DNA from: a virus
Reading direction: 5' to 3' (one strand)
IMG/VR virus record: IMGVR_UViG_3300019124_000103
Coordinates: 1-64,000 of that record
Length of the DNA: 64,000 bases
The notes under the pieces were generated by a model, which ran no database searches, had not been told where the DNA came from, and saw nothing but the letters and a program-made list of their open reading frames with translations. Both the position numbers and the translations under genes were made by a program. Shown here in pieces: positions 1-64,000 of the stretch; the stretch's first letter is position 1; each line of letters starts with the position of its first letter.

Positions 1-1047
1 TCAAAGGGCGCTCCGCTTCACTTCCCGCGACCGGTCGTAGACCGTCTCCGTCGTCGCCTTGTTCTTGTGCATGTCCGGCAGCTTGCCGGTTTGCTGCTTG
101 TGCGCGGTGGCGTAGTAGGCCCGCAGCGCGTGGAAGTTGAAGCGCTCGGCCTCCGTGATGACCCCGGCCTTCATCGCGTCAATGACGCACCGCTGCCAGA
201 GCGTCTTGAAGCCCCGGGCGGTGTACTGCGTGTTGTCCCGGGTCGGAAACAGGTACAGGCAGGGACGGGCGGCGTTATTGGCCGCGATCCGGTCCAGCAA
301 GTCGGCCAGCCGGGGCGTGATCTGGATGACCTCGATGACCTCGATTCGGGCGCCTTTGCGCTGCTTGGCCCGCTTCACCCGGATCACCCCCGCGTCACGG
401 TCTACCTGCGGCCAGCACAGCGGCCGGAACTCCACCTGGCGATTGCCGGCCAGGGCGGCATATTCAGCGGCAAGCCCGATGATCCGGCGCTGGGGCGTCT
501 GCTGGTCCAGCCAGGCCAGGAACCGGCGCAGGGCGTCAGCCTGAGGCAGGACGGTCGAAGGGGTGGTTTCCGGGGGGTCCACCTCGGTCGCCGGGTTGCG
601 TTCGCAGACCCCCAACAGAATCCCGTGCTTGAACAGGTTCGACAGCAGCGCCTTCTCGATCCTGGCGCGGGTGGGCGATTCTTCCCGCTCCACGTGGACA
701 TAGCGGGCGATCAGCGGCGCCGTGATCGCGGCGATCTGCATTTCCCCGAAGCGGGCCGCCACCTGCTTCCAGGCGCCTGCATAGTCGTCCTGCGTGCCCT
801 GAGAGAGCTTCGTGAACTTCCGGTGCTTGGTGTACCGCTCCCACACCCACTTCAAGGTGCCGGTGGCGTCGGTCTGGCCGTTCATGTCCAGCACCTGCCG
901 GCAAGCGGCGTCCCGGTCGGTGCCGAGGTTGATCGGCTTGCCGCCTACCGGGTGGTACCGGTAGGTGATGAGTCCGTCCTTGCGCGGCCGCGCCTCCATC
1001 CGAGGCAGCAGACCAAAGCCGCTGGCACGCTCGCGCGGTCGTCCCAT
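1..1047 (-). CDS. int: Tyrosine recombinase integrase (P1)
   Basis: This site-specific recombinase would integrate and excise prophage P1. The 348-residue protein has the C-terminal catalytic set: Arg I in AGNRQVEFRPL, the HALR box in NFHALRAYYAT, and a nucleophile Tyr near the C-terminus in TVYDRSR. The central part resembles a SAM-like core-binding domain. An upstream in-frame extension to 1290 is low-complexity, so I chose the ATG at 1047. It overlaps the stop of the DUF4224 gene as TGATG, which implies translational coupling. The gene is last in the leftward operon, and attL would lie beyond position 1, outside the window. Confidence 0.93.
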   Translation of the reverse strand: MGRPRERASGFGLLPRMEARPRKDGLITYRYHPVGGKPINLGTDRDAACRQVLDMNGQTDATGTLKWVWERYTKHRKFTKLSQGTQDDYAGAWKQVAARFGEMQIAAITAPLIARYVHVEREESPTRARIEKALLSNLFKHGILLGVCERNPATEVDPPETTPSTVLPQADALRRFLAWLDQQTPQRRIIGLAAEYAALAGNRQVEFRPLCWPQVDRDAGVIRVKRAKQRKGARIEVIEVIQITPRLADLLDRIAANNAARPCLYLFPTRDNTQYTARGFKTLWQRCVIDAMKAGVITEAERFNFHALRAYYATAHKQQTGKLPDMHKNKATTETVYDRSREVKRSAL

Positions 1048-1271
1048 CAGGCGGCCTTCTTCCACTTCGGACCGTTGGCTGGGCCGGGCTGGGGCTTGTT
1101 GCGGCGCTCCCATTCCGAGCGCATCACCAGCGGCCGACCGTTCGGCTTGCGGTCCACCATCAGCCCGAGCCGCTTCAGGTAGCGCACCTTCGCCGCGTTC
1201 TGCACCAGGCCGGCGCAAATGCTGTCCACCTCGGCATCGGTCAACGCTGCGCCGATGGCTTCGACTTGCAT
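1047..1271 (-). CDS. DUF4224 protein next to integrase
   Basis: This 74-residue protein matches the DUF4224 pattern (LTDAEVDSICAG, then a YLKRLGL helix and GRPLVMR). DUF4224 proteins commonly sit directly before phage integrases, and their role is unproven; an excisionase-like or integrase-partner role is often assumed. Two ATGs lie side by side at 1274 and 1271. I prefer 1271 because the GGGAGGG ribosome-binding site is too close to the first. It overlaps the end of the upstream gene and the start of int. Confidence 0.75.
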   Translation of the reverse strand: MQVEAIGAALTDAEVDSICAGLVQNAAKVRYLKRLGLMVDRKPNGRPLVMRSEWERRNKPQPGPANGPKWKKAA

Positions 1272-2089
1272 CATCCCTCCCCCCGTTCAAGGTGGGCGTC
1301 TATGGCGGCGTCTAGTCCTACGTCGCTGGTGTCGGTCGTGTCGAAAGAGCCAAGAAGCAGGCCTAGCCTTTCCGACCGAAGGAACCGATAGCGCTTGGCA
1401 TCGGCCTCGGCTGCTTCGGCGCGAACACGCCACGTTTTTCGCATGGCCTGCTCGGTGTCGCGCTCAAGACGGAGTTCCCCCACCTGGGCCTCGGCTGCTG
1501 CCAGCTTCTCCCGTAGGGATGCGATCTCTTGGGATGCGACGGCGTGGTCTGTGAGAGCCGTTACCTCCCGGCCGTACTGGGCCGCCAGCCTGGCTTGGTC
1601 CTCATCAGCAGTCAGGACGATGCTTGCCCATACGTCGCTCGGAACATAGCTCCAAGCGAGGACCGGCAGTTCAGGCAGTGGTGTGGTGCTGCTCATGGGT
1701 GATCCCTCGTCTGGTCTGTGAGCGTGCCTGACGGGCACCGGGCTATCCGCTCCAGCCCTTCGGGCGTCCGCTTCTATCCCTCGCGCGTGAGCGCGGGCGG
1801 CAACTTCCGACATGCCGCACCTGTCGCAGATGCGAATGCTGCTGCGCGGGTCTAGCGCGAAGGCGTGGTGGCAGGCAGAATCGGGGGCAGCCAAACCGGG
1901 TCTTGCGTTCGCGTGAGATTCACCTTGAGAAGCGCCTTCGGGCGCTTTTCCTTTTGCTGCCTGCCACGCATGCCACAGCATCGTCTGCTCGATGCTTTCA
2001 TAGTCGACACCATCGCGCTCAAGACTGAAGGTTGAGTAACTGGTGGCCCACGCCTCGAAAGCCTCGCGCTCTGTCTTGTCGGTGCTCAT
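1271..2089 (-). CDS. Phage protein, apparent fusion with C-terminal coiled coil
   Basis: Function unknown. The N-terminal third (EAFEAWA, then a CHHAF...CDRCG cysteine pattern around residues 70-95) resembles small phage proteins. The last 130 residues form a coiled coil ending SDVGLDAAIDAHLERGEG, which also ends the separate P2 gene at 45090-45362. In P2 that coiled-coil gene starts at MSSTT behind a GAGGGATCACCC leader. The same leader and ATG occur here near 1696 but in frame with the upstream gene, so this may be an indel fusion or two overlapping products. The start at 2089 is supported by AGGAG eight bases upstream, conserved at 46417. Confidence 0.6.
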   Translation of the reverse strand: MSTDKTEREAFEAWATSYSTFSLERDGVDYESIEQTMLWHAWQAAKGKAPEGASQGESHANARPGLAAPDSACHHAFALDPRSSIRICDRCGMSEVAARAHARGIEADARRAGADSPVPVRHAHRPDEGSPMSSTTPLPELPVLAWSYVPSDVWASIVLTADEDQARLAAQYGREVTALTDHAVASQEIASLREKLAAAEAQVGELRLERDTEQAMRKTWRVRAEAAEADAKRYRFLRSERLGLLLGSFDTTDTSDVGLDAAIDAHLERGEG

Positions 2090-2103
2090 TTGGGGGCTCC
2101 TGC

Positions 2104-2736
2104 TCATGCGGCCTCCAGTTGCTTGTACGCGGCCCTGGCAATGGACAACAGCACGTCGCGGAACGGTAGCGGTGTGCGATCCCTGATCCGTTCCTTGTCC
2201 TTGCCGCCGATCATCGCCACGACACCGATGCGCCGGGCCTTCTCATAGCCATAGCGTTCAATCATCCAGGCTGGGATGCGCTGCTCACCCTTCGACCAGT
2301 TCAGCTCTGGCAGGCAGCAGCCAGCGGCATAGAGCCAGGTCGGCTTGCGGCTCTCGTGTCCGTAGTGCCCTTGCTCTACATAGCAGGCCATGCCGCCGAA
2401 AGCGTCGGCTTGCTGCCAGCCCTTGCCCTGCTCGGGAGCCTTGAGGCCGAACCATGCCCATGCCTTCGAGTGCGCCGGGTGTTCCAGTACCCCACCGAAG
2501 TTGCGCACGGCGGTAAGCGCGGCGGCGAAGCAACCTTCATCGGCGCCGAGCTTGAACTGGTGCGGCTTGGCGGTACTGCCGTGCCAGAAGCGCCCCCAGC
2601 GCTTGCAAGGCGGGTGCGCCACCACAGGGTGCGGGCCGGCGTACTGGCGGGCATCCCGCTGCTTGTCCCACGGGTCCACATCCGGTAGGCCGAAGTACAC
2701 GCCATCGGTTTCAACGAACAACGCTGCGACCTTCAT
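2104..2736 (-). CDS. Phage protein with PPC motif, cytosine-methyltransferase-like
   Basis: This 210-residue protein has VAHPPCKRWGRF at about residue 38 and VLEHPAHSKAW at about residue 83. PPC is the catalytic-loop motif (motif IV) of C5-cytosine methyltransferases, and the LEHP segment sits where motif VI (ENV/ENP) would fall. A clear SAM-binding motif I is not obvious; ALFVETDGVY at the N-terminus is the only candidate. It could be a small or degenerate DNA methyltransferase, or an unrelated protein that shares the PPC triplet. P2 has no counterpart at this place in its operon. It starts within the end of the upstream gene (ATGA-type overlap). Confidence 0.55.
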   Translation of the reverse strand: MKVAALFVETDGVYFGLPDVDPWDKQRDARQYAGPHPVVAHPPCKRWGRFWHGSTAKPHQFKLGADEGCFAAALTAVRNFGGVLEHPAHSKAWAWFGLKAPEQGKGWQQADAFGGMACYVEQGHYGHESRKPTWLYAAGCCLPELNWSKGEQRIPAWMIERYGYEKARRIGVVAMIGGKDKERIRDRTPLPFRDVLLSIARAAYKQLEAA

Positions 2737-3158
2737 TGACCACCTCCGGTGCCCTTTGCCGCCTCGCGCGCTTCTGCCTCGTCTTTGCGGCCCTCGGCAT
2801 AGGCGTCGTTCAGTGCCTGCTCAATGCCGGCCGCCATTGCCATACTGTCCAAACCAGTGTTCAGGCAGTCGGTACAGCCGTGCTCACCTAGGCCTCTGCT
2901 TCGACAGTGGCACCAGACGCGCTCTGCGTAGTTCGCGCCATGCGATTGAAGCGGACGCCCCGAAGGGGCTGGAGCGAAAAGCGCGGTCGCCGAAGGCGAG
3001 GCGCCCTGAACCTGTCCGGCTCCCAAAGGCTGGGAGAGGGAGGCGCGTAGCTGGCGCAGTTCTTCGAGAGCTTCCAGCACATCCGCATGCCCAAGCTCGA
3101 TCAGCAGCCGCTGCGTGCGGACGATCCTGCGAAGGCTCCCTGTCTTGTCGCCGCTCAC
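2733..3158 (-). CDS. Hypothetical phage protein with cysteine cluster
   Basis: Function unknown; 141 residues. The first half (DKTGSLRRIVRTQRLL to VQGASPS) is almost the same as the N-terminus of the P2 protein at 45818-46417, then the sequences diverge completely. The second half here has a CHCRSRG...HGCTDC pattern that could bind zinc. The shared head and different tails point to domain shuffling between related phages. It overlaps both neighbours by four bases. Confidence 0.6.
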   Translation of the reverse strand: MSGDKTGSLRRIVRTQRLLIELGHADVLEALEELRQLRASLSQPLGAGQVQGASPSATALFAPAPSGRPLQSHGANYAERVWCHCRSRGLGEHGCTDCLNTGLDSMAMAAGIEQALNDAYAEGRKDEAEAREAAKGTGGGQ

Positions 3159-3997
3159 ACCCCACCCCCTTGTGCGCCAGAGAGGCCGAGCCGGGCCGCG
3201 AGTCGGGTGATGATCGTCTCTAGCTGGTCAAGCCTGCCTTGGTCATCCGGTGCGTCGATGCGACCCAGCAAAAGCATGGCCTCGTCGATGTCGCTGTCCC
3301 CTGTCCAGGTGAACCGCGCCTCCCGCCCCTGCGCCGAGGGCGGCTCTGCGGGTGCTGTGGGGGTGACGCAAGAGCAGTTCACGATGTCGCTCGCGCTGCG
3401 AATTGCGGTGCCTTCCCAGAGGCAGACGGCGTCGTGTTTCGCCACTGCAGGCTGCTCTGCCTGCTCCCCGGCGGGGGCATCAACGATGTAGGTCATCAGG
3501 TGCGCGCGAAGCGCGGACGAGTACGCATTCGCAGATGCCACGTTTGACATCGCGACGCTGCCCGCCAGGAGTTCGGCCAGACGCAACGCTTGGTAGACGG
3601 CGTCGCGGGGCGAAAGGCGCTGCCTGTCGCCTGCCGGCTGCTCTGCCTGCTCGGGCACTGAGGGAGCGGCGGACAGCAGGGCTTGATACGCCCGCACTTC
3701 TGCCCAGGGAGAGCCGGCGAGGCTCGGCGCGACGCGCTTGTATGCGGCGCTCGCCTCTCGAAGCATCTGCTGTGTCGGCTCCACCGGCACCAGCTTCCAC
3801 CCCTTCGGCACCGTCAGTGCTGCGGGTGCCTGCTCGGTGGTGGCAAGGGCGGACAGTAGGATGCGCCTGGCGTTGCCGATCTTGAAGCCGCGGGCCTGCG
3901 CGATGGCGAACTCGGTCGGCCGATCCAGACCGGGGTTCTCCGGTGCCTCCAGTGCGGCCAGCGCAGCCGCCAGCGCCTCTCGTGTGGTGTCGGTCAT
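3155..3997 (-). CDS. Modular phage protein with VPKGWKLVPVEPT motif
   Basis: Function unknown; about 280 residues of Ala-rich helical segments. It contains the widespread phage motif VPKGWKLVPVEPT and linkers such as APSVPEQAEQPA and WEGTAIRSASDIVNCSCVT. The latter two are repeated nearly unchanged in the P2 protein at 46632-47291, and the former motif in the protein at 42993-43304. I placed the start at the MTDTTREAL methionine (3997), matching P2, although the frame is open to 4030. Confidence 0.6.
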   Translation of the reverse strand: MTDTTREALAAALAALEAPENPGLDRPTEFAIAQARGFKIGNARRILLSALATTEQAPAALTVPKGWKLVPVEPTQQMLREASAAYKRVAPSLAGSPWAEVRAYQALLSAAPSVPEQAEQPAGDRQRLSPRDAVYQALRLAELLAGSVAMSNVASANAYSSALRAHLMTYIVDAPAGEQAEQPAVAKHDAVCLWEGTAIRSASDIVNCSCVTPTAPAEPPSAQGREARFTWTGDSDIDEAMLLLGRIDAPDDQGRLDQLETIITRLAARLGLSGAQGGGV

Positions 3998-4209
3998 GAT
4001 GTGTGGTCCTGCTCGATGAAGCCGATGCATACCGCCTCTGGGTGGGCCTGAGGCGCTACTGGCTGCGAAAGCTCCAAGAGCTGCAGCACGCGTGCGGCAG
4101 CGAGAGTCGAATTGGGGTAACTAGTCGTCGGCCAGACGTTGTTGCCGGGTCCGATTTGTGAAACATCCCAGCCTCGCTTTGACTGCTTGATGGCGAGTTC
4201 AATGCTCAC
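3994..4209 (-). CDS. Small hypothetical phage protein
   Basis: Function unknown; 71 residues beginning VSIELAIKQSKRGWDVS. I chose the GTG at 4209 over an upstream ATG because AGGAG lies nine bases before it. The same leader precedes the GTG of the 48-residue P2 gene at 47434. GTGA overlap with the upstream gene indicates translational coupling. Confidence 0.55.
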   Translation of the reverse strand: MSIELAIKQSKRGWDVSQIGPGNNVWPTTSYPNSTLAAARVLQLLELSQPVAPQAHPEAVCIGFIEQDHTS

Positions 4210-4739
4210 GATGCCTGCTCCTGCTGTTGTGTGGAGAGGGCGCGAATGGCGCGTTCGCACTCACGAAGGCAGGGCTCAAAGTCCCCGCCATGCTGGGCAA
4301 TCTTTGTCGCCTGGCGCAGCATGTCCAGCGCACGTTCGGCCTCGCCCGCGTTGGATCGCTGCGTCGCGGTTGTGGTGTACGGGTTCGATGGCTCCTTTGG
4401 CGGCTGGCCGTAGTCGTGGGTTCGCCAGAACTCGTTCGTGCTTTCCTTCCACGCAACACCCGCAGCGAAGCCCTGCTGCCACGCCGCCGCCCCTGCGTGC
4501 TGTGGTGCTGGTGGGGTGGTGTAGAGGGGCGTTATGTCCCGCAGCTTGTCCGGGTAGCCGGGGCACCAGGCGATGCCCTCCGGTTGGTCCTTGTCGTGGA
4601 AGCCCGCCGGCTCTGCTGCCTCCTGCTGGGCGAGGGCGGCGAGAGCCCGGTTCACAAGGTCGCGTACCTCAGTTGTCAGGGTGCAGGTCTTTGCCTTCCG
4701 CAGGGCCTCTGCCGCCAGCGCTTCTCGGTCTTGGGTCAT
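4206..4739 (-). CDS. Hypothetical phage protein, P2 homologue at 47431
   Basis: Function unknown; 177 residues. The N-terminus (MTQDREALA), a central GFHDKDQPEGIAWCPGY segment and the C-terminal ALSTQQQEQAS match the P2 protein at 47431-48042, while the segments between differ. The CPGYPDKLRDITPLY stretch is the best conserved part. The leader before its start has a GGGCC/GGCCC hairpin that is also conserved in P2. Confidence 0.6.
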   Translation of the reverse strand: MTQDREALAAEALRKAKTCTLTTEVRDLVNRALAALAQQEAAEPAGFHDKDQPEGIAWCPGYPDKLRDITPLYTTPPAPQHAGAAAWQQGFAAGVAWKESTNEFWRTHDYGQPPKEPSNPYTTTATQRSNAGEAERALDMLRQATKIAQHGGDFEPCLRECERAIRALSTQQQEQAS

Positions 4740-4777
4740 ATTTGGTTTCCCGTGGGAGCTAACCCGGGCCTGCGGCC

Positions 4778-5218
4778 CTAGGCGTTCTGGAATTCGGTGC
4801 TGCGTTCATCGGCATTGATCTCAACGCCACGCATTGCCGCCGTTGCCTTGAGGAAGTCCAGCCACTCGCTGAACTCCTTTTTCCCGAACTTGCTGGTGCG
4901 GAGTCCCAGCATCACGACACCGCCGTTTAGGCCCATCGCGAGGCGTGGCGTCTCGCCTCGGAACGCGCAGGTAAGAACGTCTTTCCATTCCTCGGCTGTC
5001 ATGTGGACCATCTGCCCATTCACCGGCCACTTGAGTTGCCGTGAGAAGGCTTCGAGGATCGGCCACATGGCGGCGTTCTGCTCCGAGGACCGGCCCTCGT
5101 CCTTGATCTCCAGAACCAGCCGGTGCCCCGCCAGCAGCAGAGGCTTGATCTGCATCCACAGATCCATCAGGAGCTTGTGCGCCTGATGTGCGTTGTAGAG
5201 GCGTTGAACGATCTTCAC
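4778..5218 (-). CDS. ninB: NinB-like recombination protein
   Basis: This 146-residue protein fits the NinB (lambda Orf) family. It has a hydrophobic N-terminal helix, a HRLVLEIKDEGRSSEQNAAM segment matching the family's R-S-x-x-Q-N signature, and a central TAEEWKDVL block. NinB proteins bind single-stranded DNA and help phage recombination in place of host RecFOR. It sits directly beside the HNH nuclease, SSB, exonuclease and probable annealing protein, forming one recombination cassette. Its P2 counterpart is at 48099-48524. Confidence 0.8.
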   Translation of the reverse strand: MKIVQRLYNAHQAHKLLMDLWMQIKPLLLAGHRLVLEIKDEGRSSEQNAAMWPILEAFSRQLKWPVNGQMVHMTAEEWKDVLTCAFRGETPRLAMGLNGGVVMLGLRTSKFGKKEFSEWLDFLKATAAMRGVEINADERSTEFQNA

Positions 5219-5544
5219 GGCTTCCTCTTCAGCGTTTCCATGTCCCAGCCTTCCCGCTCGGCCATCTCTTGCATTCGTTCGACGTACTCAGCCTCTAGCT
5301 CTCGTCGCTGATCCCGGCTCATGTCAAGACAGTTGTCGTGCTGCTGATGGCAGCCGATCAATCCGAAGCGAGGGACGCAGAGGGGGAAGATCTTTGAGTC
5401 GCAAACCTTCATCCCTAGTCCCTTGCCGAAATTCGCGTGAGCCGCTTGGCTCCAACCGTCGATACCGCAACCGAAGCACGGCTTAGAGGCGACGTACCTT
5501 CTGTACGCCTCTGACCTCAGTAGCCGTGTCTTCGGGTAGAGCAT
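5215..5544 (-). CDS. HNH-type recombination nuclease (Ref/DUF968-like)
   Basis: This 109-residue protein has CFGCG, SQAAHANFGKG, then FPLC...GCHQQHD, the cysteine and histidine spacing of a His-Me finger nuclease. Ref and DUF968 proteins with this layout usually sit next to NinB. It is 95 percent or more identical to the P2 protein at 48521-48850, whereas the flanking NinB and SSB genes differ, so it is a conserved island in a mosaic. It overlaps NinB by four bases. Confidence 0.75.
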   Translation of the reverse strand: MLYPKTRLLRSEAYRRYVASKPCFGCGIDGWSQAAHANFGKGLGMKVCDSKIFPLCVPRFGLIGCHQQHDNCLDMSRDQRRELEAEYVERMQEMAEREGWDMETLKRKP

Positions 5545-5963
5545 CAGAATGGCGGGCCGTTGTCGTCGTAATCAGCCGCGTTGCCGCGCTTCATCTGGGC
5601 ATGCGTCTTCTGCTGGGCCGGCTCCCCGCCTTCACGCCCGCCAAGAAGCTGCATCTCGGCCGCGATCACCTCGGTGGTGTAGCGGTCGGCGCCGTCCTTG
5701 TCTTGCCACTTTCGGGTTTTGAGCCGGCCTTCGACATACAGCGGCTTGCCCTTCTTGGCGAACTCGCCGACAACCTCCGCCAAGCGGTCATATAAAACCA
5801 CGTTGTGCCACTCGGTTTCCTCTTGCTTGTCGCCTTGTTTGTCCTTCCAGCTCCGCGAAGTTGCTAGCGAGACATTGCAGACGGCCGAGCCGCTGGGCGT
5901 GTAGCGCACTTCTGGGTCGCGCCCAAGATTGCCGATGAGGATGACTTTGTTTACAGAGGCCAT
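5544..5963 (-). CDS. ssb: Single-stranded DNA-binding protein
   Basis: This is a canonical bacterial-type SSB of 139 residues. It has the OB-fold signature ([21 protein letters not shown], then [14 protein letters not shown] and [12 protein letters not shown]). It ends in an acidic tip DYDDNGPPF, which in this family recruits host repair proteins. It would coat single strands made by the neighbouring exonuclease. P2 carries an unrelated 91-residue protein in the same slot (48850-49125). Confidence 0.96.
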
Positions 5964-5965
5964 GG

Positions 5966-6574
5966 TTACGCAGCCAGTTGAGAAAGGGCCTTGACCTCTT
6001 CGTCTACTTCCGAGAGGAAGAGGGAGACGGCTAGGGCAAGTTGGGTGATGTACTTTTCATCGCGCTCGATGCGCTGGATGAACAGTTGAAGGTGCTCGGG
6101 GAACTCGGGGTGGTAGCTCACGAAGTCCCACCACTGGCGACCGGTGATCCACATGGCCCCCTGCACCTGGGCCATGTGTTCGGGCGGCATCTTTTGGGCG
6201 AGAAGCGTCGCAAGGTGGGTTGCCTTGTTGGGGCACTTGATCTCAAGCCCGCCATCCTTGCCGATGAGGCCATCAGGGGATGCGCCGGCCATCATTTCCG
6301 GGTGCTGGATGAAGCCGGCGTCATCAACGATTAAGCCGGTCTTCGCCATGTAGGCGATGCGAGCGAAAGGCTCTTGCTCAGTGCCCCAGGCCATCGCGGC
6401 GTTCGTATAGGTTTGCTCTGGCGTGCCGGTCAGCCGCTCGCAGACGAGCGCGGCCCGGTAGTTCCTGCGATCAGCCGCTTCGCCGCTCTTGATCGTCGCA
6501 AGAATGTCTTTGAAGCGGCTGGCGGTGGCCTTGCCGACGCGGGCCTTAAACCATTCGTCACTCTGCTGTTGCAT
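5966..6574 (-). CDS. Lambda-type (YqaJ) exonuclease
   Basis: This 202-residue protein belongs to the lambda exonuclease/YqaJ PDDEXK family. It has the N-terminal [17 protein letters not shown] segment, and the catalytic residues lie in [18 protein letters not shown] (D...E-x-K). It would resect double-strand ends 5' to 3' for annealing-type recombination. It overlaps the end of the next upstream gene, the probable annealing partner, by 17 bases. GGAG lies nine bases before its ATG. P2 has no exonuclease in the visible operon. Confidence 0.88.
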
Positions 6575-7340
6575 TCTTCAGCTCCTTCATGCGGGCATTG
6601 AAGTAGGAGACGTACTTTTTCTTATTGGCTTGATCCAGCTCGTTCATCGCCTTGACCAGTTCGGCAACGGTCTTCGCGGCCTTCATCTCGGGGTGCTCGA
6701 TGGGCGTGTCAGGCTGAACCGTGCCCCCTTCTTCCGACGCCGCCCCGCGCAACTCGTCGGGCAAGTCCTCGATGTCCTGCGTGAAGATGTCCGAAGCGCC
6801 AAGGGCGGTTAGCGTGAAGTCGATCTGTGCCCGCTTCTTCGCCATCTTCAGGACCGTATTTGCTAGGTCACTCGGGTCCGTCCGAACCTGTTGCGAAGTC
6901 CAGATGTCATAGCCGCGCTTGGCGATGTTCCACTTGCGTCCGTACTTGACGCGGCGGCGGTTAGGCGGCGTGGCCTCGAACTCTTCTTCGCAAACAGCGT
7001 TGCGCCACTTGTACTTTTCCTCTCCGGTGGAGCACTCGCCGACTCCCTCGCCGACGACCATTCCGGTCGGCTGGTGAACGCCGATCACCTTGACCCGAAA
7101 CCGGCGCTCGTCATCGGTGCCCAGGTCTTCGACCTCGACGCGAGTTCCAATGTGGAACGTGGCAAGCAGAACTTCGGAGCCGGCCTTGTAGAGCGTGGGC
7201 TTGTCAGTGCCGGGGATCTTTCCGTAATGCGTGCCGTCCTTCATCACGGCTCGCATCACCTCCTGAACCGCATTGATGCGAGCCCGCATGTCTGCGGCGG
7301 ACATCACCTGCATTTGTTCGACCTTGGCAAGTGCGCTCAT
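6558..7340 (-). CDS. Probable single-strand annealing protein of unrecognised family
   Basis: This 260-residue protein is well conserved in phages by its patterns GTHYGKIPGTDKPTLYKAG near the N-terminus and MAKKRAQIDFTLTALGAS...FTQD near residue 180, but I do not know a proven function. Its place beside the exonuclease and SSB is where P2 has an ERF-family annealing protein (49125-49793), so an annealing role is a positional inference. AAGGAGGTG lies upstream of the ATG at 7340. Confidence 0.6.
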   Translation of the reverse strand: MSALAKVEQMQVMSAADMRARINAVQEVMRAVMKDGTHYGKIPGTDKPTLYKAGSEVLLATFHIGTRVEVEDLGTDDERRFRVKVIGVHQPTGMVVGEGVGECSTGEEKYKWRNAVCEEEFEATPPNRRRVKYGRKWNIAKRGYDIWTSQQVRTDPSDLANTVLKMAKKRAQIDFTLTALGASDIFTQDIEDLPDELRGAASEEGGTVQPDTPIEHPEMKAAKTVAELVKAMNELDQANKKKYVSYFNARMKELKNATAE

Positions 7341-7582
7341 CAATGCACCTCCTTGCTAATCACATGCCGATGCCACCAGGCCGCGAGGCGCTGCTTCCAA
7401 GTAAGCGGAGCGGGGACGTGGCACATACCCCCCGGCATCTCTCCCCACATGGGCCAGCAGTCACAGGGGCGGCGGCCTTGGTTGCAGTCCCCGGCGCAGC
7501 CAAGAACAACGGTCAGGCGCTGGGCGTACAGCTCGCGGGTCTTAACGGTTTCGACCATGGCGAAGTGAGCTTGCGCGTCCAT
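7340..7582 (-). CDS. Small cysteine-rich phage protein
   Basis: Function unknown; 80 residues with CAGDCNQGRRPCDCWPMWGEM, a Cys-rich block that may bind metal. The P2 protein at 50011-50256 is about 85 percent identical. Start and stop codons interlock with both neighbours (TGATG), so it is translated as part of a coupled chain. Confidence 0.65.
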   Translation of the reverse strand: MDAQAHFAMVETVKTRELYAQRLTVVLGCAGDCNQGRRPCDCWPMWGEMPGGMCHVPAPLTWKQRLAAWWHRHVISKEVH

Positions 7583-7764
7583 CACATCACCCCCGCCACA
7601 AGCAGGACCGCAAGGACCGCGATGACGACAACGCCGACATAGGTCGCTGCTGCGTGGCCCTTGCTGGCGAACACCTCGACAGGGGAGGCGTAGTCAGCGG
7701 GGGTGACGAACTGCCGGCTAGCTCTCGTCCAGGCGGCCGGCGTCTCCGTGAAGTTGCGCTTCAT
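7582..7764 (-). CDS. Small single-pass membrane protein
   Basis: Function unknown; 60 residues. A hydrophilic N-terminus (MKRNFTETP, then ASPVEVFASKG) is followed by one C-terminal transmembrane helix (YVGVVVIAVLAVLLVAGVM). The ATG at 7764 is preferred to an upstream TTG because GGGAG precedes it by five bases. The homologue is at 50256-50438. Confidence 0.65.
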   Translation of the reverse strand: MKRNFTETPAAWTRASRQFVTPADYASPVEVFASKGHAAATYVGVVVIAVLAVLLVAGVM

Positions 7765-7976
7765 GCTGTCTCCCAAATCACGCCCACTTGTCGGACGTTG
7801 CGTTGCCGATCGATAGCCACCACATGGATACCCTCAGAGGTGGGCCAGAAGTCCAACTTGACCCCCGCCATGTCATCCATGCCTTCGACTTGAAGGTCAG
7901 AGAGAACGAAGGGCCGGGGCGCTTGCATTGCCTCGGGTGTGGGGCAGGGCAGCAGGGTGTCGAGAAGGGCGCTCAT
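7761..7976 (-). CDS. Small phage protein, P2 homologue at 50435
   Basis: Function unknown; 71 residues with LQVEGMDDMAGVKLDFWPTS and a C-terminal VRQVGVIWETA, predicted as a small beta-rich protein. It is about 80 percent identical to the P2 protein. ATGA overlaps at both ends keep it in the coupled leftward operon. Confidence 0.6.
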   Translation of the reverse strand: MSALLDTLLPCPTPEAMQAPRPFVLSDLQVEGMDDMAGVKLDFWPTSEGIHVVAIDRQRNVRQVGVIWETA

Positions 7977-8290
7977 TGCTGGCCTCCGGTGGCCTTGGCG
8001 ATGGCTGCCACGAGGGCATCACCCGCTTCTACTGGAATGGAGAGGCCGCGGACGTTGAACGTTGCCAGCATTACCCGTGCGGCCTCCAGCAGTTCAGGAG
8101 CGGCAGCGATCAGGCGGGCGTCCGCTTCGCTGAACTCGCCGCACCGGTTGTCTAGCCGCCTTTCGCGGCCCCCGACGAACGTCATGTCTCGCCAGTAGAT
8201 GGAGTACTGAAAGTTGGCTCCCTTGGCCAAGGGGCTGTTGCTTTCGAGCCGAGGGAACCAAGGCCCCGGCGTGTGCTTCGCGGCGCTCAC
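7973..8290 (-). CDS. Phage protein with KHTPGPW and IAAAPELLEA motifs
   Basis: Function unknown; 105 residues. It has the widely repeated phage motifs AAKHTPGPW at the start and ADARLIAAAPELLEAA in the middle. These mark a very common accessory protein of early operons. A GTG start at 8290 is supported by GGGAGG and the GTGA overlap with the upstream gene. The P2 gene at the same place (50647-50943) keeps only the KHTP start and then differs. Confidence 0.65.
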   Translation of the reverse strand: MSAAKHTPGPWFPRLESNSPLAKGANFQYSIYWRDMTFVGGRERRLDNRCGEFSEADARLIAAAPELLEAARVMLATFNVRGLSIPVEAGDALVAAIAKATGGQQ

Positions 8291-8613
8291 AGCGCAGCCT
8301 CCCGAAACTTGGTCTTGCACGAATGGCAGTGCATGACGCGATTGAAGCTGGCTGACAGGCCGGCGCAGTCCTCGCAAGGCTCAGGCTCGGGAGCCGTCAT
8401 TGCCTTGATCTCGTCGTTGAGGTCTTGGATCTCGTAGTACGCGCTACGCAGCTCGCCGCGCAGCAGGCCAATCAGGTAGGCATTGCGCACAGCCTGATCA
8501 CCGCCGACCTTCGCCGTGTACTCGTCGGCCTGGCGCTCTACACGGGACAGGATGACGTCGCAGACGCTGGGCTTCAGCTTCCACGGAGCGGGGATCGGGA
8601 TGTCGGTTTGCAT
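8287..8613 (-). CDS. First gene of P1 leftward operon, zinc-motif protein
   Basis: Function unknown; 108 residues. It has MQTDIPIPAPWK, a central helical part and a C-terminal CEDCAGLS...CHSCKTKF pattern that looks like a zinc ribbon. The P2 protein at 50943-51269 is closely similar, so this is the conserved first gene after the operator. AGGAG lies eight bases before the second of two ATGs (8613), so I chose that one. Confidence 0.65.
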   Translation of the reverse strand: MQTDIPIPAPWKLKPSVCDVILSRVERQADEYTAKVGGDQAVRNAYLIGLLRGELRSAYYEIQDLNDEIKAMTAPEPEPCEDCAGLSASFNRVMHCHSCKTKFREAAL

Positions 8614-8647
8614 TGCCATCTCTCCTGCGAGTCGATGGCTGTAGTGT

Positions 8648-8684
8648 GGACAATAATGACCGAGAACGCAAGACAATAATGTCC
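8648..8684. promoter_or_regulatory. P1 left operator pair
   Basis: Two 14-base near-repeats, GGACAATAATGACC (8648-8661) and AGACAATAATGTCC (8671-8684), lie 23 bases centre to centre just upstream of the leftward operon. They match sites at 11067-11080 (inverted) and 11112-11125 by the repressor gene. They are best read as binding sites for the P1 repressor and Cro-like protein. Confidence 0.75.
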
Positions 8685-8770
8685 AACTCCGACAGCTTCT
8701 GTCGGGTATTTGAGGGATGGACCGGACAGTCTTGACTGCTTACAGTTATCGCGAGGAGTGGAGGGCCAGA

Positions 8771-8971
8771 ATGATTTGGGTTCTGACTGCTGGTGTTGTC
8801 GTGATTGGCTTCGAGTGCTTCGCCCTTAAGAGCGAGGTTCGCCGGCTGGAAGAGGTTGCGGCCAAGGATCGCGCGTCGGCCGAGAGATTCGCTGATGCGC
8901 TATGGGAGCGCTTGAGCCAACTTGAGGACAGGCTTCAGCGTCCAGCTAGAGGCCCGGAGGACGACCTATGA
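8771..8971 (+). CDS. Small membrane protein with coiled coil
   Basis: Function unknown; 66 residues. An N-terminal transmembrane helix (MIWVLTAGVVVIGFECFAL) is followed by a charged coiled coil (EVRRLEEVAAKDRASAERF). I chose ATG 8771 because GGAGGG lies six bases upstream; an earlier ATG at 8717 lacks good spacing. It lies just right of the left operator and reads rightward. Its position suits a lysogeny-expressed exclusion gene, but nothing in the sequence proves that. Confidence 0.55.
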   Translation: MIWVLTAGVVVIGFECFALKSEVRRLEEVAAKDRASAERFADALWERLSQLEDRLQRPARGPEDDL

Positions 8972-9177
8972 GAGATCTTCTGAAGTGGGGCGCGGCTTTC
9001 GCGGCGATCCTTGTCGCAGCCGGCCTCGCGGAGGGCATGGATCGTGTGGAAAAGCTGTCCTGGTCGCTGGTCGCCTCGTGGGGGTGCTTCGCTTACTTCC
9101 AGCACCACCAAAACAAGCAGATCGCTGCCCTCCGGGATCAGCTTAATGATCTGCGCGAGCGCATGTTTAACCGCTAG
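8968..9177 (+). CDS. Small two-helix membrane protein
   Basis: Function unknown; 69 residues. Two hydrophobic stretches (WGAAFAAILVAAGLA and LSWSLVASWGCFAYF) are followed by a basic, helical C-terminus. It overlaps the preceding membrane-protein gene by four bases (ATGA), so the pair is probably co-translated and may act as one complex in the inner membrane. Confidence 0.55.
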   Translation: MRDLLKWGAAFAAILVAAGLAEGMDRVEKLSWSLVASWGCFAYFQHHQNKQIAALRDQLNDLRERMFNR

Positions 9178-9412
9178 TCCGCCAGCAGAGTCCGCCAACC
9201 GCTCCCCCACCGTCAAGGCCGAGTTCCGCCGCCTGAACCCCTGCCCGAGCACAGGGAAGACGCGGGGGCCTTGCCCTGGGTGGGAAGTTGAACACGCCGT
9301 GCCGCTCTGTCTGGGTGGCTCGGCTGTGGACGTGTACTCCAACCTGCGCTGGATGTCCGTCGAGGACCACAAGAAGAAGACAAGGCAGGATCGAAAACTC
9401 TGCCGCTTGTAA
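9146..9412 (+). CDS. HNH nuclease, homologue of secreted P2 protein
   Basis: The last 70 residues (AEFRRLNPCPSTGKTRG, CPGWEVEHAVPLCLGG, then NLRWMSVEDHKKKTR) form an HNH nuclease core like the P2 protein at 51843-52145. In P2 the core follows a clean signal peptide. Here the N-terminus is uncertain: the frame is open from 9011 but overlaps the membrane-protein gene, and ATG 9146 gives only a short hydrophobic start. The export signal may have been lost, or the start may lie further upstream. Confidence 0.6.
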   Translation: MICASACLTASPPAESANRSPTVKAEFRRLNPCPSTGKTRGPCPGWEVEHAVPLCLGGSAVDVYSNLRWMSVEDHKKKTRQDRKLCRL

Positions 9413-9418
9413 CCAGCG

Positions 9419-9434
9419 CTGTACACATGTACAG
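9419..9434. promoter_or_regulatory. LexA-type SOS box before HNH/AP2 gene
   Basis: CTGTACACATGTACAG is a 16-base sequence with 7-base arms in perfect inverted repeat, and it fits CTGT-N8-ACAG exactly. It ends eight bases before the ATG at 9442. LexA boxes of this form are standard in gamma- and betaproteobacteria. The gene downstream should be derepressed during DNA damage. Confidence 0.75.
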
Positions 9435-9441
9435 TGGGACC

Positions 9442-10152
9442 ATGGGCAAGTTTATTGACCTGACCGGTCAGCGTTTCGGAGAGCTCGTCGTCCTGTCACT
9501 TGCGCCCCTCAAGCTCAAGAATCGCCCCGCATGGTTGTGTCGTTGTGATTGCAGCATCGAAAGGGTGGTTCGGGCTGAGGACCTCCGGTCAGGAATGGCA
9601 AAGTCCTGCGGAAAGCACAAGACGGCTGTTGCCCGTGAAATAGCTTCTCAGTCGGCAAAGAGACTCCGGCTATATCAGGACCACGGTACAAGATCCAGGC
9701 TCTACACCATCTGGCGGGCCATGAAATGGCGCTGCCACGACCCCGCCCACAGCGCGTGGGCGCGCTACGGCGGGGCCGGGGTAAAGGTGTGCGCGGAGTG
9801 GCTGGTTTTTCAGCGCTTCCGTAGTTGGGCACTCTCCAGCGGGTATGAAGAGAGCCTATCGCTGGACAGAATCGACTCTGCAGGCGACTACGAGCCGGGC
9901 AACTGTAGGTGGGCCACCTCCATTGAGCAGGCGCGGAACAAGCGATCCGGAGTGCGCCCAATCACCGCGTTCGGGGAGACAAAGCTCGCTGTTGAATGGG
10001 CACAAGACCCCCGCTGCCGGACGACATACAGCACCCTGGTACAACGCATAGCGGCCGGCCACCCGCCTGAGCGGGCCATGACAGCAAGCGAGTTCGAGCT
10101 TAGGTCTCTTGCGCACAAAGGCAGGCCAAAGCCGAGGAAGAGCCAGACGTAG
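9442..10152 (+). CDS. HNH/AP2-type homing-like endonuclease
   Basis: This 236-residue protein has an N-terminal zinc-binding part (GELVVLS...WLCRCDCS...SCGKH). Its HNH-type core, at about residues 85-165, reads YTIWRAMKWRCHDP, YGGAGVKVCAEW, LSLDRIDSAGDYEPGNCRW and EQARNKR. This is the usual layout of phage HNH/AP2 proteins related to homing endonucleases. The ATG at 9442 is chosen because the earlier one at 9427 lies inside the LexA-type box. An intrinsic terminator follows directly. No homologue is present at the same place in P2. Confidence 0.75.
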   Translation: MGKFIDLTGQRFGELVVLSLAPLKLKNRPAWLCRCDCSIERVVRAEDLRSGMAKSCGKHKTAVAREIASQSAKRLRLYQDHGTRSRLYTIWRAMKWRCHDPAHSAWARYGGAGVKVCAEWLVFQRFRSWALSSGYEESLSLDRIDSAGDYEPGNCRWATSIEQARNKRSGVRPITAFGETKLAVEWAQDPRCRTTYSTLVQRIAAGHPPERAMTASEFELRSLAHKGRPKPRKSQT

Positions 10153-10175
10153 GCCCGCCCCGAGCGGGCTTTTTC
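10153..10175 (+). terminator. Intrinsic terminator after HNH/AP2 gene
   Basis: The stem GCCCGC/GCGGGC (10153-10158 with 10164-10169) has a five-base loop and is followed by a T run. It separates the HNH/AP2 transcript from the SOS-box gene downstream. Confidence 0.85.
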
Positions 10176-10280
10176 ACGCCTGCCGGCGGGCGTTACGCGG
10201 CTGTGACGCGGCCAACGCCGGGGGAGTGCGCTATTCCCACCCCCTAGCTCGTGGGATGAGCCACCCACCCGCTATGCTGT

Positions 10281-10296
10281 CTGGATACAAAAACAG
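10281..10296. promoter_or_regulatory. LexA-type SOS box before STAS-like gene (P1)
   Basis: CTGGATACAAAAACAG fits CTG-N10-CAG, with ten bases between it and the ATG at 10307. The equivalent P2 gene has a clearer box at 52278-52293. Conservation of the box before both homologous genes strengthens the call. Confidence 0.7.
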
Positions 10297-10306
10297 TGAG
10301 CGGGCG

Positions 10307-10738
10307 ATGGACGACGTACTTTGCCGGTGGCGTGGCGGAATGCTGTTGGTGCAGACAACAGGCTTGTTCGGCTTTGACGCGGCCGAACGCCTCTACGAAC
10401 GCGTTCGCCGCGAGACTGAGCGCAGAAGTGCGGTAAAGGTCTTGATCGATCTGCGCCGCGCCGTCCTATTGTTCGGTCCGGAGGACGGGGGCGAGCTAGC
10501 GCGGCTGGAGCCAGCTCTTGATGTTGCCATCGGCTTCTTGATCGATCCAGCTCACAAGTCGGTCATGGACCGATATCTAGAGCAAAGCGTGAACAGCGGG
10601 CGCACGCGCCTTGTCTTCACACGGCTTTCGCGTCAGTTGGAGTGCTGGATTGGGGGCGCGTTGCCGGAGGTGCGTCCTCTTCCTCGGTTTGAACCGGCTG
10701 CCCCTCGGCCTCCCGGTACGCCAAGCGCGTGCACATAG
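10307..10738 (+). CDS. STAS-like protein, candidate SOS-controlled antirepressor (P1)
   Basis: This 143-residue protein is homologous to the P2 protein at 52313-52750. It shares RGGMLLVQ...GF, VKVLIDLRRAVLLFG and SGRTRLVF. The alternation of a short strand, helix and VLIDLR strand suggests a STAS/SpoIIAA-like fold, which usually mediates protein-protein binding. A LexA-type box lies just upstream. Its 3' end overlaps the convergent repressor gene by 122 bases. I infer a LexA-controlled antirepressor, because the repressor has no self-cleavage domain. A general stress or exclusion role is the alternative. Confidence 0.65.
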   Translation: MDDVLCRWRGGMLLVQTTGLFGFDAAERLYERVRRETERRSAVKVLIDLRRAVLLFGPEDGGELARLEPALDVAIGFLIDPAHKSVMDRYLEQSVNSGRTRLVFTRLSRQLECWIGGALPEVRPLPRFEPAAPRPPGTPSACT

Positions 10739-11075
10739 AGATCGCAAGGTTGCGCTCCCTCTCGTCCTCGATTGCCGCAAGCCCGCGCGCAATGTCCATG
10801 ATCGCTGCGGGTATCTGAGCGTACTCCTGCGCCGGGTGCAGGAGCTGCCACGTCTCCACACCGCACGCCGCCGCAAGTTCCTCCAGGAAGTCGAGTCGGG
10901 GCGCGTGTAACCCCTTCGTTGCCCTCTCGACGGCCTTCACATCCAGCTTCTTGCTCGTCGCCCAGGCGTGACGAGACATCCCCGATCTTCTGATGATCGC
11001 GGATAGGTTCTGCGCAAGGACTGTCCGGGCGAGTTTGTCCACAAGTGGATTATTCCCGACCACGCAGGTCAACAT
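10617..11075 (-). CDS. Prophage repressor without S24 peptidase domain (P1)
   Basis: This is an XRE-type helix-turn-helix protein (LSAIIRRSGMSRHAWA, then LEELAAACGVETWQLLHP) with a short helical C-terminus (IMDIARGLAAIEDERERNLAIS) shared with the P2 repressor. There is no S24/LexA-like Ser-Lys peptidase domain, so RecA-stimulated self-cleavage is unlikely. The start is uncertain. The frame opens at 11117 inside an operator; ATG 11075 and GTG 11063 or 11042 are possible, and none has a good ribosome-binding site. Confidence 0.75.
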   Translation of the reverse strand: MLTCVVGNNPLVDKLARTVLAQNLSAIIRRSGMSRHAWATSKKLDVKAVERATKGLHAPRLDFLEELAAACGVETWQLLHPAQEYAQIPAAIMDIARGLAAIEDERERNLAISMCTRLAYREAEGQPVQTEEEDAPPATRPQSSTPTDAKAV

Positions 11076-11125
11076 TGTCCAAGTAGAGCTAGGCAACATG
11101 GCGGTTTTGTCGGACACTAATGTCC
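11067..11125. promoter_or_regulatory. P1 right operator sites
   Basis: GGTCAACATTGTCC (11067-11080) and GGACACTAATGTCC (11112-11125) resemble the left operator repeats, with centres 45 bases apart. The first overlaps the likely repressor start and the second abuts the Cro-like start. This is the expected geometry for mutual control by repressor and Cro. A clear promoter hexamer pair is not obvious here. Confidence 0.7.
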
Positions 11126-11422
11126 ATGAAACTGCTGGACGACCTTATCCAACGACTCGCGGGCGCTGAGAGCCTGGAGGCGGTCGCTCGGGAAGCGCAG
11201 GTGTCCGAGCGGACTTTGCGGCGCATCCGGGACCGTGAAAACAGCCCGCGGCTTGAAACCGTCCAAAAAGTTCTTGCCGCCCTCGACAAGGTGGGGCGAG
11301 CAAGAAGGGCAAAGCCGGCCGCCGAGCGCCGCGAAATCCCCGAGGTTGGCGCCGAAGCGCGTCATACGGCCCTCGGTGACGTGGTAATCGACCGGCGCTC
11401 CAAGCGCGACGGCCCCCGCTGA
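11126..11422 (+). CDS. Cro-like helix-turn-helix protein (P1)
   Basis: This 98-residue protein has a helix-turn-helix (LEAVAREAQVSERTLRRIRD) and a basic C-terminus. It lies divergent from the repressor, directly after an operator, so it is the natural Cro counterpart. An ATG at 11120 lies within the operator, and I prefer the one at 11126. Neither has a ribosome-binding site, so the message may be leaderless. P2 has a YdaS-type protein here instead. Confidence 0.65.
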   Translation: MKLLDDLIQRLAGAESLEAVAREAQVSERTLRRIRDRENSPRLETVQKVLAALDKVGRARRAKPAAERREIPEVGAEARHTALGDVVIDRRSKRDGPR

Positions 11423-11444
11423 TTTCTCAACACAGGAGCGAACC

Positions 11445-11636
11445 ATGCGCGACCTGAACGCCCTTGATCCTCTGCCGAAGCTCGGTGCCAAGGTGGAACC
11501 GCTGAACGACAAGCCGCTGACCGAACGCCAGAAGCAAGCGGTTCGCACATACGTTTTTGAGCGGTCGCGCTGGTACGACATCGCGCTGTTGCAAGAAACC
11601 TTCGCCCGCCAGTACCCCGAACTGGCCGGCAAGTAA
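11445..11636 (+). CDS. Small phage protein conserved in both prophages
   Basis: Function unknown; 63 residues beginning MRDLNALDPLPKLG, with a helical TERQKQAVRTYVFERSRWYD core. The P2 copy at 53958-54143 is about 90 percent identical. AGGAG lies eight bases upstream. It lies between the Cro-like gene and a conserved hairpin and may regulate early transcription, but no motif shows this. Confidence 0.65.
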   Translation: MRDLNALDPLPKLGAKVEPLNDKPLTERQKQAVRTYVFERSRWYDIALLQETFARQYPELAGK

Positions 11637-11644
11637 CCGTCAAC

Positions 11645-11722
11645 GCCCGAGCCATGCAACTCAACCCCGTTGCTGGGAAGTTCAGTGAGTCGCGCGCTGT
11701 GGAGGCGGGCTCGGGCACCTTT
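11645..11722 (+). promoter_or_regulatory. Conserved long-range hairpin with T run (tR1-like)
   Basis: GCCCGAGCC (11645-11653) pairs with GGCTCGGGC (11708-11716), and a T-rich run follows. P2 keeps the stem (54152-54208) but has a different, shorter loop. The place between the Cro-like and CII-like genes is that of tR1 in lambda, so an attenuator or structured RNA is likely. A further ~100 bases to 11815 are also nearly identical in P2 and contain no gene. Confidence 0.55.
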
Positions 11723-11834
11723 TTCACCACGCGCCGGCAGTCGATGCTGGTCCGCTCCCCCTCCTACCGTCCTCCCTGCTTCGGGCCGGCTGGGGCGCGT
11801 GGGTCCTTCATTCATTGACCAAGGAGAAGTCCTC

Positions 11835-12173
11835 ATGCGCCAAATGATCCCCGCAACCGTCCCGCAACGCGAGGCAACCACACGAAGTGTCTCGACAGAG
11901 ACGCACTTTGCGGAGCCCGTCTTGGTGGATCGGTCCTCATTTGAGGGCGCCATGCGCTACGCCGTCCAACGCTGCGAGCTGGATCAATACGAGATCGCCG
12001 ACGAAATGGGCTGCTCTCACGGGCAAATGTCCAAGGTGATGAAGGGCACGGGCGGTTTCTATGGACATCGCTTTGTCGAGTTCATGAAGACCACCAAAAG
12101 CCTCGCGCCCCTGCAGTGGTACGCCGCTCAGATGGGTTGCGTCGTGGTCCCTAGGCAAATGTTGGGCCAATGA
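11835..12173 (+). CDS. CII-like helix-turn-helix regulator (P1)
   Basis: This 112-residue protein has a helix-turn-helix at about residues 50-75 (LDQYEIADEMGCSHGQMSKV) in the manner of lambda CII or P22 C1. It lies upstream of the replication genes as CII does. AAGGAG precedes the ATG. The P2 protein at 54333-54704 has the same layout but a distinct sequence. It may activate repressor establishment, though this is positional inference. Confidence 0.65.
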   Translation: MRQMIPATVPQREATTRSVSTETHFAEPVLVDRSSFEGAMRYAVQRCELDQYEIADEMGCSHGQMSKVMKGTGGFYGHRFVEFMKTTKSLAPLQWYAAQMGCVVVPRQMLGQ

Positions 12174-12349
12174 GTCGCGCGCCGGGTAGGGAGGAAAGCT
12201 GTGATGGAAAACAGAGATTCGACACACAAGCGCTTGCCCGGCGCATGGCTGAACGGCTCAACCGCAAAGGTGGACGTGTTCACGTTTACCGCTGCGTGCT
12301 TTGCGCTGGCTTTCATTTGGGCAGCGTCGGAAAGGTGAGGAAACCATGA
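12170..12349 (+). CDS. Small zinc-motif phage protein
   Basis: This 59-residue protein starts MSRAPGREESCDGKQRF and ends with a VYRCVLCAGFHLGS motif, a common pattern in tiny phage proteins that look like half zinc fingers. It overlaps both neighbours by four bases (ATGA). From about 12182 the DNA is almost identical to P2 at 54713 onward. Confidence 0.65.
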   Translation: MSRAPGREESCDGKQRFDTQALARRMAERLNRKGGRVHVYRCVLCAGFHLGSVGKVRKP

Positions 12350-12753
12350 GCGTCTGGCGCCCGATCCTCACCAACTTGCACGAGCTGGGCCGCCCGGCCC
12401 CTCTGCGGGATTGGGACGACTTCCGCTTCTCGGCAACGTCCGTGAAAGCTGCTGTCGAGGATCTGTTGCGCCTCGGCCTGATCCAGCGTGACGGCTTGAT
12501 CGGCAAGCACGTGGTCTACCGCATCACGTCGCTGGGCACTCAGTTCTGCCAGGGCCGCGTGATCGCAGTTCGTGGCCGCAAACACGACCCGCTGTGGAGG
12601 AAGTACCTCAACAGCAACCACAAGACCCGCCAGCGTGCCAAGGCGTTCCAGAGCGGGAACCTGAAGACGCACTTTTGTGCGACGTGGCTGGCTGCGCTGC
12701 CCACAACGTATCCACAGCATTTCCCCGCTGTGTTCTCTTCCGCCCTCGCTTAG
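12346..12753 (+). CDS. Winged-helix phage protein, identical copy in P2
   Basis: This 135-residue protein has a winged-helix pattern (WDDFRFSATSVKAAVEDLLRLGLIQRD, then a YRITSLG wing) and a basic C-terminus. It is probably a small DNA-binding regulator. The P2 copy at 54877-55284 is identical. The start codon overlaps the previous stop, and GAGG lies nearby. Confidence 0.65.
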   Translation: MSVWRPILTNLHELGRPAPLRDWDDFRFSATSVKAAVEDLLRLGLIQRDGLIGKHVVYRITSLGTQFCQGRVIAVRGRKHDPLWRKYLNSNHKTRQRAKAFQSGNLKTHFCATWLAALPTTYPQHFPAVFSSALA

Positions 12754-12770
12754 GCCGGCTGACCATAGCC

Positions 12771-12890
12771 ATGTCTAAGCAAGCCCTCTACGTACTCATG
12801 AAGAACGAGTTCTTGAATCAGAACCCGAACGCGACGCCGGAACAGATCGAGGCGTTCTGTAAAGAACTGGCTAAGGAGTTGGGCCTGTGA
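12771..12890 (+). CDS. 39-residue phage microprotein
   Basis: This tiny protein (MSKQALYVLMKNEFLNQNPN onward) is predicted to be two helices around NATPEQIEAFCKEL. The P2 copy at 55302-55421 differs by one residue. No strong ribosome-binding site is seen. The conserved reading frame and its overlap with the next start argue that it is real; its function is unknown. Confidence 0.6.
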   Translation: MSKQALYVLMKNEFLNQNPNATPEQIEAFCKELAKELGL

Positions 12891-12910
12891 GGGACTACGG
12901 CAATGCCTAA
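12887..12910 (+). pseudogene. Fossil start of the initiator gene
   Basis: GTG AGG GAC TAC GGC encodes MRDYG, the same start as the P2 initiator at 55418, but a stop follows after seven codons. The intact P1 initiator begins again at 13156 with MRDYG, after an HNH gene. This looks like the scar of an HNH insertion that rebuilt the 5' end of its target gene. Confidence 0.65.
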
Positions 12911-13163
12911 CGGCTCTGGTGTTCCGACTTCGATGCGACGCCGCGTTTTCCGCGAAGGCGGATTCAAGTGCGCCGTCTGTGGGGTGGTTGGATTTGAGCG
13001 CCGCTTCCCAAAGGGTGGCTATGGCTACTACACATACACGCAAGGGCTGTACCTGAGCATCGATCACATTGTCCCGAAGTCGAAGGGGGGCACGCACGAG
13101 CGGTCGAACTTGCGTGTGCTGTGCACGGACTGCAACACAAAGAGGGGGACAAAAGATGCGTGA
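12903..13163 (+). CDS. HNH endonuclease inserted at initiator start
   Basis: This 86-residue HNH protein has CAVCG, then LSIDHIVPKSKGGTHERSNL and CTDCN, the complete His-Me finger with two zinc-binding CxxC pairs. It lies between a fossil start and the real start of the initiator gene, overlaps that start by eight bases, and is absent from P2. It behaves like a free-standing homing nuclease. Confidence 0.85.
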   Translation: MPNGSGVPTSMRRRVFREGGFKCAVCGVVGFERRFPKGGYGYYTYTQGLYLSIDHIVPKSKGGTHERSNLRVLCTDCNTKRGTKDA

Positions 13164-13926
13164 TTACGGCGCCGTGTCACCGCGCTTTTGGATCGGCGAC
13201 ACAGGGAAGCAGCTTCGCGGCCACCCTGAGGCCCAGGTGCTGGCTCTGTACCTGATGACCAGCCCGCACTCCACGATGACCGGCGTTTTCCATTGTCCGG
13301 TTCTCTACATGGCGCACGAGACGGGGCTTGGAATGGAAGGGGCTCAGAAGGCCCTCCGAAGGCTCTTGGAAGCGGGGTTCTGCGAGTACGACAGCGCCTC
13401 CGAAGAGGTGTTTGTTGTGCGGATGGCTGCGTATCAGGTGGGTGAGTCGTTGAAGCTGAACGACAACCGGGTTTCTGGCCTCAGGCGCGATGTTGAAAAG
13501 ATGGCTTCCGCACCTCTGAAAAAGCGGTTCTTGGAGGTGTACGGCGAGGCGTTCCACTTGGTTGAAAAAGCAGGGGGCTCCGAAGCCCCTTCCAAGCCCC
13601 TCCGAAGCCAGGAACAGGAACAGGAACAGAAACAGGATAAGAAGGCGCCTCGGGCCTTGCCCTCCGCACTCACCGTCGATGACCTCAAGGCCGAAGGCGT
13701 CAGCGAAGAGGCTGCATCCGCCTTCCTGGCGATTCGGAAGCGAAAGAGGGCGCCGCTGTCCCAGCTCGCATGGGCCGGGATCAAGCGCGAAGCCGGGAAG
13801 GCAGGGTGGGGCCTTGATGCCGCTGTGCGGAAGGCTGCCGAACGTGGGTGGCAGTCGTTCGAGGCCGAGTGGGTTCGCAACGAACCTCCAACGGACAGCG
13901 GCAGCCAATGGGCGGGGGCGATATGA
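13156..13926 (+). CDS. O-like replication initiator (P1)
   Basis: This 256-residue protein has a winged-helix N-terminus (LALYLMTSP...TGVFHCP...AQKALRRLLEAGF), a Gln/Glu repeat linker near residue 153 and a conserved C-terminus. The C-terminal 100 residues are nearly identical to P2 (55418-56179) while the N-termini differ. In lambda O the N-terminus binds the origin and the C-terminus loads the helicase, so the two phages probably use different origins with the same helicase. The helicase gene follows two genes on. Confidence 0.75.
   Translation: MRDYGAVSPRFWIGDTGKQLRGHPEAQVLALYLMTSPHSTMTGVFHCPVLYMAHETGLGMEGAQKALRRLLEAGFCEYDSASEEVFVVRMAAYQVGESLKLNDNRVSGLRRDVEKMASAPLKKRFLEVYGEAFHLVEKAGGSEAPSKPLRSQEQEQEQKQDKKAPRALPSALTVDDLKAEGVSEEAASAFLAIRKRKRAPLSQLAWAGIKREAGKAGWGLDAAVRKAAERGWQSFEAEWVRNEPPTDSGSQWAGAI
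13608..13640 (+). repeat. Short tandem repeat in initiator gene
   Basis: Hexamer repeats of the form CAGGAA, drifting to CAGAAA and CAGGAT, encode a QEQEQEQKQ linker. The same repeat is in P2 at 55862 onward. It marks the boundary where identity between the two initiators begins, so it is a likely recombination joint. It could also be part of an origin, as the lambda origin lies inside O. Confidence 0.6.
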
Positions 13927-14261
13927 AGGGCCACGAACCGCTTTTCGCCATGCGCCTGCAGGGCTGGGCTCCCAAGGACGTTCACATCGACACCAGCCCG
14001 TCGAAGCTCTGGCGCGAATGGCAGGTGTGGAGCCCGGACCACGCACACCTCGTCGTGGAGCCGTCCGATTCGGTTCGCCTGCTTGACCTTCGCTGCGTTG
14101 TCGGCCTGCTGGTCTTCGTCAACGGCACCAGCCATGAGCGAGTGGCCGAGGTGATCGAGGCGGCGAAGAAGGCCGGCGCTCGCCGGGTGGTCGGGTTCGT
14201 CCATCCCGGACGACTCCCCGAGGAAATCCAGATTCTCGACACCGAAGGGGCGCTGCAATGA
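13923..14261 (+). CDS. Conserved protein of replication block
   Basis: Function unknown; 112 residues, MKGHEPLFAMRLQGW onward, with a VRLLDLRCVVGLLVFVNG strand-helix and a VVGFVHPGRL strand. That suggests an alpha/beta fold. It lies between initiator and helicase, where lambda-like phages often place a loader, but no loader motif is visible. Near-identical copy at 56176-56514. Confidence 0.6.
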   Translation: MKGHEPLFAMRLQGWAPKDVHIDTSPSKLWREWQVWSPDHAHLVVEPSDSVRLLDLRCVVGLLVFVNGTSHERVAEVIEAAKKAGARRVVGFVHPGRLPEEIQILDTEGALQ

Positions 14262-15211
14262 ACATCATCACCCCGGACACCATCGATTTCTCGCTGTACC
14301 TGCGAGAGACGGAAGCGGCCCAGAAGGTGCGCGCGGCGAGCGATTACGTTCAAGACCTGATCGCATCCCTCGGGAAGAAGCGCCAGGAGCCGCGTTCTTA
14401 CCTGCCGTGGGACAAGACCCACAAGCTGTTCCAGCTCCGACCGGGAGAAGTGACCTTGTGGGCGGGCGTCAACGGCCACGGCAAGAGTTTGGTGACGGGT
14501 CAGGTGGCAGCGAGCCTTGTGACCCAATCCGAGCGGGTCTGCATCGCCAGCTTCGAGATGAAGCCTAAGAAGACCCTGGAGCGGATGGTGCGCCAGTGGG
14601 GCGGCGATGCCCCTGAGGAGGAATGGGACGGCGCAGACCTGTCGGGTTACCGGGACGTTTACGAGCAGTTCGGCGCCTGGACGACAGACAAGCTCTGGCT
14701 CTATGACCAACAGGGCACGGTCAACACCGACACGGTGATCGCCGTCATCCGCTACTGCGCGAAAGAACTCGGCATCAAGCATTTCTTCCTCGATAGCTTG
14801 ATGAAGTGCGTGAAGGGCGAGGACGACTACAACGGGCAGAAAGCCCTGGTCGATGAGCTGACCGCCATCGCTCGGGACTACGCGATGCACGTCCATCTGA
14901 TCCATCACCTGCGGAAGCTGGAGACGGAAGGAAAGATGCCCGACAAGTCCGACATCAAGGGCACCGGGGCCATCACCGATCAGGTGGACAACGTGATGTT
15001 GGTGTGGCGGAACAAGCAAAAAGAGCTTGAGCTTCAAAAGCCCAACAACAAGGTGCAGGACACAGAGCCCGACGCGGCGCTTCTGTGCCGGAAACAGCGC
15101 AACGGCGAGTGGGAAGGGACCGTGCAACTGTGGTTCCACAAGGACTCCCAGCAGTTCGTGGAGAGCCCGCACGCCGATTCAATGACCCTCTACAACTGGC
15201 CGCACCGATGA
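14258..15211 (+). CDS. DnaB-like replicative helicase
   Basis: This 317-residue RecA-fold ATPase has Walker A GVNGHGKS (about residue 75), Walker B HFFLDSL (about residue 178) and the DnaB-type SFEMKPKKTLERM and IHHLRK segments. It lacks the DnaB N-terminal domain, like many compact phage helicases and the Twinkle/T7 gp4 C-terminal module. It would unwind the phage fork. The P2 copy (56511-57464) is about 98 percent identical. Confidence 0.88.
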   Translation: MNIITPDTIDFSLYLRETEAAQKVRAASDYVQDLIASLGKKRQEPRSYLPWDKTHKLFQLRPGEVTLWAGVNGHGKSLVTGQVAASLVTQSERVCIASFEMKPKKTLERMVRQWGGDAPEEEWDGADLSGYRDVYEQFGAWTTDKLWLYDQQGTVNTDTVIAVIRYCAKELGIKHFFLDSLMKCVKGEDDYNGQKALVDELTAIARDYAMHVHLIHHLRKLETEGKMPDKSDIKGTGAITDQVDNVMLVWRNKQKELELQKPNNKVQDTEPDAALLCRKQRNGEWEGTVQLWFHKDSQQFVESPHADSMTLYNWPHR

Positions 15212-15564
15212 GCCGCCGAATCCGCATCCTCGCCTTGCTGAAAGAGCACGGCCCGATGACCGCCCGAGAGATCGCCGAGGAACTGGACATTCCCGATGTG
15301 TGCGCCGTCCGCGCGGCGCTGGCCTACATACCCGGGGGTGGCCCGAAGGACTATCACATCGCCGGGTATCGGAGGGACAACGATGGCGGACGCTTGTACC
15401 CCCGCGCGCTCTACGCTGCCGGGCCTGGTGAGGATGCGAAGAAGCTCAAGCCCCTTAGCAGTGCCGAGTGTCAGCGGCGGTGGAAAAAAGTCCGAGTCCA
15501 CAAGGCCGCCTCGGTGTTTGAGTTCGCGGCCAAGGTGCAGAAGTACCACGGAGACAGAGCATGA
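15208..15564 (+). CDS. Winged-helix phage protein
   Basis: This 118-residue protein begins with a winged-helix (MSRRIRILALLKEHGPMTAREIAEELDI is the relevant region, residues 1-28) and has a C-terminal helix. P2 has a different, larger winged-helix protein at the matching place (57469-58212). It overlaps the helicase stop by four bases. The target is unknown. Confidence 0.6.
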   Translation: MSRRIRILALLKEHGPMTAREIAEELDIPDVCAVRAALAYIPGGGPKDYHIAGYRRDNDGGRLYPRALYAAGPGEDAKKLKPLSSAECQRRWKKVRVHKAASVFEFAAKVQKYHGDRA

Positions 15565-15734
15565 GCCTTCTTCCAAAAGAAGTTCACGAGCAGCGTAAGG
15601 CGTACTGCCAAGACGCGAAACCGCACGCGATGGCCGACCTTAAGGCCGGGGTGAGCGTAGGCCAGGTGGCGATGAAGTACGGGATCAACCGGGGAACGAT
15701 TCGCCGGTGGAAACGCGAACTGGACGCGTCATGA
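15561..15734 (+). CDS. 57-residue helix-turn-helix protein
   Basis: This small basic protein has a homeodomain-like helix-turn-helix (ADLKAGVSVGQVAMKYGI, then NRGTIRRWKREL) similar to transposase N-termini. ATGA overlaps at both ends support it as a genuine coupled gene. No P2 counterpart. Confidence 0.6.
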   Translation: MSLLPKEVHEQRKAYCQDAKPHAMADLKAGVSVGQVAMKYGINRGTIRRWKRELDAS

Positions 15735-15829
15735 GCCGCTTCCTCAAAACCGTCATGTGGTGCCTGTTCGCCTGGGGCGTTCTCGCCTGGGCGGTGATTG
15801 AGGCGGTGGAACTCGTGGTGATCGCATGA
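15731..15829 (+). CDS. 32-residue membrane peptide
   Basis: The product is MSRFLKTVMWCLFAWGVLAW followed by AVIEAVELVVIA, a single membrane helix. P2 has the same peptide with two substitutions at 58209-58307 even though the preceding gene differs. Strict four-base overlaps on both sides support it. Function unknown. Confidence 0.6.
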   Translation: MSRFLKTVMWCLFAWGVLAWAVIEAVELVVIA

Positions 15830-16065
15830 CCATTTGCGACGCCTGCCACGAATGGGAAGCCAAGGGGTATCACGGCTTCGACCCGACGTGCAGCGAGTGC
15901 CAGGTGAGGGAGATCGCCTCGGGACCGCTGTTCTTTGAGGCGCAGAAGGCAAAGCGAATCACGGCGGACTATGAGCAGCACATGCGCAAGAAGTACGGAG
16001 CCAAGTGGGAAGAAGCGCACAAGGCGGTGAAGGTGATGTATCGGCGGATTAAGGAACGGAAGTGA
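15826..16065 (+). CDS. Small zinc-motif protein
   Basis: This 79-residue protein has CDAC and CSEC pairs in its first 25 residues and a C-terminal YGAKWEEAHKAVKVMYRRIKE helix. The P2 protein at 58304-58549 shares both ends but has a different middle. It may bind nucleic acid; function unknown. Confidence 0.6.
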   Translation: MTICDACHEWEAKGYHGFDPTCSECQVREIASGPLFFEAQKAKRITADYEQHMRKKYGAKWEEAHKAVKVMYRRIKERK

Positions 16066-16265
16066 CAGCCACAGGAACCGAAGCGCGAGTGATCGCGGAC
16101 ATCTCAAGCCGCCAGGCCAAGGGGATCGCCAAGTACGGCACCACCGTCGAGGACAACCCACTTGCATTGCGTGAGTGGTTGCAGCACGCCTACGAAGAGG
16201 CGCTGGACCAAGCCATTTACCTGCGACGTGCTATCGAGGCGATCGATGAGCGGTACGGCCTCTAG
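16062..16265 (+). CDS. Small phage protein, possible MazG-like fragment
   Basis: This 67-residue protein reads ISSRQAKGIAKYGTTVEDNP, then LREWLQHAYEEALDQAIYLRRAI. Similar small phage proteins are common and resemble one half of an all-alpha nucleotide pyrophosphohydrolase, but catalytic residues are incomplete. The GTG start overlaps the previous stop. Confidence 0.5.
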   Translation: MTATGTEARVIADISSRQAKGIAKYGTTVEDNPLALREWLQHAYEEALDQAIYLRRAIEAIDERYGL

Positions 16266-16611
16266 GCGCAAGGGCCAGGCAGGGGAGCGGGAGGCGCTGC
16301 GGCTTCTTGGGCTGGAGCTGGGGCAAGTGCTGACCCGCAACCTACAGCAGACCCGAGAGGGCGGTGCGGATTGCCTCGTGGTCAAGGGATTTGCCATCGA
16401 GATCAAACGACAAGAGCGCCTGAGCCGCCCGAGCTGGTGGCGCCAGGCCGTAGAGCAGGCAGAGCGGGAGGGCGCCGAGCCAATGGTGCTGTATCGCAGG
16501 AGCCGGGAGCCTTGGAGCGCCCTGATCCACACGCGAAACGGCGAGTACCGCGAGGGCACGCTTGAAGAGGCAGCCAGCGTGATCCGTGAGAAATGGCTGA
16601 GGTGGCCTTAA
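16246..16611 (+). CDS. PDDEXK nuclease, Holliday-junction resolvase-like
   Basis: This 121-residue protein starts MSGTASRRKGQAGEREALRL. Its catalytic pattern is REGGADCLVVKGFAIEIKRQ (D...E-x-K), typical of Hjc-like and other small PDDEXK nucleases. Its place before the Q-like gene is where lambdoid phages keep RusA or another resolvase. P2 has a different PDDEXK protein here (58527-58820). It overlaps the previous gene by 20 bases. Confidence 0.7.
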   Translation: MSGTASRRKGQAGEREALRLLGLELGQVLTRNLQQTREGGADCLVVKGFAIEIKRQERLSRPSWWRQAVEQAEREGAEPMVLYRRSREPWSALIHTRNGEYREGTLEEAASVIREKWLRWP

Positions 16612-16979
16612 TGCAGCGCGACATCCCCGACTTCCACCTAGTGCGCCCGGAGCACTATGAGATCCACGACCGGCTCTTGAACTGGGCGCGGTGGGTAGAT
16701 CCAGGCCGAGGCGGCAGCAACGTCCAGCCGATGTTCCGCCAGTACCGCAACGGCTACGAGCAGCCCAGCCCTAAGACGGTGGATTCAATCGACGGTCAGG
16801 CGGTAGAGAAGCTGATGCGCCACCTTCCAGAGAAGCACCGCAGGGCGATCCGCTGGGCCTACCTGGATTCGTGGATGTCGATTCACCGGATCAGGCGTGA
16901 CCTGGCGGTGACGCATGAGGGGCTGGGGGAGCTGATCCACAACGCCCGGACGATGCTGAAGAACAGGGCGCAAGGGTAA
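16611..16979 (+). CDS. Q-like late regulator (sigma-region-4-like)
   Basis: This 122-residue protein has EKLMRHLPEKHRRAIRWAYL, then a helix-turn-helix resembling sigma region 4, the layout of phage late antiterminators related to Q. A consensus late promoter and then a terminator follow directly, which is the genetic setting of Q. I chose ATG 16611, with GAGGTG seven bases upstream, over 16593. Confidence 0.65.
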   Translation: MQRDIPDFHLVRPEHYEIHDRLLNWARWVDPGRGGSNVQPMFRQYRNGYEQPSPKTVDSIDGQAVEKLMRHLPEKHRRAIRWAYLDSWMSIHRIRRDLAVTHEGLGELIHNARTMLKNRAQG

Positions 16980-16998
16980 ACACTATTTACGAGGGCAG

Positions 16999-17027
16999 TT
17001 GACAGGCGAGTAAAGACTCTTTATGAT
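16999..17027 (+). promoter_or_regulatory. P1 late promoter (pR'-like)
   Basis: TTGACA (16999-17004), a 17-base spacer and TATGAT (17022-17027) match the sigma-70 consensus in eleven of twelve positions. It lies 20 bases after the Q-like gene and reads into about 200 bases without a gene and then a terminator. Confidence 0.85.
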
Positions 17028-17227
17028 TGCGCGCAACCGACGGGGAGTCTGGTCCGACTGCTAGCCTGATGGCTGGCAGCGGCGTCTCTAGATCGGCCAG
17101 GGCATAGCCCGCGAGGTCACCCGTGACGATGGTGGCCGCCCGCAGTGAAAGCTGCGTATGGAGTCTGGGGCGTCGCCAGCCGCCCGGGTTGATCGCCGGG
17201 TGTAGGAATAGTAAGCAGCACCGACAC

Positions 17228-17265
17228 AGCCCCTCAGCAGCAATGCTCGGGGGCTTCTCTCATTT
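17228..17265 (+). terminator. tR'-like terminator after late promoter
   Basis: AGCCCC (17228-17233) pairs with GGGGCT (17250-17255), followed by a T/C-rich run. It would stop transcripts from the late promoter unless the Q-like protein modifies polymerase. From 17028 to 17227 I see only small hairpins, such as GTCAC-CC-GTGAC, and no gene. Confidence 0.7.
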
Positions 17266-17355
17266 GGGCTCACGCCCAAGCCGAATGCCCGGGCCTGATC
17301 GCACTGCGTTTCAGACGTACCTTGATCAAGTGGCCGCTTCATGGCCCGGGCGCCT
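17259..17355. other. 97-base element conserved before both terminases
   Basis: This gene-free stretch matches P2 59616-59711 with one single-base indel. It contains a TTGGGC/GCCCAA hairpin, the palindrome CTTGATCAAG (17321-17330) and two copies of GCCCGGGC (17287-17294 and 17344-17351), 57 bases apart in both prophages. It may be a packaging (cos or pac) site, although the two terminases differ, or a transcript element. Confidence 0.65.
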
Positions 17356-17391
17356 TACCTCAGTTGCGGAACCCGAAAGGGAAGCGACGCT

Positions 17392-17616
17392 ATGACCACA
17401 CTAGATGCCAACATGGCTCGGCTCGAATGGGGCCCGCCCGTGTTCTTCGTGAACGACCGGGTAAACCTGGACGACCTGCTGAACTCGGATATCTCCATCG
17501 GCGGGATCGTTCGGGTGTGTGGAGCCGAAGACGTGCGCACCGCGGTGACTGTCGTGTCGCCGCAAGCGAGTGAGATGGTCGGTTGTATCGCCGGCTGGAT
17601 CAGTGACGACCTATGA
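17392..17616 (+). CDS. Small protein copying a portal segment
   Basis: This 74-residue protein contains FVNDRVNLDDLLNSDISIGG, then IVRVCGAEDV. It aligns with the P1 portal (19700-21853) at FVSDKVNLDDLLDNQIAG, then VVRVQGDNV. It is a short stand-alone relative of one portal segment, sitting first in the packaging operon with its stop overlapping the small-terminase start. It could be a regulator or decoy of portal assembly, or a remnant of another portal gene kept by chance. Confidence 0.6.
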   Translation: MTTLDANMARLEWGPPVFFVNDRVNLDDLLNSDISIGGIVRVCGAEDVRTAVTVVSPQASEMVGCIAGWISDDL

Positions 17617-17915
17617 ATTCCGAAAAAGAATCAAAGAAATCAAACGGGAAGGGCGGGGCTCGTCCTGGTGCCGGGCGGCCGAAGGGTTCTTTGGACAAGG
17701 GCAACAAGCTGATCCGCGAAATGATCGTGGATGCCTTGGATAAGGCTGGGGGTGTTGAGTACCTCCAGAGCGTGGCACAGAGCCATCCAGCCGCCTTCCT
17801 GAGCCTGATCGGCAAGGTGATGCCTGTCCAAGTGACGGGAGACGGCGGCGGACCTGTCGTGACCCGCATTGAGCTGGTCGCCCTCGATGACAGCAGCGCA
17901 GATCAAGCTTCCTAA
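17613..17915 (+). CDS. terS: Terminase small subunit (P1)
   Basis: This 100-residue protein has the basic start GKGGARPGAGRPKGSLDKGN and a helical core (NKLIREMIVDALDKAGG, then HPAAFLSLIGKVMP). These are typical of phage small terminases that bind the packaging site. It overlaps the large subunit by 29 bases, a common arrangement. Confidence 0.8.
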   Translation: MNSEKESKKSNGKGGARPGAGRPKGSLDKGNKLIREMIVDALDKAGGVEYLQSVAQSHPAAFLSLIGKVMPVQVTGDGGGPVVTRIELVALDDSSADQAS

Positions 17916-19197
17916 GAAGCTGATCCCAGTCTTCAGCGGCAGGGCAGACGTTAGAGGGGCCTACGGAGGCCGAGGGTCAGCCAAGACCCGCAGCTTCGCC
18001 AAGATGGCGGCTGTAGTTGGGTACCGATACGGCAAGGCCGGAACGAGCGGGATCATCCTGTGCGCCCGGCAGTTCATGAACTCGCTGGAAGATTCCTCGC
18101 TGGAGGAATGCAAGCGGGCGATTGAAGACGAGCCGTTTCTCGCTGACTACTACGAGGTTGGTGAGAAGTACATCAAGAGCAAGGACGGGCGGATCACGTT
18201 CGCCTTTGCTGGCCTCGACCGGAACATCGCCAGCATCAAATCGAAGGGGCGCTTGCTCCTGTGCTGGGTGGACGAGGCCGAGCCGGTCACGGATGAGGCG
18301 TGGACGACGCTGATCCCGACGCTGCGGGAAGAGGGCGAAGACTGGTCCGCGGAACTGTGGGTGACGTGGAACCCGAAGCGAAAGAACGCGGCGGTAGAAA
18401 AGCGGTTCAGGCACTCGAAGAACCCCATGGTTAAGGTCGTCGAGCTGAACTGGCGAGACAACCCGTTGTTCCCCGACAAGCTGGAGCGGGATCGGCAGAC
18501 TGACCTGATCGAGCGACCGGACCAGTACGACCACGTGTGGGAGGGCGGCTACGCCACAGTGGTGGAGGGTGCTTACTACGCTGCTTCACTGACTGAGGCC
18601 AAGGCCAAGGGTCGGATCGGGAAGGTTCCTGCCGACCCGCTGATGACGATTCGCCTGTTCGCCGACATCGGCGGAACGGGGGCAAGGGCGGACGCCTTCA
18701 CCCTCTGGGCTGCGCAGTTCATCGGCCTGGAGATCCGGGTTCTCGACTACTACGAGGCGGTAGGGCAACCTTTGGCGGCGCACCTGGCGTGGTGTCGGGA
18801 GCGTGGCTACACGCCGGACAAGGCGCAGTTCTGGCTTCCGCACGACGGGAGCACGCAGGACAAGGTCTACGACGTGTCCTACGAGTCCGCACTGAAAGCG
18901 GCGGGCTACAAGGTCACGGTCGTACCGAACCAAGGCAAAGGGGCGGCGAAGGCGCGCATTGAAGCGGCCAGGCGCCTATTCCCGAGCATCTGGTTCAACG
19001 CAGAGACAACGGAAGCCGGCCGGGCTGCGCTGGGCTGGTATCACGAGAAGCGAGACCAGGAACGCGACATCGGCCTGGGTCCGAATCACGACTGGTCAAG
19101 CCACGGAGCAGACAGCTTCGGCCTGATGTGCGTGGTCTACGAGCCGCCGAAAGAGCTGAAGCCGCTGCCCCCCATCAAGCGACGTTTCGTCGTCTAA
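17887..19197 (+). CDS. terL: Terminase large subunit (P1)
   Basis: This 436-residue DNA-packaging motor has Walker A GGRGSAKT (about residue 28), Walker B LLLCWVDEAE and the WVTWNPKR coupling segment. Its C-terminal RNase H-like nuclease starts FADIGGTGARADAF. It belongs to the PBSX/Terminase_3-like group. I use ATG 17887; an in-frame TTG at 17869 is less likely. P2 has an unrelated terminase. Confidence 0.92.
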   Translation: MTAAQIKLPKKLIPVFSGRADVRGAYGGRGSAKTRSFAKMAAVVGYRYGKAGTSGIILCARQFMNSLEDSSLEECKRAIEDEPFLADYYEVGEKYIKSKDGRITFAFAGLDRNIASIKSKGRLLLCWVDEAEPVTDEAWTTLIPTLREEGEDWSAELWVTWNPKRKNAAVEKRFRHSKNPMVKVVELNWRDNPLFPDKLERDRQTDLIERPDQYDHVWEGGYATVVEGAYYAASLTEAKAKGRIGKVPADPLMTIRLFADIGGTGARADAFTLWAAQFIGLEIRVLDYYEAVGQPLAAHLAWCRERGYTPDKAQFWLPHDGSTQDKVYDVSYESALKAAGYKVTVVPNQGKGAAKARIEAARRLFPSIWFNAETTEAGRAALGWYHEKRDQERDIGLGPNHDWSSHGADSFGLMCVVYEPPKELKPLPPIKRRFVV

Positions 19198-19199
19198 AC

Positions 19200-19466
19200 A
19201 TGACCCTCGAAGACCAAATTGCGGCCCTGCTAGCAGAGGCCGAGCCGCTGCGTTGCCTGCCGGATGAAGAGGCCGAGGCCAAGGGTCTGCCTGCGCTGGT
19301 GGATCGGATCAATGCGCTGCGCGTGCTGCAGGGTGAGCGCGCTGCGTTTATGGCATCGGTGGCCAGCCTGGAGCTGACCGAGGAGCGCGAGCAGGAAATC
19401 GCCGCGCAAGTGCAACGGACCCAAGAGGCCAAGCGCCGCGGCCGCCCGCCCAAGGCAAAGGAGTGA
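19200..19466 (+). CDS. Small helical packaging-region protein
   Basis: Function unknown; 88 residues, acidic helices with a basic AKRRGRPPKAKE tail. It lies between the terminase and portal genes and may be a virion or assembly accessory. The tail resembles an AT-hook-like DNA contact. Confidence 0.55.
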   Translation: MTLEDQIAALLAEAEPLRCLPDEEAEAKGLPALVDRINALRVLQGERAAFMASVASLELTEEREQEIAAQVQRTQEAKRRGRPPKAKE

Positions 19467-19468
19467 CC

Positions 19469-19678
19469 ATGCCCAAGTGCGACCTCTGCGAAGCGCAGGC
19501 CGTCTATCAGGACATTACCGGCGACTACTGCCACAAGCACAACGACGCCTTGCGCCCGGCCTATTTCCAACACTTGGATCGCGGCGGCAAGCCTGAATCG
19601 TGGCGCTCCAGCGCTGCGAAGCAAAAGGCAGTTGGCGCCCACCTGTTGCTGCGCAAAAGCGTCGGCCTGCCCGTATGA
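19469..19678 (+). CDS. Small zinc-motif protein
   Basis: This 69-residue protein starts MPKCDLCEAQAVYQDITGDY and continues C-x-K-H, a CxxC...CxxH zinc knuckle. AGGAG lies six bases before ATG 19469, so I prefer it to the GTG at 19463. Function unknown. Confidence 0.6.
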   Translation: MPKCDLCEAQAVYQDITGDYCHKHNDALRPAYFQHLDRGGKPESWRSSAAKQKAVGAHLLLRKSVGLPV

Positions 19679-19699
19679 CTGTGCGCCAAGAGAACGTCA

Positions 19700-21853
19700 A
19701 TGTCTAAGATGTCCGACGATCAACTGTTGTCCCAGCTAGAGACGCTGGAGCGGCAGGCGACCGGCTTCTATGGCGGGGAAATCGCCAGCGAACAAGCGCG
19801 GGCGATGGACTATTACTTGGGTAAGCCCTTCGGCACAGAGGAAGAGGGCCGCTCGCAGGTCATCAGCTCGGACGTGTGGGATGTGGTCGAAGGACTCACG
19901 CCCATGGTTCTGAAGCCGTTTGTCGCATCTGAAGACGTGGTTCGCTTCCAGCCGATGGGGCCGGAAGACGAAGAGGCGGCAGAACAAGAGTCGGACTACA
20001 TCAACCATGTCGTTACCCAGAAGAACGACGTGTTTGAGCAGCTCGTCACCTGGGTTAAGACCGGCCTTCTGGCGAAAAACGGTGTCGTCAAATACTGGTG
20101 GGAGCAGTCTCGCCGCGTGGAGATCGAGCGCTATTACGGCCTGACCGACGACGAGATGGCGATGCTCGCGTCCGATGAGGACGTGGAGATCGTCGAGCAC
20201 ACCGAGAACCAGGCTGTCGAGGAAATCCCGCAGCCTGACGGCTCGGTGGTTCAGGCGCCCGTCTCGACTCACGATGTCACGCTGCGCATCACCCGCAGTC
20301 AGGGTGAGCCGCGTTACGAGGTGGTTCCGCCCGAGGAATTCCTGATCTCCCGGGACGCCCGTTCGGTCAACCCGAAGCACGCCCGCTTCGTCGAGCACAG
20401 AAAGCTCGTGACCCTCTCGGAACTCCGAGAGATGGGCTATGACGTGGACGACGACATCAACGACGGGGACACACAAGACCCGTCGATGTCGGAGCAGTAC
20501 CAGGCACGCCGGGAGACGGACGAACAGGGGTTCGGCGGGGAGGGTGAAGACCCGTCGCTAAAAGAGGTGGTTCTCCGTGAGGCGTATGTCCGCGTGGACT
20601 ACGACGGCGACGGCATCGCCGAGCTTCGGAAAATCTGCCGCGTGGGCCGGAAGATCCTGGCGAACGAGGAAACCGAAGAGATCCCGTTCTGCGCTTGGAC
20701 GCCTTACCAGCAGCCGTTCAAGTTCTACGGCCGGTCTCCAGCGGATGAGACCTGCGAAATCCAGTTGATCAAGAGCACGGTTCTCCGTCAGACGATGGAC
20801 AACCTCTACACGATCAACAACAACCGCAACTTCGTCTCGGACAAGGTCAACCTCGACGACCTTCTGGATAACCAGATCGCCGGGGTGGTTCGGGTTCAGG
20901 GCGACAACGTGGGCTCGCATGTGATGCCGGCCCCGATCACGCCCATCGGGAACATCACGCTGCCCATCGTCGAGTATTTCGACAGCGCAAAAGAGAACCG
21001 CACCGGCTTCACCCGCTACAACCAAGGCACTGACTCCAACAGCCTGAACAAGACGGCTACGGGTGTTCGACTGATCACTGAGGCGGGGAACCAGCGGGTG
21101 GACATCATCGCCCGCAGCTTCGCTGAAACCGGCCTGAAGCAGCTGATGCTGGGCATTCACGGGTTGTGCCGCCGTCACTCGACCAAGGCCGAGGTGACGC
21201 GGCTACGGGGTAAGTGGGTGCAGATCGACCCGCGGTCGTGGAAGACCCGCTACGACATGACCGTCAGCGTGGGTCTCGGGTCTGCAGACAAACAAATGCA
21301 GCTCCAGGGCATCCAGATGCTGATGATGGAGCAGAAAGCCCTCGCTCAAGCGGGCATCGTCCAGCCGAAGAACTTCTACGCAGCCGCAGCCAAGATGGCC
21401 GAGGCGGTGGGCTACAAGAACCCCGAACAGTTCTTCACCCCACCCCCGGAAGAACCGACGCCTCCGCCCGATCCTCGGGACGATCCGCAGTTCATCCTGG
21501 AAGCAACCAAGCTCCAGCACGATGAGGCTCGATTGAGGCTTGAGGCCATCAAGGCAGAGAAGCAATACGAGATTGACCGCATGGTCGCGGAGACGGGCGC
21601 CTCAAAGGCAACGGCCGAGATCGCGCTTAAAGCAGAACTGCAGGGCCACAACATGCAACTGCAGATCCTGCAGGCGCTGCAATCGCTCCAGCAGTCTCAA
21701 CACGACATGCAAAGAGCCCTGGCTGAGATGCAGATGAAGGCCCAAGGCCAGGCACACAGCCAGGCGATGGCAGAACACGGCGCTGCTTTGTCGGAGCAGC
21801 AGATGCACGCACAAGCGATGGCCGAACAAGCGGGGTCCGATGGACAAGCATGA
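19700..21853 (+). CDS. Portal protein (P1)
   Basis: This 717-residue portal belongs to the podovirus type. It starts LETLERQATGFYGGEIASEQ and has VISSDVWDVVEGLTPMVLKP, the YVRVDYDGDGIAELRKICRV segment and the KENRTGFTRYNQGTD loop. A long Gln-rich coiled coil forms the C-terminus (about residues 590-710), probably the barrel. It forms the dodecameric DNA gate at the head vertex. The FVSDKVNLDDLLDNQIAG segment near residue 385 is echoed by the small gene at 17392. Confidence 0.92.
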   Translation: MSKMSDDQLLSQLETLERQATGFYGGEIASEQARAMDYYLGKPFGTEEEGRSQVISSDVWDVVEGLTPMVLKPFVASEDVVRFQPMGPEDEEAAEQESDYINHVVTQKNDVFEQLVTWVKTGLLAKNGVVKYWWEQSRRVEIERYYGLTDDEMAMLASDEDVEIVEHTENQAVEEIPQPDGSVVQAPVSTHDVTLRITRSQGEPRYEVVPPEEFLISRDARSVNPKHARFVEHRKLVTLSELREMGYDVDDDINDGDTQDPSMSEQYQARRETDEQGFGGEGEDPSLKEVVLREAYVRVDYDGDGIAELRKICRVGRKILANEETEEIPFCAWTPYQQPFKFYGRSPADETCEIQLIKSTVLRQTMDNLYTINNNRNFVSDKVNLDDLLDNQIAGVVRVQGDNVGSHVMPAPITPIGNITLPIVEYFDSAKENRTGFTRYNQGTDSNSLNKTATGVRLITEAGNQRVDIIARSFAETGLKQLMLGIHGLCRRHSTKAEVTRLRGKWVQIDPRSWKTRYDMTVSVGLGSADKQMQLQGIQMLMMEQKALAQAGIVQPKNFYAAAAKMAEAVGYKNPEQFFTPPPEEPTPPPDPRDDPQFILEATKLQHDEARLRLEAIKAEKQYEIDRMVAETGASKATAEIALKAELQGHNMQLQILQALQSLQQSQHDMQRALAEMQMKAQGQAHSQAMAEHGAALSEQQMHAQAMAEQAGSDGQA

Positions 21854-22118
21854 ACAAGCGGTGATGCGCGGTGAAGAGGCCCAGCGGCTTCTGAACAGCG
21901 AGATGCTGCAACAGGCGTTCTCTGACACCCGCTCCGCGATCCTAGAAGCGTGGTCAAAGCTGCCCACGAGTGACACCGAGAACGCAAAGGATCTGCATCG
22001 CATGGTCAAGCTCTTGGACCGCGTACAGACGTGCATTCGAGAGCATGTGGCGACCGGAAAGATCGCCCAGAAGCAGATCGAACAGGTGTCGAAACCCAGC
22101 ATTTGGCGGCGAGGGTGA
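21840..22118 (+). CDS. Small helical protein after portal
   Basis: Function unknown; 92 residues, mainly helical (EEAQRLLNSEMLQQAFSDTR, then LHRMVKLLDRVQTCIREHV). Proteins of this size and pattern often follow podovirus portal genes. It overlaps the portal end by 14 bases. Confidence 0.6.
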   Translation: MDKHEQAVMRGEEAQRLLNSEMLQQAFSDTRSAILEAWSKLPTSDTENAKDLHRMVKLLDRVQTCIREHVATGKIAQKQIEQVSKPSIWRRG

Positions 22119-22435
22119 TGAAGAAGCTATCGCTGCGCCCGTACAACGGCAACCTGTTCGTCTGCCGGACGCAGGCGGACTACCTCCGCTCGCACGCCCG
22201 CGTGTTCCGTACCCCGGATGTCCTTACCTGCGCGACGGAAGGCCGTTTCGCGGGGGGCGAGGGGCACGACGGCATTTGGACCTACCTTGTGTGGGCAGAG
22301 AAGCCGCACACCTTAGCTCACGAGCTTTCGCATGTGGTGTTGCACCTCTTCGAGCGCTGCGGGATCGATCCGCGTGAGGCAGGCGGCGAACCCTTCTGCT
22401 ACATGCTCTCCCAGCTGATGCTGGAGGCCAACTAA
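22118..22435 (+). CDS. Small zincin-like protein (HELSH motif)
   Basis: This 105-residue protein has LAHELSHVVLHLFERCG, a complete HExxH zinc-protease motif. A downstream Glu in EAGGEPFCYML could be the third ligand. It lies between portal and scaffold, where many phages encode the capsid protease, but it is shorter than known prohead proteases. It could be a capsid maturation enzyme or an inactive structural relative. Confidence 0.6.
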   Translation: MKKLSLRPYNGNLFVCRTQADYLRSHARVFRTPDVLTCATEGRFAGGEGHDGIWTYLVWAEKPHTLAHELSHVVLHLFERCGIDPREAGGEPFCYMLSQLMLEAN

Positions 22436-22466
22436 CAAGCCGCTGGCGACCCGCCAGCATCCCCCG

Positions 22467-22493
22467 AAGCCCGCCACTGAGCGGGCTTTTTCA
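22467..22493 (+). terminator. Intrinsic terminator before scaffold
   Basis: AAGCCCGC (22467-22474) pairs with GCGGGCTT (22481-22488), followed by five T. A second stem, GCTGGCG/CGCCAGC, lies just before it (22442-22458). It may tune transcription between the packaging and capsid genes. Confidence 0.8.
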
Positions 22494-22509
22494 TTTCTGG
22501 AGTTAACGC

Positions 22510-23472
22510 ATGAGTGAAGTGCCGACCCCGGAGACTCAGAACCCGCAAGGGGAACCTGACGATTCGGGAAGCCTTGACGCAGCGGCAGCCGCTTTCGCGG
22601 CACGCGTGGAGCCTGAAGAGGCCCCCAAATCATCTAACGAGGAAGCCGATCCGGACCCCGAGTCCGCAGAGGAATCGACCGAGGAAGCCGACGAGGCCGA
22701 CCCTCAGGAAGAGGACGAAGCGGGTGAACTCGTGGAGGTGGAAATTGACGGCGTGAAGGTCAGCCTCCCACCTGACCAGGCCGACAAGCTTCAAAAAGGC
22801 TATCTCCGCCAGTCCGACTACTCGCGTCGCATGAACGAGGTGACGGAGAAGGAGAAAGCCTACACGCAGCGCATCGAGATCGCCGAAAAGCTGGTCGAGG
22901 GTGCCGAGAAGTACGCCAAGGCTCTTGCCGAGGTGAACAGCATCGACGCCGAGATCAAGCAATTCGAGTCGGTCAACTGGCAGCAGCTCGAAAGAGAAGA
23001 CCCCTCGCGGGCCTCTCTGATGGCTGTGAAGCTGATGCGCCTGCAACAAGCCCGACAGGACGCGGTGAACCAAGCTCAAAGCGTGGACCGCGAGATCGCA
23101 GAACACCGAATGAAGGACATCGACGCCAAGCGGGCCGAGATGGACAAGGTGTTGCGCAAGGAACTGAAGGGCTGGGGTGACGAACTGGGAGTGGAGATCA
23201 CGAAGTACGCCCTTGATACGGGCTGGACTCGTGAAGCTCTGTCGTCGCTCACCGATCCGCAAGTGGTGATCGCTTTGGACAAGGCCCGTCGTTTCGACGC
23301 TCTGCAAAAGAGCAAGGAAACCATCAAGGCCAAGGCCAAGGAAGCACCTCCTGTCGTGAAGCCTGGAGCTTCAAGGCCTTCGGTTGACAAGAAAACCGAG
23401 GCCATGAGCCGGCTTCGCAAATCTGGCTCTATGGACGACGCAGAAGCGGCGTTCCTCGCAAGGATGAATTGA
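22510..23472 (+). CDS. Scaffolding protein
   Basis: This 320-residue protein has a very acidic N-terminal third (residues 1-80), a long coiled coil in the middle (NEVTEKEKAYTQRIEIAEKL) and a basic C-terminal tail with KTEAMSRLRKSG. It lies directly before the major capsid gene. This is the typical make-up of capsid scaffolds, whose basic tail binds coat protein. Confidence 0.8.
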   Translation: MSEVPTPETQNPQGEPDDSGSLDAAAAAFAARVEPEEAPKSSNEEADPDPESAEESTEEADEADPQEEDEAGELVEVEIDGVKVSLPPDQADKLQKGYLRQSDYSRRMNEVTEKEKAYTQRIEIAEKLVEGAEKYAKALAEVNSIDAEIKQFESVNWQQLEREDPSRASLMAVKLMRLQQARQDAVNQAQSVDREIAEHRMKDIDAKRAEMDKVLRKELKGWGDELGVEITKYALDTGWTREALSSLTDPQVVIALDKARRFDALQKSKETIKAKAKEAPPVVKPGASRPSVDKKTEAMSRLRKSGSMDDAEAAFLARMN

Positions 23473-23473
23473 A

Positions 23474-24424
23474 ATGGCTGTTCCAACCAATACCCTGCAG
23501 ACTTACCAGTCTTCGTACAACGCCGAGGATGTCACCGACATCATCATGAACATCAGCCCGGTGGACACGCCGCTGCTGACGATGGCGAAGAAGGGCGAAG
23601 CTGAAGCCACCTACACCGAGTGGCCGATTGAATCGCTGGCTGCCGCTGACGGCACGAACGCGAACATCGAAGGCGACGACGCGACCACGGACGCTTCGAC
23701 GACCCCCAGCCGTGTGGGCAACTACACGCAGCTGGTGGATAAGGTGTTCCAAGTCTCCACGACTCAGGACGCGATCAAGAAGTACGGCGCCAAGAACGAA
23801 TTCGCCCGCCAGAAGGCCAAGAAGGGCAAAGAGCTGAAGCGCGACATGGAAACCATCATGTTGCGCAACCAGGCGCGTGTGGTGGGTGCCGCTGGTGTCG
23901 CTCAGTTGATGCGCGGTCTGCCGTCTTGGTACGCGACCAACGCCAACCGCGGCGCCGGTGGTGCGAACGGTTCGGCCTCCACGGCTGCGACCGATGGCAC
24001 TCAGCGCAACTTCACCGAAGCGCTGTTCCGCGCCACGCTGGTGACGGCGATCACCAACGCCAACGAGCTGCCCTCGGTGGTGATGGCTGGCCCCGCCAAC
24101 CGCGCCAACCTCTCGACCCAACTGTCCGGCAACTCGACTCGTTTCTACGAGTTGAAGGACGGCCAGCTGAATGCGTCGATCTCGGTGTATCGCTCCGACT
24201 ACGGCCCGCTGAAGTTCGTGATGAACCGCTTCCAGCGGGAGCGGGACATGCACTTCATCAACCCGGATTACTTGCAGATCCGGACGCTGGAGCCGATGCA
24301 GTACCAAGACCTGGCGAAGACCGGTCTGTCGCGCCGCGGCCAGATGTGGACCAACTTTACGTTGGCCGTGCTGAACGAGGGCGCCCACGCTGTTCTCGCT
24401 GACTTGAACACCGCTGTTCTGTAA
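23474..24424 (+). CDS. Major capsid protein (DUF5309-type)
   Basis: This 316-residue protein starts MAVPTNTLQTYQSSYNAEDV, and DIIMNISPVDTPLLTMAKKG is the hallmark start of the DUF5309 (SU10-type, HK97 fold) major head proteins. The ARQKAKKGKELKRDMETIML helix and DYLQIRTLEPMQYQDLAKTG near the end also fit. A strong terminator follows, as expected for the most abundant virion protein. Confidence 0.9.
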   Translation: MAVPTNTLQTYQSSYNAEDVTDIIMNISPVDTPLLTMAKKGEAEATYTEWPIESLAAADGTNANIEGDDATTDASTTPSRVGNYTQLVDKVFQVSTTQDAIKKYGAKNEFARQKAKKGKELKRDMETIMLRNQARVVGAAGVAQLMRGLPSWYATNANRGAGGANGSASTAATDGTQRNFTEALFRATLVTAITNANELPSVVMAGPANRANLSTQLSGNSTRFYELKDGQLNASISVYRSDYGPLKFVMNRFQRERDMHFINPDYLQIRTLEPMQYQDLAKTGLSRRGQMWTNFTLAVLNEGAHAVLADLNTAVL

Positions 24425-24442
24425 AGAGCGGGTGTTCCCAAC

Positions 24443-24475
24443 AAGGGGAGTCCTTCGGGGCTCCCCTTTTCTTTT
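24443..24475 (+). terminator. Strong intrinsic terminator after capsid gene
   Basis: AGGGGAG (24444-24450) pairs with CTCCCCT around a CCTTCGGGG loop, followed by TTTTCTTTT. It separates the capsid gene from the tail operon, presumably to be read through under Q control. Confidence 0.9.
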
Positions 24476-24485
24476 GGTGTGACGT

Positions 24486-24839
24486 ATGGCTGAACGCGAG
24501 TATCTGGGCGGCGTGACGAACACGACGCTTCACTTTGAAGACGACAAGATGATCGTCGAAGAGGTGGTGGACGCAGAGCCGATCCTCGACTTCGCCCATG
24601 CGGCGCGCAACCATCGCTTCTCTGCCGATGTGTGCGACGGGATGATGCGCCACGAGGCGGAAATCCCCTGGCCGGTCTTCATCGAGGAATGCCGTAAGCG
24701 CGGGCTTCCCCCGACCATCTTTGGGTCTGAGCTGGGCGATATGGTCATCGACTCCATCGTCAACGACCCGCAATACGCGAAGTTCCGCACCGCTCCGACT
24801 CAACGCGACGCCCGCGTGCGCATCAAGGGGGCTCGGTAA
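24486..24839 (+). CDS. Head-tail region protein
   Basis: Function unknown; 117 residues, acidic, with IVEEVVDAEPILDFAHAARN and MMRHEAEIPWPVFIEECRKR. It lies after the major capsid gene and overlaps the next start, and is probably a minor virion or completion protein. Confidence 0.6.
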   Translation: MAEREYLGGVTNTTLHFEDDKMIVEEVVDAEPILDFAHAARNHRFSADVCDGMMRHEAEIPWPVFIEECRKRGLPPTIFGSELGDMVIDSIVNDPQYAKFRTAPTQRDARVRIKGAR

Positions 24840-27016
24840 TGCAGCAGTACCGCAACAGCGTCCGTACGCTGTACGGGCGAGCCGTGCCCGGCGCGAGCAT
24901 CACGGTGCGGCGGTCAGATGGGTCGCTAGCGACGATCTACAACGACAACGGCATCACGCCTCGCGGTAACCCCTTCGCTGCTGGTCAGGACGGGGAATAC
25001 AGCTTCTACGCTGAGAACGGGCGCTATTCCATCACCGTAGTGGCGGCTGGTTATGCCACCGAGACGATTGCCGACGTTCTTCTGCACGACCCCAAAGACG
25101 TTCACGTCTTCGTCGAGGACTTCGGGGCCAAGGGTGACAACGTCACCGACTCGACAACGGCGATTCGCAACGCTTATGCGGCCTTGGTCGCCAAGGGTGG
25201 CGGGACGCTGCATTTCGGGATGGGGCGGTTTATCGTCACCGGTGAACTGAACTTCTATCGCGCCTCGTCCACGAAGATTCCGCTTGTGATCAAGGGGTCC
25301 GACCAACTGACCACGACCATTGTGGCGGGGTTCTATGGTGCGGGCTCGGCGGTGTTCAAGTTCCAGAACGGCACCACGACCCGATGCGCAGCCACCTCGG
25401 TCATGGATCTGGGGTTCGCGTGTCAATCGACCTCGGGCGGCATCAACCCAGTGTTTATCGATGGGTTCCTGGGTGAATCGAACCTCGACCGGGTGAAGTG
25501 CGGTTCATCGAACAACACTCACGTTCGCCTCTGGTCCACTCAAAACCTCCGCTCCACAGGGCTAAAGAGCTTCTACGGCGGTCGTCACTTCAACTACAAG
25601 TCAACCGCTGGTCTCCTGTTCGACGTGGAGACGACGGGCAAGACCATCACCTGCACGAACGGAACGCCGTTCAGCGCTTCGGACGTGGGGAAGTACTTCT
25701 TCATCTTCCCGAGCGATCCGACCCGGCGAATCCGCTACACGATCAGCTCGTATGTCAGCCCGACGCAGGTTGTCTACTCCAACGCAACGGGCCTGACGCA
25801 AACCGGCGCCTTCGGTCATTTCGAGCCTGCACGTGCGGCGATGACCAGCGGGTCGAACGTCCTGACGGCTAATAGCAATTGCTTCACCAGCGACATGGTG
25901 GGGCTGGTGGTCTACGTTCGGCGGGCTCGGGCCGGGTCGTTCGGTGATGGGCTGTTGCGTGGGCAGATCACGTCGTACCTGGCGCCCAACCAAGTAACGC
26001 TGGATCAGAGCTGCAGCAACACGATCACCGACGAGTTTTTCGCGGTGGCGACGCTCGACATGGGCCAGGTGCCCGGGACAGCAGCATCGTCGGACGTGAA
26101 GATCGACAAGTTGCACATCGAGCATTACGACGGTGTGGCGCTGATCTGCCAGAACACCAACAGCTACAACATCGCGGGGAAGCTGCACGGCGAAACCCGG
26201 TCCAGCGACCACGCGAAGTCGATGTCGGCGATGTGGCTGGACGACGTAGGCGGCGATTTCGAGATCGACCTCGATTCATCCTGCACGATGGCCGATAGCC
26301 GGATCTACGCGTCGAACTTCAACGACTGCGTTCGGCTCCACAACGTCGATACCCGCGGCGTGATCCACGGCGAGGTGATCCGCACCGAGCGCTTCACCGA
26401 TCCGGGCGGATATCTGGTGGTCGAGAACGTCAACAGCACGATCGATTTCCCGTCGCCTGAATCGATGTTCATCGACGGAAACGCGGTGGTCGATCCCACC
26501 GACCCCCGTCTGGTGATGACCGGCTTCTGGAACATGCTCGGCGACTCCCAAAAGGGGCGCGTGTATGTGGGCCGAAGCTATTTCATGCCGGATGGGACGT
26601 TCGTTCCTGCCCAGCGATTGGGGGACTCGGCTTTCACCGGCACGATTGCGTGGGACGGGACAGCGCCGAGTAATCCCACTTCTCTGCGGTACCGCTGGGA
26701 GCGTGTCGGGTCGTTGGTCCGTGCGGATTTCCGCCTGGAGTACGGCACGCCAGGGGCGACCAACACGGTCGTGACGCTGACGCTTCCCACGAGCATGCCG
26801 GCGCCGGTGTTCATGTCGGGGACGGGAACAAATGAGCTGGTCGCCGTGCCGATCACGGGCCACATCGCCACCGCTCCTTCGGGTGCGGTGCCGGCGTTGG
26901 TGAAGGCCTATGTGGTTCGGAGCGGGTCAGACACCCAGCTGAAGGTGACGCTCAACAGCGGCAGCGTCAGTGCCGGTTATGCGGCTTTCTCTGTCACGTA
27001 TTGGGCGGCAGCATGA
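24839..27016 (+). CDS. Tail spike protein with beta-helix (1)
   Basis: This 725-residue protein begins with a carboxypeptidase-regulatory-like fold (TLYGRAVPGASITVRRSDGS, then GEYSFYAENGRYSITVVAAG). Next is DFGAKGDNVTDSTTAIRNAY, the signature of a pectate-lyase-type right-handed beta-helix. The C-terminal 120 residues look like a separate beta domain. It is probably a receptor-binding or polysaccharide-degrading spike. Confidence 0.8.
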   Translation: MQQYRNSVRTLYGRAVPGASITVRRSDGSLATIYNDNGITPRGNPFAAGQDGEYSFYAENGRYSITVVAAGYATETIADVLLHDPKDVHVFVEDFGAKGDNVTDSTTAIRNAYAALVAKGGGTLHFGMGRFIVTGELNFYRASSTKIPLVIKGSDQLTTTIVAGFYGAGSAVFKFQNGTTTRCAATSVMDLGFACQSTSGGINPVFIDGFLGESNLDRVKCGSSNNTHVRLWSTQNLRSTGLKSFYGGRHFNYKSTAGLLFDVETTGKTITCTNGTPFSASDVGKYFFIFPSDPTRRIRYTISSYVSPTQVVYSNATGLTQTGAFGHFEPARAAMTSGSNVLTANSNCFTSDMVGLVVYVRRARAGSFGDGLLRGQITSYLAPNQVTLDQSCSNTITDEFFAVATLDMGQVPGTAASSDVKIDKLHIEHYDGVALICQNTNSYNIAGKLHGETRSSDHAKSMSAMWLDDVGGDFEIDLDSSCTMADSRIYASNFNDCVRLHNVDTRGVIHGEVIRTERFTDPGGYLVVENVNSTIDFPSPESMFIDGNAVVDPTDPRLVMTGFWNMLGDSQKGRVYVGRSYFMPDGTFVPAQRLGDSAFTGTIAWDGTAPSNPTSLRYRWERVGSLVRADFRLEYGTPGATNTVVTLTLPTSMPAPVFMSGTGTNELVAVPITGHIATAPSGAVPALVKAYVVRSGSDTQLKVTLNSGSVSAGYAAFSVTYWAAA

Positions 27017-27690
27017 CGGTCCTACTGAGTTCCGCGGATGTCCCGCCGCGAATCACCAGCTTCTCGGGGCTGCTGGAGGCGCTGACCCGCCTGATCGACG
27101 GTGAAGACACGTCGGTCTCCGATGTGTCGGTCAACACGCTCAAGCAGATCGTCAACATGGGCGAACGCCGGATCTACCGGGAAGTTCGCTCACGCCACAA
27201 CGAAAAAGCGTTCTCCGGCATCACGGTCGTGGACAACGAAGCCCCGATTCCCCCGGATTGGGAGGCTGCATCCATCGTGCATTTCGGGGGTAAGGCGCTC
27301 GCCCCGGTCGCTGAAGAGTGGCTTCGGGAGTACCTGGAGCGCGGGGCGACGGGGCCTGCCGTTTACTTCGCTGAAGCGGGGTCCAGCCTGATCTTTGCGC
27401 CCTCGGTCAGTGACGACACCGAGGTGAAGGGGCGCTATTACTGCCGGCTCCCCGACCTGACGACGGAGAACTTCTCCAGCAATCAGCTCTTTGCCGCGGA
27501 AAGCGACCTCTTCATCTACGCAGCCCTTGCGGAGAGCGGCCCGTACTTCGGCGCCGATCACATGCAGAAGATTCCCTTCTGGGAGCAGAAGTACCAGGCG
27601 GTCCGGGACCGCATCAACACGAACAAACAGCGCGCCGCGTACTCCGCTGGTCGGATGCAAGTGCGCCCGTCTACCAACTTGATGGGGTAA
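27013..27690 (+). CDS. Head-tail adaptor (P22 gp4-like)
   Basis: This 225-residue protein starts MTVLLSSADVPPRITSFSGL and has NMGERRIYREVRSRHNEKAF, the four-helix start of phage adaptors that dock on the portal. The later FIYAALAESGPYFGADH and FWEQKYQAVRDRIN are also typical of this group. The ATG at 27013 overlaps the spike stop codon. Confidence 0.75.
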   Translation: MTVLLSSADVPPRITSFSGLLEALTRLIDGEDTSVSDVSVNTLKQIVNMGERRIYREVRSRHNEKAFSGITVVDNEAPIPPDWEAASIVHFGGKALAPVAEEWLREYLERGATGPAVYFAEAGSSLIFAPSVSDDTEVKGRYYCRLPDLTTENFSSNQLFAAESDLFIYAALAESGPYFGADHMQKIPFWEQKYQAVRDRINTNKQRAAYSAGRMQVRPSTNLMG

Positions 27691-27693
27691 TCA

Positions 27694-28233
27694 ATGCCAA
27701 CCGTAGCAGCAGGAAGCACGGCAAGCCATACGTTTACAGCGCCGGCCACCGTGGTGATCACGTTTGACCCTAACGAAGAGGCGGTGGTGGCGGTATCTCG
27801 TGGGGGGCGCCCTCTGTTCGGTCAGCGGATGGCAACAAGTCGATCAGTCGGGCCGTTCCAGACGGGCGACGTGTTGACCTTGACGGCTTCGCGCGGCGCT
27901 GTGGATTACGAAGTGTTTCCGTATGTGGCGCCGGCGGCCGGTACGGTTGTTTCGGCGCCGCGGACCATCACCGGCGCCGGCCCCGCGGGCGAGGTGATCA
28001 ATGTGGCGTCTGTGAGCGGGGTCATGACCCTATCACGAGGGGCTGTAGATAACACCGTCACTCAAGCGCAGCTGGAGGTGGTGGACGCTGCAACGTCCGT
28101 GCCCTTCGGCTTTCTGGGCTATCCGGGGCCGTCCGTTCGTCGCTTTCAAAAGCCGGCAGGCGTGGTTTCGGCCCGCATCAACGTTACGTCGTTCTCTGGT
28201 ACGGGTTCGATGCTGGTGAATCTGGAGGGTTGA
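27694..28233 (+). CDS. Virion structural protein, beta-rich
   Basis: Function unknown; 179 residues of short beta strands with many Thr, Val and Gly residues (TVVITFDPNEEAVVAVSRGG). No catalytic motif is visible. Its place between adaptor and a spike suggests a tail component. Confidence 0.6.
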   Translation: MPTVAAGSTASHTFTAPATVVITFDPNEEAVVAVSRGGRPLFGQRMATSRSVGPFQTGDVLTLTASRGAVDYEVFPYVAPAAGTVVSAPRTITGAGPAGEVINVASVSGVMTLSRGAVDNTVTQAQLEVVDAATSVPFGFLGYPGPSVRRFQKPAGVVSARINVTSFSGTGSMLVNLEG

Positions 28234-28234
28234 C

Positions 28235-30055
28235 ATGCCATTCAAGGACTACTACATCGGCCCGACCGGCTCAAACAGCAACAACGGGCAGAGCTATGCG
28301 AACCGGGTGCAGACCTGGCCGAAGATGAACCAATTGATCGCTTCGGAGAACCCTCCTGGCATCAACGACACGGTGCGCATCTTCGTGGATGCGTTCGATT
28401 TCTCGTCTAACGGCGCGTTCGGCTACTTCGGCAACTTCACGAACAACAACGTTGCGGCCAACGCGACGATCAGTGTGCAGTGCGCCAACGGCATCCTGAT
28501 TACCGCATACGACCCCACCGCGAACTGGCATTTCAGCGATATCCGCACGCTGACAAACACGGCCGACTTCACGGACCTGGGCGGCGGAATCTGGCGCACG
28601 AGCACCACGTTCGTGACCGCGGGCCTGTCGAACAAAGCAGTGCGCGTGTGGCGGTGCGCGACTTCGTTGACCGACAAGCGGTTGGCTGTGCTCGACCCGG
28701 ACAACGAGTTGTTCGAGGCGGCCAGCTACGCCACGCTGGGCGACAACGAATCGCACGCCTGGACGCAGGTAGACAGCGGCAACACCTGGGGCACGAGCGA
28801 CACGACGCCCACGTCGTTTGCTGCCATGCGCACGCTGTACCTCTACAGCCCGAAGGGGAACCCGGCGACGGTGTGGGGCGGCATCGCTGTGTTGACGCAA
28901 GAGGGCTTCCACAACTTCATGCGCATTCAGGGCCTGGACAACTGGACGCTGGACGACAGCATCAAGTGCTTGGGTGGCGGGCAGTACGCCTTCCGCTTGA
29001 ACGGCGGCAGCAACTGGCGGTTCGAGCCGCAGATTCTGGCGACCTCGCCATACCGGCCTGCAGTCGCGGTCAACGAGGGTCCGCTCAACACGACCGCCGA
29101 ACTGCAGAACTGCACGCTGGCGCCCCGCATCGATGCCCTGATCAAGGATCGGCCGTTCTACCCGTTCGAGAGCGGGCACCACAACGGCGGGTTCAACGAC
29201 CTCGTGCAGTTCGGCACCAACGCATGCGTGCGCAACATCCGCTTCGCGGCCAAGAGCACCTCCGGCTTGCAATCCCACATCCGTGGCGCCAACCACTCGG
29301 CGATTGCCCGCGGCGTCGGCGGCTCGGGGTATATCCACGGGCTGACCATCGAACCTGAGTTCCTGTTCGACGGCTCGGGGCAGCAGTATTCCCGCGCGTT
29401 CGCGTTCAACGGCACGGGTACCAGCCTGACCGGCCTGGATATCGGCGGCCGGGTCTACAACATGCGCGCGCCCGACCAAATCCATGGCTCCGGGTTCGTG
29501 CGCAACTACAAGTCGTTCAACCGCCTGCCGATGATCCCGGCCGCCCGCAATGCGGCCAACAACAGCGGCTTGGTGACGAGCTACACCAGCCGCTTCGGCG
29601 GACAGACGCGCAACTACGGCAACGCGCTCGCGGACGGCAAGTGGTGGGACGCCCAGTGCCTGGCGATCTACAACAGCGGCGCGAACGTGCGGTTTGGGCA
29701 CTTGTCCGTGGTCGATTGCGAGTTCGACGCCCCGATGGGGCCGGCTGTCGCGGTCACGACGGACGCGACCCCTGCGGCCAGCCAATCGGTGACGGTGGCG
29801 AACTGCCTATTCCGCCGTGGATCGTCGCCGGGCGAGGTGGGCGTGGCGGTGCAGATCGACACGCGCAACAGCTGCGCGAACGCGGTACGGTTGATCAACA
29901 ACACCGAGATCGGCGGCATGCAGAACGCGACGTTCAACGGCGCCGACCGTGTGAAGGTGTCGGTAGACGGTCTGGTCTGCGCAGTTAATACCGGCTGGAA
30001 GTCCTACGCCACCGATGCGGAGTACCGCGCCGCGCTTAGCGCACAGATTTCCTAG
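28235..30055 (+). CDS. Tail spike protein with beta-helix (2)
   Basis: This 606-residue protein starts KDYYIGPTGSNSNNGQSYAN, the usual opening of a right-handed beta-helix (DUF1565/pectate-lyase-like), and continues with Asn- and Gly-rich coils (LNGGSNWRFEPQILATS). No Asp/Glu active site can be assigned by eye. Its 3' end overlaps the oppositely oriented PEP-CTERM gene by 20 bases. Confidence 0.75.
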   Translation: MPFKDYYIGPTGSNSNNGQSYANRVQTWPKMNQLIASENPPGINDTVRIFVDAFDFSSNGAFGYFGNFTNNNVAANATISVQCANGILITAYDPTANWHFSDIRTLTNTADFTDLGGGIWRTSTTFVTAGLSNKAVRVWRCATSLTDKRLAVLDPDNELFEAASYATLGDNESHAWTQVDSGNTWGTSDTTPTSFAAMRTLYLYSPKGNPATVWGGIAVLTQEGFHNFMRIQGLDNWTLDDSIKCLGGGQYAFRLNGGSNWRFEPQILATSPYRPAVAVNEGPLNTTAELQNCTLAPRIDALIKDRPFYPFESGHHNGGFNDLVQFGTNACVRNIRFAAKSTSGLQSHIRGANHSAIARGVGGSGYIHGLTIEPEFLFDGSGQQYSRAFAFNGTGTSLTGLDIGGRVYNMRAPDQIHGSGFVRNYKSFNRLPMIPAARNAANNSGLVTSYTSRFGGQTRNYGNALADGKWWDAQCLAIYNSGANVRFGHLSVVDCEFDAPMGPAVAVTTDATPAASQSVTVANCLFRRGSSPGEVGVAVQIDTRNSCANAVRLINNTEIGGMQNATFNGADRVKVSVDGLVCAVNTGWKSYATDAEYRAALSAQIS

Positions 30056-30626
30056 ACTGAAGGAAGCCCAACGCCCCAAGCCCGAGCGCCATCAGGAGGT
30101 AGGTGGACGGCTCTGGCACTTCGGTTACTCGGAAGGTGTATGTCTCGCCGTGCAGGAGACGGTCAAAACGCACCGTGAAGGTATGCCCCCCGTTTCGCAG
30201 TGGAGCACCCCAGACCCCGGGGGTGCGCCAGTTCCCATCTTTGACAACTCCGGCCTGGAAGCTGTCTAGGGCCATCTCCAAGTAGCCGATTGCTGGCGGC
30301 GTGAACTTGAAGACGAACGAGAGGATCGGCCGGCCGCCGCCCCAGACGTTGCCGCGCTGGTCTTCTCGGGTTGTCTCCGTCCAGCTGATGCTGACCTTGT
30401 CGTCAAAGGCGTCGATTTTGAAGCCCCAGATCTGGGGCGCCCCGATGGCCGCGGTCCCGCCGAACTCCACGCCAGAGCCGACGACGGCGGGTGCGCCACA
30501 GCAGTCCGCCCAAGTCACCCCCGGGCTCCATTCCAGGGGCAGTGTGACGGACATTTCTTGCCCGTCCAGGGTGTAAGCCTGCGCAGCAGGAAGCAAGGCC
30601 AACAGGGCCAGCGGTAGCAGTTTCAT
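30036..30626 (-). CDS. PEP-CTERM exosortase-sorted protein in virion operon
   Basis: This 196-residue protein has a signal peptide (MKLLPLALLALLPAAQA) and a secreted beta-rich body. It ends in VPEPSTYLLMALGLGALGF and a basic SRKSVR, the PEP-CTERM signal that exosortases recognise. GGAGGACAACCC before ATG 30626 is a strong ribosome-binding site. It lies alone on the minus strand between late genes, so it is probably expressed in the lysogen and altered by host exosortase at the cell envelope. A role in surface change or exclusion is inference. Confidence 0.85.
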   Translation of the reverse strand: MKLLPLALLALLPAAQAYTLDGQEMSVTLPLEWSPGVTWADCCGAPAVVGSGVEFGGTAAIGAPQIWGFKIDAFDDKVSISWTETTREDQRGNVWGGGRPILSFVFKFTPPAIGYLEMALDSFQAGVVKDGNWRTPGVWGAPLRNGGHTFTVRFDRLLHGETYTFRVTEVPEPSTYLLMALGLGALGFLQSRKSVR

Positions 30627-30715
30627 GGGTTGTCCTCCGTGAGTGCGGAGGTTAGCCATCAACCGGTGTGCCATCCCCCCAAGTGTTAGGGATTGGCCCC
30701 CTATCTAGGTGCATC

Positions 30716-32101
30716 GTGATCCCCTTCGTCGGCCCCTCTTATGCGCTGGATTTCCGCAAAGCGGACGTTCAGCGCTCGGTGAACTGGTACCCGGCCCTCA
30801 TTGAGTCGGGTACTGGTAAGTCGCTGGCGATGCTGGCCGAGGTGCCGGGCCTTCAGGTGTTCGCCACTCTGGGGGCACCCGTTCGGGGGGCTTGGGAGGT
30901 CGCTGGGCGGCTCTTTGCAGTGGCTGGTTCGGCCCTCTACGAGGTGAGTTCGGCGGGTGTTCCCACTTTCAGGGGGGCTCTGAACACCTCCTCGGGGGTG
31001 GTGGAGGCCGATCACGGGTTGTTTCAGTTGGTGCTGGTGGATGGACCCTGTGGTTATGTCCTGAACCTCCAGACCAACGCCTTCCAGCAGATCACCAGCC
31101 CCGCTTTCTACGGCTCAAAGAGCGTGGCCTTCCTCGACGGCGTCTTTTATTTCGTCCGCCCAGATACCCAGCAGTTCTATTGGTCGGCGATTGACGATGC
31201 GACGGACCTCAGTGGGCTGGATTTCGCTTCGGCGGAACGATCTCCAGACAACATCGTTCGCCTGATCGTCAGCTTCGGGGAAGCGCTGATTCTGGGCGAG
31301 AAGTCTGGGGAGGTCTGGTCCCCGAGAGGTGATCCTGAGTCCCCTCTGGAGCGCAACAACGGGGCATTGATCGAGGTGGGGTGTGCGGCGCCTGCCTCTG
31401 TCAGAAAGCTCGACAACACCGTGATCTGGGTCGGCAACGACGCGAACGGCTCGGGTGTCGTGTGGATGCTGGAAGGCTACAAGCCGGTGCCGATCTCTGA
31501 CCGTCCTAGGGAAGAACTGCTTGCCAAGAGCACGGACCTTTCGGGGGCGGTTGCCTATACCGAGCAGTACGAAGGCCATCGGTTCTATTGCCTGCGCGTT
31601 CCTGGGCTCGATACGACGCACGTTTTCGACCTCAAGACCCGGCAATGGCACGAGCGGGCGGAATTGGTCAATGGCGAGTACACCCAGCACCGGGCCACCT
31701 GCCATGCCTACGCCTTTGGCAAGCACATCGTCGGGGCGGATGACGGGAAGCTCTACGTCTACGTGAAGACCGGCAACAACGCGGGGGACGTGAAGGTCAG
31801 GGACCGGATCAGCCCTCACATGGCTGTGCCGAGCCTCGAATTCCTGCCGTTCAACACGTTTGAGCTTGACGCTCAAGTCGGCGAGGGCAAGCCGGACGGC
31901 ACTGAAGCGAAGGTTTTGCTTCGCTACTCCAACAACGGCGGGGCCACGTGGTCCGCCTGGCGGGAGGCGTCACTGGGGTCGGTGGGTCAACTCGAAAAGC
32001 GGGTGATCTGGCGGCGATTGGGTCGAGCCAAAGACCGCGTGTGGCACGTCCGGGTGACTGACGACGCGCCCTGTTCTCTGATTCAAGCGAAGGTGTCCTG
32101 A
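30716..32101 (+). CDS. Packaged-DNA stabilisation tail protein (P22 gp10-like)
   Basis: This 461-residue protein begins IPFVGPSYALDFRKADVQRS with VNWYP next, the typical start of P22 gp10-like tail hub proteins. It continues with repeated beta-propeller-like strands (GAWEVAGRLFAVAGSALYEV). The GTG at 30716, with AGGTG six bases upstream, is preferred to the ATG at 30668. Confidence 0.75.
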   Translation: MIPFVGPSYALDFRKADVQRSVNWYPALIESGTGKSLAMLAEVPGLQVFATLGAPVRGAWEVAGRLFAVAGSALYEVSSAGVPTFRGALNTSSGVVEADHGLFQLVLVDGPCGYVLNLQTNAFQQITSPAFYGSKSVAFLDGVFYFVRPDTQQFYWSAIDDATDLSGLDFASAERSPDNIVRLIVSFGEALILGEKSGEVWSPRGDPESPLERNNGALIEVGCAAPASVRKLDNTVIWVGNDANGSGVVWMLEGYKPVPISDRPREELLAKSTDLSGAVAYTEQYEGHRFYCLRVPGLDTTHVFDLKTRQWHERAELVNGEYTQHRATCHAYAFGKHIVGADDGKLYVYVKTGNNAGDVKVRDRISPHMAVPSLEFLPFNTFELDAQVGEGKPDGTEAKVLLRYSNNGGATWSAWREASLGSVGQLEKRVIWRRLGRAKDRVWHVRVTDDAPCSLIQAKVS

Positions 32102-32682
32102 TGTCCGTTACCACGGCCGCGAAAAACACGATGCTCGACGCGCTGACGGTGACGCATGCGTCATTGCACAGCGGCTTCCCCGGGCTGACGGGCGCGAACG
32201 AGATCTCGGGGGGTGCCCCGGCCTACGCACGCAAGGCGGTGACGTTCGGCGCCGCTTCAGGCGGGACACGAACCACCAGCGGTTCGGTCAACTTCGACGT
32301 TCCGGCCTCCACGGTCCGTTGGGTGGGGCTGTGGAATGGGGCCACCTTCATCGGGTATGCCCCGAATGGTGGAAGCCCTAAAGAGTTCGTTGTTGATCCT
32401 TCGACGGACGTGATTCGCTGCGTCTCGCACGGCTACACCGATACGCAAACGGTCGTGTTCTTCAACGGCACAGTTCCCCCCGGCCTGACTGAAGGGGTCG
32501 TTTACTACGTGCGGGACGCGACGACAGATACCTTCAAGGTAGCAGCCACCTCCGGAGGCCCGGCCATCGACTTGACCGGGGCTGGTTCGACGGATTGCCT
32601 CGTGTCGCTGATCGTTGAGAGTGTGTACGCAGCCCAAGGGACGCACACCCTGACCACTGGGACCATCGGTCTACCCCTGTAA
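32101..32682 (+). CDS. Virion protein, beta-rich
   Basis: Function unknown; 193 residues. It starts MLDALTVTHASLHSGFPGLT and has strands such as TVRWVGLWNGATFIGYAP, a pattern common in tail-associated proteins of podoviruses and siphoviruses. It overlaps the previous stop by one codon. Confidence 0.6.
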   Translation: MSVTTAAKNTMLDALTVTHASLHSGFPGLTGANEISGGAPAYARKAVTFGAASGGTRTTSGSVNFDVPASTVRWVGLWNGATFIGYAPNGGSPKEFVVDPSTDVIRCVSHGYTDTQTVVFFNGTVPPGLTEGVVYYVRDATTDTFKVAATSGGPAIDLTGAGSTDCLVSLIVESVYAAQGTHTLTTGTIGLPL

Positions 32683-33170
32683 TGGCCTCCACGACGTTTG
32701 CTGTCGCCCTCGGGTTCAGGGCGGGCTGCGGCATTTCCGAGAACAGGCAGGCGGCTTTCGCCCTGAGTGCTGGGGTGTTGGTTCAAGCGGACCCGTACAA
32801 CTCCGGGACCAGCTTTTCCCGGAATCGCGGGGACAACAAGGCGTGGCTTCCACCCCCTAGAGAACCTGTCCTCAACGCTGACGGGACGATGCGGCCGAGC
32901 TGGTACCGGTTCTTTGAATACGTCGCCAACCGTCGATTGGGCGGCATCGCCGGCCCCTCAATGAATGAGGTTCAGGCGAATGTCGTCGAAACCAAGGTCC
33001 AGGCTGTGAACGCGGTCGTTGCGGCTGCTTCGGTTGAGCAAGCCCTGACGACCAACGCGGAAGCGCTGAAGGCCACGATTCAAGTCGCCCAAAACGCCGG
33101 CCTCGCTGGTGCCTCGAATATCCCAGAGGTCGTGCTCCGACCTTCCTCCACCTCGTATCTGGAGCCCTGA
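32682..33170 (+). CDS. Virion-region protein with helical tail
   Basis: Function unknown; 162 residues. The middle has PSWYRFFEYVANRRLGG, a short motif seen near phage fibre genes, and the C-terminus is an Ala-rich helix (VNAVVAAASVEQALTTNAEA) likely to form a trimeric coiled coil. Confidence 0.6.
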   Translation: MASTTFAVALGFRAGCGISENRQAAFALSAGVLVQADPYNSGTSFSRNRGDNKAWLPPPREPVLNADGTMRPSWYRFFEYVANRRLGGIAGPSMNEVQANVVETKVQAVNAVVAAASVEQALTTNAEALKATIQVAQNAGLAGASNIPEVVLRPSSTSYLEP

Positions 33171-34576
33171 TGGAGAACCTTGTTAACTCGGTCAACCCTG
33201 CTGGGTGGGACACGGGCTTTGATCGCCCGTACTTTGATGGCGGCGGGCTCTCTCAGGAGCAACTGCGGGATCTGTGGACGAAGGCCGGTGAATCGGGCGG
33301 GTTCTTCTCTCGCGGCTCGCAAACGTGGGACGCGGAGGGCCGGCAAGCCCACGATGCGCGCTACCTTGCGGACGGCGACGACAACCGCGAGAACGATTTC
33401 TACGTAGTGCAGAACGACGACGGCACGCTGGGCCGCGTTCACATCGACCGCCACGGCTGGAATGCGCAGTTCGCCTCCTTGGTGGCGATGATGGCCCCGG
33501 CCATCGCTGGTGTTGCGGGTGCCGGTGCTGGGGCTTCTGCTGGCGGGGCTGGCGCTTCCACAGCGGGGACGGATGCTTTCTCTCAATGGCTCGCCACCGG
33601 CGCGACGGACGCCTCGACCATCGGCGGGATGGGCGGCGGCGCAGGCTCTGTGGGCGCCGGATCGGTTGCCGCAAGCATGGCCCCCGGCTACTCGGTCGGG
33701 ATGGTGGATGCCAGCTCCATTGCAAACCCCCTGGCAGGCTCGGCCGAACAGGTTGTTGCCGGGCTCCCGAGCTACAACGCGGGCGGCGTGGCGGCGGCAG
33801 CGGGAGGTGGCGGGGCGGCTGCTGCCGGTGGTGGTGGTGGGGCGGGTGGCGCAAGCGGCCCTTCCGTGACATCCAGCGGCTACACAGGAACGGAGTTCAA
33901 CCCCTCTGGGTACACGGGGGGCACCCCCTCTATGGCTTCGGGTGGAGGGATGGGAGGCGGTGTGTCTACGACGAGTTTCGGCGGTTATGGCGATTGGGTG
34001 CAGCTCGGGTCGAGCCTGCTGAATGGGTACCTTGGCCAACGTGCAGCGGATAAGGCAGCGAACGCGCAGATTGGGGCAACGAAAGACGCCAATGCCTTGA
34101 TCAAACACATGTACGACCAGACGCGGGCCGACAACATGCCCGCGCTTCAGGCTCGTAACGCTGGGTTGGCTGGGTATCAGAACCTGCTCAAGAACCCGTC
34201 CTCTGTCGCTCAAGACCCTGGCTATCAGTTCGGTTTCGACCAAGGAACCAAGGCCATCGGCACCCAAGCCGCTGCACGTGGAAATTACTACTCGGGCAAG
34301 ACCCTCAAAGACCTAACCCGCTTCGGGCAGGACTACGGGCAAAGCAAGTTCGATCAGTCCCTGAACCGTCACGGCAACCTGGCTGGCCTCGGTCAGGTGG
34401 GCTCGGGCCAGATCGGCCAAGCCGGCATGCAGTACGGCCAGCAGGCGGGGCAGAACCTGATCGGTGCTGGTAACGCACGAGGTGCTGCAGCCATCACTGG
34501 GGCGAACTCTTGGCAGAACGCCCTTAACGGGCTCATGTCCTACGGCAACCAAAACAACTGGTGGGGGCGTCCGTAA
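33170..34576 (+). CDS. Gly/Ala-rich internal virion or ejection protein
   Basis: This 468-residue protein has an N-terminal domain, then a long Gly/Ala-rich hydrophobic stretch (about residues 105-290). Its C-terminal domain reads ALQARNAGLAGYQNLLK, GTQAAARGNYYSGKTLKDL and RFGQDYGQ. This C-terminal pattern is widespread in podovirus ejection proteins. It would be released into the cell envelope during DNA entry. Confidence 0.65.
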   Translation: MENLVNSVNPAGWDTGFDRPYFDGGGLSQEQLRDLWTKAGESGGFFSRGSQTWDAEGRQAHDARYLADGDDNRENDFYVVQNDDGTLGRVHIDRHGWNAQFASLVAMMAPAIAGVAGAGAGASAGGAGASTAGTDAFSQWLATGATDASTIGGMGGGAGSVGAGSVAASMAPGYSVGMVDASSIANPLAGSAEQVVAGLPSYNAGGVAAAAGGGGAAAAGGGGGAGGASGPSVTSSGYTGTEFNPSGYTGGTPSMASGGGMGGGVSTTSFGGYGDWVQLGSSLLNGYLGQRAADKAANAQIGATKDANALIKHMYDQTRADNMPALQARNAGLAGYQNLLKNPSSVAQDPGYQFGFDQGTKAIGTQAAARGNYYSGKTLKDLTRFGQDYGQSKFDQSLNRHGNLAGLGQVGSGQIGQAGMQYGQQAGQNLIGAGNARGAAAITGANSWQNALNGLMSYGNQNNWWGRP

Positions 34577-35913
34577 TGCCTGTCGATACTGGAATCTTCA
34601 ACTTGCTGGGGCGGGGCGTTAAGTCCGTCGCCGAGTACGACGCAGAGGCCCAGCAGGCGCAGATGAACAAGCTGAACTTGCTTCGCGCTCGTCAGCAGAT
34701 GGCCGAACAGCAGGCGCTGGACGGCGAGCGTTCGGAGCTTGCCAAGATCATGCCGACGCTGGACCGCAAGGCGCCCGATGCGATGCAGAGGCTGTATCAG
34801 GTGGCGCCACGGAGCGCGCCGGCCGTCATCAAGCAATGGCAGGATCAAGACAAGACAGACGCAGAGATCGCCGACAAAAAGTCGTTGACGGCCGACCGGG
34901 AATTCAAGTCACAGAAAGACCGCTACCTGCACGGCGTTTCATTGCTTCAGGGGGCGCAAACGCCCGAAGAAGCATTGCGCGCGGTCGACGAGGGCATCAA
35001 GCTCGGCGCCTGGGATCGCGAGAAGGCGACAGGCATGGTGCAGGCGATGAAGGCGGCCCACGATAGCGGAGACTTCCGGGGCTGGCAGCAGCTCTACTTG
35101 AAGACCGTTCTGAGCCCCGAGAAGCTGCTTCCCCAGGTGCAGAACCGCGACACGGGCGGCGCCATTCAAACGCTCGCCATTGACCCGCTGACTGGCAAGC
35201 CCTCGGTAACGGGCAGCGTTGCGAAGACGATGAGCCCGGAACAGGTGGACGCCTCAAAGCGCGGGTGGGCACAGTTTGGTGAAACCCGGCGGCACAACCT
35301 CGTTTCTGAGGGTTTCCGTGCGCAAGAGCTGACCACAGGGCGGGAAGAGAAGGTAGCCACGAAGAAGGCCGAGGCCGTCGAAAAGGCGGTCACCAAGTTC
35401 TCAGACACCATCCAGAAAGAAGGCATCCCTGAACTAGAAACGGCAGTGGCGCAAGCAGAAAACGCGCTGGGGAGATACAAGCCCGGCCAGGTGCCAGGGG
35501 TAGGCCCCATCAAGAACGCGCTTCCTGCCGCGTTGATGAGCGCTGAAGGCAAGGACGTTCGCCAGGCGCTCGCACAGGTGCGCAACATCGTTCTAAGCGC
35601 TCGCTCGGGCGCTGCCGTGACGGATCAGGAACTGCGTCGGCTGGTTGAGGAAATTGGTACTGGCGCCGGTATGGACGATGCAGACATCCGCCGTGGGCTC
35701 CAAAAGGTCCGCGCTCGGCTGGATCAGATCAAGACCAACGCGGCGGCGGGCGTTTCGGACGAGGTGCTGAACACGTATCGGGAGCGCGGCGGCCTTGACA
35801 TCCGTCGCGGCGGTAAGCCTGAAGCCGCACAGCGCACGGTGGTTCGCACGGGCACTCACAACGGCCGGAAGGTTGTCCAGTACAGCGATGGGACGGTTGA
35901 CTATGCCAATTGA
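34576..35913 (+). CDS. Internal virion protein, helical
   Basis: This 445-residue, largely helical protein starts MPVDTGIFNLLGRGVKSVAE and has coiled coils (QAQMNKLNLLRARQQMAEQQ). Its size, charge and place between two other ejection-type genes suggest a DNA-ejection component like P22 gp16 or gp20. No enzyme motif is visible. Confidence 0.65.
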   Translation: MPVDTGIFNLLGRGVKSVAEYDAEAQQAQMNKLNLLRARQQMAEQQALDGERSELAKIMPTLDRKAPDAMQRLYQVAPRSAPAVIKQWQDQDKTDAEIADKKSLTADREFKSQKDRYLHGVSLLQGAQTPEEALRAVDEGIKLGAWDREKATGMVQAMKAAHDSGDFRGWQQLYLKTVLSPEKLLPQVQNRDTGGAIQTLAIDPLTGKPSVTGSVAKTMSPEQVDASKRGWAQFGETRRHNLVSEGFRAQELTTGREEKVATKKAEAVEKAVTKFSDTIQKEGIPELETAVAQAENALGRYKPGQVPGVGPIKNALPAALMSAEGKDVRQALAQVRNIVLSARSGAAVTDQELRRLVEEIGTGAGMDDADIRRGLQKVRARLDQIKTNAAAGVSDEVLNTYRERGGLDIRRGGKPEAAQRTVVRTGTHNGRKVVQYSDGTVDYAN

Positions 35914-37753
35914 TCCAAAGCAGGTTCAGTGGGACCCCATCGACCCCAGCGCGGTGCAATGGGACGAGAGCCCCAAGGCAGCGAAACCGAGTCGCTCAGA
36001 CCTGTGGAAGCGCGAGCTTCAGCGTTCCGCTCCATACGGAATCGCCCGGGGCGTGAAGGATGTTATTGACACCGGCGCTAAAGCGCTCGCATCGGGTTTC
36101 GACGCCTTGACTGGCAGCAATGAGGCGCAGCGCGTCGGCGACATGAACGCCCAAGGGAAGGCCGAGTTTGATCGAGTGGCTGGCGACAGCACCAGCGCGA
36201 GTATCGGCCGCATCGCTGGCAACATCGCCGGCACGGCGCCGCTGATCTCTGCTGCTGGCGCCGGTGTTGCTGCGGCCGGTCTTCCTCGGCTCGGCGCGGC
36301 GATTGGTAGCGGCGGTTTCACCACGGGGGCCGCGCCTGTGGGCGCTTTGGCCCGGTCGGCAGACATGGGAGTCCGCATGGCCGGAGGCGCCCTGGCCGGC
36401 GGGGCGCAGGCGGGCATGGTTGACCCGAGTAGTGCAGGGACCGGGGCGGCAGTGGGCGCAGCGCTCCCGCCAGGGGTGGCAGCGCTTGGGCGTGTTGGCG
36501 CAGTTGGCGGCGAGATGCTTAAGAAGGGAGGAGCGGTGGTAAGCGACCGCGTGGCCTCCCGTGTAGCAACCGAGAAGGCCGCGGAAGCCATCGGGCCGAG
36601 TGGAGTCCGCCAGGCGGTGGGCGACCTGCAAACCTACTTCCCCAAGGGGGCCGAGGGCATCCCTGTCTCTAGTGCTGGTGTGACCGGCAATCTCGGCCTT
36701 GCGCGACTTGAGCAGGGCTCTCGCCTTCGTGTTCCGGAGAAGTGGGCCGAGTTCGATACACAGCAGTCGAAAGCCGTGTTCGACAACGTGCTAAAGGCGA
36801 CGCAGAGTGCCGATGAGATCGGGGCGCTCAAGGGGGCGCGGCAGGCAAACTGGCAGGAGGCCTGGGCTAAAGCTGACAGCAGTTTCAAGCCGAAGGTGTG
36901 GAACAAGAAGATGGGCGAACTTGGCCCGAAGATTGACCAAGCGTTGCGCTCCCCAGAGTCCTCAAACCCTGCAGTGCGCGGCTTGCTGCAGGCCATCAAG
37001 GACGAGGTAATCAGAGTTGGTCCGGATTTCAGCCCCGCTCATCTCCAGCAGATCCGGGCGAATCTGAACGGGCGCGCGAACCCGCTTTCACCGGATGCCT
37101 TCAAGTCGGCGCCTCGTGACTCGGCCGCGGTTAAGTCCGTGATTCGGGAGCTTGACGACATCCTCAACTCAGCCACTGGAAACAAGTGGCAGAAGGTGTT
37201 GGAGGGGTACGCCAAGGATTCAGAGGTGGTGCATTCGGCCGCGGCAGCATCGAAGGTTCGCGGCGCTTTCGTGGACCGGGAGACTGGACGCATCCTGACG
37301 AAAACGCGAGACGCGAATGGCGAAGTCCCTGTTATCACGGAAAGTGCGCTTACCCGGGCGATGAACAGCGCCAGGCTTCCGGACAAATCCCTGGCACTCA
37401 GCCAAGAGGCCAATCACAGACTAGAAGCGACGCTTGATGCCATGCGCAGGCAAGCGATTGTCCAGAACCTGAAGCGATCAGCGACGGCCGGTGGCGGCTC
37501 GGACACTGTGGCTAACGCATTCGCCGCAGATGCAGCGCGAACTGTTGCGCCGAACCGTTTGCTGGAGTTGATCGATGGGCTGCGCCGAGTGGGGACGGCT
37601 CGCACGGATCGGCAGCTAGCCGACCTGTTGAGCAACCCGGACGATCTTGCGAACGCGCTGAACCTTCTCAGCGCCCGCCAGGGTCGCCCCCCGGTGGGGA
37701 ATGCTCTTGCCCCTGCTTATCGGGCTGCCCCGACCCTAGCGGCCGACCGGTAA
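35903..37753 (+). CDS. Large internal virion (ejection) protein
   Basis: This 616-residue protein starts MPIDPKQVQWDPIDPSAVQW, a short repeat often at the head of such proteins. It has an Ala/Gly-rich hydrophobic segment at about residues 95-210 that could span a membrane, and a long helical C-terminus. It overlaps the previous gene by 11 bases. No lysozyme or transglycosylase motif is seen. Confidence 0.65.
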   Translation: MPIDPKQVQWDPIDPSAVQWDESPKAAKPSRSDLWKRELQRSAPYGIARGVKDVIDTGAKALASGFDALTGSNEAQRVGDMNAQGKAEFDRVAGDSTSASIGRIAGNIAGTAPLISAAGAGVAAAGLPRLGAAIGSGGFTTGAAPVGALARSADMGVRMAGGALAGGAQAGMVDPSSAGTGAAVGAALPPGVAALGRVGAVGGEMLKKGGAVVSDRVASRVATEKAAEAIGPSGVRQAVGDLQTYFPKGAEGIPVSSAGVTGNLGLARLEQGSRLRVPEKWAEFDTQQSKAVFDNVLKATQSADEIGALKGARQANWQEAWAKADSSFKPKVWNKKMGELGPKIDQALRSPESSNPAVRGLLQAIKDEVIRVGPDFSPAHLQQIRANLNGRANPLSPDAFKSAPRDSAAVKSVIRELDDILNSATGNKWQKVLEGYAKDSEVVHSAAAASKVRGAFVDRETGRILTKTRDANGEVPVITESALTRAMNSARLPDKSLALSQEANHRLEATLDAMRRQAIVQNLKRSATAGGGSDTVANAFAADAARTVAPNRLLELIDGLRRVGTARTDRQLADLLSNPDDLANALNLLSARQGRPPVGNALAPAYRAAPTLAADR

Positions 37754-37832
37754 AGCCGCAGTAGACGCCCCAGCAAAACGCGGCGAACAAGACAACAACT
37801 GTCTTCCAGATCAGGTAGTCGCTGAATTCCAC
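37668..37832 (-). CDS. Hidden 54-residue membrane protein
   Basis: Reading leftward from GTG 37832 gives VEFSDYLIWKTVVVLFAAFC, then WGVYCGFTGRPL and a hydrophilic tail. A membrane helix followed by CGxTGRP is a pattern I associate with small phage proteins near lysis genes. It overlaps the end of the ejection-protein gene by 86 bases. AGGGGG lies upstream. The gene would be served by the same bidirectional stem that ends the plus-strand operon. Confidence 0.55.
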   Translation of the reverse strand: MEFSDYLIWKTVVVLFAAFCWGVYCGFTGRPLGSGQPDKQGQEHSPPGGDPGGR

Positions 37833-37834
37833 CT

Positions 37835-37866
37835 AAGCCCCCTGGCTCGCGCCTCGGGGCTTTTTT
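37835..37866. terminator. Intrinsic terminator after ejection genes
   Basis: AAGCCCC (37835-37841) pairs with GGGGCTT (37856-37862), followed by six T on the plus strand. The remaining bases between 37754 and 37878 hold the start of the minus-strand microgene. Confidence 0.8.
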
Positions 37867-37878
37867 CATTGCCCCGCC

Positions 37879-39759
37879 ATGTACCTACTGCAAAACCTCC
37901 CGCAGCGTATCACGGACAGCAACGGCAACATCTGTGCCGGCGCCAAGGTCTACACCTACGTCACCGGGACGACGACGCCCAAAACGTCTTACACGGATCA
38001 GGCGGGGATCGTTCCTCACCCGAACCCGATCATCCTTGGCTCGGATGGTCTGCTGCCTCAGATCTGGCTCGATAGCGATTCCGAATATCGCGTCCAGGTG
38101 AGAACGTCAGACGACAGCCTGCTGTTCACCTGGGACGACTTGAGCGGCACCGAGGGGGCAGGGGTGCTCCGCAGTGAACTTGTGTCCACCGATGGGGCTG
38201 GTTATGTCGGGCTCGACCTCGAAAATAACTATGTCGCCAGCACCATCGGCTGGGGTGTTCGTGTCGCTTCTCGCGGGCTGAACATCCTTCGTTATGTTCC
38301 GCCGTCCATGTGGGCTGCTGCGCTGGCTGGAACAAGCACCGACGATCACACGGCATACATCCAGCAGGCGATCAACGCGGCTTCCAACAGCATGGAGACC
38401 GAGGTTTTCTTTCCCGCTGGGAAGTGGAACTACACCCGGCTGTATTGCTACTACGACGCAGCGCTGAACCCCGGCTTCAACATCAACCGCAATGCCGAGG
38501 TGTGGCTGAACGGCGCAGGCTACGCGCCCGAGAACGGTGGGGCCTGCGGGACGGTGCTGAACTGCACCAGCGCCACGGGCGACGGGCTGACGGTTTCGCC
38601 CGCCTCTGAAGATGCTGTGCCGTACCGGGGGCGAGATTTCCGGGCCAGCGGGATCAGCTTCCAAGGCGGGACGACGGGCTTCCTCGTGGTGTGCCGCGGC
38701 GTGCCTAGCGCTCGCTTTGATGGTTGCGAGTTCGTGCAGTCGAATGCAGCGGGCAACTTCCTGCACTTCACCACGGCTTATTTCGGGGGGCTGGATCTTT
38801 GCCGGTTCCGCAACACGGCTGCCCAGCCCTGGAGCGGAACCGCGATCAGATTCGGGACCACGATTGACGGCGGCCTGTTCGACATCAACCGCTGCAACAT
38901 CAACGGCAGCGCCATTGCGCTGGACTGCTATACCGGGTCGTGGCAGCTCATGAGCATCTACGACTCAGAGTTGTTGGGAACCTCCTACAACATCCGCAGT
39001 TCTGGCGGGGTCATCCAGCAGCTCAACTGCTACAGCACCTATTTCGAGGGGGTGTCCACTTCGTTCATTGCGGACAGTGCGCCGAACCTGATTCGCAACG
39101 TGAACCTGTTCGGGTGCTGGTTCTTTGGCCCATACCTGACCGGCCCGGCCATCAACCTGCAGGCCCCGAACTCGGTGCAGATCCTCGGGGGTTACTCGCA
39201 GGATCAGAACAAGCCGTTCTTGAACATCGCCGCGACCCCTTCCGGCGGTCGGGCGAACTATCGCGTGTCGGGGTTCAACTTCACCCGCACGACACCAGCC
39301 CCCGCACCGGTGACGCTGTTTACTGGTGTCCTTCCGACTCTAGACGGGGTGGATTACCCGGTCAGTGATCCGAACGTCACGCTGTACGCCACGACGGCGG
39401 CCAGCGGCTTTCCCATCGAAACGCGCGGCCTGATTGGAAACGCTGCGCAGATGACGGCCGGTGGCTTGGGTGTGAGTTGGGTCAAGTCCTACAGCGTGGG
39501 CGGTGGCGCCATCATCGACCAAGGGGGGGATGCCTTTCCTCGGTCCATTGTCGTGACTCAATCGGCAGGTGCGACGGTTCGGCTCGCCGCGGCAGCCGCT
39601 GGTCTGCCGCACGGAACACTGACTTTCGTGAAGAACGCTAACGCCTCAGTCGGGAACCTTTCGGTTACCCGCAACGGCGGTGCCGTGCTTGCCTCCTTGG
39701 CTCCCGGCGCCTCGGGCTGGTTCCTATTGGATCTTCGCACTGCCGGCGATTGGGTTTGA
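37879..39759 (+). CDS. Tail spike protein with beta-helix (3)
   Basis: This 626-residue protein has an N-terminal virion-anchoring domain (QNLPQRITDSNGNICAGAKV, then ILGSDGLLPQIWLDSDSEYR). It then has a beta-helix with DDHTAYIQQAINAASNSMET and repeated short strands (FDINRCNINGSAIALDC). The C-terminal domain is compact and Gly-rich. It is the third beta-helix spike candidate in P1. Confidence 0.8.
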   Translation: MYLLQNLPQRITDSNGNICAGAKVYTYVTGTTTPKTSYTDQAGIVPHPNPIILGSDGLLPQIWLDSDSEYRVQVRTSDDSLLFTWDDLSGTEGAGVLRSELVSTDGAGYVGLDLENNYVASTIGWGVRVASRGLNILRYVPPSMWAAALAGTSTDDHTAYIQQAINAASNSMETEVFFPAGKWNYTRLYCYYDAALNPGFNINRNAEVWLNGAGYAPENGGACGTVLNCTSATGDGLTVSPASEDAVPYRGRDFRASGISFQGGTTGFLVVCRGVPSARFDGCEFVQSNAAGNFLHFTTAYFGGLDLCRFRNTAAQPWSGTAIRFGTTIDGGLFDINRCNINGSAIALDCYTGSWQLMSIYDSELLGTSYNIRSSGGVIQQLNCYSTYFEGVSTSFIADSAPNLIRNVNLFGCWFFGPYLTGPAINLQAPNSVQILGGYSQDQNKPFLNIAATPSGGRANYRVSGFNFTRTTPAPAPVTLFTGVLPTLDGVDYPVSDPNVTLYATTAASGFPIETRGLIGNAAQMTAGGLGVSWVKSYSVGGGAIIDQGGDAFPRSIVVTQSAGATVRLAAAAAGLPHGTLTFVKNANASVGNLSVTRNGGAVLASLAPGASGWFLLDLRTAGDWV

Positions 39760-39760
39760 C

Positions 39761-39973
39761 ATGAATCTCAACGATCTGCCGCAAGCGGCATCAACTATGC
39801 ATGACCCGCGGGTAAAGCTCGCAACTGCCTGGGGAGGCGTGGGCGTGTCAGAAATTCTCGGTGCCTTTGGCATCAACTCGTGGAGCGACTTCGCGGCGAT
39901 GCTTGCTGCGATTTACTCGCTCATCCTCATCATTGAATGGGCCTGGAAGAAGGCGAAGGGGCGAAAGAAGTGA
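39761..39973 (+). CDS. Holin-like membrane protein
   Basis: This 70-residue protein has a weakly hydrophobic first half and a strong helix (FAAMLAAIYSLILIIEWAW) followed by a very basic tail KKAKGRKK. These features, and its place just before the endolysin and spanin genes, fit a holin. A tail-associated role cannot be excluded. Confidence 0.65.
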   Translation: MNLNDLPQAASTMHDPRVKLATAWGGVGVSEILGAFGINSWSDFAAMLAAIYSLILIIEWAWKKAKGRKK

Positions 39974-40170
39974 AGAAGAAGCAACCCCAAGACACAGGGC
40001 CGCGATGCGGCTCTTGTGCTTTCTGGCGCCATGAAGATGGCAACGAAGTAGGGGAATGCTTCTTCTATCCTCCGAAAGTTCAGTTTGACGACGAGGGAAA
40101 CTTCTTTCTGATTCGTCCGGTGGTTGATGACCTTGAGCCCGCATGCGGGCAGTTCAAGGGCAAGCAATGA
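39970..40170 (+). CDS. Small cysteine-rich phage protein
   Basis: This 66-residue protein reads RCGSCAFWRHEDGNEVGECF, FYPP and PACGQF. It is a Cys-rich pattern seen in many small phage proteins and probably binds zinc. The GTG start overlaps the holin stop by four bases and the end overlaps the exonuclease start. Confidence 0.6.
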   Translation: MKKKQPQDTGPRCGSCAFWRHEDGNEVGECFFYPPKVQFDDEGNFFLIRPVVDDLEPACGQFKGKQ

Positions 40171-40925
40171 AGACCCTGCTCCTGGACATTGAGACAGCGC
40201 CGAATCTGGTTCACGTCTGGGGGCTGTATCAGCAGAACGTGGGCATCAATCAGATCCAGGCGAGCGGTTACGTTCTGTGCTGGGCCGCGAAGTGGTACGG
40301 GAAGAAGGAGATCCTCTTTGATTCCGTCCACGCTTCCAGTCGCAAGCGGATGCTTAAACGCATCCATGCCTTGATCGATGAAGCTGATGTGATCGTCCAT
40401 TACAACGGGACGAAGTTTGACCTCCCCACCTTGAATAAGGAGTTCATCAAGGAAGGGATGTCGCCTCCAGCGCCGTACAAGCAGGTGGACCTGCTGAAGA
40501 CGGCGCGAGGACAGTTTCGCTTCCCATCCAACAAGCTGGACTACATCGCGCAGGAGTTGGGGCTGGGACAGAAGTTCAAGCACTCAGGGCACGAACTCTG
40601 GACCCGCTGCATGGCGAAAGATCCACAAGCCTGGGCCGAGATGGAGAAGTACAACCGCCAGGACGTGGCCCTTCTTGAGAAGGTCTACGACCGGATGATG
40701 CCGTGGATCAAGTCGCACCCGAATCATGGGGTGTACGACGAGCCCGGCATCCCTGTCTGCCCGAACTGCGGCGGCCACCACTTACAAAAACGTGGTGTCG
40801 CGCGCACGGTTGCAAACATATATGCGAGGTACCAGTGCCAGGGGTGTGGCGGCTGGAGCCGTGAGCCCCTGTCCGAGATGGCCCGAGAGGATCGGGCCTT
40901 GATCCTCCGACGCGACAACGGCTAG
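40167..40925 (+). CDS. DnaQ-like 3'-5' exonuclease with zinc ribbon
   Basis: This 252-residue protein has the DEDDy exonuclease motifs: LLLDIETAPN (ExoI), VHYNGTKFDLPTLN (ExoII) and EKYNRQDVALLEKVY (ExoIII). A C-terminal zinc ribbon (CPNCGGHHL, then YQCQGCGGW) follows. It may degrade host nucleic acid or proofread, but its place in the lysis cassette gives no clue to its substrate. Confidence 0.8.
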   Translation: MKTLLLDIETAPNLVHVWGLYQQNVGINQIQASGYVLCWAAKWYGKKEILFDSVHASSRKRMLKRIHALIDEADVIVHYNGTKFDLPTLNKEFIKEGMSPPAPYKQVDLLKTARGQFRFPSNKLDYIAQELGLGQKFKHSGHELWTRCMAKDPQAWAEMEKYNRQDVALLEKVYDRMMPWIKSHPNHGVYDEPGIPVCPNCGGHHLQKRGVARTVANIYARYQCQGCGGWSREPLSEMAREDRALILRRDNG

Positions 40926-40930
40926 TTATC

Positions 40931-40950
40931 CAACAGATCAAAGGCTGTTG
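40931..40950. repeat. Short inverted repeat after exonuclease gene
   Basis: CAACAG and CTGTTG flank eight bases, and a further GCTGTTG follows at 40970. There is no T run, so this is not a clear terminator. The rest of 40926-41069 holds no gene that I can see. Confidence 0.4.
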
Positions 40951-41069
40951 TATAGCGAAACAGCCTCCAAGCTGTTGCCCCGAATTCGCGGTTCGTGAGT
41001 TCCGAATCAGCCGGCCCCTCGCCGCCAGGGACCGTGCCGTGTCTTTCTGACGGCTTCAGGAGTCCCCCC

Positions 41070-41270
41070 ATGAAAAAGCTGATCGCCGCGCTTGCGGTGT
41101 GCATTGCCGTGCCCGTCATCGCCATAGAGGTGAATCTCACCCCCGAAGAGCAGCAGTTGTGCGACGAACAGGGCGGGTGCGTGTTCGCCACCCGTCAGCA
41201 CATCCTGGCCTTGATCGAGCGGGCATTCACCGAAGGGGTCAAGCGTGGACAAGCCAAGTGCAGCTTGTAA
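41070..41270 (+). CDS. Small exported protein
   Basis: This 66-residue protein has a signal peptide (MKKLIAALAVCIAVPVIAIE) and a short mature part with three Cys residues. AGGAG precedes the ATG. It lies just before the lysis genes and acts in the periplasm if exported; function unknown. Confidence 0.6.
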   Translation: MKKLIAALAVCIAVPVIAIEVNLTPEEQQLCDEQGGCVFATRQHILALIERAFTEGVKRGQAKCSL

Positions 41271-41445
41271 GCCCTACGCCTGGGCCGTCGAGTATTCCAA
41301 AGGACTCGGCGGCCTTTTCTTTGACCGCGCCCGCGCCGACCAGGCTGCGGTGAACCTGCACGGCGTTGTCGTGCCTCTTTATGACCACCCAAAAGAAGAC
41401 TGCCGCTGCCCTTGCCATCGCGGTGGCGATTGCTGCGCCGTTTGA
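41245..41445 (+). CDS. Small phage protein in lysis cassette
   Basis: Function unknown; 66 residues starting at a GTG, with YAWAVEYSKGLGGLFFDRARAD and a Cys-rich end CRCPCHRGGDCC. It overlaps both neighbours, and its second half lies over the endolysin start in another frame. Similar small proteins occur beside phage lysozymes. Confidence 0.55.
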   Translation: MDKPSAACKPYAWAVEYSKGLGGLFFDRARADQAAVNLHGVVVPLYDHPKEDCRCPCHRGGDCCAV

Positions 41446-41839
41446 GGGCCTGAGAAATTGGGCCTATCGAGATCCGGTAGGAATCCCAACGATCTGCTTT
41501 GGCTCAACCAAGGGCGTGAGGATGGGGGACTACAAGACGACGGCCGAGTGCAAAGCCCTGCTCACCCACGAGATGCGGGAGTTTGTCGAGACGGTAGACC
41601 GATGCGCTCCGGGGCTGCCCCCTAACGCCTTGGCCGCTTTCTCGTCGGCGGCTTTCAACGTGGGGCCGGCCCTGACTTGTGGCGACACCACGGCGGCCAG
41701 GCTGTTGAGGCAAGGACACTGGCGGGAGGCCTGTGACCAGCTCCCCAGGTGGAACAAGGCCAGGGTGGCAGGTCAGTTGGTGGAGTTGCCAGGGCTTACC
41801 AAGCGGCGGGCGGCCGAGCGGGAGCTGTGCTTGTCATGA
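41381..41839 (+). CDS. SAR endolysin (GH24 lysozyme)
   Basis: This 152-residue muramidase has an N-terminal signal-arrest-release helix (TAAALAIAVAIAAPFEG). Its GH24 catalytic E-8-D-5-T set lies in FEGLRNWAYRD and PVGIPTICFG. It would be secreted as an inactive membrane-tethered form and freed when holin or pinholin depolarises the membrane, then cleave peptidoglycan. Confidence 0.9.
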   Translation: MTTQKKTAAALAIAVAIAAPFEGLRNWAYRDPVGIPTICFGSTKGVRMGDYKTTAECKALLTHEMREFVETVDRCAPGLPPNALAAFSSAAFNVGPALTCGDTTAARLLRQGHWREACDQLPRWNKARVAGQLVELPGLTKRRAAERELCLS

Positions 41840-42198
41840 CGCCATACCTAACCCTAGCCGCTGTCGCCATGGTCGGCGTTCTCACTGGCGGCGCCTACTA
41901 CCAAGGCCGCAAGGACGGCGAAAACAAGATCATCGCCCAGCAGGCGAGGGAAGAACAGATTGCCCTCAAGGCTGCCGATGCCGCCGCCTCCGCCGCCGCA
42001 CAAGCCATCGCCCGTATCAAGGTTCAACACCGCACGATCACTCAAGAGGTGCAGCGTGAAGTTATCCAAGTGCCTGCTTACCGTGAGTGCAAGCATGACC
42101 CTAGCGTCCTGCGCAACATCAATGCCGCCATTGCGGGACAACCCGCGTCAGCACCTGATCGAAGCAAGTTGCCCGGAACTGACGCCCCTGACCGATGA
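41836..42198 (+). CDS. Inner-membrane spanin (Rz)
   Basis: This 120-residue protein has an N-terminal membrane anchor (YLTLAAVAMVGVLTGGAYYQ) and a long periplasmic helix (EEQIALKAADAAASAAAQAI), then REVIQVPAYRECKHD. This is the typical Rz pattern. ATGA overlap with the endolysin. It pairs with the nested outer-membrane spanin. Confidence 0.85.
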   Translation: MTPYLTLAAVAMVGVLTGGAYYQGRKDGENKIIAQQAREEQIALKAADAAASAAAQAIARIKVQHRTITQEVQREVIQVPAYRECKHDPSVLRNINAAIAGQPASAPDRSKLPGTDAPDR

Positions 42199-42292
42199 CA
42201 CGTTCGGCGGGACTACTCTGAAGCTTCTGGAGCTGATCGGGCTGTATCGGGAGTGCCGGGCTGCGGCGCTGGGTAGGGACGCCACACCTTGA
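42056..42292 (+). CDS. Outer-membrane spanin lipoprotein (Rz1)
   Basis: This 78-residue lipoprotein starts at GTG 42056 inside Rz in another frame. Its signal peptide ends with lipobox TLASC, so Cys-19 would be lipidated. AGAGGTG precedes the start. Rz1 bridges to Rz to fuse the membranes at the end of lysis. Its 3' end overlaps the minus-strand gene at 42213 by 80 bases. Confidence 0.85.
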   Translation: MKLSKCLLTVSASMTLASCATSMPPLRDNPRQHLIEASCPELTPLTDDTFGGTTLKLLELIGLYRECRAAALGRDATP

Positions 42293-42731
42293 TCCCGGTA
42301 GCCACGCAGCGCCTGGTGCAGTCCTCCGTGCCCCTGCCGCCCGGGAATGCAATGGCGCCGGTCGCGCCCGCGGCAACCATGCGCTGATTCCGCTCCGGCC
42401 CCGCCTTCGGACCGAGCGCGCGCCAGTCCGCCTCGAACCGCTGCACGTCCACCCCGCGCGCCTTGGCCCATTCGTCGGCCAGCGCGTCAGCACCAGTTGG
42501 GCAGGCGCCGTGAACCAGCAACGTGATCCGCCGCCGGGAGTGCGCGAGATCGAGGGCAGCAAACACCCGCTCCCGGTCCTCGTAGTCCCGGCCGCCGGTG
42601 ACGATCACGACATGCCTGTCGGGGTGGTGCCGCAGCCAGGCGATGTGCGCGGCCAGCATCGACTCGCGCGTGCTGACTGGTGGCCCGGGAGGTGATGGGC
42701 CGATGACTGGGGGATAGGACGGGTTGCCCAC
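42213..42731 (-). CDS. SLOG/DUF2493-type nucleotide-binding protein
   Basis: The core VVIVTGGRDYEDRERVFAAL, then LLVHGACPTGADALADEWA, is the DUF2493 (SLOG-like Rossmann) pattern, ending with AIAFPGGRGTEDCTRRC. SLOG domains bind nucleotides or ADP-ribose derivatives, and some act in defence signalling. The start is uncertain: GTG 42731, coupled to the previous stop, is my choice, with ATG 42659 possible. Convergent with Rz1. Confidence 0.75.
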   Translation of the reverse strand: MGNPSYPPVIGPSPPGPPVSTRESMLAAHIAWLRHHPDRHVVIVTGGRDYEDRERVFAALDLAHSRRRITLLVHGACPTGADALADEWAKARGVDVQRFEADWRALGPKAGPERNQRMVAAGATGAIAFPGGRGTEDCTRRCVATGIKVWRPYPAPQPGTPDTARSAPEASE

Positions 42732-42735
42732 CCCA

Positions 42736-42996
42736 TCAGGATATGCCGAACTCGCCCCGGACCGCCCCGCCTCCCTCGGGCAACGACATCTTCGAGGCGA
42801 TCTCCTCCTGGGCGCTGATCTGGTTAGCGGAGCAGCCGTGTCTGCAGGCGGGCATGTCCGTCCGATGCCGTCCCTGCTTATCGATCCCCACCCCACAGGG
42901 GGAGTAGTAGGCGTTGCCGCAGTTGCACACTTGACGCCCGTCCGCGAAGTTCCGTACAAGCTGCTGCCAGGCTGTGAGTGAATTGGGGGTAGTCAT
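42736..42996 (-). CDS. Small cysteine-rich phage protein
   Basis: This 86-residue protein reads WQQLVRNFADGRQVCNCGNA, SPCGVG and CRHGCSANQ, with six Cys in a pattern that may bind zinc. AGGAGGTGAAAAC before ATG 42996 is a strong ribosome-binding site. Function unknown. Confidence 0.65.
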   Translation of the reverse strand: MTTPNSLTAWQQLVRNFADGRQVCNCGNAYYSPCGVGIDKQGRHRTDMPACRHGCSANQISAQEEIASKMSLPEGGGAVRGEFGIS

Positions 42997-43304
42997 GTTT
43001 TCACCTCCTGGGGCATCGTGGCGGGTGGGGCGGCTGAAAGCATGGCGGACCAATACTGGCGGGAATCCGCCCACTCGTCTACTTTAAGTGCGGCAGCCGT
43101 CAGCATCGCCTCTGTGGGCTCCACCGGCACCAGTTTCCACCCCTTCGGTACAGCAGATATGCGGGAGAGGGCGGCCGTGACGTCTTCGAAAAGCTCGGCA
43201 GCCAAGGTCTCGGCGTTGTTGCGGGACATGCTGCCGTCCGCTGCGGCCTGCAGGTAGCCGCCGATCTCGGCCAGCAATTCGCGCAAATCTGTCGTCTGTG
43301 TCAT
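42993..43304 (-). CDS. Modular phage protein with VPKGWKLVPVEPT motif
   Basis: This 103-residue protein has LRELLAEIGGYLQAAADGSM, then VPKGWKLVPVEPTEAMLTAA, the common early-operon motif also found in the P1 protein at 3155-3997. It belongs to the accessory part of a phage leftward operon. Function unknown. Confidence 0.6.
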   Translation of the reverse strand: MTQTTDLRELLAEIGGYLQAAADGSMSRNNAETLAAELFEDVTAALSRISAVPKGWKLVPVEPTEAMLTAAALKVDEWADSRQYWSAMLSAAPPATMPQEVKT

Positions 43305-43639
43305 TCGGTACTCCCTATTGCGGCTGCGGCGCGGACGATGGCGAGGCGGGTGGCGGCGTAGGGGTTATCACCGTGCGCCTCGGTCGAAAAGCCAAGGTGG
43401 CTCTCTGCGTCGGTCAGGTTGTTGTCGATGTGCGGCGTGATCTTCAGCTTCACGGCCAGCCGCAGGGCATCGCCGTCGTCGTTGAGCGGATTCCAGAGCG
43501 AGCTGCCGCCCCGTTCGTTGAAGATCGAGAGGCCGCCGGCCTTGTGTCCCGGGAAGACAACCAGCTTGTCGGCGTCGCCCTCGATCCTGTGCCCCGCAGC
43601 CCGTGCCGCTGCCTCCAGCATCTGTCTTGTGTCAGTCAT
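43301..43639 (-). CDS. Phage protein downstream of integrase
   Basis: Function unknown; 112 residues with FPGHKAGGLSIFNERGGSSL and AVKLKITPHIDNNL. It begins 15 bases after the integrase stop with GGAG upstream, so it is probably co-transcribed with int. It overlaps the next gene by four bases. Confidence 0.6.
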   Translation of the reverse strand: MTDTRQMLEAAARAAGHRIEGDADKLVVFPGHKAGGLSIFNERGGSSLWNPLNDDGDALRLAVKLKITPHIDNNLTDAESHLGFSTEAHGDNPYAATRLAIVRAAAAIGSTE

Positions 43640-43654
43640 TGCAGTGTCTCCAGG

Positions 43655-44659
43655 TTAGCGGTGCAGGTTCTTCGCGCGCAGTTGGGTGTAGCGCATGAGC
43701 TGCTTCGGGTCTTTGTGTCCCGATACCAGCATGATTTCCGGGATGCTGTACTTCCCCGACTCCACCAGCCGGCTGATCGCCTCGTGCCGGAGATCGTAAA
43801 GGCGTAGGTCGGTGATCCCGCAGGCCCGACAAGCCCGGGGGAAGATCGACGACCAGCTATCGCCGTTGACCGGGAAGATGAACGGCGAGGTTTTCGGCTG
43901 GCGGTCGATGATCTCCATGCACCGCCCGAGAAGGGGGACCGTCTGGTTGTTCCCGATCTTCTTCCGGGGGTCTTTGCGGTCGCGGATCAAGATGGTTCGA
44001 TCCTCGCGGTTCAGATCTTCCCACCGTAGGCGCACGATCTCGCTGGGTGGCCGGAATGCGCTATCAAGGATGAAGTCGATGATGTCCGGCGTCAGCGAGC
44101 TGGAGTGCTCGCCCAGCCACGCCCGCAGCTTCGTCAGTTCCTCGGCGGTGGGGCGGCGGTCACGCTCGGCGCTGCGGCTGGTCATCCCCATGTGATTGAG
44201 GATGTCCCGAGCCTCGTCAACCACGCTCGGGTGGACCGGGTACTTCCACAGCGCGCGGGCGATCTTCAGCACCCCCTTCAGGTACGTGAGATCGATGCTC
44301 GCCGTGACGCCTGACACCTGGCGTTCCTCCGTGATGTACGTCACCAGCCGCTCGGGGGTTAGGGTGGTGGCGGCGTCCTTTGCCAGCCACTCGCGCAGCT
44401 TCTTGAGCACGTCCGCCTTGTTTCGGCCGAACGGCTTGAGCTTGCCCACCTCGTCACAGTAGCGGTCGATCAGGGCGCCCACAGTGACCTTGCCGCCGCT
44501 GGCGTTGACGCCGGCCCGTGCAGAGTCGTATTCCGTCTCGATCTTGCGCGCCCACTTCTCCGCGAGAATCTTGGTCGGGAAGGTCTGCGTCTGAGGCGGG
44601 AATCCCTTCCTCCGCACCTGCGCCCGCCACTTCTCCCCAATCCTGATGATCGACGCCAT
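43655..44659 (-). CDS. int: Tyrosine recombinase integrase (P2)
   Basis: This 334-residue integrase of the P2 prophage has Arg I in FRPPSEIVRLRWED, box II YDLRHEAISR (the first His is replaced by Tyr), SGHKD and the nucleophile in LMRYTQLRAKNL. The N-terminus begins MASIIRIGEKWRAQVRRKG, an arm-binding-type domain. It shares no close similarity with the P1 integrase, so the two phages probably use different att sites. ATG 44659 has GGAG upstream. Confidence 0.92.
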   Translation of the reverse strand: MASIIRIGEKWRAQVRRKGFPPQTQTFPTKILAEKWARKIETEYDSARAGVNASGGKVTVGALIDRYCDEVGKLKPFGRNKADVLKKLREWLAKDAATTLTPERLVTYITEERQVSGVTASIDLTYLKGVLKIARALWKYPVHPSVVDEARDILNHMGMTSRSAERDRRPTAEELTKLRAWLGEHSSSLTPDIIDFILDSAFRPPSEIVRLRWEDLNREDRTILIRDRKDPRKKIGNNQTVPLLGRCMEIIDRQPKTSPFIFPVNGDSWSSIFPRACRACGITDLRLYDLRHEAISRLVESGKYSIPEIMLVSGHKDPKQLMRYTQLRAKNLHR

Positions 44660-44664
44660 TTCCG

Positions 44665-44889
44665 TAGCACTCCCCGTAGCAACGCGGCAGTGTACGGACG
44701 TGTTGGCGCGTGCAAAAGACTGGACAAACATGCTACGGAAGTGCTACAGCACCAGAGGCGATGGCTGAGAAATCAAGCACTTACGCCTCATGGCGTCTGT
44801 CGGTGGCACCGATGATGGATTGGACAAAAGTGCTAATGCTCACGCGGCTTTACGCTGCTGCTGTAGCAAAGTAATAGCACCGGCGCGCT
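44665..44889. repeat. Phased TGCTA/TAGCA repeats upstream of int
   Basis: Seven TGCTA or TAGCA pentamers lie in 225 bases. Three pairs are spaced 11 or 12 bases apart (44665/44677, 44731/44742, 44874/44885). TGGACAAA occurs ten bases before a TGCTA at 44721 and again exactly 100 bases later at 44821. Helical phasing suggests sites for the integrase arm domain or for the regulator encoded at 44840. The gap 44660-44839 has no gene. Confidence 0.5.
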
Positions 44890-45088
44890 GCGCGTCGATG
44901 TGGTTCGCCACGTCGTGAACGTGAGCAACCCACTTGCTGCCGAGCTTGAAAACAGGGATGGGGAACTCCTGCGCGTACACCTTGTTCTCGGCGGTGCGTT
45001 CGGTGATGCCCATGATGTCGGCCACGTCCTTGAGGGTCATTACCGGGCGGCCCTCGTTCATCATCAAAAGCGCGAGTACCGTTTTCAT
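44840..45088 (-). CDS. PrtN/excisionase-like helix-turn-helix protein
   Basis: This 82-residue protein reads MKTVLALLMMNEGRPVMTLK, then DVADIMGITERTAENKVYAQ and FPIPVFKLGSKWVAHVHDVA. The pattern resembles pyocin-activator PrtN-type proteins and small excisionase-like winged helices. Its place directly before int suits an excisionase or directionality factor. GGGAGGG lies before ATG 45088. Confidence 0.65.
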   Translation of the reverse strand: MKTVLALLMMNEGRPVMTLKDVADIMGITERTAENKVYAQEFPIPVFKLGSKWVAHVHDVANHIDAQRAGAITLLQQQRKAA

Positions 45089-45089
45089 C

Positions 45090-45362
45090 TCATCCCTCCC
45101 CCCGTTCAAGGTGGGCGTCTATGGCGGCGTCTAGTCCTACGTCGCTGGTGTCGGTCGTGTCGAACGTAGCTAGCAACACCTCCATACGCTCCCAGCGCAG
45201 CCAGCGATACCGCCTTGCATCAGCCTCGGCTTTGCACAGCTTCGCGGCCAAATCCTCTGCGTGCTGCACCGCCCCTCGGAGCAGGTTCCGTTCGGCCTCC
45301 ACCTGGGCCTCGGCTGCTGCCAGCTTCTCCCGTAGGGATGCGATCTCTGTGGTGCTGCTCAT
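45090..45362 (-). CDS. Coiled-coil phage protein
   Basis: This 90-residue protein starts MSSTTEIASLREKLAAAEAQ and ends SDVGLDAAIDAHLERGEG. The beginning and end match the C-terminal part of the P1 gene at 1271-2089. Here it stands alone, with GAGGGATCACCC before its ATG. Function unknown. Confidence 0.65.
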   Translation of the reverse strand: MSSTTEIASLREKLAAAEAQVEAERNLLRGAVQHAEDLAAKLCKAEADARRYRWLRWERMEVLLATFDTTDTSDVGLDAAIDAHLERGEG

Positions 45363-45604
45363 GGGTGATCCCTCGTCTGGTCTGGGCGCGCCACTCCGTG
45401 GCCGGGCTCTGCGGGCTCCGCCCCAAGCCGCTGCGCGTCTTGGCCTTCGGCTCCGATCCCTCGCGCTTCCCGTAGCGGGGACGAAAGCCCATGACGCCGT
45501 AGATAGTCCGTTGCCCGCCTAATTGCTTGGTTTTGCGCGTCGTGCTTCTTGAGGTGATGGCATAGCACGCGCACCAGCATGGCAAGTTCAGCCGTGTCGG
45601 TCAT
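45359..45604 (-). CDS. Small hypothetical phage protein
   Basis: Function unknown; 81 residues starting MTDTAELAMLVRVLCHHLKK, with a helical first half. AAGGAG lies eight bases before ATG 45604. The C-terminal half is Ala/Gly-rich. It overlaps the next start by four bases. Confidence 0.55.
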   Translation of the reverse strand: MTDTAELAMLVRVLCHHLKKHDAQNQAIRRATDYLRRHGLSSPLREARGIGAEGQDAQRLGAEPAEPGHGVARPDQTRDHP

Positions 45605-45824
45605 CTGGCACTCCTTGGGTATTCGGCTCATAAGGCGAGCGAAGCCGTACAACGTCCGCTTGGTCAACCAGCAAAGCCGGCGCGCGGTCAAAGTCAACGT
45701 CGCACCACCGGAGGTCTCGAATGCTTGAATCGACTTGACCGCCGATGAAGGCTGGCCCGTTGACCAGCACTTGCAACACCGCCTTGCCGCCGAGCCCGCG
45801 GCGCACTCTGTATCGGTTCACCAT
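45588..45824 (-). CDS. Small beta-rich phage protein
   Basis: Function unknown; 78 residues, MVNRYRVRRGLGGKAVLQVL onward, with short strands (GPAFIGGQVDSSIRDLRWCD). GGAGG lies five bases before ATG 45824, and the start overlaps the previous stop, so I accept it although a longer upstream frame is open. Confidence 0.55.
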   Translation of the reverse strand: MVNRYRVRRGLGGKAVLQVLVNGPAFIGGQVDSSIRDLRWCDVDFDRAPALLVDQADVVRLRSPYEPNTQGVPDDRHG

Positions 45825-46417
45825 TTCGCCTCCGGGGCGTTGGCTTGCTCGGTTATGCGCGATTGGATGACGGCGGCCGGCGGCGGGTCTGGAAGCTCTC
45901 GCCAGCAGGCAATCGCCCCTTCGGGGACTAGCCCTGCGCAACAGAACCAAGCCACGCCGTTCCACCAGCCGACAAGACGCCCACCGTCCCAGCGGTGGCA
46001 CAGAACCTCGCGCAGGTCTGCCGGCTTCAGCTCGTTGGCCCAGTTCCATACATCTCTCGTCCAGAGCGCGCAGTTCATGCGCAGCACCGATCCTGGCGGA
46101 CAACTGCAACGCTCGCCGCCAATGCACAGCCCTGATGGGTCGTTCTTGCATTGCTCCCGGCATGCCGAATCACCGCACGGGTGTGTGCAGGCCGCGCCAG
46201 CGATAGGAGCGGACGCCGCGTCAGCGGCTGGAGCGGATAGCGCGGTCCCCGAAGGGGAGGCGCCCTGAACCTGTCCGGCTCCCAAAGGCTGGGAGAGGGA
46301 GGTGCGTAGCTGGCGCAGTTCTTCAAGCGCTTCCAGCACATCCGCATGCCCAAGCTCGGCGAGCAGCCTCTGCGTGCGGACGATCCTGCGAAGGCTCCCT
46401 GTCTTGTCGGTGCTCAT
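45818..46417 (-). CDS. Hypothetical protein sharing its head with P1 gene
   Basis: This 199-residue protein begins STDKTGSLRRIVRTQRLLAE, as in the P1 protein at 2733-3158, then differs. The middle has a Cys-rich block (CTHPCGDSACREQCKN, CIGGERCSC) and the end a Trp-rich block (WDGGRLVGWWNGVAWFC). AGGAG precedes the start. It looks like a chimera of an early-operon head and other domains; function unknown. Confidence 0.6.
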   Translation of the reverse strand: MSTDKTGSLRRIVRTQRLLAELGHADVLEALEELRQLRTSLSQPLGAGQVQGASPSGTALSAPAADAASAPIAGAACTHPCGDSACREQCKNDPSGLCIGGERCSCPPGSVLRMNCALWTRDVWNWANELKPADLREVLCHRWDGGRLVGWWNGVAWFCCAGLVPEGAIACWRELPDPPPAAVIQSRITEQANAPEAKW

Positions 46418-46635
46418 TTGGGGGCTCCTGCGTCTGCGGCCCGCTCGGCTTCGAGACTTCTTCGTATCTGGTCCCGAAGCGCTTCTCTACACCCGGCCAA
46501 CTTGGCGCGGTTGTCTTGGGCCGCGAACTTCCACCGCCCGCTGTCCACCTGCGTCTCGACCAGTTCCAGCCATAGATCAGCGTCCATTGCTGCCGCTAAA
46601 AGCGTGGTCGGCTTTCCGTCTGCCCACCTGCTCAC
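46414..46635 (-). CDS. Small helical phage protein
   Basis: Function unknown; 73 residues, ADLWLELVETQVDSGRWKFA onward, all helical. The GTG start overlaps the previous stop (GTGA) and AGGGGG lies upstream. No P1 counterpart. Confidence 0.55.
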   Translation of the reverse strand: MSRWADGKPTTLLAAAMDADLWLELVETQVDSGRWKFAAQDNRAKLAGCREALRDQIRRSLEAERAADAGAPK

Positions 46636-47291
46636 ACCCCACCCCCTTGTGCGCCAGAGAGGCGTCGCTCAGTGGCGCGGACTATCCAATAGTCCAGCGA
46701 ATCGCTGGGCATGATTTGCTGGCCCCGCGGACCGCTGGCGCACTGACGGAACAGCACGCGGGCATGCGTCAGCACCTCTTCCACCTGGTCGTCCGTCAAC
46801 GCCTCCTGCCCCTGCGCCGAGGGCGGCTGTGCGGGTGCTGTGGGGGTGACGCAAGAGCAGTTCACGATGTCGCTCGCGCTGCGAATTGCGGTGCCTTCCC
46901 AGAGGCAGCCGACGGCGTGTTTCGCCACTGCCGGCTGCTCTGCCTGCTCGGGCACTGAGGGGGCGGCGTCAATCAGGCGCAGCACCTCGCGCTCGATGCG
47001 GCGGATCGTCTCTTTCGCCCAGCCGAACTCCGAGCGCATGGCGAGCACCTGCTCATCCGTCAGTGCTGCGGGTGCCTGCTTACCCTCCCATTCGCGCCAC
47101 TTTGCGGCGTGCGCCAGGGATTCACGCAGCACGGGGATCGTGTCAACGCCAACAGGCGGTGCTGCGGGTGCCTGCTCGGTGGTGGCGAGGGCGACGCGCG
47201 CTCCACCCATTGCGACATGAGCCCGCTCCAGGTCTTTTGCGTCAAGCGCTGCCAGCAGTTCGCGCAGCGCCTCTCTCGTGGCGTCGGTCAT
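46632..47291 (-). CDS. Modular phage protein, P1 relative at 3155
   Basis: This 219-residue protein starts MTDATREALRELLAALDAKD. It shares the linker APSVPEQAEQPAVAKH and the WEGTAIRSASDIVNCSCVT block with the P1 protein at 3155-3997, with other segments swapped. GGAG precedes ATG 47291. Function unknown. Confidence 0.6.
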   Translation of the reverse strand: MTDATREALRELLAALDAKDLERAHVAMGGARVALATTEQAPAAPPVGVDTIPVLRESLAHAAKWREWEGKQAPAALTDEQVLAMRSEFGWAKETIRRIEREVLRLIDAAPSVPEQAEQPAVAKHAVGCLWEGTAIRSASDIVNCSCVTPTAPAQPPSAQGQEALTDDQVEEVLTHARVLFRQCASGPRGQQIMPSDSLDYWIVRATERRLSGAQGGGV

Positions 47292-47434
47292 GATGTGTGC
47301 TCCTTCGCCGGCCAGCGCAGCGTTGCGACCAGTGGGCGGCCCTGTTTGTCAAACGCGCCGGGGTACAGCTTCGCAAGCGCGGCCAGGTCTGCGCGGGCCT
47401 GGCGCTGGATGCGGAGGATGTCGGCAAGGGTCAC
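47288..47434 (-). CDS. 48-residue phage microprotein
   Basis: Reading from GTG 47434 gives MTLADILRIQRQARADLAAL, then AKLYPGAFDKQGRPLVATLR. AGGAG lies nine bases upstream, in the same leader as the P1 gene at 4209. Four-base overlaps at both ends show it is a real link in the coupled operon. Function unknown. Confidence 0.6.
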   Translation of the reverse strand: MTLADILRIQRQARADLAALAKLYPGAFDKQGRPLVATLRWPAKEHTS

Positions 47435-48042
47435 GATGCCTGCTCCTGCTGTTGTGTGGAGAGGGCCAACAAGGCCCGCGCAGCCTGATAGACGTAGGGC
47501 TTCAGGTCGTCGCAGCCCTCTTTGATCGTGAAGCCGTTCGCTAGGAAGACCGCGCGAATCTGCGCATCCGTCAGCCCCTGTGCTGCAGGGGTGGGAGTGG
47601 ATCGGGCGGCAGCTTCACAGTCTTCTTCCGAGACAGTGCCGGCCGCGGCCAGAAGGTCCGCCCACTGCCATTCCTCCTCCTGCATCACGCGCTCCATGGC
47701 GCGGTTCGGGCGAAGCGGCACAAGCGCGAAGCCTGCGGGAATCGCCCCCGCCCCTGCGGGCTGTGGTGCTGGTGGGGTGGTGTAGAGGGGCGTTATGTCC
47801 CGCAGCTTGTCCGGGTAGCCGGGGCACCAGGCGATGCCCTCCGGCTGGTCCTTATCGTGGAAGCCCACCGGTTCTGCTGCCTCCTGCTGGGCGAGGGCGG
47901 CGGACTCGATGAACCGGCGCAGAGTCTCTCGCGGCCCGACCGGGTCCACCGACACATTCATGCGGGCGAAGTCATCGAGCGATTCCAGCGCTTCGAGCGC
48001 CTGCTCTCGGGTGACTGCCAGCGCTTCTCGGTCTTGGGTCAT
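47431..48042 (-). CDS. Hypothetical phage protein, P1 homologue at 4206
   Basis: This 203-residue protein shares GFHDKDQPEGIAWCPGYPDK and the ALSTQQQEQAS end with the P1 protein but has different inner segments, including QALEALESLDDFARMNVSVD. The leader has the conserved GGGCC/GGCCC hairpin (around 48070). Function unknown. Confidence 0.6.
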   Translation of the reverse strand: MTQDREALAVTREQALEALESLDDFARMNVSVDPVGPRETLRRFIESAALAQQEAAEPVGFHDKDQPEGIAWCPGYPDKLRDITPLYTTPPAPQPAGAGAIPAGFALVPLRPNRAMERVMQEEEWQWADLLAAAGTVSEEDCEAAARSTPTPAAQGLTDAQIRAVFLANGFTIKEGCDDLKPYVYQAARALLALSTQQQEQAS

Positions 48043-48098
48043 ATGTGGTTTCCCGTGGGAGCTAACCCGGGCCTGCGGCCCTAGGCGTTCTGGAATGT

Positions 48099-48524
48099 TT
48101 AGCCTCGGCCCGCGGCGTTGCTGGGTGTCACCCCATGCATAGCCAGGAACGCCACGGTGTAGTCAATGAGACTGGAGCCTCTCTGCCTGGACATCGCGGC
48201 AGTGCTTTCGCGGATATTCACGAACTCGCCCTCAAGTCCCGGGACGATTTCAGCCCCTTGCTTTGTGGCGGTGGCATGCCCGGAGACAAACAGCACCTTC
48301 CACTGCTCGGCCGTTCTCGGGGCTCCGGCCCAGCACAAGCCGGCCTTTTCGGCGTCCTGGCAGAGCGCGTGAAACTTGGCGTTTTGATCCAGGCTGCGGC
48401 GCTCGGGCTTGACCGTGACTTCCAGTCGATGGCCCTGGAGGGTTTCGCCCTTGATCTGGCTCCATAGGTCGGACCAGACCTTGTATGCCTGCTGTGGGTT
48501 CACTAGCTTCTGGGTGACTTTCAT
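48099..48524 (-). CDS. ninB: NinB-like recombination protein (P2)
   Basis: This 141-residue NinB-family protein has HRLEVTVKPERRSLDQNAKF (R-S-x-x-Q-N) and a central TAEQWKVLFVSGHA block. It is only distantly related to the P1 NinB but occupies the same slot beside the same HNH nuclease. Confidence 0.8.
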   Translation of the reverse strand: MKVTQKLVNPQQAYKVWSDLWSQIKGETLQGHRLEVTVKPERRSLDQNAKFHALCQDAEKAGLCWAGAPRTAEQWKVLFVSGHATATKQGAEIVPGLEGEFVNIRESTAAMSRQRGSSLIDYTVAFLAMHGVTPSNAAGRG

Positions 48525-48850
48525 CGCGTCCTCTTCAGCGTTTCCATGTCCCAGCCTTCCCGCTCGGCCATCTCTTGCATTCGTTCGACGTACTCAGCCT
48601 CTAGCTCTCGTCGCTGATCCCGGCTCATGTCGAGACAGTTGTCGTGCTGCTGATGGCAGCCGATCAACCCGAAGTGAGGGGCGCAGAGGGGGAAAATCTT
48701 GGAGTCGCAAACCTTCATCCCTAGTCCCTTGCCGAAATTCGCGTGGGCTGCTTGGCTGAACCCTTCGATACCGCATCCGAAGCACGGCTTAGAGGCGACG
48801 TACCTTCTATACGCCTCTGACCTCAGTAGCCGTGTCTTCGGGTAGAGCAT
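48521..48850 (-). CDS. HNH-type recombination nuclease (P2)
   Basis: This 109-residue protein is nearly identical to the P1 nuclease at 5215-5544, with the same CFGCG, SQAAHANFGKG and GCHQQHD residues. It overlaps NinB by four bases and the SSB-like gene by one. Confidence 0.75.
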   Translation of the reverse strand: MLYPKTRLLRSEAYRRYVASKPCFGCGIEGFSQAAHANFGKGLGMKVCDSKIFPLCAPHFGLIGCHQQHDNCLDMSRDQRRELEAEYVERMQEMAEREGWDMETLKRTR

Positions 48851-49125
48851 CAGAAGGGAATGTCGGAACCCTCGTCACGACCGTAGGCGCGCTTCGCCAT
48901 CTCGGTGCCGCCCATCTGGCGCTTTGGCTGCTCGGCCTGCTGTTCCTTGACATTGACCGCAAGAGACATGAACTTGCCCTGTTGACCCGTCTTGATCCAG
49001 GCGGACAACCAGAACTCCACTCCTTCGATGTTGATCGAACCCTTGTAGTCCGGGTGGGTGTCCTTCTCCTTGCGGTCGTTCTTAAAGAGGACGCCGGAGT
49101 TGGTGTTGTCGTATTGCTTGCTCAT
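48850..49125 (-). CDS. SSB-slot protein with SSB-like acidic tail
   Basis: This 91-residue protein has [20 protein letters not shown], then [20 protein letters not shown], and ends RDEGSDIPF. The last residues match the DxxIPF tip of bacterial SSBs although the body shows no OB-fold SSB signature. It takes the exact place of the P1 ssb gene. I infer a single-strand-binding or SSB-mimic role in P2 recombination, and the family is not one I can name with certainty. Confidence 0.55.
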
Positions 49126-49793
49126 TACGCTGCCTTTTGCTTTGCGTGGAACTGGATTGAATACGCCTTGATGGCGTTGCGGGTGGATGCGGGCATGAGC
49201 TTGGAAAGGAAGATCTTTTCCAGGTCATCCAGCCCCTCTTGCTCGATGCGCTCGAAAGCCGCTTGGGGGCCGTAGGCTTCAAAGTCGCCCTTGACCGTTT
49301 CCCACAGCTTCAGAAGCTCTTGTTCCCGCACAGCAGGGATGGCCGGGGACTCGTTCAATACGTCGTTCATGACGCCGGTCGGCCGCTTGGTCTGCTTCGG
49401 CGGCTGGCTGGCCGCGTTACCGTCGTCGTCGTCTTGATACAAGCCAACAGCGGCGGCCAGCGAGTAGCGGCGGAGGTATGTGATGGCCGAGCCGTACCCC
49501 TGCGGGTCGTTCTTCGGCAGCGTCACAACCGCCATTGACTCGATCCACTCACCCGACTCGTGAAGCAAACGGGTCGTCAAAGCCAAGGTGCCGGGGTCGC
49601 TTGGGGCCGGTAGTTGAATGAAGGCGACGCCGTTTGCGTTCAGGGCCGGCTTGATCGCGTCGATCACTGCGGGAAGGTCCGCGTACTTGTTGCGGAAGTG
49701 CGGGTTCACCGCATCTTTCGCCGCGAAGGTGATCGCCCCTTGCGCCTTCACTAGCGCCTGGCTGATCTTGCTGATTGATTCGCTGGTTCTCAT
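49125..49793 (-). CDS. erf: ERF-family single-strand annealing protein
   Basis: This 222-residue protein has the ERF signature: [40 protein letters not shown] and [23 protein letters not shown] proteins anneal complementary strands, for example to circularise phage DNA. TAATG overlap with the SSB-slot gene. P1 has a different protein here. Confidence 0.9.
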
Positions 49794-49813
49794 ATTCGTA
49801 CTCCTGTGTCCAG

Positions 49814-50011
49814 TCAGGCCCGAGGTTCGCTGCCGGTAGCGGCTTCATAGATCGCCTCCAGCGCCTTCAAGTCATCCGTCGTTGGGTCGGGTTCATACGA
49901 TTCGGGCCATTCGCCGTGTTCCGCGTAGAACTCCTGCGCCGTCATCAGATGGGCTTCCCCACAAGCCCGGCAGAACAGATCCACCGAGCATCCGCAGTAG
50001 GTGCAGTACAT
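49814..50011 (-). CDS. Small zinc-ribbon protein
   Basis: This 65-residue protein starts MYCTYCGCSVDLFCRACGEA, with two CxxC pairs, and has an acidic tail. ATG 50011 overlaps the previous stop as TGATG, with GAGGTG upstream. No P1 counterpart. Function unknown. Confidence 0.6.
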   Translation of the reverse strand: MYCTYCGCSVDLFCRACGEAHLMTAQEFYAEHGEWPESYEPDPTTDDLKALEAIYEAATGSEPRA

Positions 50012-50256
50012 CAATGCACCTCGTCGCCGACAACGTGCCTAGACCACCAAGCCACGAGGCGCTGCTTCCAGGTGAGCGGTGCGGGGACATGGCACATACC
50101 CCCGGGCATCTCTCCCCACATGGGCCAGCAGTCACAGGGGCGGCGACCTTGGTTGCAGTTACCACCGCAGCCGAGAACAACGGTCAGGCGCTGGGCGTAC
50201 AGCTCGCGGGTCTTGACGGTTTCGACCATGGCGAAGTGAGCGTTGCGGTCGTTCAT
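50011..50256 (-). CDS. Small cysteine-rich phage protein (P2 copy)
   Basis: Function unknown; 81 residues with CGGNCNQGRRPCDCWPMWGE, closely similar to P1 7340-7582. Coupled by TGATG overlap to the membrane-protein gene upstream. Confidence 0.65.
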   Translation of the reverse strand: MNDRNAHFAMVETVKTRELYAQRLTVVLGCGGNCNQGRRPCDCWPMWGEMPGGMCHVPAPLTWKQRLVAWWSRHVVGDEVH

Positions 50257-50438
50257 CACATCGCTCCCGCCAAGAGAAGAACCGCAAGAACCGCCATCAC
50301 GACAACGCCGACATAGGTCGCTGCTGCGTGGCCCTTGCTGGCGAACACCTCAACAGGCGAGGCGTAGTCAGCGGGGGATTGATAGACCCGATGGGCGCGC
50401 ATCCACGCCTCGGGCGTCTCAGTGAAGTTGCGCTTCAT
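50256..50438 (-). CDS. Small single-pass membrane protein (P2 copy)
   Basis: This 60-residue homologue of P1 7582-7764 has the same ASPVEVFASKGHAAATYVGV segment and C-terminal membrane helix, with a different stretch at residues 15-25. Function unknown. Confidence 0.65.
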   Translation of the reverse strand: MKRNFTETPEAWMRAHRVYQSPADYASPVEVFASKGHAAATYVGVVVMAVLAVLLLAGAM

Positions 50439-50650
50439 GCTGTCTCCCAAATCACGCCAACTTGGCGCACGTTGCGTTGCTGATCGATAGCCACCACGTC
50501 CACACCCTGGGACGTGCGCCAGAACTCCAAACGAATCCCCGCCATGTCATCCATGCCTTCGACTTGAAGGGCAGAGAGAAAGAAGGGCCGGGGTGCTTGC
50601 ATTGCCTCGGGTGTGGGGCAGGGCAAGACTGAATCGAGGAGGGCGCTCAC
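50435..50650 (-). CDS. Small phage protein (P2 copy)
   Basis: This 71-residue homologue of P1 7761-7976 has LQVEGMDDMAGIRLEFWRTS. It starts at a GTG that overlaps the previous stop, whereas P1 uses ATG. Function unknown. Confidence 0.6.
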   Translation of the reverse strand: MSALLDSVLPCPTPEAMQAPRPFFLSALQVEGMDDMAGIRLEFWRTSQGVDVVAIDQQRNVRQVGVIWETA

Positions 50651-50943
50651 ACTGCACCCCCTGGCCGGTCGTCACGTCGGAGGCCGGGATTCGCTTCGCG
50701 GAACTCAGCGAGCGTCTGACGACCGGATTTGTCCAGCAGCGCGCGGCCGACTGCCGTGATGTTGTCTCCGTCAAGCGCACCCCACCCGCGGAGCGTGGCG
50801 CGGCACGTCACAAGGCCACGGGCATCGCCGACCGTCATTGCCTTGAGTGGCTTCCCGTCGCGTGCCGCGAGAAGCACGGCACGATGGCCGCTGTTCATGC
50901 GTGCGCGCATCTGCTTGATGCTTGGCGTGTGCTTCGCTTCCAT
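50647..50943 (-). CDS. Hypothetical phage protein
   Basis: Function unknown; 98 residues. The start MEAKHTPSIKQMRARMNSGH recalls the KHTP opening of the P1 gene at the same place, but the rest (LRGWGALDGDNITAVGRALL) is a different, winged-helix-like sequence. TGATG overlap with the first gene of the operon. Confidence 0.55.
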   Translation of the reverse strand: MEAKHTPSIKQMRARMNSGHRAVLLAARDGKPLKAMTVGDARGLVTCRATLRGWGALDGDNITAVGRALLDKSGRQTLAEFREANPGLRRDDRPGGAV

Positions 50944-51269
50944 CACAGCGCAGCCTCCCGAAACTTGGTCTTGCACGAATGGCAGTGCATGACGCGGTTA
51001 AAGCTCGCGGAGATCTCCGCGCAGTCCTCACACGGCTCAGGCTCGGGAGCCGTCAGCACCTTGATCTCGTCTTGGAGGTCTTGCACCGTGTAGAAGGCGC
51101 TGCGGAGCTGTCCGCGCAGCAGGCCCACGAGATAGGCCAGGCGCGCCAGATCGCCGCCGCCCACCTTCGCCACGTAGGCGTCAGCCTGCGCCTCCAGCCG
51201 ATCTAGAACGCGGTCACATGCGCTCTGCTTCTGCTTCCACGGAGCGGGGATCGGGATGTCGGTTTGCAT
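50943..51269 (-). CDS. First gene of P2 leftward operon, zinc-motif protein
   Basis: This 108-residue homologue of P1 8287-8613 has MQTDIPIPAPWK and a C-terminal CEDCAEIS...CHSCKTKF ribbon. It starts right after the P2 left operator. I chose the second ATG (51269) for spacing to AGGAG. Confidence 0.65.
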   Translation of the reverse strand: MQTDIPIPAPWKQKQSACDRVLDRLEAQADAYVAKVGGGDLARLAYLVGLLRGQLRSAFYTVQDLQDEIKVLTAPEPEPCEDCAEISASFNRVMHCHSCKTKFREAAL

Positions 51270-51299
51270 TGCCATCTCTCCTGCGAGTCGATGGCTGAA

Positions 51300-51340
51300 C
51301 TATGCAACATGCGCAGTCACAAGGCAAGCAGAATGCATAG
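51300..51340. promoter_or_regulatory. P2 left operator pair
   Basis: CTATGCAACATGCG (51300-51313) and, inverted, CTATGCATTCTGCT (51327-51340) lie 27 bases apart upstream of the leftward operon. They resemble the three sites at 53101-53162 by the P2 repressor and are unlike the P1 operators. The rest of 51276-51405 holds no gene. Confidence 0.7.
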
Positions 51341-51405
51341 CCAGAAGACAAATTAGAGTGGCGCCTCTAATTCCGTGTGACTACAGTCGGAGGCGGAGGT
51401 GAGGG

Positions 51406-51903
51406 ATGAGGAAAACGATTTCCGCGGCTGTGGTCGCGGCGATGGTGGCCGGGTGCGCGACTACCCCCGAGCACTACAGGCAGAACAAGGCGGGCTTATC
51501 TGATCTGGAGGTGTGCCGCGCTTCCCGGGCCGCAATGAATGCCGCGGATTGGTCTTGGCACAGCGAAACAATGGAAGATATGGCCGCTCGGGGCCTTACT
51601 GCCGCGTCGTGCGTCGAGCTAGTAGCCGAGGCGGAGCAGAAAGCCAAAACGGTTGGGGCGATCGTCCTGGGAGTCGCCGCACTCGCGTTGATCGCTTCGC
51701 AGGCCAAGAAGGGCAGGATTGGTGGATCGCAGGCCACCGGCCAAGACTTTGACTGGGACTGGGATCTTTTCTACGGCGAGCGCATGCAGATGGTGTGGGC
51801 CTGCCGTGGCGTGCAAACGGGGCAATTCGCGGAGCCTTATAGATGTCAGCACAAGGCCCAAACCGACTTGCGGTGGCCGGGCTTGCAAGCGCCTTGGCGC
51901 TGA
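51406..51903 (+). CDS. Lipoprotein with inner hydrophobic helix
   Basis: This 165-residue protein has a lipoprotein signal peptide (MRKTISAAVVAAMVAGC, lipobox VAGC) and a hydrophobic segment near residue 85 (VGAIVLGVAALALIA). It lies where P1 has two membrane proteins, right of the left operator. It may be an exclusion factor, but no known family is recognised. GAGG lies upstream. Confidence 0.6.
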   Translation: MRKTISAAVVAAMVAGCATTPEHYRQNKAGLSDLEVCRASRAAMNAADWSWHSETMEDMAARGLTAASCVELVAEAEQKAKTVGAIVLGVAALALIASQAKKGRIGGSQATGQDFDWDWDLFYGERMQMVWACRGVQTGQFAEPYRCQHKAQTDLRWPGLQAPWR

Positions 51904-52145
51904 TGGCCGCGGCCGGGCAGTCCAGCGCTTCTGCACGCTCCCCCGCAGTCAAAGCAGAGTTCCGCCGCCTGAACCCCTGCCCGAGCACCGGGAAGACGAG
52001 AGGCGCCTGTCCGGGCTATCACGTCGATCACCGGGAAAGCCTCATCTGCGGTGGCAAAGACGAGGTGTCGAACCTGCAATGGCTATCGATCCCCGAGCAC
52101 AAAGAGAAAACCCGCGTCGAGGTGAAGCTGTGCCGCTCGCGGTAG
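51843..52145 (+). CDS. Secreted HNH nuclease (P2)
   Basis: This 100-residue protein has a signal peptide (LAVAGLASALALMAAAGQSS) followed by the HNH core: AEFRRLNPCPSTGKTRG, then CPGYHVDHRESLICGGKDE and SNLQWLSIPEHKEKTR. Export of an HNH nuclease suggests it acts in the periplasm, perhaps on incoming DNA. The P1 copy at 9146 lacks a clear signal. Confidence 0.7.
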   Translation: MSAQGPNRLAVAGLASALALMAAAGQSSASARSPAVKAEFRRLNPCPSTGKTRGACPGYHVDHRESLICGGKDEVSNLQWLSIPEHKEKTRVEVKLCRSR

Positions 52146-52277
52146 ATCGTTACGACCGCTCACGAATTGGGGCGCTTTCACCCCTTAATCTTGGGGTTGA
52201 CGCCTCGGACCTAGTACACGATTGGGCGTCGATAGAAGACTCGCCCGGCCCTGTGGCTCACGCGGTGAGCTAGCGTA

Positions 52278-52293
52278 CTGGATACATTTACAG
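52278..52293. promoter_or_regulatory. LexA-type SOS box before STAS-like gene (P2)
   Basis: CTGGATACATTTACAG fits CTG-N10-CAG, and the flanks extend the symmetry to TACTG...CAGTA over 20 bases. It lies 19 bases before ATG 52313. The rest of the gap from 52146 holds a CCCC/GGGG hairpin near 52180 and no gene. Confidence 0.75.
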
Positions 52294-52312
52294 TACAACA
52301 AAGTGAGTGGGC

Positions 52313-52750
52313 ATGAGCGGTATGGACGAGTTTGAAATCACCCGGCGCGGCGGGATGCTCATCGTGCAGGTGGGCGGCTTCTTTACGGTGGAGAAGGCCG
52401 ATGAACTTCGGCAGCGCATCCTGGCGGACCTTCGGCAGGCCAACGCTGTGAAGTGCCTCATTGATCTGCGGCGGTGCGTCTTGGTCATGGGCGAGGCCCA
52501 AATCGACCAGATGGCGGAAGCCGAGCTGGCGAGCGGGCTGGAGGTGGCGACTGGTGTTCTTGCCAGCGAACCGCAGCGGGAGCTGGTCAAGCGCTACGCA
52601 AAGCGCATGGGCGCGACCGGCAGAACCCGCCTGGTCTTCACCGATGCTTCGCGGTCTTTGTGGGAGTGGCTGGGGGGAGTGGTTCCGGAGCTTCTTCCTG
52701 CTCGACAGTTCGAAGTCGGTGCTCGTCCTCAATCTCAAAAGCAACACTAG
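52313..52750 (+). CDS. STAS-like protein, candidate SOS-controlled antirepressor (P2)
   Basis: This 145-residue protein shares with P1 10307-10738 the segments RRGGMLIVQVGGFFTVEKAD, VKCLIDLRRCVLVMG and TGRTRLVF. The strand-helix-strand order with a VKCLIDLR strand suggests a STAS/SpoIIAA-like fold. It has a LexA-type box upstream and overlaps the convergent repressor gene by 113 bases. The conserved pairing in two different immunity regions favours a role on the repressor. The ATG at 52322 is an alternative start. Confidence 0.65.
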   Translation: MSGMDEFEITRRGGMLIVQVGGFFTVEKADELRQRILADLRQANAVKCLIDLRRCVLVMGEAQIDQMAEAELASGLEVATGVLASEPQRELVKRYAKRMGATGRTRLVFTDASRSLWEWLGGVVPELLPARQFEVGARPQSQKQH

Positions 52751-53087
52751 CGCACTGCGCTATGGCGATCCGCTTCAGTAGCGGGTCTTCGATGTTGTTC
52801 AGCCGTCGCGCGATTTCCATGATCTCGGGCGGCAGTGCTGGCGCGCCGTCAACCTCAAGCGGCTGATCCATCCAGCCGACAGGCTTTTGCATCTTGGCTT
52901 CCAGCTTGGTAGCCAACTCGTCGCCTACATTCCGGCGCCCTTTGGACATCGCGATCAGATGCGTGTCCACCGTATTGCATAGGGCGGCGAGCTTCTGCGG
53001 CCCGCCCGCTTCAGCAAGAAGCATCTTTAGCCGCTCGCGCCTCCACGCGCGATAGGGCCTCTCGTCCCGTTCTCCATCCTCCGTCAT
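52638..53087 (-). CDS. Prophage repressor without S24 peptidase domain (P2)
   Basis: This 149-residue XRE-type protein has a helix-turn-helix (LKMLLAEAGGPQKLAALCNT, then HLIAMSKGRRNVG) and a short C-terminus (EIMEIARRLNNIEDPLLKRI) resembling that of the P1 repressor. The DNA-binding halves are not alike, matching the different operators. There is no Ser-Lys peptidase domain. Start at ATG 53087, without a clear ribosome-binding site. Confidence 0.75.
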   Translation of the reverse strand: MTEDGERDERPYRAWRRERLKMLLAEAGGPQKLAALCNTVDTHLIAMSKGRRNVGDELATKLEAKMQKPVGWMDQPLEVDGAPALPPEIMEIARRLNNIEDPLLKRIAIAQCASVAFEIEDEHRLRTVEQEEAPEPLPPATPTKTAKHR

Positions 53088-53100
53088 GCCGGCAAGCCTA

Positions 53101-53162
53101 CGCGACTTGCATAAGGGCAGACTATGCGTTATGCTCAGTCCAGCACTGCGCAACTTGCATAG
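53101..53162. promoter_or_regulatory. P2 right operator with three sites
   Basis: Three copies of a CTATGCAA-N2-TGCG-like 14-mer lie at 53101-53114 (inverted), 53122-53135 and 53149-53162 (inverted), with centres 21 and 27 bases apart between repressor and Cro-like genes. This resembles the three-site right operator of lambda. Confidence 0.8.
53107..53135 (+). promoter_or_regulatory. P2 rightward early promoter
   Basis: TTGCAT (53107-53112), 17 bases, then TATGCT (53130-53135), covered by two operator sites. It would drive the Cro-like gene with a leader of about 26 bases that has no ribosome-binding site. Confidence 0.5.
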
Positions 53163-53167
53163 TCCAA

Positions 53168-53527
53168 ATGGAACTTCGAGCATACCTAGACACCCTTCCT
53201 CGTGGAGGCGTGGCCGAGTTCGCGGGCAAGTGCGGCATTTCTGAGGTTTACCTGCACCAGCTTGCTGCCCGCCAGGGCCGGAGACAGGCGAGCCCTGCGC
53301 TCGCGGTAGTTATCGAGCGGGAGAGCGGCGGAATGGTCAAGCGCGCGGATCTGCGGCCTGACGACTACAGCCAGATTTGGCCCGACCTCAAGAAGCCCGC
53401 TGCCTCGAAGAAAGCCGACGCCCCCGCGGCCAGCACAGAACCCCGCATCCCTGCGGCCGATCACCACGTCTGGCCGCTCCCCACTGACCGCCGCATCACC
53501 AAGCGTGACGGTCCTTCCAAGGAGTGA
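53168..53527 (+). CDS. YdaS-type Cro protein (P2)
   Basis: This 119-residue protein starts MELRAYLDTLPRGGVAEFAG, then KCGISEVYLHQLAARQGRRQ, the helix-turn-helix of YdaS/Cro-like proteins. A proline-rich tail follows. It begins five bases after an operator and lacks a ribosome-binding site, like its P1 counterpart. It probably opposes the repressor to allow lytic growth. Confidence 0.75.
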   Translation: MELRAYLDTLPRGGVAEFAGKCGISEVYLHQLAARQGRRQASPALAVVIERESGGMVKRADLRPDDYSQIWPDLKKPAASKKADAPAASTEPRIPAADHHVWPLPTDRRITKRDGPSKE

Positions 53528-53530
53528 GCG

Positions 53531-53956
53531 ATGAAGCTCCCCAGCGAGGATTTCGACGACTCCCGGGCTAGGCGGCTGTACCCGCCGCGAGACGGCATCT
53601 ACCGCCACTGGTTTTGCGACTACCAGCCCATCGTCGAGTCGTTCGGCGATGTGCTCGTGCAAGTTGATGACAACGACTATTCGGGTGATACGCGCGTCCT
53701 TCTGAAGAGTGGCGGGCGCTTCGGCTTCCTCAACTTCGGCTGGGGATCGTGCAGCGGTTGCGATGCGCTTCAGTCGTGCAACAGCTATCGCGCTGTTGAG
53801 GAACTCATCCAGGGGTTGGAGCGCGACATCAAGTGGTTTGACAACCTCCAGGACGCAAAAGACTACATCGCCAGCCCCGACCGCAAATCGTCCTACTACT
53901 GGCACGAGAGCGAATGGAAAAGCTTTGTTGACCAAGTTCTTGCCCTGGAGACCTGA
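53531..53956 (+). CDS. Phage protein with CSGCDALQ motif
   Basis: Function unknown; 141 residues. It has YPPRDGIYRHWFCDYQPIVE, then GFLNFGWGSCSGCDALQSCN and a Trp-rich C-terminus (DIKWFDNLQDAKDYIASPDR). The CSGCDALQ cysteine pair could bind metal. It lies right after the Cro-like gene, a spot free of such a gene in P1. Confidence 0.6.
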   Translation: MKLPSEDFDDSRARRLYPPRDGIYRHWFCDYQPIVESFGDVLVQVDDNDYSGDTRVLLKSGGRFGFLNFGWGSCSGCDALQSCNSYRAVEELIQGLERDIKWFDNLQDAKDYIASPDRKSSYYWHESEWKSFVDQVLALET

Positions 53957-53957
53957 C

Positions 53958-54143
53958 ATGCGTGATCTAGACGCCCTCGACCCTCTGCCGAAGCTCGGTG
54001 CCAAGGTGGAGCCGCTGAACGACAAGCCGCTGACCGAACGCCAGAAGCAAGCACTTCGCACATACGTCTTCGAGCGGTCGCGCTGGTACGACATCGCGCC
54101 GTTGCAAGAAACCTTCGCCCGCCAGTACCCGGCCGGCAAGTAA
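53958..54143 (+). CDS. Small conserved phage protein (P2 copy)
   Basis: This 61-residue homologue of P1 11445-11636 has MRDLDALDPLPKLGAKVEPL. It lies directly after the preceding stop. Function unknown. Confidence 0.65.
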   Translation: MRDLDALDPLPKLGAKVEPLNDKPLTERQKQALRTYVFERSRWYDIAPLQETFARQYPAGK

Positions 54144-54151
54144 CCGTCAAC

Positions 54152-54217
54152 GCCCGAGCCATGCACCCCCTTCAGCTTTCTGGGCAGTTCACCCGCATGT
54201 GCTCGGGCACCTTTTTC
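54152..54217 (+). promoter_or_regulatory. Conserved hairpin with T run (tR1-like, P2)
   Basis: GCCCGAGC (54152-54159) pairs with GCTCGGGC (54201-54208) and the stem can extend through CATGC/GCATG, followed by TTTTT. The stem is kept but the loop differs from P1 11645-11722, which supports a functional RNA or terminator. The bases from 54218 to about 54300 are nearly identical in P1 and contain no gene. Confidence 0.55.
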
Positions 54218-54332
54218 ACCACGCGCCGGCAGTCGATGCTGGTCCGTTCCCCCTCCTCCTGCCCTCCCTGCTTCGGGCCGGCTGGGGCGCGTGGTTCCTT
54301 CATTCATCACTGACCTACCAGGAGAAGTCCTC

Positions 54333-54704
54333 ATGCGAGACATCGTGACCTCAACTTCGCGTCAACGCGAGGAATGCGCAGAGAAGCCGCGGAAACCGCT
54401 GCACTACATGCACCCCGACGACCTGCGTTATTCAGCGCTTCAGGACTGCATTGCAGAGGCGATTTTGCATTCGCGCTTCACGCAGCAGGCCCTGGCCCGA
54501 CGCATAGGTGTGAGCGAGTCCCATCTGTCGAAGGTCATCAACGGCCAAGCCGGTTTGCACGGCGAGGCGCTGGTGGCGTTCTGCAAAGAGACGCGCTCGG
54601 TTGCCTTGTGGCAGTGGTACTCAATGCGGATATCCGAAGCATTGCAAGCCGAGGGCGTGCAGTTCCCGCCGCTGATGGCGGCTGCTTCCCCTCGTTTGCA
54701 ATGA
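54333..54704 (+). CDS. CII-like helix-turn-helix regulator (P2)
   Basis: This 123-residue protein has a helix-turn-helix (FTQQALARRIGVSESHLSKV) at about residues 55-75, in the place of the P1 regulator at 11835-12173. GGAG precedes ATG 54333. Function inferred from place. Confidence 0.65.
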   Translation: MRDIVTSTSRQREECAEKPRKPLHYMHPDDLRYSALQDCIAEAILHSRFTQQALARRIGVSESHLSKVINGQAGLHGEALVAFCKETRSVALWQWYSMRISEALQAEGVQFPPLMAAASPRLQ

Positions 54705-54880
54705 GCCGCACGCCGGGTAGGGAGGAAAGCTGTGATGGAAAACAGAGATTCGACACACAAGCGCTTGCCCGGCGCATGGCTGAACGGCTCAACCGCAAAG
54801 GTGGACGTGTTCACGTTTACCGCTGCGTGCTTTGCGCTGGCTTTCATTTGGGCAGCGTCGGAAAGGTGAGGAAACCATGA
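54701..54880 (+). CDS. Small zinc-motif phage protein (P2 copy)
   Basis: This 59-residue copy of P1 12170-12349 differs only near its N-terminus. From 54713 onward the DNA is almost the same as in P1. ATGA overlaps with both neighbours. Confidence 0.65.
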   Translation: MSRTPGREESCDGKQRFDTQALARRMAERLNRKGGRVHVYRCVLCAGFHLGSVGKVRKP

Positions 54881-55284
54881 GCGTCTGGCGCCCGATCCTC
54901 ACCAACTTGCACGAGCTGGGCCGCCCGGCCCCTCTGCGGGATTGGGACGACTTCCGCTTCTCGGCAACGTCCGTGAAAGCTGCTGTCGAGGATCTGTTGC
55001 GCCTCGGCCTGATCCAGCGTGACGGCTTGATCGGCAAGCACGTGGTCTACCGCATCACGTCGCTGGGCACTCAGTTCTGCCAGGGCCGCGTGATCGCAGT
55101 TCGTGGCCGCAAACACGACCCGCTGTGGAGGAAGTACCTCAACAGCAACCACAAGACCCGCCAGCGTGCCAAGGCGTTCCAGAGCGGGAACCTGAAGACG
55201 CACTTTTGTGCGACGTGGCTGGCTGCGCTGCCCACAACGTATCCACAGCATTTCCCCGCTGTGTTCTCTTCCGCCCTCGCTTAG
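54877..55284 (+). CDS. Winged-helix phage protein (P2 copy)
   Basis: This is identical in protein sequence to P1 12346-12753: a winged helix followed by a basic C-terminus. Probably a DNA-binding regulator of early genes. Confidence 0.65.
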   Translation: MSVWRPILTNLHELGRPAPLRDWDDFRFSATSVKAAVEDLLRLGLIQRDGLIGKHVVYRITSLGTQFCQGRVIAVRGRKHDPLWRKYLNSNHKTRQRAKAFQSGNLKTHFCATWLAALPTTYPQHFPAVFSSALA

Positions 55285-55301
55285 GCCGGCTGACCATAGC
55301 C

Positions 55302-55421
55302 ATGTCTAAGCAAGCCCTCTACGTACTCATGAAGAACGAGTTCTTGAATCAGAACCCGAACGCGACGCCGGAACAGATCGAGTCGTTCTGTAAAGAACTG
55401 GCTAAGGAGTTGGGTCTGTGA
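55302..55421 (+). CDS. 39-residue phage microprotein (P2 copy)
   Basis: Same peptide as P1 12771-12890 with one Ala to Ser change. Its end overlaps the initiator GTG by four bases, so it is translationally coupled to replication. Function unknown. Confidence 0.6.
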   Translation: MSKQALYVLMKNEFLNQNPNATPEQIESFCKELAKELGL

Positions 55422-56179
55422 GGGACTACGGCAAGGTTCATTCCCAGTTTTGGGCCAGCTCCACCATCGCCGCATTGAGCGATGACGGCAAGTTGTTGGC
55501 GCTCTATCTCATGACCTGCCAGCACAACACGATTGCTGGCGTCTTCCGTCTTCCTGATGGCTATGCCGCCGAGGATCTTGGCTGGTCGCCTGAAAGGGTT
55601 CGGGAAGGGTTTGCGGAACTGTCACGGAACGGTTTCGCTAACCGTTGCGAAACGACGAAATGGGTCTGGATCATCAAGCATCTGGACTGGAATCCGCCAG
55701 AGAACCCGAACCAGCGCAAGGCGGCCTTGAAGTGCTCCAGCCAAGTCCCCGAAAACTGTGATTGGAGGGCTCGTTTCCTAGGTGAGGCGACCCAAAAGCT
55801 GATCGACAGCGACTCCGCCGCGGCGAACCCTTCCGCAACCCTTCCGAAACCCTTGCCTAACCAGGAACAGGAACAGGAACAGAAACAGGATAAGAAGGCG
55901 CCTCGGGCTTTGCCCTCCGCACTCACCGTCGATGACCTCAAGGCCGAAGGCGTCAGCGAAGAGGCTGCATACGCCTTCCTGGCGATTCGGAAGCGAAAGA
56001 GGGCGCCGCTGTCCCAGCTCGCATGGGCGGGGATCAAGCGCGAAGCCGGAAAGGCAGGGTGGGGCCTTGATGCCGCTGTGCGGAAGGCAGCCGAGCGTGG
56101 GTGGCAATCCTTCGAGGCCGAGTGGGTTCGCAACGAGCCGCCAACGGACGGCGGCAGCAAGTGGGCGGGGGCGATATGA
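55418..56179 (+). CDS. O-like replication initiator (P2)
   Basis: This 253-residue protein starts at a GTG (MRDYGKVHSQFWASSTIAAL). The N-terminal winged-helix region (LLALYLMTCQHNTIAGVFRL, then GLGW-type helix) differs from P1. After the QEQEQEQKQ linker the C-terminal 100 residues are nearly identical. It shows the uninterrupted form of the gene that is split by the HNH insertion in P1. Confidence 0.75.
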   Translation: MRDYGKVHSQFWASSTIAALSDDGKLLALYLMTCQHNTIAGVFRLPDGYAAEDLGWSPERVREGFAELSRNGFANRCETTKWVWIIKHLDWNPPENPNQRKAALKCSSQVPENCDWRARFLGEATQKLIDSDSAAANPSATLPKPLPNQEQEQEQKQDKKAPRALPSALTVDDLKAEGVSEEAAYAFLAIRKRKRAPLSQLAWAGIKREAGKAGWGLDAAVRKAAERGWQSFEAEWVRNEPPTDGGSKWAGAI

Positions 56180-56514
56180 AGGGCCACGAACCGTTGTTCG
56201 CCATGCGCCTGCAGGGCTGGGCTCCCAAGGACGTTCACATCGACACCAGCCCGTCGAAGCTCTGGCGCGAATGGCAGGTGTGGAGCCCGGATCACGCACA
56301 CCTCGTCGTGGAGCCGTCCGATTCGGTTCGCCTGCTTGACCTTCGCTGCGTTGTCGGCCTGCTGGTCTTCGTCAACGGCAGCAGCCATGAGCGAGTGGCC
56401 GAGGTGATCGAGGCGGCGAAGAAGGCCGGCGCTCGCCGAGTGGTCGGGTTTGTCCATCCCGGACGACTCCCCGAGGAAATCCAGATTCTCGACACCGAAG
56501 GGGCGCTGCAATGA
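56176..56514 (+). CDS. Conserved protein of replication block (P2 copy)
   Basis: This 112-residue copy of P1 13923-14261 has one or two substitutions. It lies between initiator and helicase. Function unknown. Confidence 0.6.
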   Translation: MKGHEPLFAMRLQGWAPKDVHIDTSPSKLWREWQVWSPDHAHLVVEPSDSVRLLDLRCVVGLLVFVNGSSHERVAEVIEAAKKAGARRVVGFVHPGRLPEEIQILDTEGALQ

Positions 56515-57464
56515 ACATCATCACCCCGGACACCATCGATTTCTCGCTGTACCTGCGGGAGACGGAAGCCGCGCAGAAGGTGCGCGCGGCGAGCGATTAC
56601 GTCCAAGACCTGATCGCATCCCTCGGAAAGAAGCGCCAGGAGCCACGCTCATACCTGCCCTGGGACAAGACCCACAAGCTGTTCCAGCTCCGACCAGGAG
56701 AGGTGACCTTGTGGGCGGGCGTCAACGGCCACGGCAAGAGCTTGGTGACGGGCCAGCTAGCAGCAAGCCTCGTGACCCAATCCGAGCGGGTGTGCATCGC
56801 CAGCTTCGAGATGAAGCCGAGGAAGACCCTGGAGCGGATGGTGCGCCAGTGGGGCGGGGATGCCCCTGAGGAGGAATGGGACGGCGCAGACCTGTCGGGT
56901 TACCGGGACGTTTACGAGCAGTTCGGCGCCTGGACGACTGACAAGCTCTGGCTCTATGACCAACAGGGCACGGTCAACACCGACACGGTGATTGCGGTCA
57001 TCCGCTACTGCGCGAAAGAACTCGGCATCAAGCACTTCTTCCTCGATAGCTTGATGAAGTGCGTGAAGGGCGAGGACGACTACAACGGGCAGAAAGCCCT
57101 GGTCGATGAGTTGACCGCCATCGCTCGGGACTACGCGATGCACGTCCATCTGATCCATCACCTGCGGAAGCTGGAGACGGAAGGAAAGATGCCCGACAAG
57201 TCCGACATCAAGGGGACCGGGGCAATCACCGATCAGGTGGACAACGTGATGTTGGTGTGGCGGAACAAGCAGAAAGAGCTTGAGCTTCAAAAGACCAACA
57301 ACAAGGTTCAGGACACGGAGCCCGACGCGGCGCTTCTGTGCCGGAAACAGCGCAACGGCGAGTGGGAAGGGACCGTGCAACTGTGGTTCCACAAGGGCTC
57401 TCAGCAGTTCGTGGAGAGCCCGCACGCCGATTCCATGACCCTCTACAACTGGCCGCACAGGTGA
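56511..57464 (+). CDS. DnaB-like replicative helicase (P2)
   Basis: This 317-residue helicase is about 98 percent identical to P1 14258-15211, with the same Walker A GVNGHGKS and Walker B HFFLDSL. Differences are scattered, mostly silent, so this block is older than the 720-base identical block. Confidence 0.88.
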   Translation: MNIITPDTIDFSLYLRETEAAQKVRAASDYVQDLIASLGKKRQEPRSYLPWDKTHKLFQLRPGEVTLWAGVNGHGKSLVTGQLAASLVTQSERVCIASFEMKPRKTLERMVRQWGGDAPEEEWDGADLSGYRDVYEQFGAWTTDKLWLYDQQGTVNTDTVIAVIRYCAKELGIKHFFLDSLMKCVKGEDDYNGQKALVDELTAIARDYAMHVHLIHHLRKLETEGKMPDKSDIKGTGAITDQVDNVMLVWRNKQKELELQKTNNKVQDTEPDAALLCRKQRNGEWEGTVQLWFHKGSQQFVESPHADSMTLYNWPHR

Positions 57465-57468
57465 GCGC

Positions 57469-58212
57469 ATGAAGAAATCCGGTCTTTGGGATGCTGTCTT
57501 AGCTGGGGCTGCCCGGCCTGAAGGGATTGGCCAATATGAGTTGCTGGACTTCGGTCTGCGCAAGGTGGCCGATGCGTTCTACCGACTGAAGAGGCTTAAA
57601 AAAATCTTCAAGGTAGGGGTTCGCAAGGACACCCGGGCATTCATCCGCCAAGAGGACGCGGATGCTTATCGGGAGAAGCTGAAGGCCCGCTACCTGGAGC
57701 GCAAGCGCAATTGGGACCGCAACCACCGCAAGCCGTACCAGCGTGTTCCCCGTGTCACCCAAGGGGAGCGCATCCTCGCCGCGGCTTCTCAGCAGGGTGG
57801 ATGTAGCCCGTATGACTTCCCGGACCTGACGGCCGCGCAAGTCCGGGACTCGGCACGTCACCTGGCAGAAGCGGGAAAGCTCTACGTCGCCGGGAATCGA
57901 CAACTGCGCCGCTTCTTCGCTGACCCGGCCGAAGCGATGGTCTACGAGGCGAGCATTCCGAAGCTCAAGAAGGAAAAGAAGCGCGAGAACAACCGCAAGC
58001 GGGCCAAGGTCGTGCGGCAGAAGGTCGCTAAGGCGCCGAAGTCACCAAAACCGCCGAAGCCGCCAGCAGTCCGTGCGGTCCACATCCCGAAGTATGTCGG
58101 CCCGAAGTGGGAAGACGACGCCCCGGCGATCATCCCCGACCACGTCAAGGTGCAGGTGATCCCGAGCCCCCCGGCGTTTGGGTTGGCTGCGAAGTACGGG
58201 ATTCGGACATGA
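57469..58212 (+). CDS. Basic phage protein with winged-helix-like domain
   Basis: Function unknown; 247 residues. The middle (GERILAAASQQGGCSPYDFP, then LTAAQVRDSARHLAEAGKLY) looks like a winged helix. A very basic Lys-rich stretch (about residues 165-200) and a Pro/Lys-rich linker follow. It replaces the smaller P1 winged-helix gene after the helicase and may bind DNA near the fork. Confidence 0.55.
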   Translation: MKKSGLWDAVLAGAARPEGIGQYELLDFGLRKVADAFYRLKRLKKIFKVGVRKDTRAFIRQEDADAYREKLKARYLERKRNWDRNHRKPYQRVPRVTQGERILAAASQQGGCSPYDFPDLTAAQVRDSARHLAEAGKLYVAGNRQLRRFFADPAEAMVYEASIPKLKKEKKRENNRKRAKVVRQKVAKAPKSPKPPKPPAVRAVHIPKYVGPKWEDDAPAIIPDHVKVQVIPSPPAFGLAAKYGIRT

Positions 58213-58307
58213 GCCGCTTCATGAAAACCGTCATGTGGTGCCTGTTCGTCTGGGGCGTTCTCGCCTGGGCGGTGATTGAGGCGGTGGAACTCGTGGTGAT
58301 CGCATGA
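58209..58307 (+). CDS. 32-residue membrane peptide (P2 copy)
   Basis: Same membrane peptide as P1 15731-15829 with Leu to Met and Ala to Val changes, kept although the gene before it was replaced. ATGA overlaps on both sides. Confidence 0.6.
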   Translation: MSRFMKTVMWCLFVWGVLAWAVIEAVELVVIA

Positions 58308-58549
58308 CCATTTGCGACGCCTGCCACGAATCAGAGGTTCACGGCCGCCCCATCGCTCCATCCCTGGCCTGTGCTGAGTGCATGTGCAGAAACCTCGCTC
58401 ACAGGTGGGCAGAAGGGAAGGTAGACGCAAAGCACGTAGAGCTGGCGTGCCAGGGGCTGTACGGAGCCAAGTGGGAAGAAGCACACAAGGCGGTGAAGGT
58501 GATGTATCGGCGGATTAAGGAGCGGCATGCGTCGCGCGGCGAGGGTTGA
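58304..58549 (+). CDS. Small zinc-motif protein (P2 form)
   Basis: This 81-residue protein keeps MTICDACHE and the YGAKWEEAHKAVKVMYRRIK end of the P1 protein at 15826, with a different middle (CAECMCRNLAHRW). It binds zinc if the Cys pairs are functional. Confidence 0.6.
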   Translation: MTICDACHESEVHGRPIAPSLACAECMCRNLAHRWAEGKVDAKHVELACQGLYGAKWEEAHKAVKVMYRRIKERHASRGEG

Positions 58550-58820
58550 CGCCAATCACTCGCTCATCGTCGGAGCGCTGATCCGATGCGGGGCGACGGT
58601 GCAGAGCCTGGCGGCGGTGGGGAGTGGCTGCCCCGATCTTCTGGTTGGCTTCCGTGGGAAGAACTTCGCATTCGAGATCAAGGACGGCTCCAAACCCCCA
58701 GGCGCTCGAAAGCTCACCCCGGATCAAGAGACGTGGCACGCGGCCTGGAAGGGCCAAGTGATCGTAGTGGAGTCGGTAGAGCAGGCGCTCGCCGCAATCG
58801 TGGAGACGAAGGATGAGTGA
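58527..58820 (+). CDS. VRR-NUC-like PDDEXK nuclease
   Basis: This 97-residue protein has VSIGSGCPDLLV-type spacing: AVGSGCPDLLVGFRGKNFAF, then EIKDG, giving D...E-x-K, and TPDQETWHAAWKG. This is the VRR-NUC/Hjc-like small nuclease pattern. It takes the place of the different PDDEXK nuclease in P1 (16246-16611) and may resolve recombination junctions. Confidence 0.7.
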   Translation: MRRAARVDANHSLIVGALIRCGATVQSLAAVGSGCPDLLVGFRGKNFAFEIKDGSKPPGARKLTPDQETWHAAWKGQVIVVESVEQALAAIVETKDE

Positions 58821-59139
58821 GATTCAGTTCCCCGAGATTTCCTCCGAAGAACTCCCGATTCAAGGAGGTCCGCTCAAAGGTGCGGCCGGCTGGGGGCCGA
58901 CGATCCAAACCGCGGTTGTCATGCCGGCGCTCGATCGCCAGATCGGAGGCGGGCATTACAAGGACCGCGCCATCCAGCCAATCGAGTACATCCACGCCAA
59001 CGGTTTGCCGTTTATCGAGGGGAGTGTGGTGAAGTACATCACCCGCTGGCGAGACAAAGGCGGGGTGCAAGACCTGGAGAAGATCAAGCACTACGTGGAT
59101 CTGCTGATCGAGCTGGAGCGGCGGAAGGGGAAGGCGTAA
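58813..59139 (+). CDS. DUF3310 protein
   Basis: This 108-residue protein has GGGHYKDRAIQPIEYIHANG, then SVVKYITRWRDKGGVQDLEK, the DUF3310 signature (HY...QPIE...KYI.R...K....DL.K). DUF3310 proteins are frequent in phages and may be linked to nucleotide metabolism, but no function is proven. It overlaps both neighbours. Confidence 0.8.
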   Translation: MSEIQFPEISSEELPIQGGPLKGAAGWGPTIQTAVVMPALDRQIGGGHYKDRAIQPIEYIHANGLPFIEGSVVKYITRWRDKGGVQDLEKIKHYVDLLIELERRKGKA

Positions 59140-59564
59140 TGGGCCGCCCCGCGAAGCTGGAGCCCCGGTGGCTGGTTGGGCTGTTGAACCAGTGGGCTCT
59201 GCGGGACGACCGCAACCGCTCGCGGGGGATCGGCTACTACTCGGTGAATCCGATGCTCAAAGACGGCATTCCCGGCCGAGCCAGGAGCTTTGAGCCGACC
59301 GGATTCTGTGAACAGGACTTCACCGACGCCGAGAAAGCCATTGAGGCGCTGGAGCAAAACCACCGATTAGCCGTCGTCCGCTACTTCAAGCCGTGGGCGA
59401 AACACGCCATCGATGGGGAGGTGTCGAGGTCGGATGACACCTGGCTGAGGTGGCTGAAAGAGGCGCTGGCGATCATCGAGGCGGACATGGATCGAAAAAA
59501 AGTGCGCCAAGTGCTTGACACCTACCAGGACGTGCGGTTATTCTGCGCAAATCTGGCAGACTGA
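59139..59564 (+). CDS. Possible late regulator (Q position, P2)
   Basis: This 141-residue, basic, helical protein starts MGRPAKLEPRWLVGLLNQWA and has AIEALEQNHRLAVVRYFKPW, which recalls sigma-region-4-like late regulators. A promoter overlaps its 3' end and a terminator follows, the same setting as the Q-like gene of P1. The two proteins are not clearly related. Confidence 0.55.
   Translation: MGRPAKLEPRWLVGLLNQWALRDDRNRSRGIGYYSVNPMLKDGIPGRARSFEPTGFCEQDFTDAEKAIEALEQNHRLAVVRYFKPWAKHAIDGEVSRSDDTWLRWLKEALAIIEADMDRKKVRQVLDTYQDVRLFCANLAD
59515..59544 (+). promoter_or_regulatory. P2 late promoter (pR'-like)
   Basis: TTGACA (59515-59520), an 18-base spacer and TATTCT (59539-59544) lie inside the 3' end of the preceding gene and about 40 bases before a terminator. 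It corresponds to the P1 promoter at 16999. Confidence 0.65.
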
Positions 59565-59584
59565 CCCCTGCCACCTCGAAAAAG

Positions 59585-59620
59585 GCCCCTCGTTCTCACG
59601 GACGCAGGGGCTTTTCTCAT
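59585..59620 (+). terminator. tR'-like terminator (P2)
   Basis: GCCCCT (59585-59590) pairs with AGGGGC (59606-59611), flanked by A and T runs that extend the stem. It lies just downstream of the late promoter, ahead of the shared element. Confidence 0.8.
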
Positions 59621-59711
59621 TTGGGCTCACGCCCAGCCGAATGCCCGGGCCTGATCGCACTGCGTTTCAGACGTACCTTGATCAAGTGGCCGCTTCATGG
59701 CCCGGGCGCCT
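59616..59711. other. 96-base element conserved before terminase (P2 copy)
   Basis: This matches P1 17259-17355 except for one deleted base. It carries the palindrome CTTGATCAAG (59677-59686) and GCCCGGGC at 59643-59650 and 59700-59707. The remaining gap to 59763 holds no gene. Confidence 0.65.
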
Positions 59712-59763
59712 ATCCGCGCACTAGCGCATCTACGGGCGAACAAGCTCCGCCGCCGGGGGCAAT

Positions 59764-60039
59764 ATGGGACGACCAATCGGAAAACTCCACCAGGAGGACG
59801 TGCGCCGCAAGATCCAGGTGAGTCAACTCCTGAATGTCTTGCAGGATCATGCACTTAGCGGCGAACACGACCTGAGCCCGACGCGCATGAAGGCAATCGA
59901 GATCCTTCTGCGTAAGAGCCTGCCTGATCTGACCGCCATCACGATCAGCGGCGACCCGGACAACCCGCTTGAGGTGGTGGGGTTGAGCAAAGAACAGAGA
60001 GATGCGGCAGTCCGCGCAGCTCAACGCGCCGACTCCTGA
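59764..60039 (+). CDS. Terminase small subunit-like protein (P2)
   Basis: This 91-residue protein (MGRPIGKLHQEDVRRKIQVS, then LSPTRMKAIEILLRKSLPDL) is a helical DNA-binding-type protein directly before the large terminase, overlapping it by 38 bases. Size and place fit a small terminase, although it is unlike the P1 protein. Confidence 0.65.
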   Translation: MGRPIGKLHQEDVRRKIQVSQLLNVLQDHALSGEHDLSPTRMKAIEILLRKSLPDLTAITISGDPDNPLEVVGLSKEQRDAAVRAAQRADS

Positions 60040-61450
60040 AGACTTCGCCTTTTCCAGGCTGATCGCCTATGCGGCGTATCAGTGGCCCGGCTACAAAGAC
60101 GCAGCGCATCACAGGCTGATTGCCAGGGCGCTGGAAAGGGTAGAGCGGGGAGAGACGAAGCGGCTGATGATCTTCATGCCGCCACGTCACGGGAAGTCGA
60201 TGCTCTCGAGCGAGTTCTTCCCAGCGTGGTACCTGGGGAGGAACCCGGATCACTACGTGATCGCCTCGACCTACGCGCAGGAGCTGGCTGACGACTTCGG
60301 GCGCAAGGTCAAGCTCCAAATTGCTGACCCGTCTTACTCGGCGATCTTTCCCGGCGTGAAGCTGGCTGACGACAGCCAGAGCGTCAAGCGCTTCCACGTC
60401 GAGGGCGGCCTTGAAGTAGGAACGGCCCAGCGTGGCGCCTACTACGCGGTTGGCGTGGGCGGGCCGTTGACGGGGCGGGGCGCCCACCTGCTGTTGATCG
60501 ATGACCCGGTGAAGAACCGGGAAGAGGCGGACAGCGAGATCGTCCGGCGTCGCATCAAAGACTGGTACACCTCAACGGCCTACACCCGCCTGATGCCTGG
60601 CGCTCGGGTGGTGGTGATTCAGACCCGCTGGCACGAGGACGACCTTTCGGGCTGGCTGCTGAAAGAGCACGCGCACGAAGGCTGGGAGGTGCTGGAGCTT
60701 CCGGCGCTAGACGGTGAGAAGCCGCTATGGCCCGAGCAGTACAGCCGGGAGGCGCTGGAGCGAATTCGGCTCGCGGTTGGTTCGCGTGATTGGTCCGCGC
60801 TGTATCAGCAGAGGCCGACACCAGAGAGCGGCGACTACTTCAAGAAGGAATGGTTCCGCTACTACGAGACGTTGCCGCAGCACGTCACGTACTACGGGGC
60901 GAGTGACTACGCGATCACGGCCAAGGGCGGGGATTACACCGTCCACGGCATTGGGGCGGTTGACAACGCCGGGAACCTCTACATCACTGACTGGTGGCGA
61001 CACCAGACCAGCTCGGACGTGTGGGTCGAGGTGTTCCTCGATCTGGTGAAGAAGTGGAACCCGCTCACCTGGGGCGAAGAACAGGGCCAGATCATCAAGA
61101 GCCTTGACCCGTTCATTCGGCGAAGGATGGATGAGCGGCAGACCTACTGCGCGCGGGAGCAGTTCACCAGCCTCACGGACAAAGCCAGTCGAGCCCAAAG
61201 CATCCGGGCTCGTATGGCAATGGGGAAGGTGTTCTTCCCGAAGAACGCGCCTTGGCTGGCGGATCTGGAATCCGAGCTGCTGACCTTCCCGGTCGGGGCG
61301 AACGATGACCAAGTGGACGTTTTGGGCCTGTTTGGCCGGATGTTGGATCAGTTGATCGGTGCGGAAGCGCCGGAAGTACAGAAACCCCGGGATCGGTGGG
61401 ATCGCGCATTCGGCGATGCCGAAGAGGACGACACATGGCGTACAGCGTAG
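60002..61450 (+). CDS. terL: Terminase large subunit (P2)
   Basis: This 482-residue terminase has Walker A MPPRHGKS (about residue 60), Walker B LLLIDDPVKN (about residue 165) and an RNase H-like nuclease starting ASDYAITAKGGDYT. It is of the Terminase_6-like kind and not close to the P1 enzyme. So the late module was exchanged between these related phages. Confidence 0.92.
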   Translation: MRQSAQLNAPTPEDFAFSRLIAYAAYQWPGYKDAAHHRLIARALERVERGETKRLMIFMPPRHGKSMLSSEFFPAWYLGRNPDHYVIASTYAQELADDFGRKVKLQIADPSYSAIFPGVKLADDSQSVKRFHVEGGLEVGTAQRGAYYAVGVGGPLTGRGAHLLLIDDPVKNREEADSEIVRRRIKDWYTSTAYTRLMPGARVVVIQTRWHEDDLSGWLLKEHAHEGWEVLELPALDGEKPLWPEQYSREALERIRLAVGSRDWSALYQQRPTPESGDYFKKEWFRYYETLPQHVTYYGASDYAITAKGGDYTVHGIGAVDNAGNLYITDWWRHQTSSDVWVEVFLDLVKKWNPLTWGEEQGQIIKSLDPFIRRRMDERQTYCAREQFTSLTDKASRAQSIRARMAMGKVFFPKNAPWLADLESELLTFPVGANDDQVDVLGLFGRMLDQLIGAEAPEVQKPRDRWDRAFGDAEEDDTWRTA

Positions 61451-63285
61451 ACAAGACACAGGACGAGGGGTTGACCCGGCTCGTCCAGTGGTACGAGTCC
61501 GCCGAGGAACTGACTCGGGAAGCCCGCCAAGACGCCGAGACGTGCCGCGACTACGTTGACGGCAAGCAGTGGACCGACGCCGAGATCGAGGCGCTGAAGA
61601 AGCGCAAACAGCCCATCATCACGATCAACCGCATGAAGCGGAAGATCGACTTCTTGAAGGGTGTCGAGAAGCGCCAGAGAACCGACCCGAAAGCACTCCC
61701 AAGGAACCCGAGCGACGAGAAGACCGCTGAAGCGGCGACCGATGCCCTTCGTTTCGTCTGCGAGGACAGCGACTTTGATCGGGTCCGCTCCGAAGCCTGG
61801 GACAACCTGCTTGTAGAGGGATTGTGTGCGGCTGAGATCCTGGTAGAGAAGGGCAAGAACCACCCAAAGATCCGTGTCGAGTTCCTGCCGTTTGATCGCA
61901 TCTTCTTCGATCCTCACAGCCGCTTTGACGACTTCCGGGATGCCAAGTACTTGGGCGTTGTCGTGTGGATGGACCTGGAGGACGCAAAGCAGCGCTATCC
62001 GGGCAAAGAGGACGTCCTGACGAGCTGCCTCGGTACCTCAACCCCAACAAGCGAGACCTACGAGGACCGCCCGCGGATGATGTGGGCCGACTCCAAGCGC
62101 AAGCGCGTCCGTGTCGCCCAAGTCTGCTACCGGGAAAACGGCGTGTGGATGCGCGCCACGTTCACGCGCACGGGATATCTACGCGATCCCGAACAATCGT
62201 GGCTGACCGACGAAGACGGCAACCCGGATTGCCCGATGGTGTTCCAGTCCGCTTACGTGGACCGCGAGAACAACCGCTATGGTCTCGCCAAGGAGATGAT
62301 TTCCCCCCAAGACGAGATCAACAAGCGCCGCTCCAAGATGCTCCATCTGCTGAATGTGCGGCAGACGTTGAGCGACAAGGGCGCCTTCGCTGATGCAGGC
62401 GGGGTGACGAAGGCCAAGACCGAGCTTTCAAAGCCGGATGGACACATCGAAGTCGCCCCAGGGAAGCGGTTTGAAGTTCTCCCAACGGGGGACATGGCTC
62501 GTGGACAGTTTGAACTGCTCCAGGAGGCCAAAGCCGAAATGGACCTTCTGGGTCCGAACGCGGCAATGCAGGGCAAACAGGGGGGTGACCCCTCAGGTCG
62601 AGCGATCCAACTCCAGCAGCAAGGCGGCTACGTCGAGATTGAGCCGCTTGTGGATGCTTTGCGGTTCTGGCAAAAGCGGATCTATCGCAAGCTGTGGATG
62701 TGCGTTCGGCAGTTCTGGACCAATGAAGTCTGGGTTCGGGTTACTGACAGCGACGAAAAGCTCAAGTGGGTCGGTTTGAATGTGCCTATCACGGTGGCCG
62801 ATCAGCTCCAGAGTGAGGGGATCGAGATTCCTCCTGAGGCGATGGGCGATCCGCGGCTGCAACAGGTGGTGGGCACTCATAACCCCATCGTTGAACTCGA
62901 CGTGGACATCATCATCGATGAAGGGCCGGACCTCGCAACCCTCCAAAGCGAGCAGTTCGAGACCGTGATGAACGCGGTTCAAGCCTCCGGGCAGCCGATC
63001 CCGCTGCCGGTGATGCTCAAGCTGATGCCGAACCTGCGTGACCGCGACAAGATCATTGAAATGGTCCAAGGCGGTGGTCAGCAAATGGACCCGCGCATGG
63101 CTCAGATGGGTCAACAGCTCGAACAGTTGGGTCAAGAGAACCAGCAACTGAAGGCAGACAAGAGCCTAGAAGCCCAAAAGATGCAGATCGAGGGCTTCAA
63201 GGCCGAAACAGACCGCTTGAACGTCGAGGCGGATGCCTTCTTTAACCAGATGCGTGCCCAACAGCCGCCGATGGTCTCGATCTAA
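61435..63285 (+). CDS. Portal protein (P22-type, P2)
   Basis: This 616-residue portal starts MAYSVDKTQDEGLTRLVQWY and has ARQDAETCRDYVDGKQWTDA, NRMKRKIDFLKGVEKRQRTD and FDRIFFDPHSRFDDF, the features of P22-type portals. A Gln-rich helical end forms the barrel (MAQMGQQLEQLGQENQQLKA). It is different from the P1 portal and lacks the VNLDDLL segment echoed by the small gene at 17392. Confidence 0.9.
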   Translation: MAYSVDKTQDEGLTRLVQWYESAEELTREARQDAETCRDYVDGKQWTDAEIEALKKRKQPIITINRMKRKIDFLKGVEKRQRTDPKALPRNPSDEKTAEAATDALRFVCEDSDFDRVRSEAWDNLLVEGLCAAEILVEKGKNHPKIRVEFLPFDRIFFDPHSRFDDFRDAKYLGVVVWMDLEDAKQRYPGKEDVLTSCLGTSTPTSETYEDRPRMMWADSKRKRVRVAQVCYRENGVWMRATFTRTGYLRDPEQSWLTDEDGNPDCPMVFQSAYVDRENNRYGLAKEMISPQDEINKRRSKMLHLLNVRQTLSDKGAFADAGGVTKAKTELSKPDGHIEVAPGKRFEVLPTGDMARGQFELLQEAKAEMDLLGPNAAMQGKQGGDPSGRAIQLQQQGGYVEIEPLVDALRFWQKRIYRKLWMCVRQFWTNEVWVRVTDSDEKLKWVGLNVPITVADQLQSEGIEIPPEAMGDPRLQQVVGTHNPIVELDVDIIIDEGPDLATLQSEQFETVMNAVQASGQPIPLPVMLKLMPNLRDRDKIIEMVQGGGQQMDPRMAQMGQQLEQLGQENQQLKADKSLEAQKMQIEGFKAETDRLNVEADAFFNQMRAQQPPMVSI

Positions 63286-63304
63286 ACCGCTTTCCTCAAC
63301 AAGA

Positions 63305-63333
63305 CCCGCCCAGGGAAACCTCGGCGGGTTTCT
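63305..63333 (+). terminator. Intrinsic terminator after portal
   Basis: CCCGCC (63305-63310) pairs with GGCGGG (63323-63328), followed by TTTCTTC. It lies between portal and scaffold, like the P1 terminator at 22467. The rest of 63286-63397 holds no gene. Confidence 0.7.
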
Positions 63334-63397
63334 TCATGCCGTCGCCGGGCTTTCGGGCGAGACGTGACGCCGACGAATCGGGCGATTTTGGGAATGT

Positions 63398-64000
63398 ATG
63401 GACCAGCTTGAAGGATTTCTTGGGAGCGAACCTGTTGTTCATGAGCAAGTGCAGGCAGAAGTGCCGGCCGAGCCAGTTCATCAGGAAGCACAGGGCGTAA
63501 TTGCGGAGCCGCCAGCCGCGCAAGAGACCGTAGCCCCTCAGACCCACGCCGAACAGGAGCCCCCTCAAGGGCATGTCCCTGTCAAGGCAGTGCTTGAAGA
63601 GCGCCGTAAGCGCCAAGAGCTAGAGCATCAGCTCGCGCAGATGCGGGCGCAGTTCTCACAACAGCCACAACAGGCCGTTCAGCCTCCCCCGGAGGTTGCG
63701 CACCAGGCGGTGATGAACATGGCCCTCAATACCGCGGAGTACGTCCTTCGGACCCAGTTCCAGGACTACGACGACGTGCGCGACTTCTTCATTTCACAAG
63801 CGGAACAAAACCCGTACCTGATCGGCCAGCTTCGGCAGTCAGGCAACCCGGCTTTGTTCGCCTACGAGATGGGGAAAAAGCTCAAAGCGATGGAAGAGAT
63901 CGGAGACCCGAAGAGCTACGAACAGCGCATTCGAGAGAAGGTTCTCGCGGAGCTTCAGGCACAGCAACAGGAACAGGTCAAAGAGGCGCGTCTTGCATCG
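63398..64000 (+). CDS. Scaffolding-like protein, cut by window end
   Basis: From ATG 63398 the frame is open to the window end (201 codons): MDQLEGFLGSEPVVHEQVQA, an acidic Pro/Gln-rich N-terminus, then RRKRQELEHQLAQMRAQFSQ coiled coil and a VRDFFISQAEQNPYLIGQLR region. This make-up and its place after the portal fit a capsid scaffold. The C-terminus is missing. Confidence 0.7.
   Translation, partial: MDQLEGFLGSEPVVHEQVQAEVPAEPVHQEAQGVIAEPPAAQETVAPQTHAEQEPPQGHVPVKAVLEERRKRQELEHQLAQMRAQFSQQPQQAVQPPPEVAHQAVMNMALNTAEYVLRTQFQDYDDVRDFFISQAEQNPYLIGQLRQSGNPALFAYEMGKKLKAMEEIGDPKSYEQRIREKVLAELQAQQQEQVKEARLAS

Follow-up and report, generated by a model that had tools for sequence, protein, structure and literature searches.

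To our knowledge, DNA-damage sensing by prophages with uncleavable repressors is known for a few antirepressors only. LexA-controlled antirepressors form an established class, which includes GfoA and GftA of the Gifsy prophages, Tum of coliphage 186, and AntC of N15 (PMC3121763). Tum, like GfoA and GftA, acts by binding its cognate repressor, which is thereby kept from its operators, and the Gifsy antirepressor gene shares a LexA-regulated operon with a homologue of dinI (PMC3121763). In the CI:Mor systems of TP901-1 and phi13, a small phage protein serves as the antirepressor of a short CI (PMC11149083).

The window, i.e. the whole stretch of 64,000 nt that was analysed, belongs to an 82.5 kb virus record carrying two related prophages, P1 and P2, in tandem. 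The P1 locus consisted of the following features.

10247..10261, dyad GCTCG-TGGGA-TGAGC upstream of the STAS gene
10279..10298, LexA (SOS) box of P1, GTCTGGATACAAAAACAGTG (17.9 bits with a Burkholderiales LexA matrix)
10307..10738, + strand, proposed P1 antirepressor, predicted STAS fold, 143 aa (from predicted fold and homologues)
10617..10738, convergent overlap of the STAS and repressor genes, 122 bases
10617..11075, - strand, P1 repressor, 152 aa from ATG, with the ORF open to 11117 (HTH head, helical tail)
10713..10814, - strand, repressor tail common to P2, PAAIMDIARGLAAIEDERERNLAISMCTRLAYR, mainly outside the overlap
11120..11422, + strand, divergent Cro-like HTH gene beyond the presumed operator region (HTH/repressor matches)

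The start codon of the STAS gene lies 8 bases downstream of the LexA box, and the overlap codes for the end of the repressor tail and the tail's low-complexity last residues. A first-pass annotation of this DNA had proposed a LexA-type CTG-N10-CAG box at 10281-10296, and this box (CTGGATACAAAAACAG) is indeed present there, within the site that the betaproteobacterial (Burkholderiales) matrix scored as the third best of the record. The 122-base overlap that it described between the gene of the 143-residue protein and the 3' end of the repressor gene was recovered at 10617-10738. Its description of the repressor as peptidase-less also held, as the protein has an HTH, with weak matches, and a helical tail, and no S24 domain could be detected in the P1 or P2 repressor or anywhere in the record. 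Upstream, an HNH endonuclease gene of P1 (start 9442, within 9417-10152) has its own LexA-type box at 9417-9436 (18.0 bits). With a terminator-like hairpin behind it at about 10153-10175, this gene probably forms an SOS unit of its own.

With the P1 protein as query, the record yielded a second STAS/repressor arrangement at 52276-53087 in P2, where the two genes again stand head-on and overlap by 113 bases.

52256..52270, P2 dyad GCTCA-CGCGG-TGAGC
52276..52295, P2 LexA box, TACTGGATACATTTACAGTA, the top LexA site of the record (27.1 bits)
52322..52750, + strand, P2 STAS-fold protein (predicted), 142 aa, 42-43% identity to that of P1
52638..53087, - strand, P2 repressor, 149 aa, with the ORF open to 53183, a related tail and an HTH head unlike that of P1
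53168..53527, + strand, divergent YdaS/Cro-like gene

Elsewhere in the two prophages, the blocks 12168-12903 / 54699-55434 and 13587-15213 / 55839-57466 share 99.5% and 96% identity amid diverged stretches, which suggests recent exchange between the tandem prophages.

Predicted fold and distribution of the STAS protein

Pfam, PHROGs, and NCBIfam yielded nothing usable for the P1 or P2 STAS proteins, and the same three collections gave no DinI match, so that the DinI-like second half characteristic of the Tum/DinI sequence family was not found. None of the phage members, including P1 and P2, matched PF11964 above its curated cut-off. A first structure model of the P1 protein, made from three phage sequences, reached a pLDDT of 53, too weak alone; SpoIIAA was already its top match. 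With an input of eleven sequences the pLDDT of the AF2 model was 85.6 and the strand/helix order was bbabababa, that of STAS; six of these sequences were host proteins found with the phage profile, mostly clear SpoIIAA-like members, which may have aided the fold prediction. The top Foldseek match of this model was SpoIIAA (1thn_B; E 4e-5, TM 0.68 by target length), and the best matches among solved structures were SpoIIAA, RsbV, and the DUF3478 protein 2q3l. When the phage-only profile was compared with 177,635 PDB sequences, the top two matches were again SpoIIAA, with weak E values of 0.08-0.1. A profile comparison with the SpoIIAA-like family PF11964 gave 96.5% probability (E 8e-10), a partly circular figure, since the first profile had been used to select the second. 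BFVD contained no matching phage protein at E 0.001 or better. Taken from the model and these matches, the 143-residue P1 protein is predicted to adopt the STAS/SpoIIAA fold, in agreement with the STAS-like strand order noted in the first-pass annotation. The phosphorylatable Asp-Ser/Thr motif of the SpoIIAA type is absent after strand 3, where P1 has IDLRRAVLLFGPED and P2 has IDLRRCVLVMGEAQ.

Known occurrences of the STAS fold elsewhere are in anti-sigma antagonists, stressosomes, and transporters. A search of the open-access literature, in which older or subscription reports could be missed, found neither a STAS-fold antirepressor nor a STAS protein acting on a phage repressor. The earlier view that the fold had not been described for antirepressors was thus borne out within that literature, and both the STAS fold and the convergent-overlap layout appear new for LexA-controlled antirepressors.

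Relatives of the protein were sought in a sample of 1,997 genomes or records and three pattern-based collections. Scans of IMG/VR and GTDB contigs with one or two STAS sequences gave no match, nor did tblastn of the STAS protein against INPHARED phages and PLSDB plasmids, and a search with the neighbouring gene (12346-12750) revealed no additional phages. Homologues could be reached only via helicase-related loci and profile searches. In this way six further distinct family genes were found in phages or phage-like loci, namely L178 (= L004), L180, L181, L203, L205, and L206, making eight distinct loci with P1 and P2. L180 has a near-identical copy, L179, and was counted once; an 89 kb IMG/VR record likewise encodes the L205 protein; the remote members L203 and L206 were recognised by weak profile scores and identical context. 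At least five prophages elsewhere are related to P1 and P2 in this arrangement.

All eight phage-type STAS genes run head-on into a repressor-like gene, with an overlap of 90-212 bases, and S24 was undetected by Pfam in the partners at all eight loci. Evidence for an HTH in the partner gene was clear in L180 and weak or absent by Pfam in L178, L205, and L206, whose partners were called repressor-like by position, length, and PHROG or visual resemblance. The STAS genes of L178 and L180 are under purifying selection, with strong constraint (dN/dS 0.13, and 0.11 outside the overlap).

LexA sites of the record and the related loci

The LexA matrix (20 bp) was built from 28 sites in the promoters of lexA and recA from 60 genomes of Burkholderiales, without the P1 and P2 boxes; most of the prophages that carry a related replication helicase came from this group. 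The top three sites in the 82.5 kb record were 52276-52295 (27.1 bits), 9417-9436 (18.0 bits), and 10279-10298 (17.9 bits), followed by a fourth-best site of only 8.55 bits, so that the strong LexA sites of the record were the two STAS-gene boxes and the box before the HNH gene. No site in 30 simulated sequences scored as high as these three. The lexA gene of Ideonella carries CTGGATA-type boxes resembling the three strong sites of the record. A plain search for CTGT-N8-ACAG with up to one mismatch was uninformative (23 matches in the window against 20 expected).

Sites of at least 13.5 bits were rare, only 14 being present across 1.53 Mb of phage and flanking sequence. At this density about 0.007 would be expected in the 100-base stretches that precede the eight STAS genes; three were seen, in P1, P2, and L205. 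The L205 site (19.7 bits) is the best of its locus and lies about 32 bases before the STAS ORF; as L205 was located by protein profile alone, its box was found independently of context. Near the STAS start of the other five (L178, L180, L181, L203, and L206) the matrix recognised no LexA site, and the LexA motifs of their hosts may differ; LexA control is therefore not general in the family. A LexA-like site in L178 and L180 (AACTACATTGAGTTACAGGC, 0.7 bits in L178) was poor at best and is not claimed.

Several other elements were observed. In L181, the motif AAGCATGGTT occurs both close to the divergent promoter of the repressor and ahead of the STAS gene (about 1040-1110 and 1990-2030), and its copies at both sites suggest that the L181 repressor itself controls its proposed antirepressor gene. 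L205 has a perfect dyad, ACGACCG-ATACAA-CGGTCGT, at 1436-1460, after the LexA box and ahead of the STAS start, which could be an operator or an RNA hairpin. A GCTCA-N5-TGAGC dyad lies upstream of the STAS genes in P1 (one mismatch), P2, L178 (4902-4916), and L180 (4903-4917), four loci that differ in their repressor heads; its count in the window was not unusual and it was also present in unrelated loci, so no role as a second operator is claimed. In a related prophage, a 27-bit LexA box (L088 3578-3597, likewise L034 1578-1597) precedes a gene whose product begins MCNRYVSPEE and resembles an SRAP/YedK-type protein.

Repressor tails and the proposed mechanism

Comparison revealed that the P1 and P2 repressors align only in the C-terminal tail (E 6e-8), as do those of L178 and L180 (E 1e-19), and that the DNA-binding heads differ within both pairs. 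The tail matches outlasted removal of the part overlapping the STAS gene (E 3e-4 for P1/P2 and 6e-8 for L178/L180) and thus do not merely mirror the STAS reading frame. Between P1 and L205 the repressor match spans residues 61-136 (E 1e-7), and the tails of L181, L203, and L206 had no significant BLASTP match to other repressors. Between L178 and L180, DNA identity is 0.69-0.84 in the STAS gene and drops to about 0.4-0.6 in the repressor, so the common tail is argued from the protein level only. A kept tail with changing heads would be expected were the tail the part recognised by the STAS protein, with operator specificity free to change.

We consider it likely that P1 and P2 are SOS-inducible prophages in which a LexA-controlled STAS protein binds a non-self-cleaving repressor through its helical tail and frees the lytic genes. 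The P1 and P2 repressors would be unable to cleave themselves, and host LexA would keep the STAS gene silent until DNA damage destroys LexA and the STAS-fold protein is produced. This protein would then bind its partner repressor at the helical C-terminal tail and remove it from the operators, either by blocking its assembly into dimers or oligomers or through a switch of partners, which would release the lytic genes. Computation established the boxes, the predicted fold, the lack of a detectable S24 domain, the conserved convergent overlap, and tails that are alike under unlike heads; that the STAS protein binds the repressor, targets the tail, and induces the prophage we infer. The antirepressor role proposed in the first-pass annotation is thereby supported: its computable predictions (LexA matrix score, STAS fold, repressor without peptidase) all held, and the P2 copy, the six further homologues, the L205 box, and the kept tails point in the same direction. 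Antisense or collision effects of the convergent overlap may come on top. For the family as a whole, the data lean somewhat towards an undescribed group of STAS antirepressors in temperate phages of Burkholderiales and others, in which the STAS gene and the tail form an exchangeable module combined with various heads and the trigger varies between LexA and other promoters.

The overlap could itself be the active element, with a LexA-controlled transcript that reads on through the STAS gene, enters the repressor gene in antisense direction, and lowers repressor synthesis, and the protein being secondary or otherwise employed. This would account for the convergent overlap of 90-212 bases kept in 8/8 loci, and no convincing terminator was seen between the STAS gene and the repressor start. 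However, the protein is under purifying selection outside the overlap too (dN/dS 0.11), which antisense RNA alone would not need, the repressor tails are alike outside the overlap as well, and reduced synthesis alone would clear stable existing repressor only slowly; such a mechanism is therefore regarded as unlikely to be the main one. Co-inheritance of STAS gene and tail would equally be predicted if the protein were a corepressor or reset factor, made after damage to strengthen the repressor via its tail and restore lysogeny. If the protein were a damage-induced stabiliser, however, prophages whose repressors are uncleavable would lack any obvious SOS inducer, and those LexA-controlled partners of repressors that PMC3121763 names act as antirepressors, which makes this role highly improbable.

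Equally improbable is that the gene is unrelated SOS cargo, a STAS/SEC14-like protein with a host target lying beside the repressor by chance. A host origin would be easy, as SpoIIAA-like PF11964 proteins are encoded in Burkholderiales genomes, and P1 does have another SOS-boxed gene nearby, that of the HNH endonuclease; but the convergent overlap with a repressor-like gene, kept by every one of the eight phage-type members, is unexpected of cargo. The antirepressor reading thus remains the preferred one. If true, it would represent a new use of the STAS fold and a way of awakening prophages that has no earlier description for this kind of protein. The recognisable fold, the gene arrangement, and the tail partner would then allow the trigger of such prophages to be predicted from sequence, and the tandem pair P1/P2 makes cross-induction of neighbours directly testable.

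Comparison with known systems

Two bacterial families share the predicted fold. The SpoIIAA-like PF11964 proteins of proteobacteria (DUF3478, STAS/SEC14) provide the structure match 2q3l; unlike them, the phage members have no PF11964 match and are tied to phage repressors. SpoIIAA and RsbV/RsbS of Bacillus are the best structural matches, and the way they set a transcription factor free through protein-protein binding may be a parallel. In contrast to SpoIIAA and RsbV, the proposed partner is a repressor rather than an anti-sigma kinase, and the Asp-Ser/Thr motif is absent. Mor resembles the P1 protein in being a small phage protein paired with a short repressor, with no sequence relation shown here; we know of no STAS relation of Mor.

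The closest resemblance is to Tum, AntC, GfoA, and GftA, each of which is likewise a phage protein behind a LexA box. Tum has 146 residues and the P1 protein 143, and the Gifsy-1/-2 repressor (136 aa) is short, as are those of P1 and P2. Unlike these four, the P1 protein has no similarity to DinI, has a predicted STAS fold, and is encoded head-on to, and overlapping, the repressor gene. The testable features of the class, without the DinI-like part, are found in P1 and P2, which suggests that the STAS protein works like Tum and is unrelated to it.
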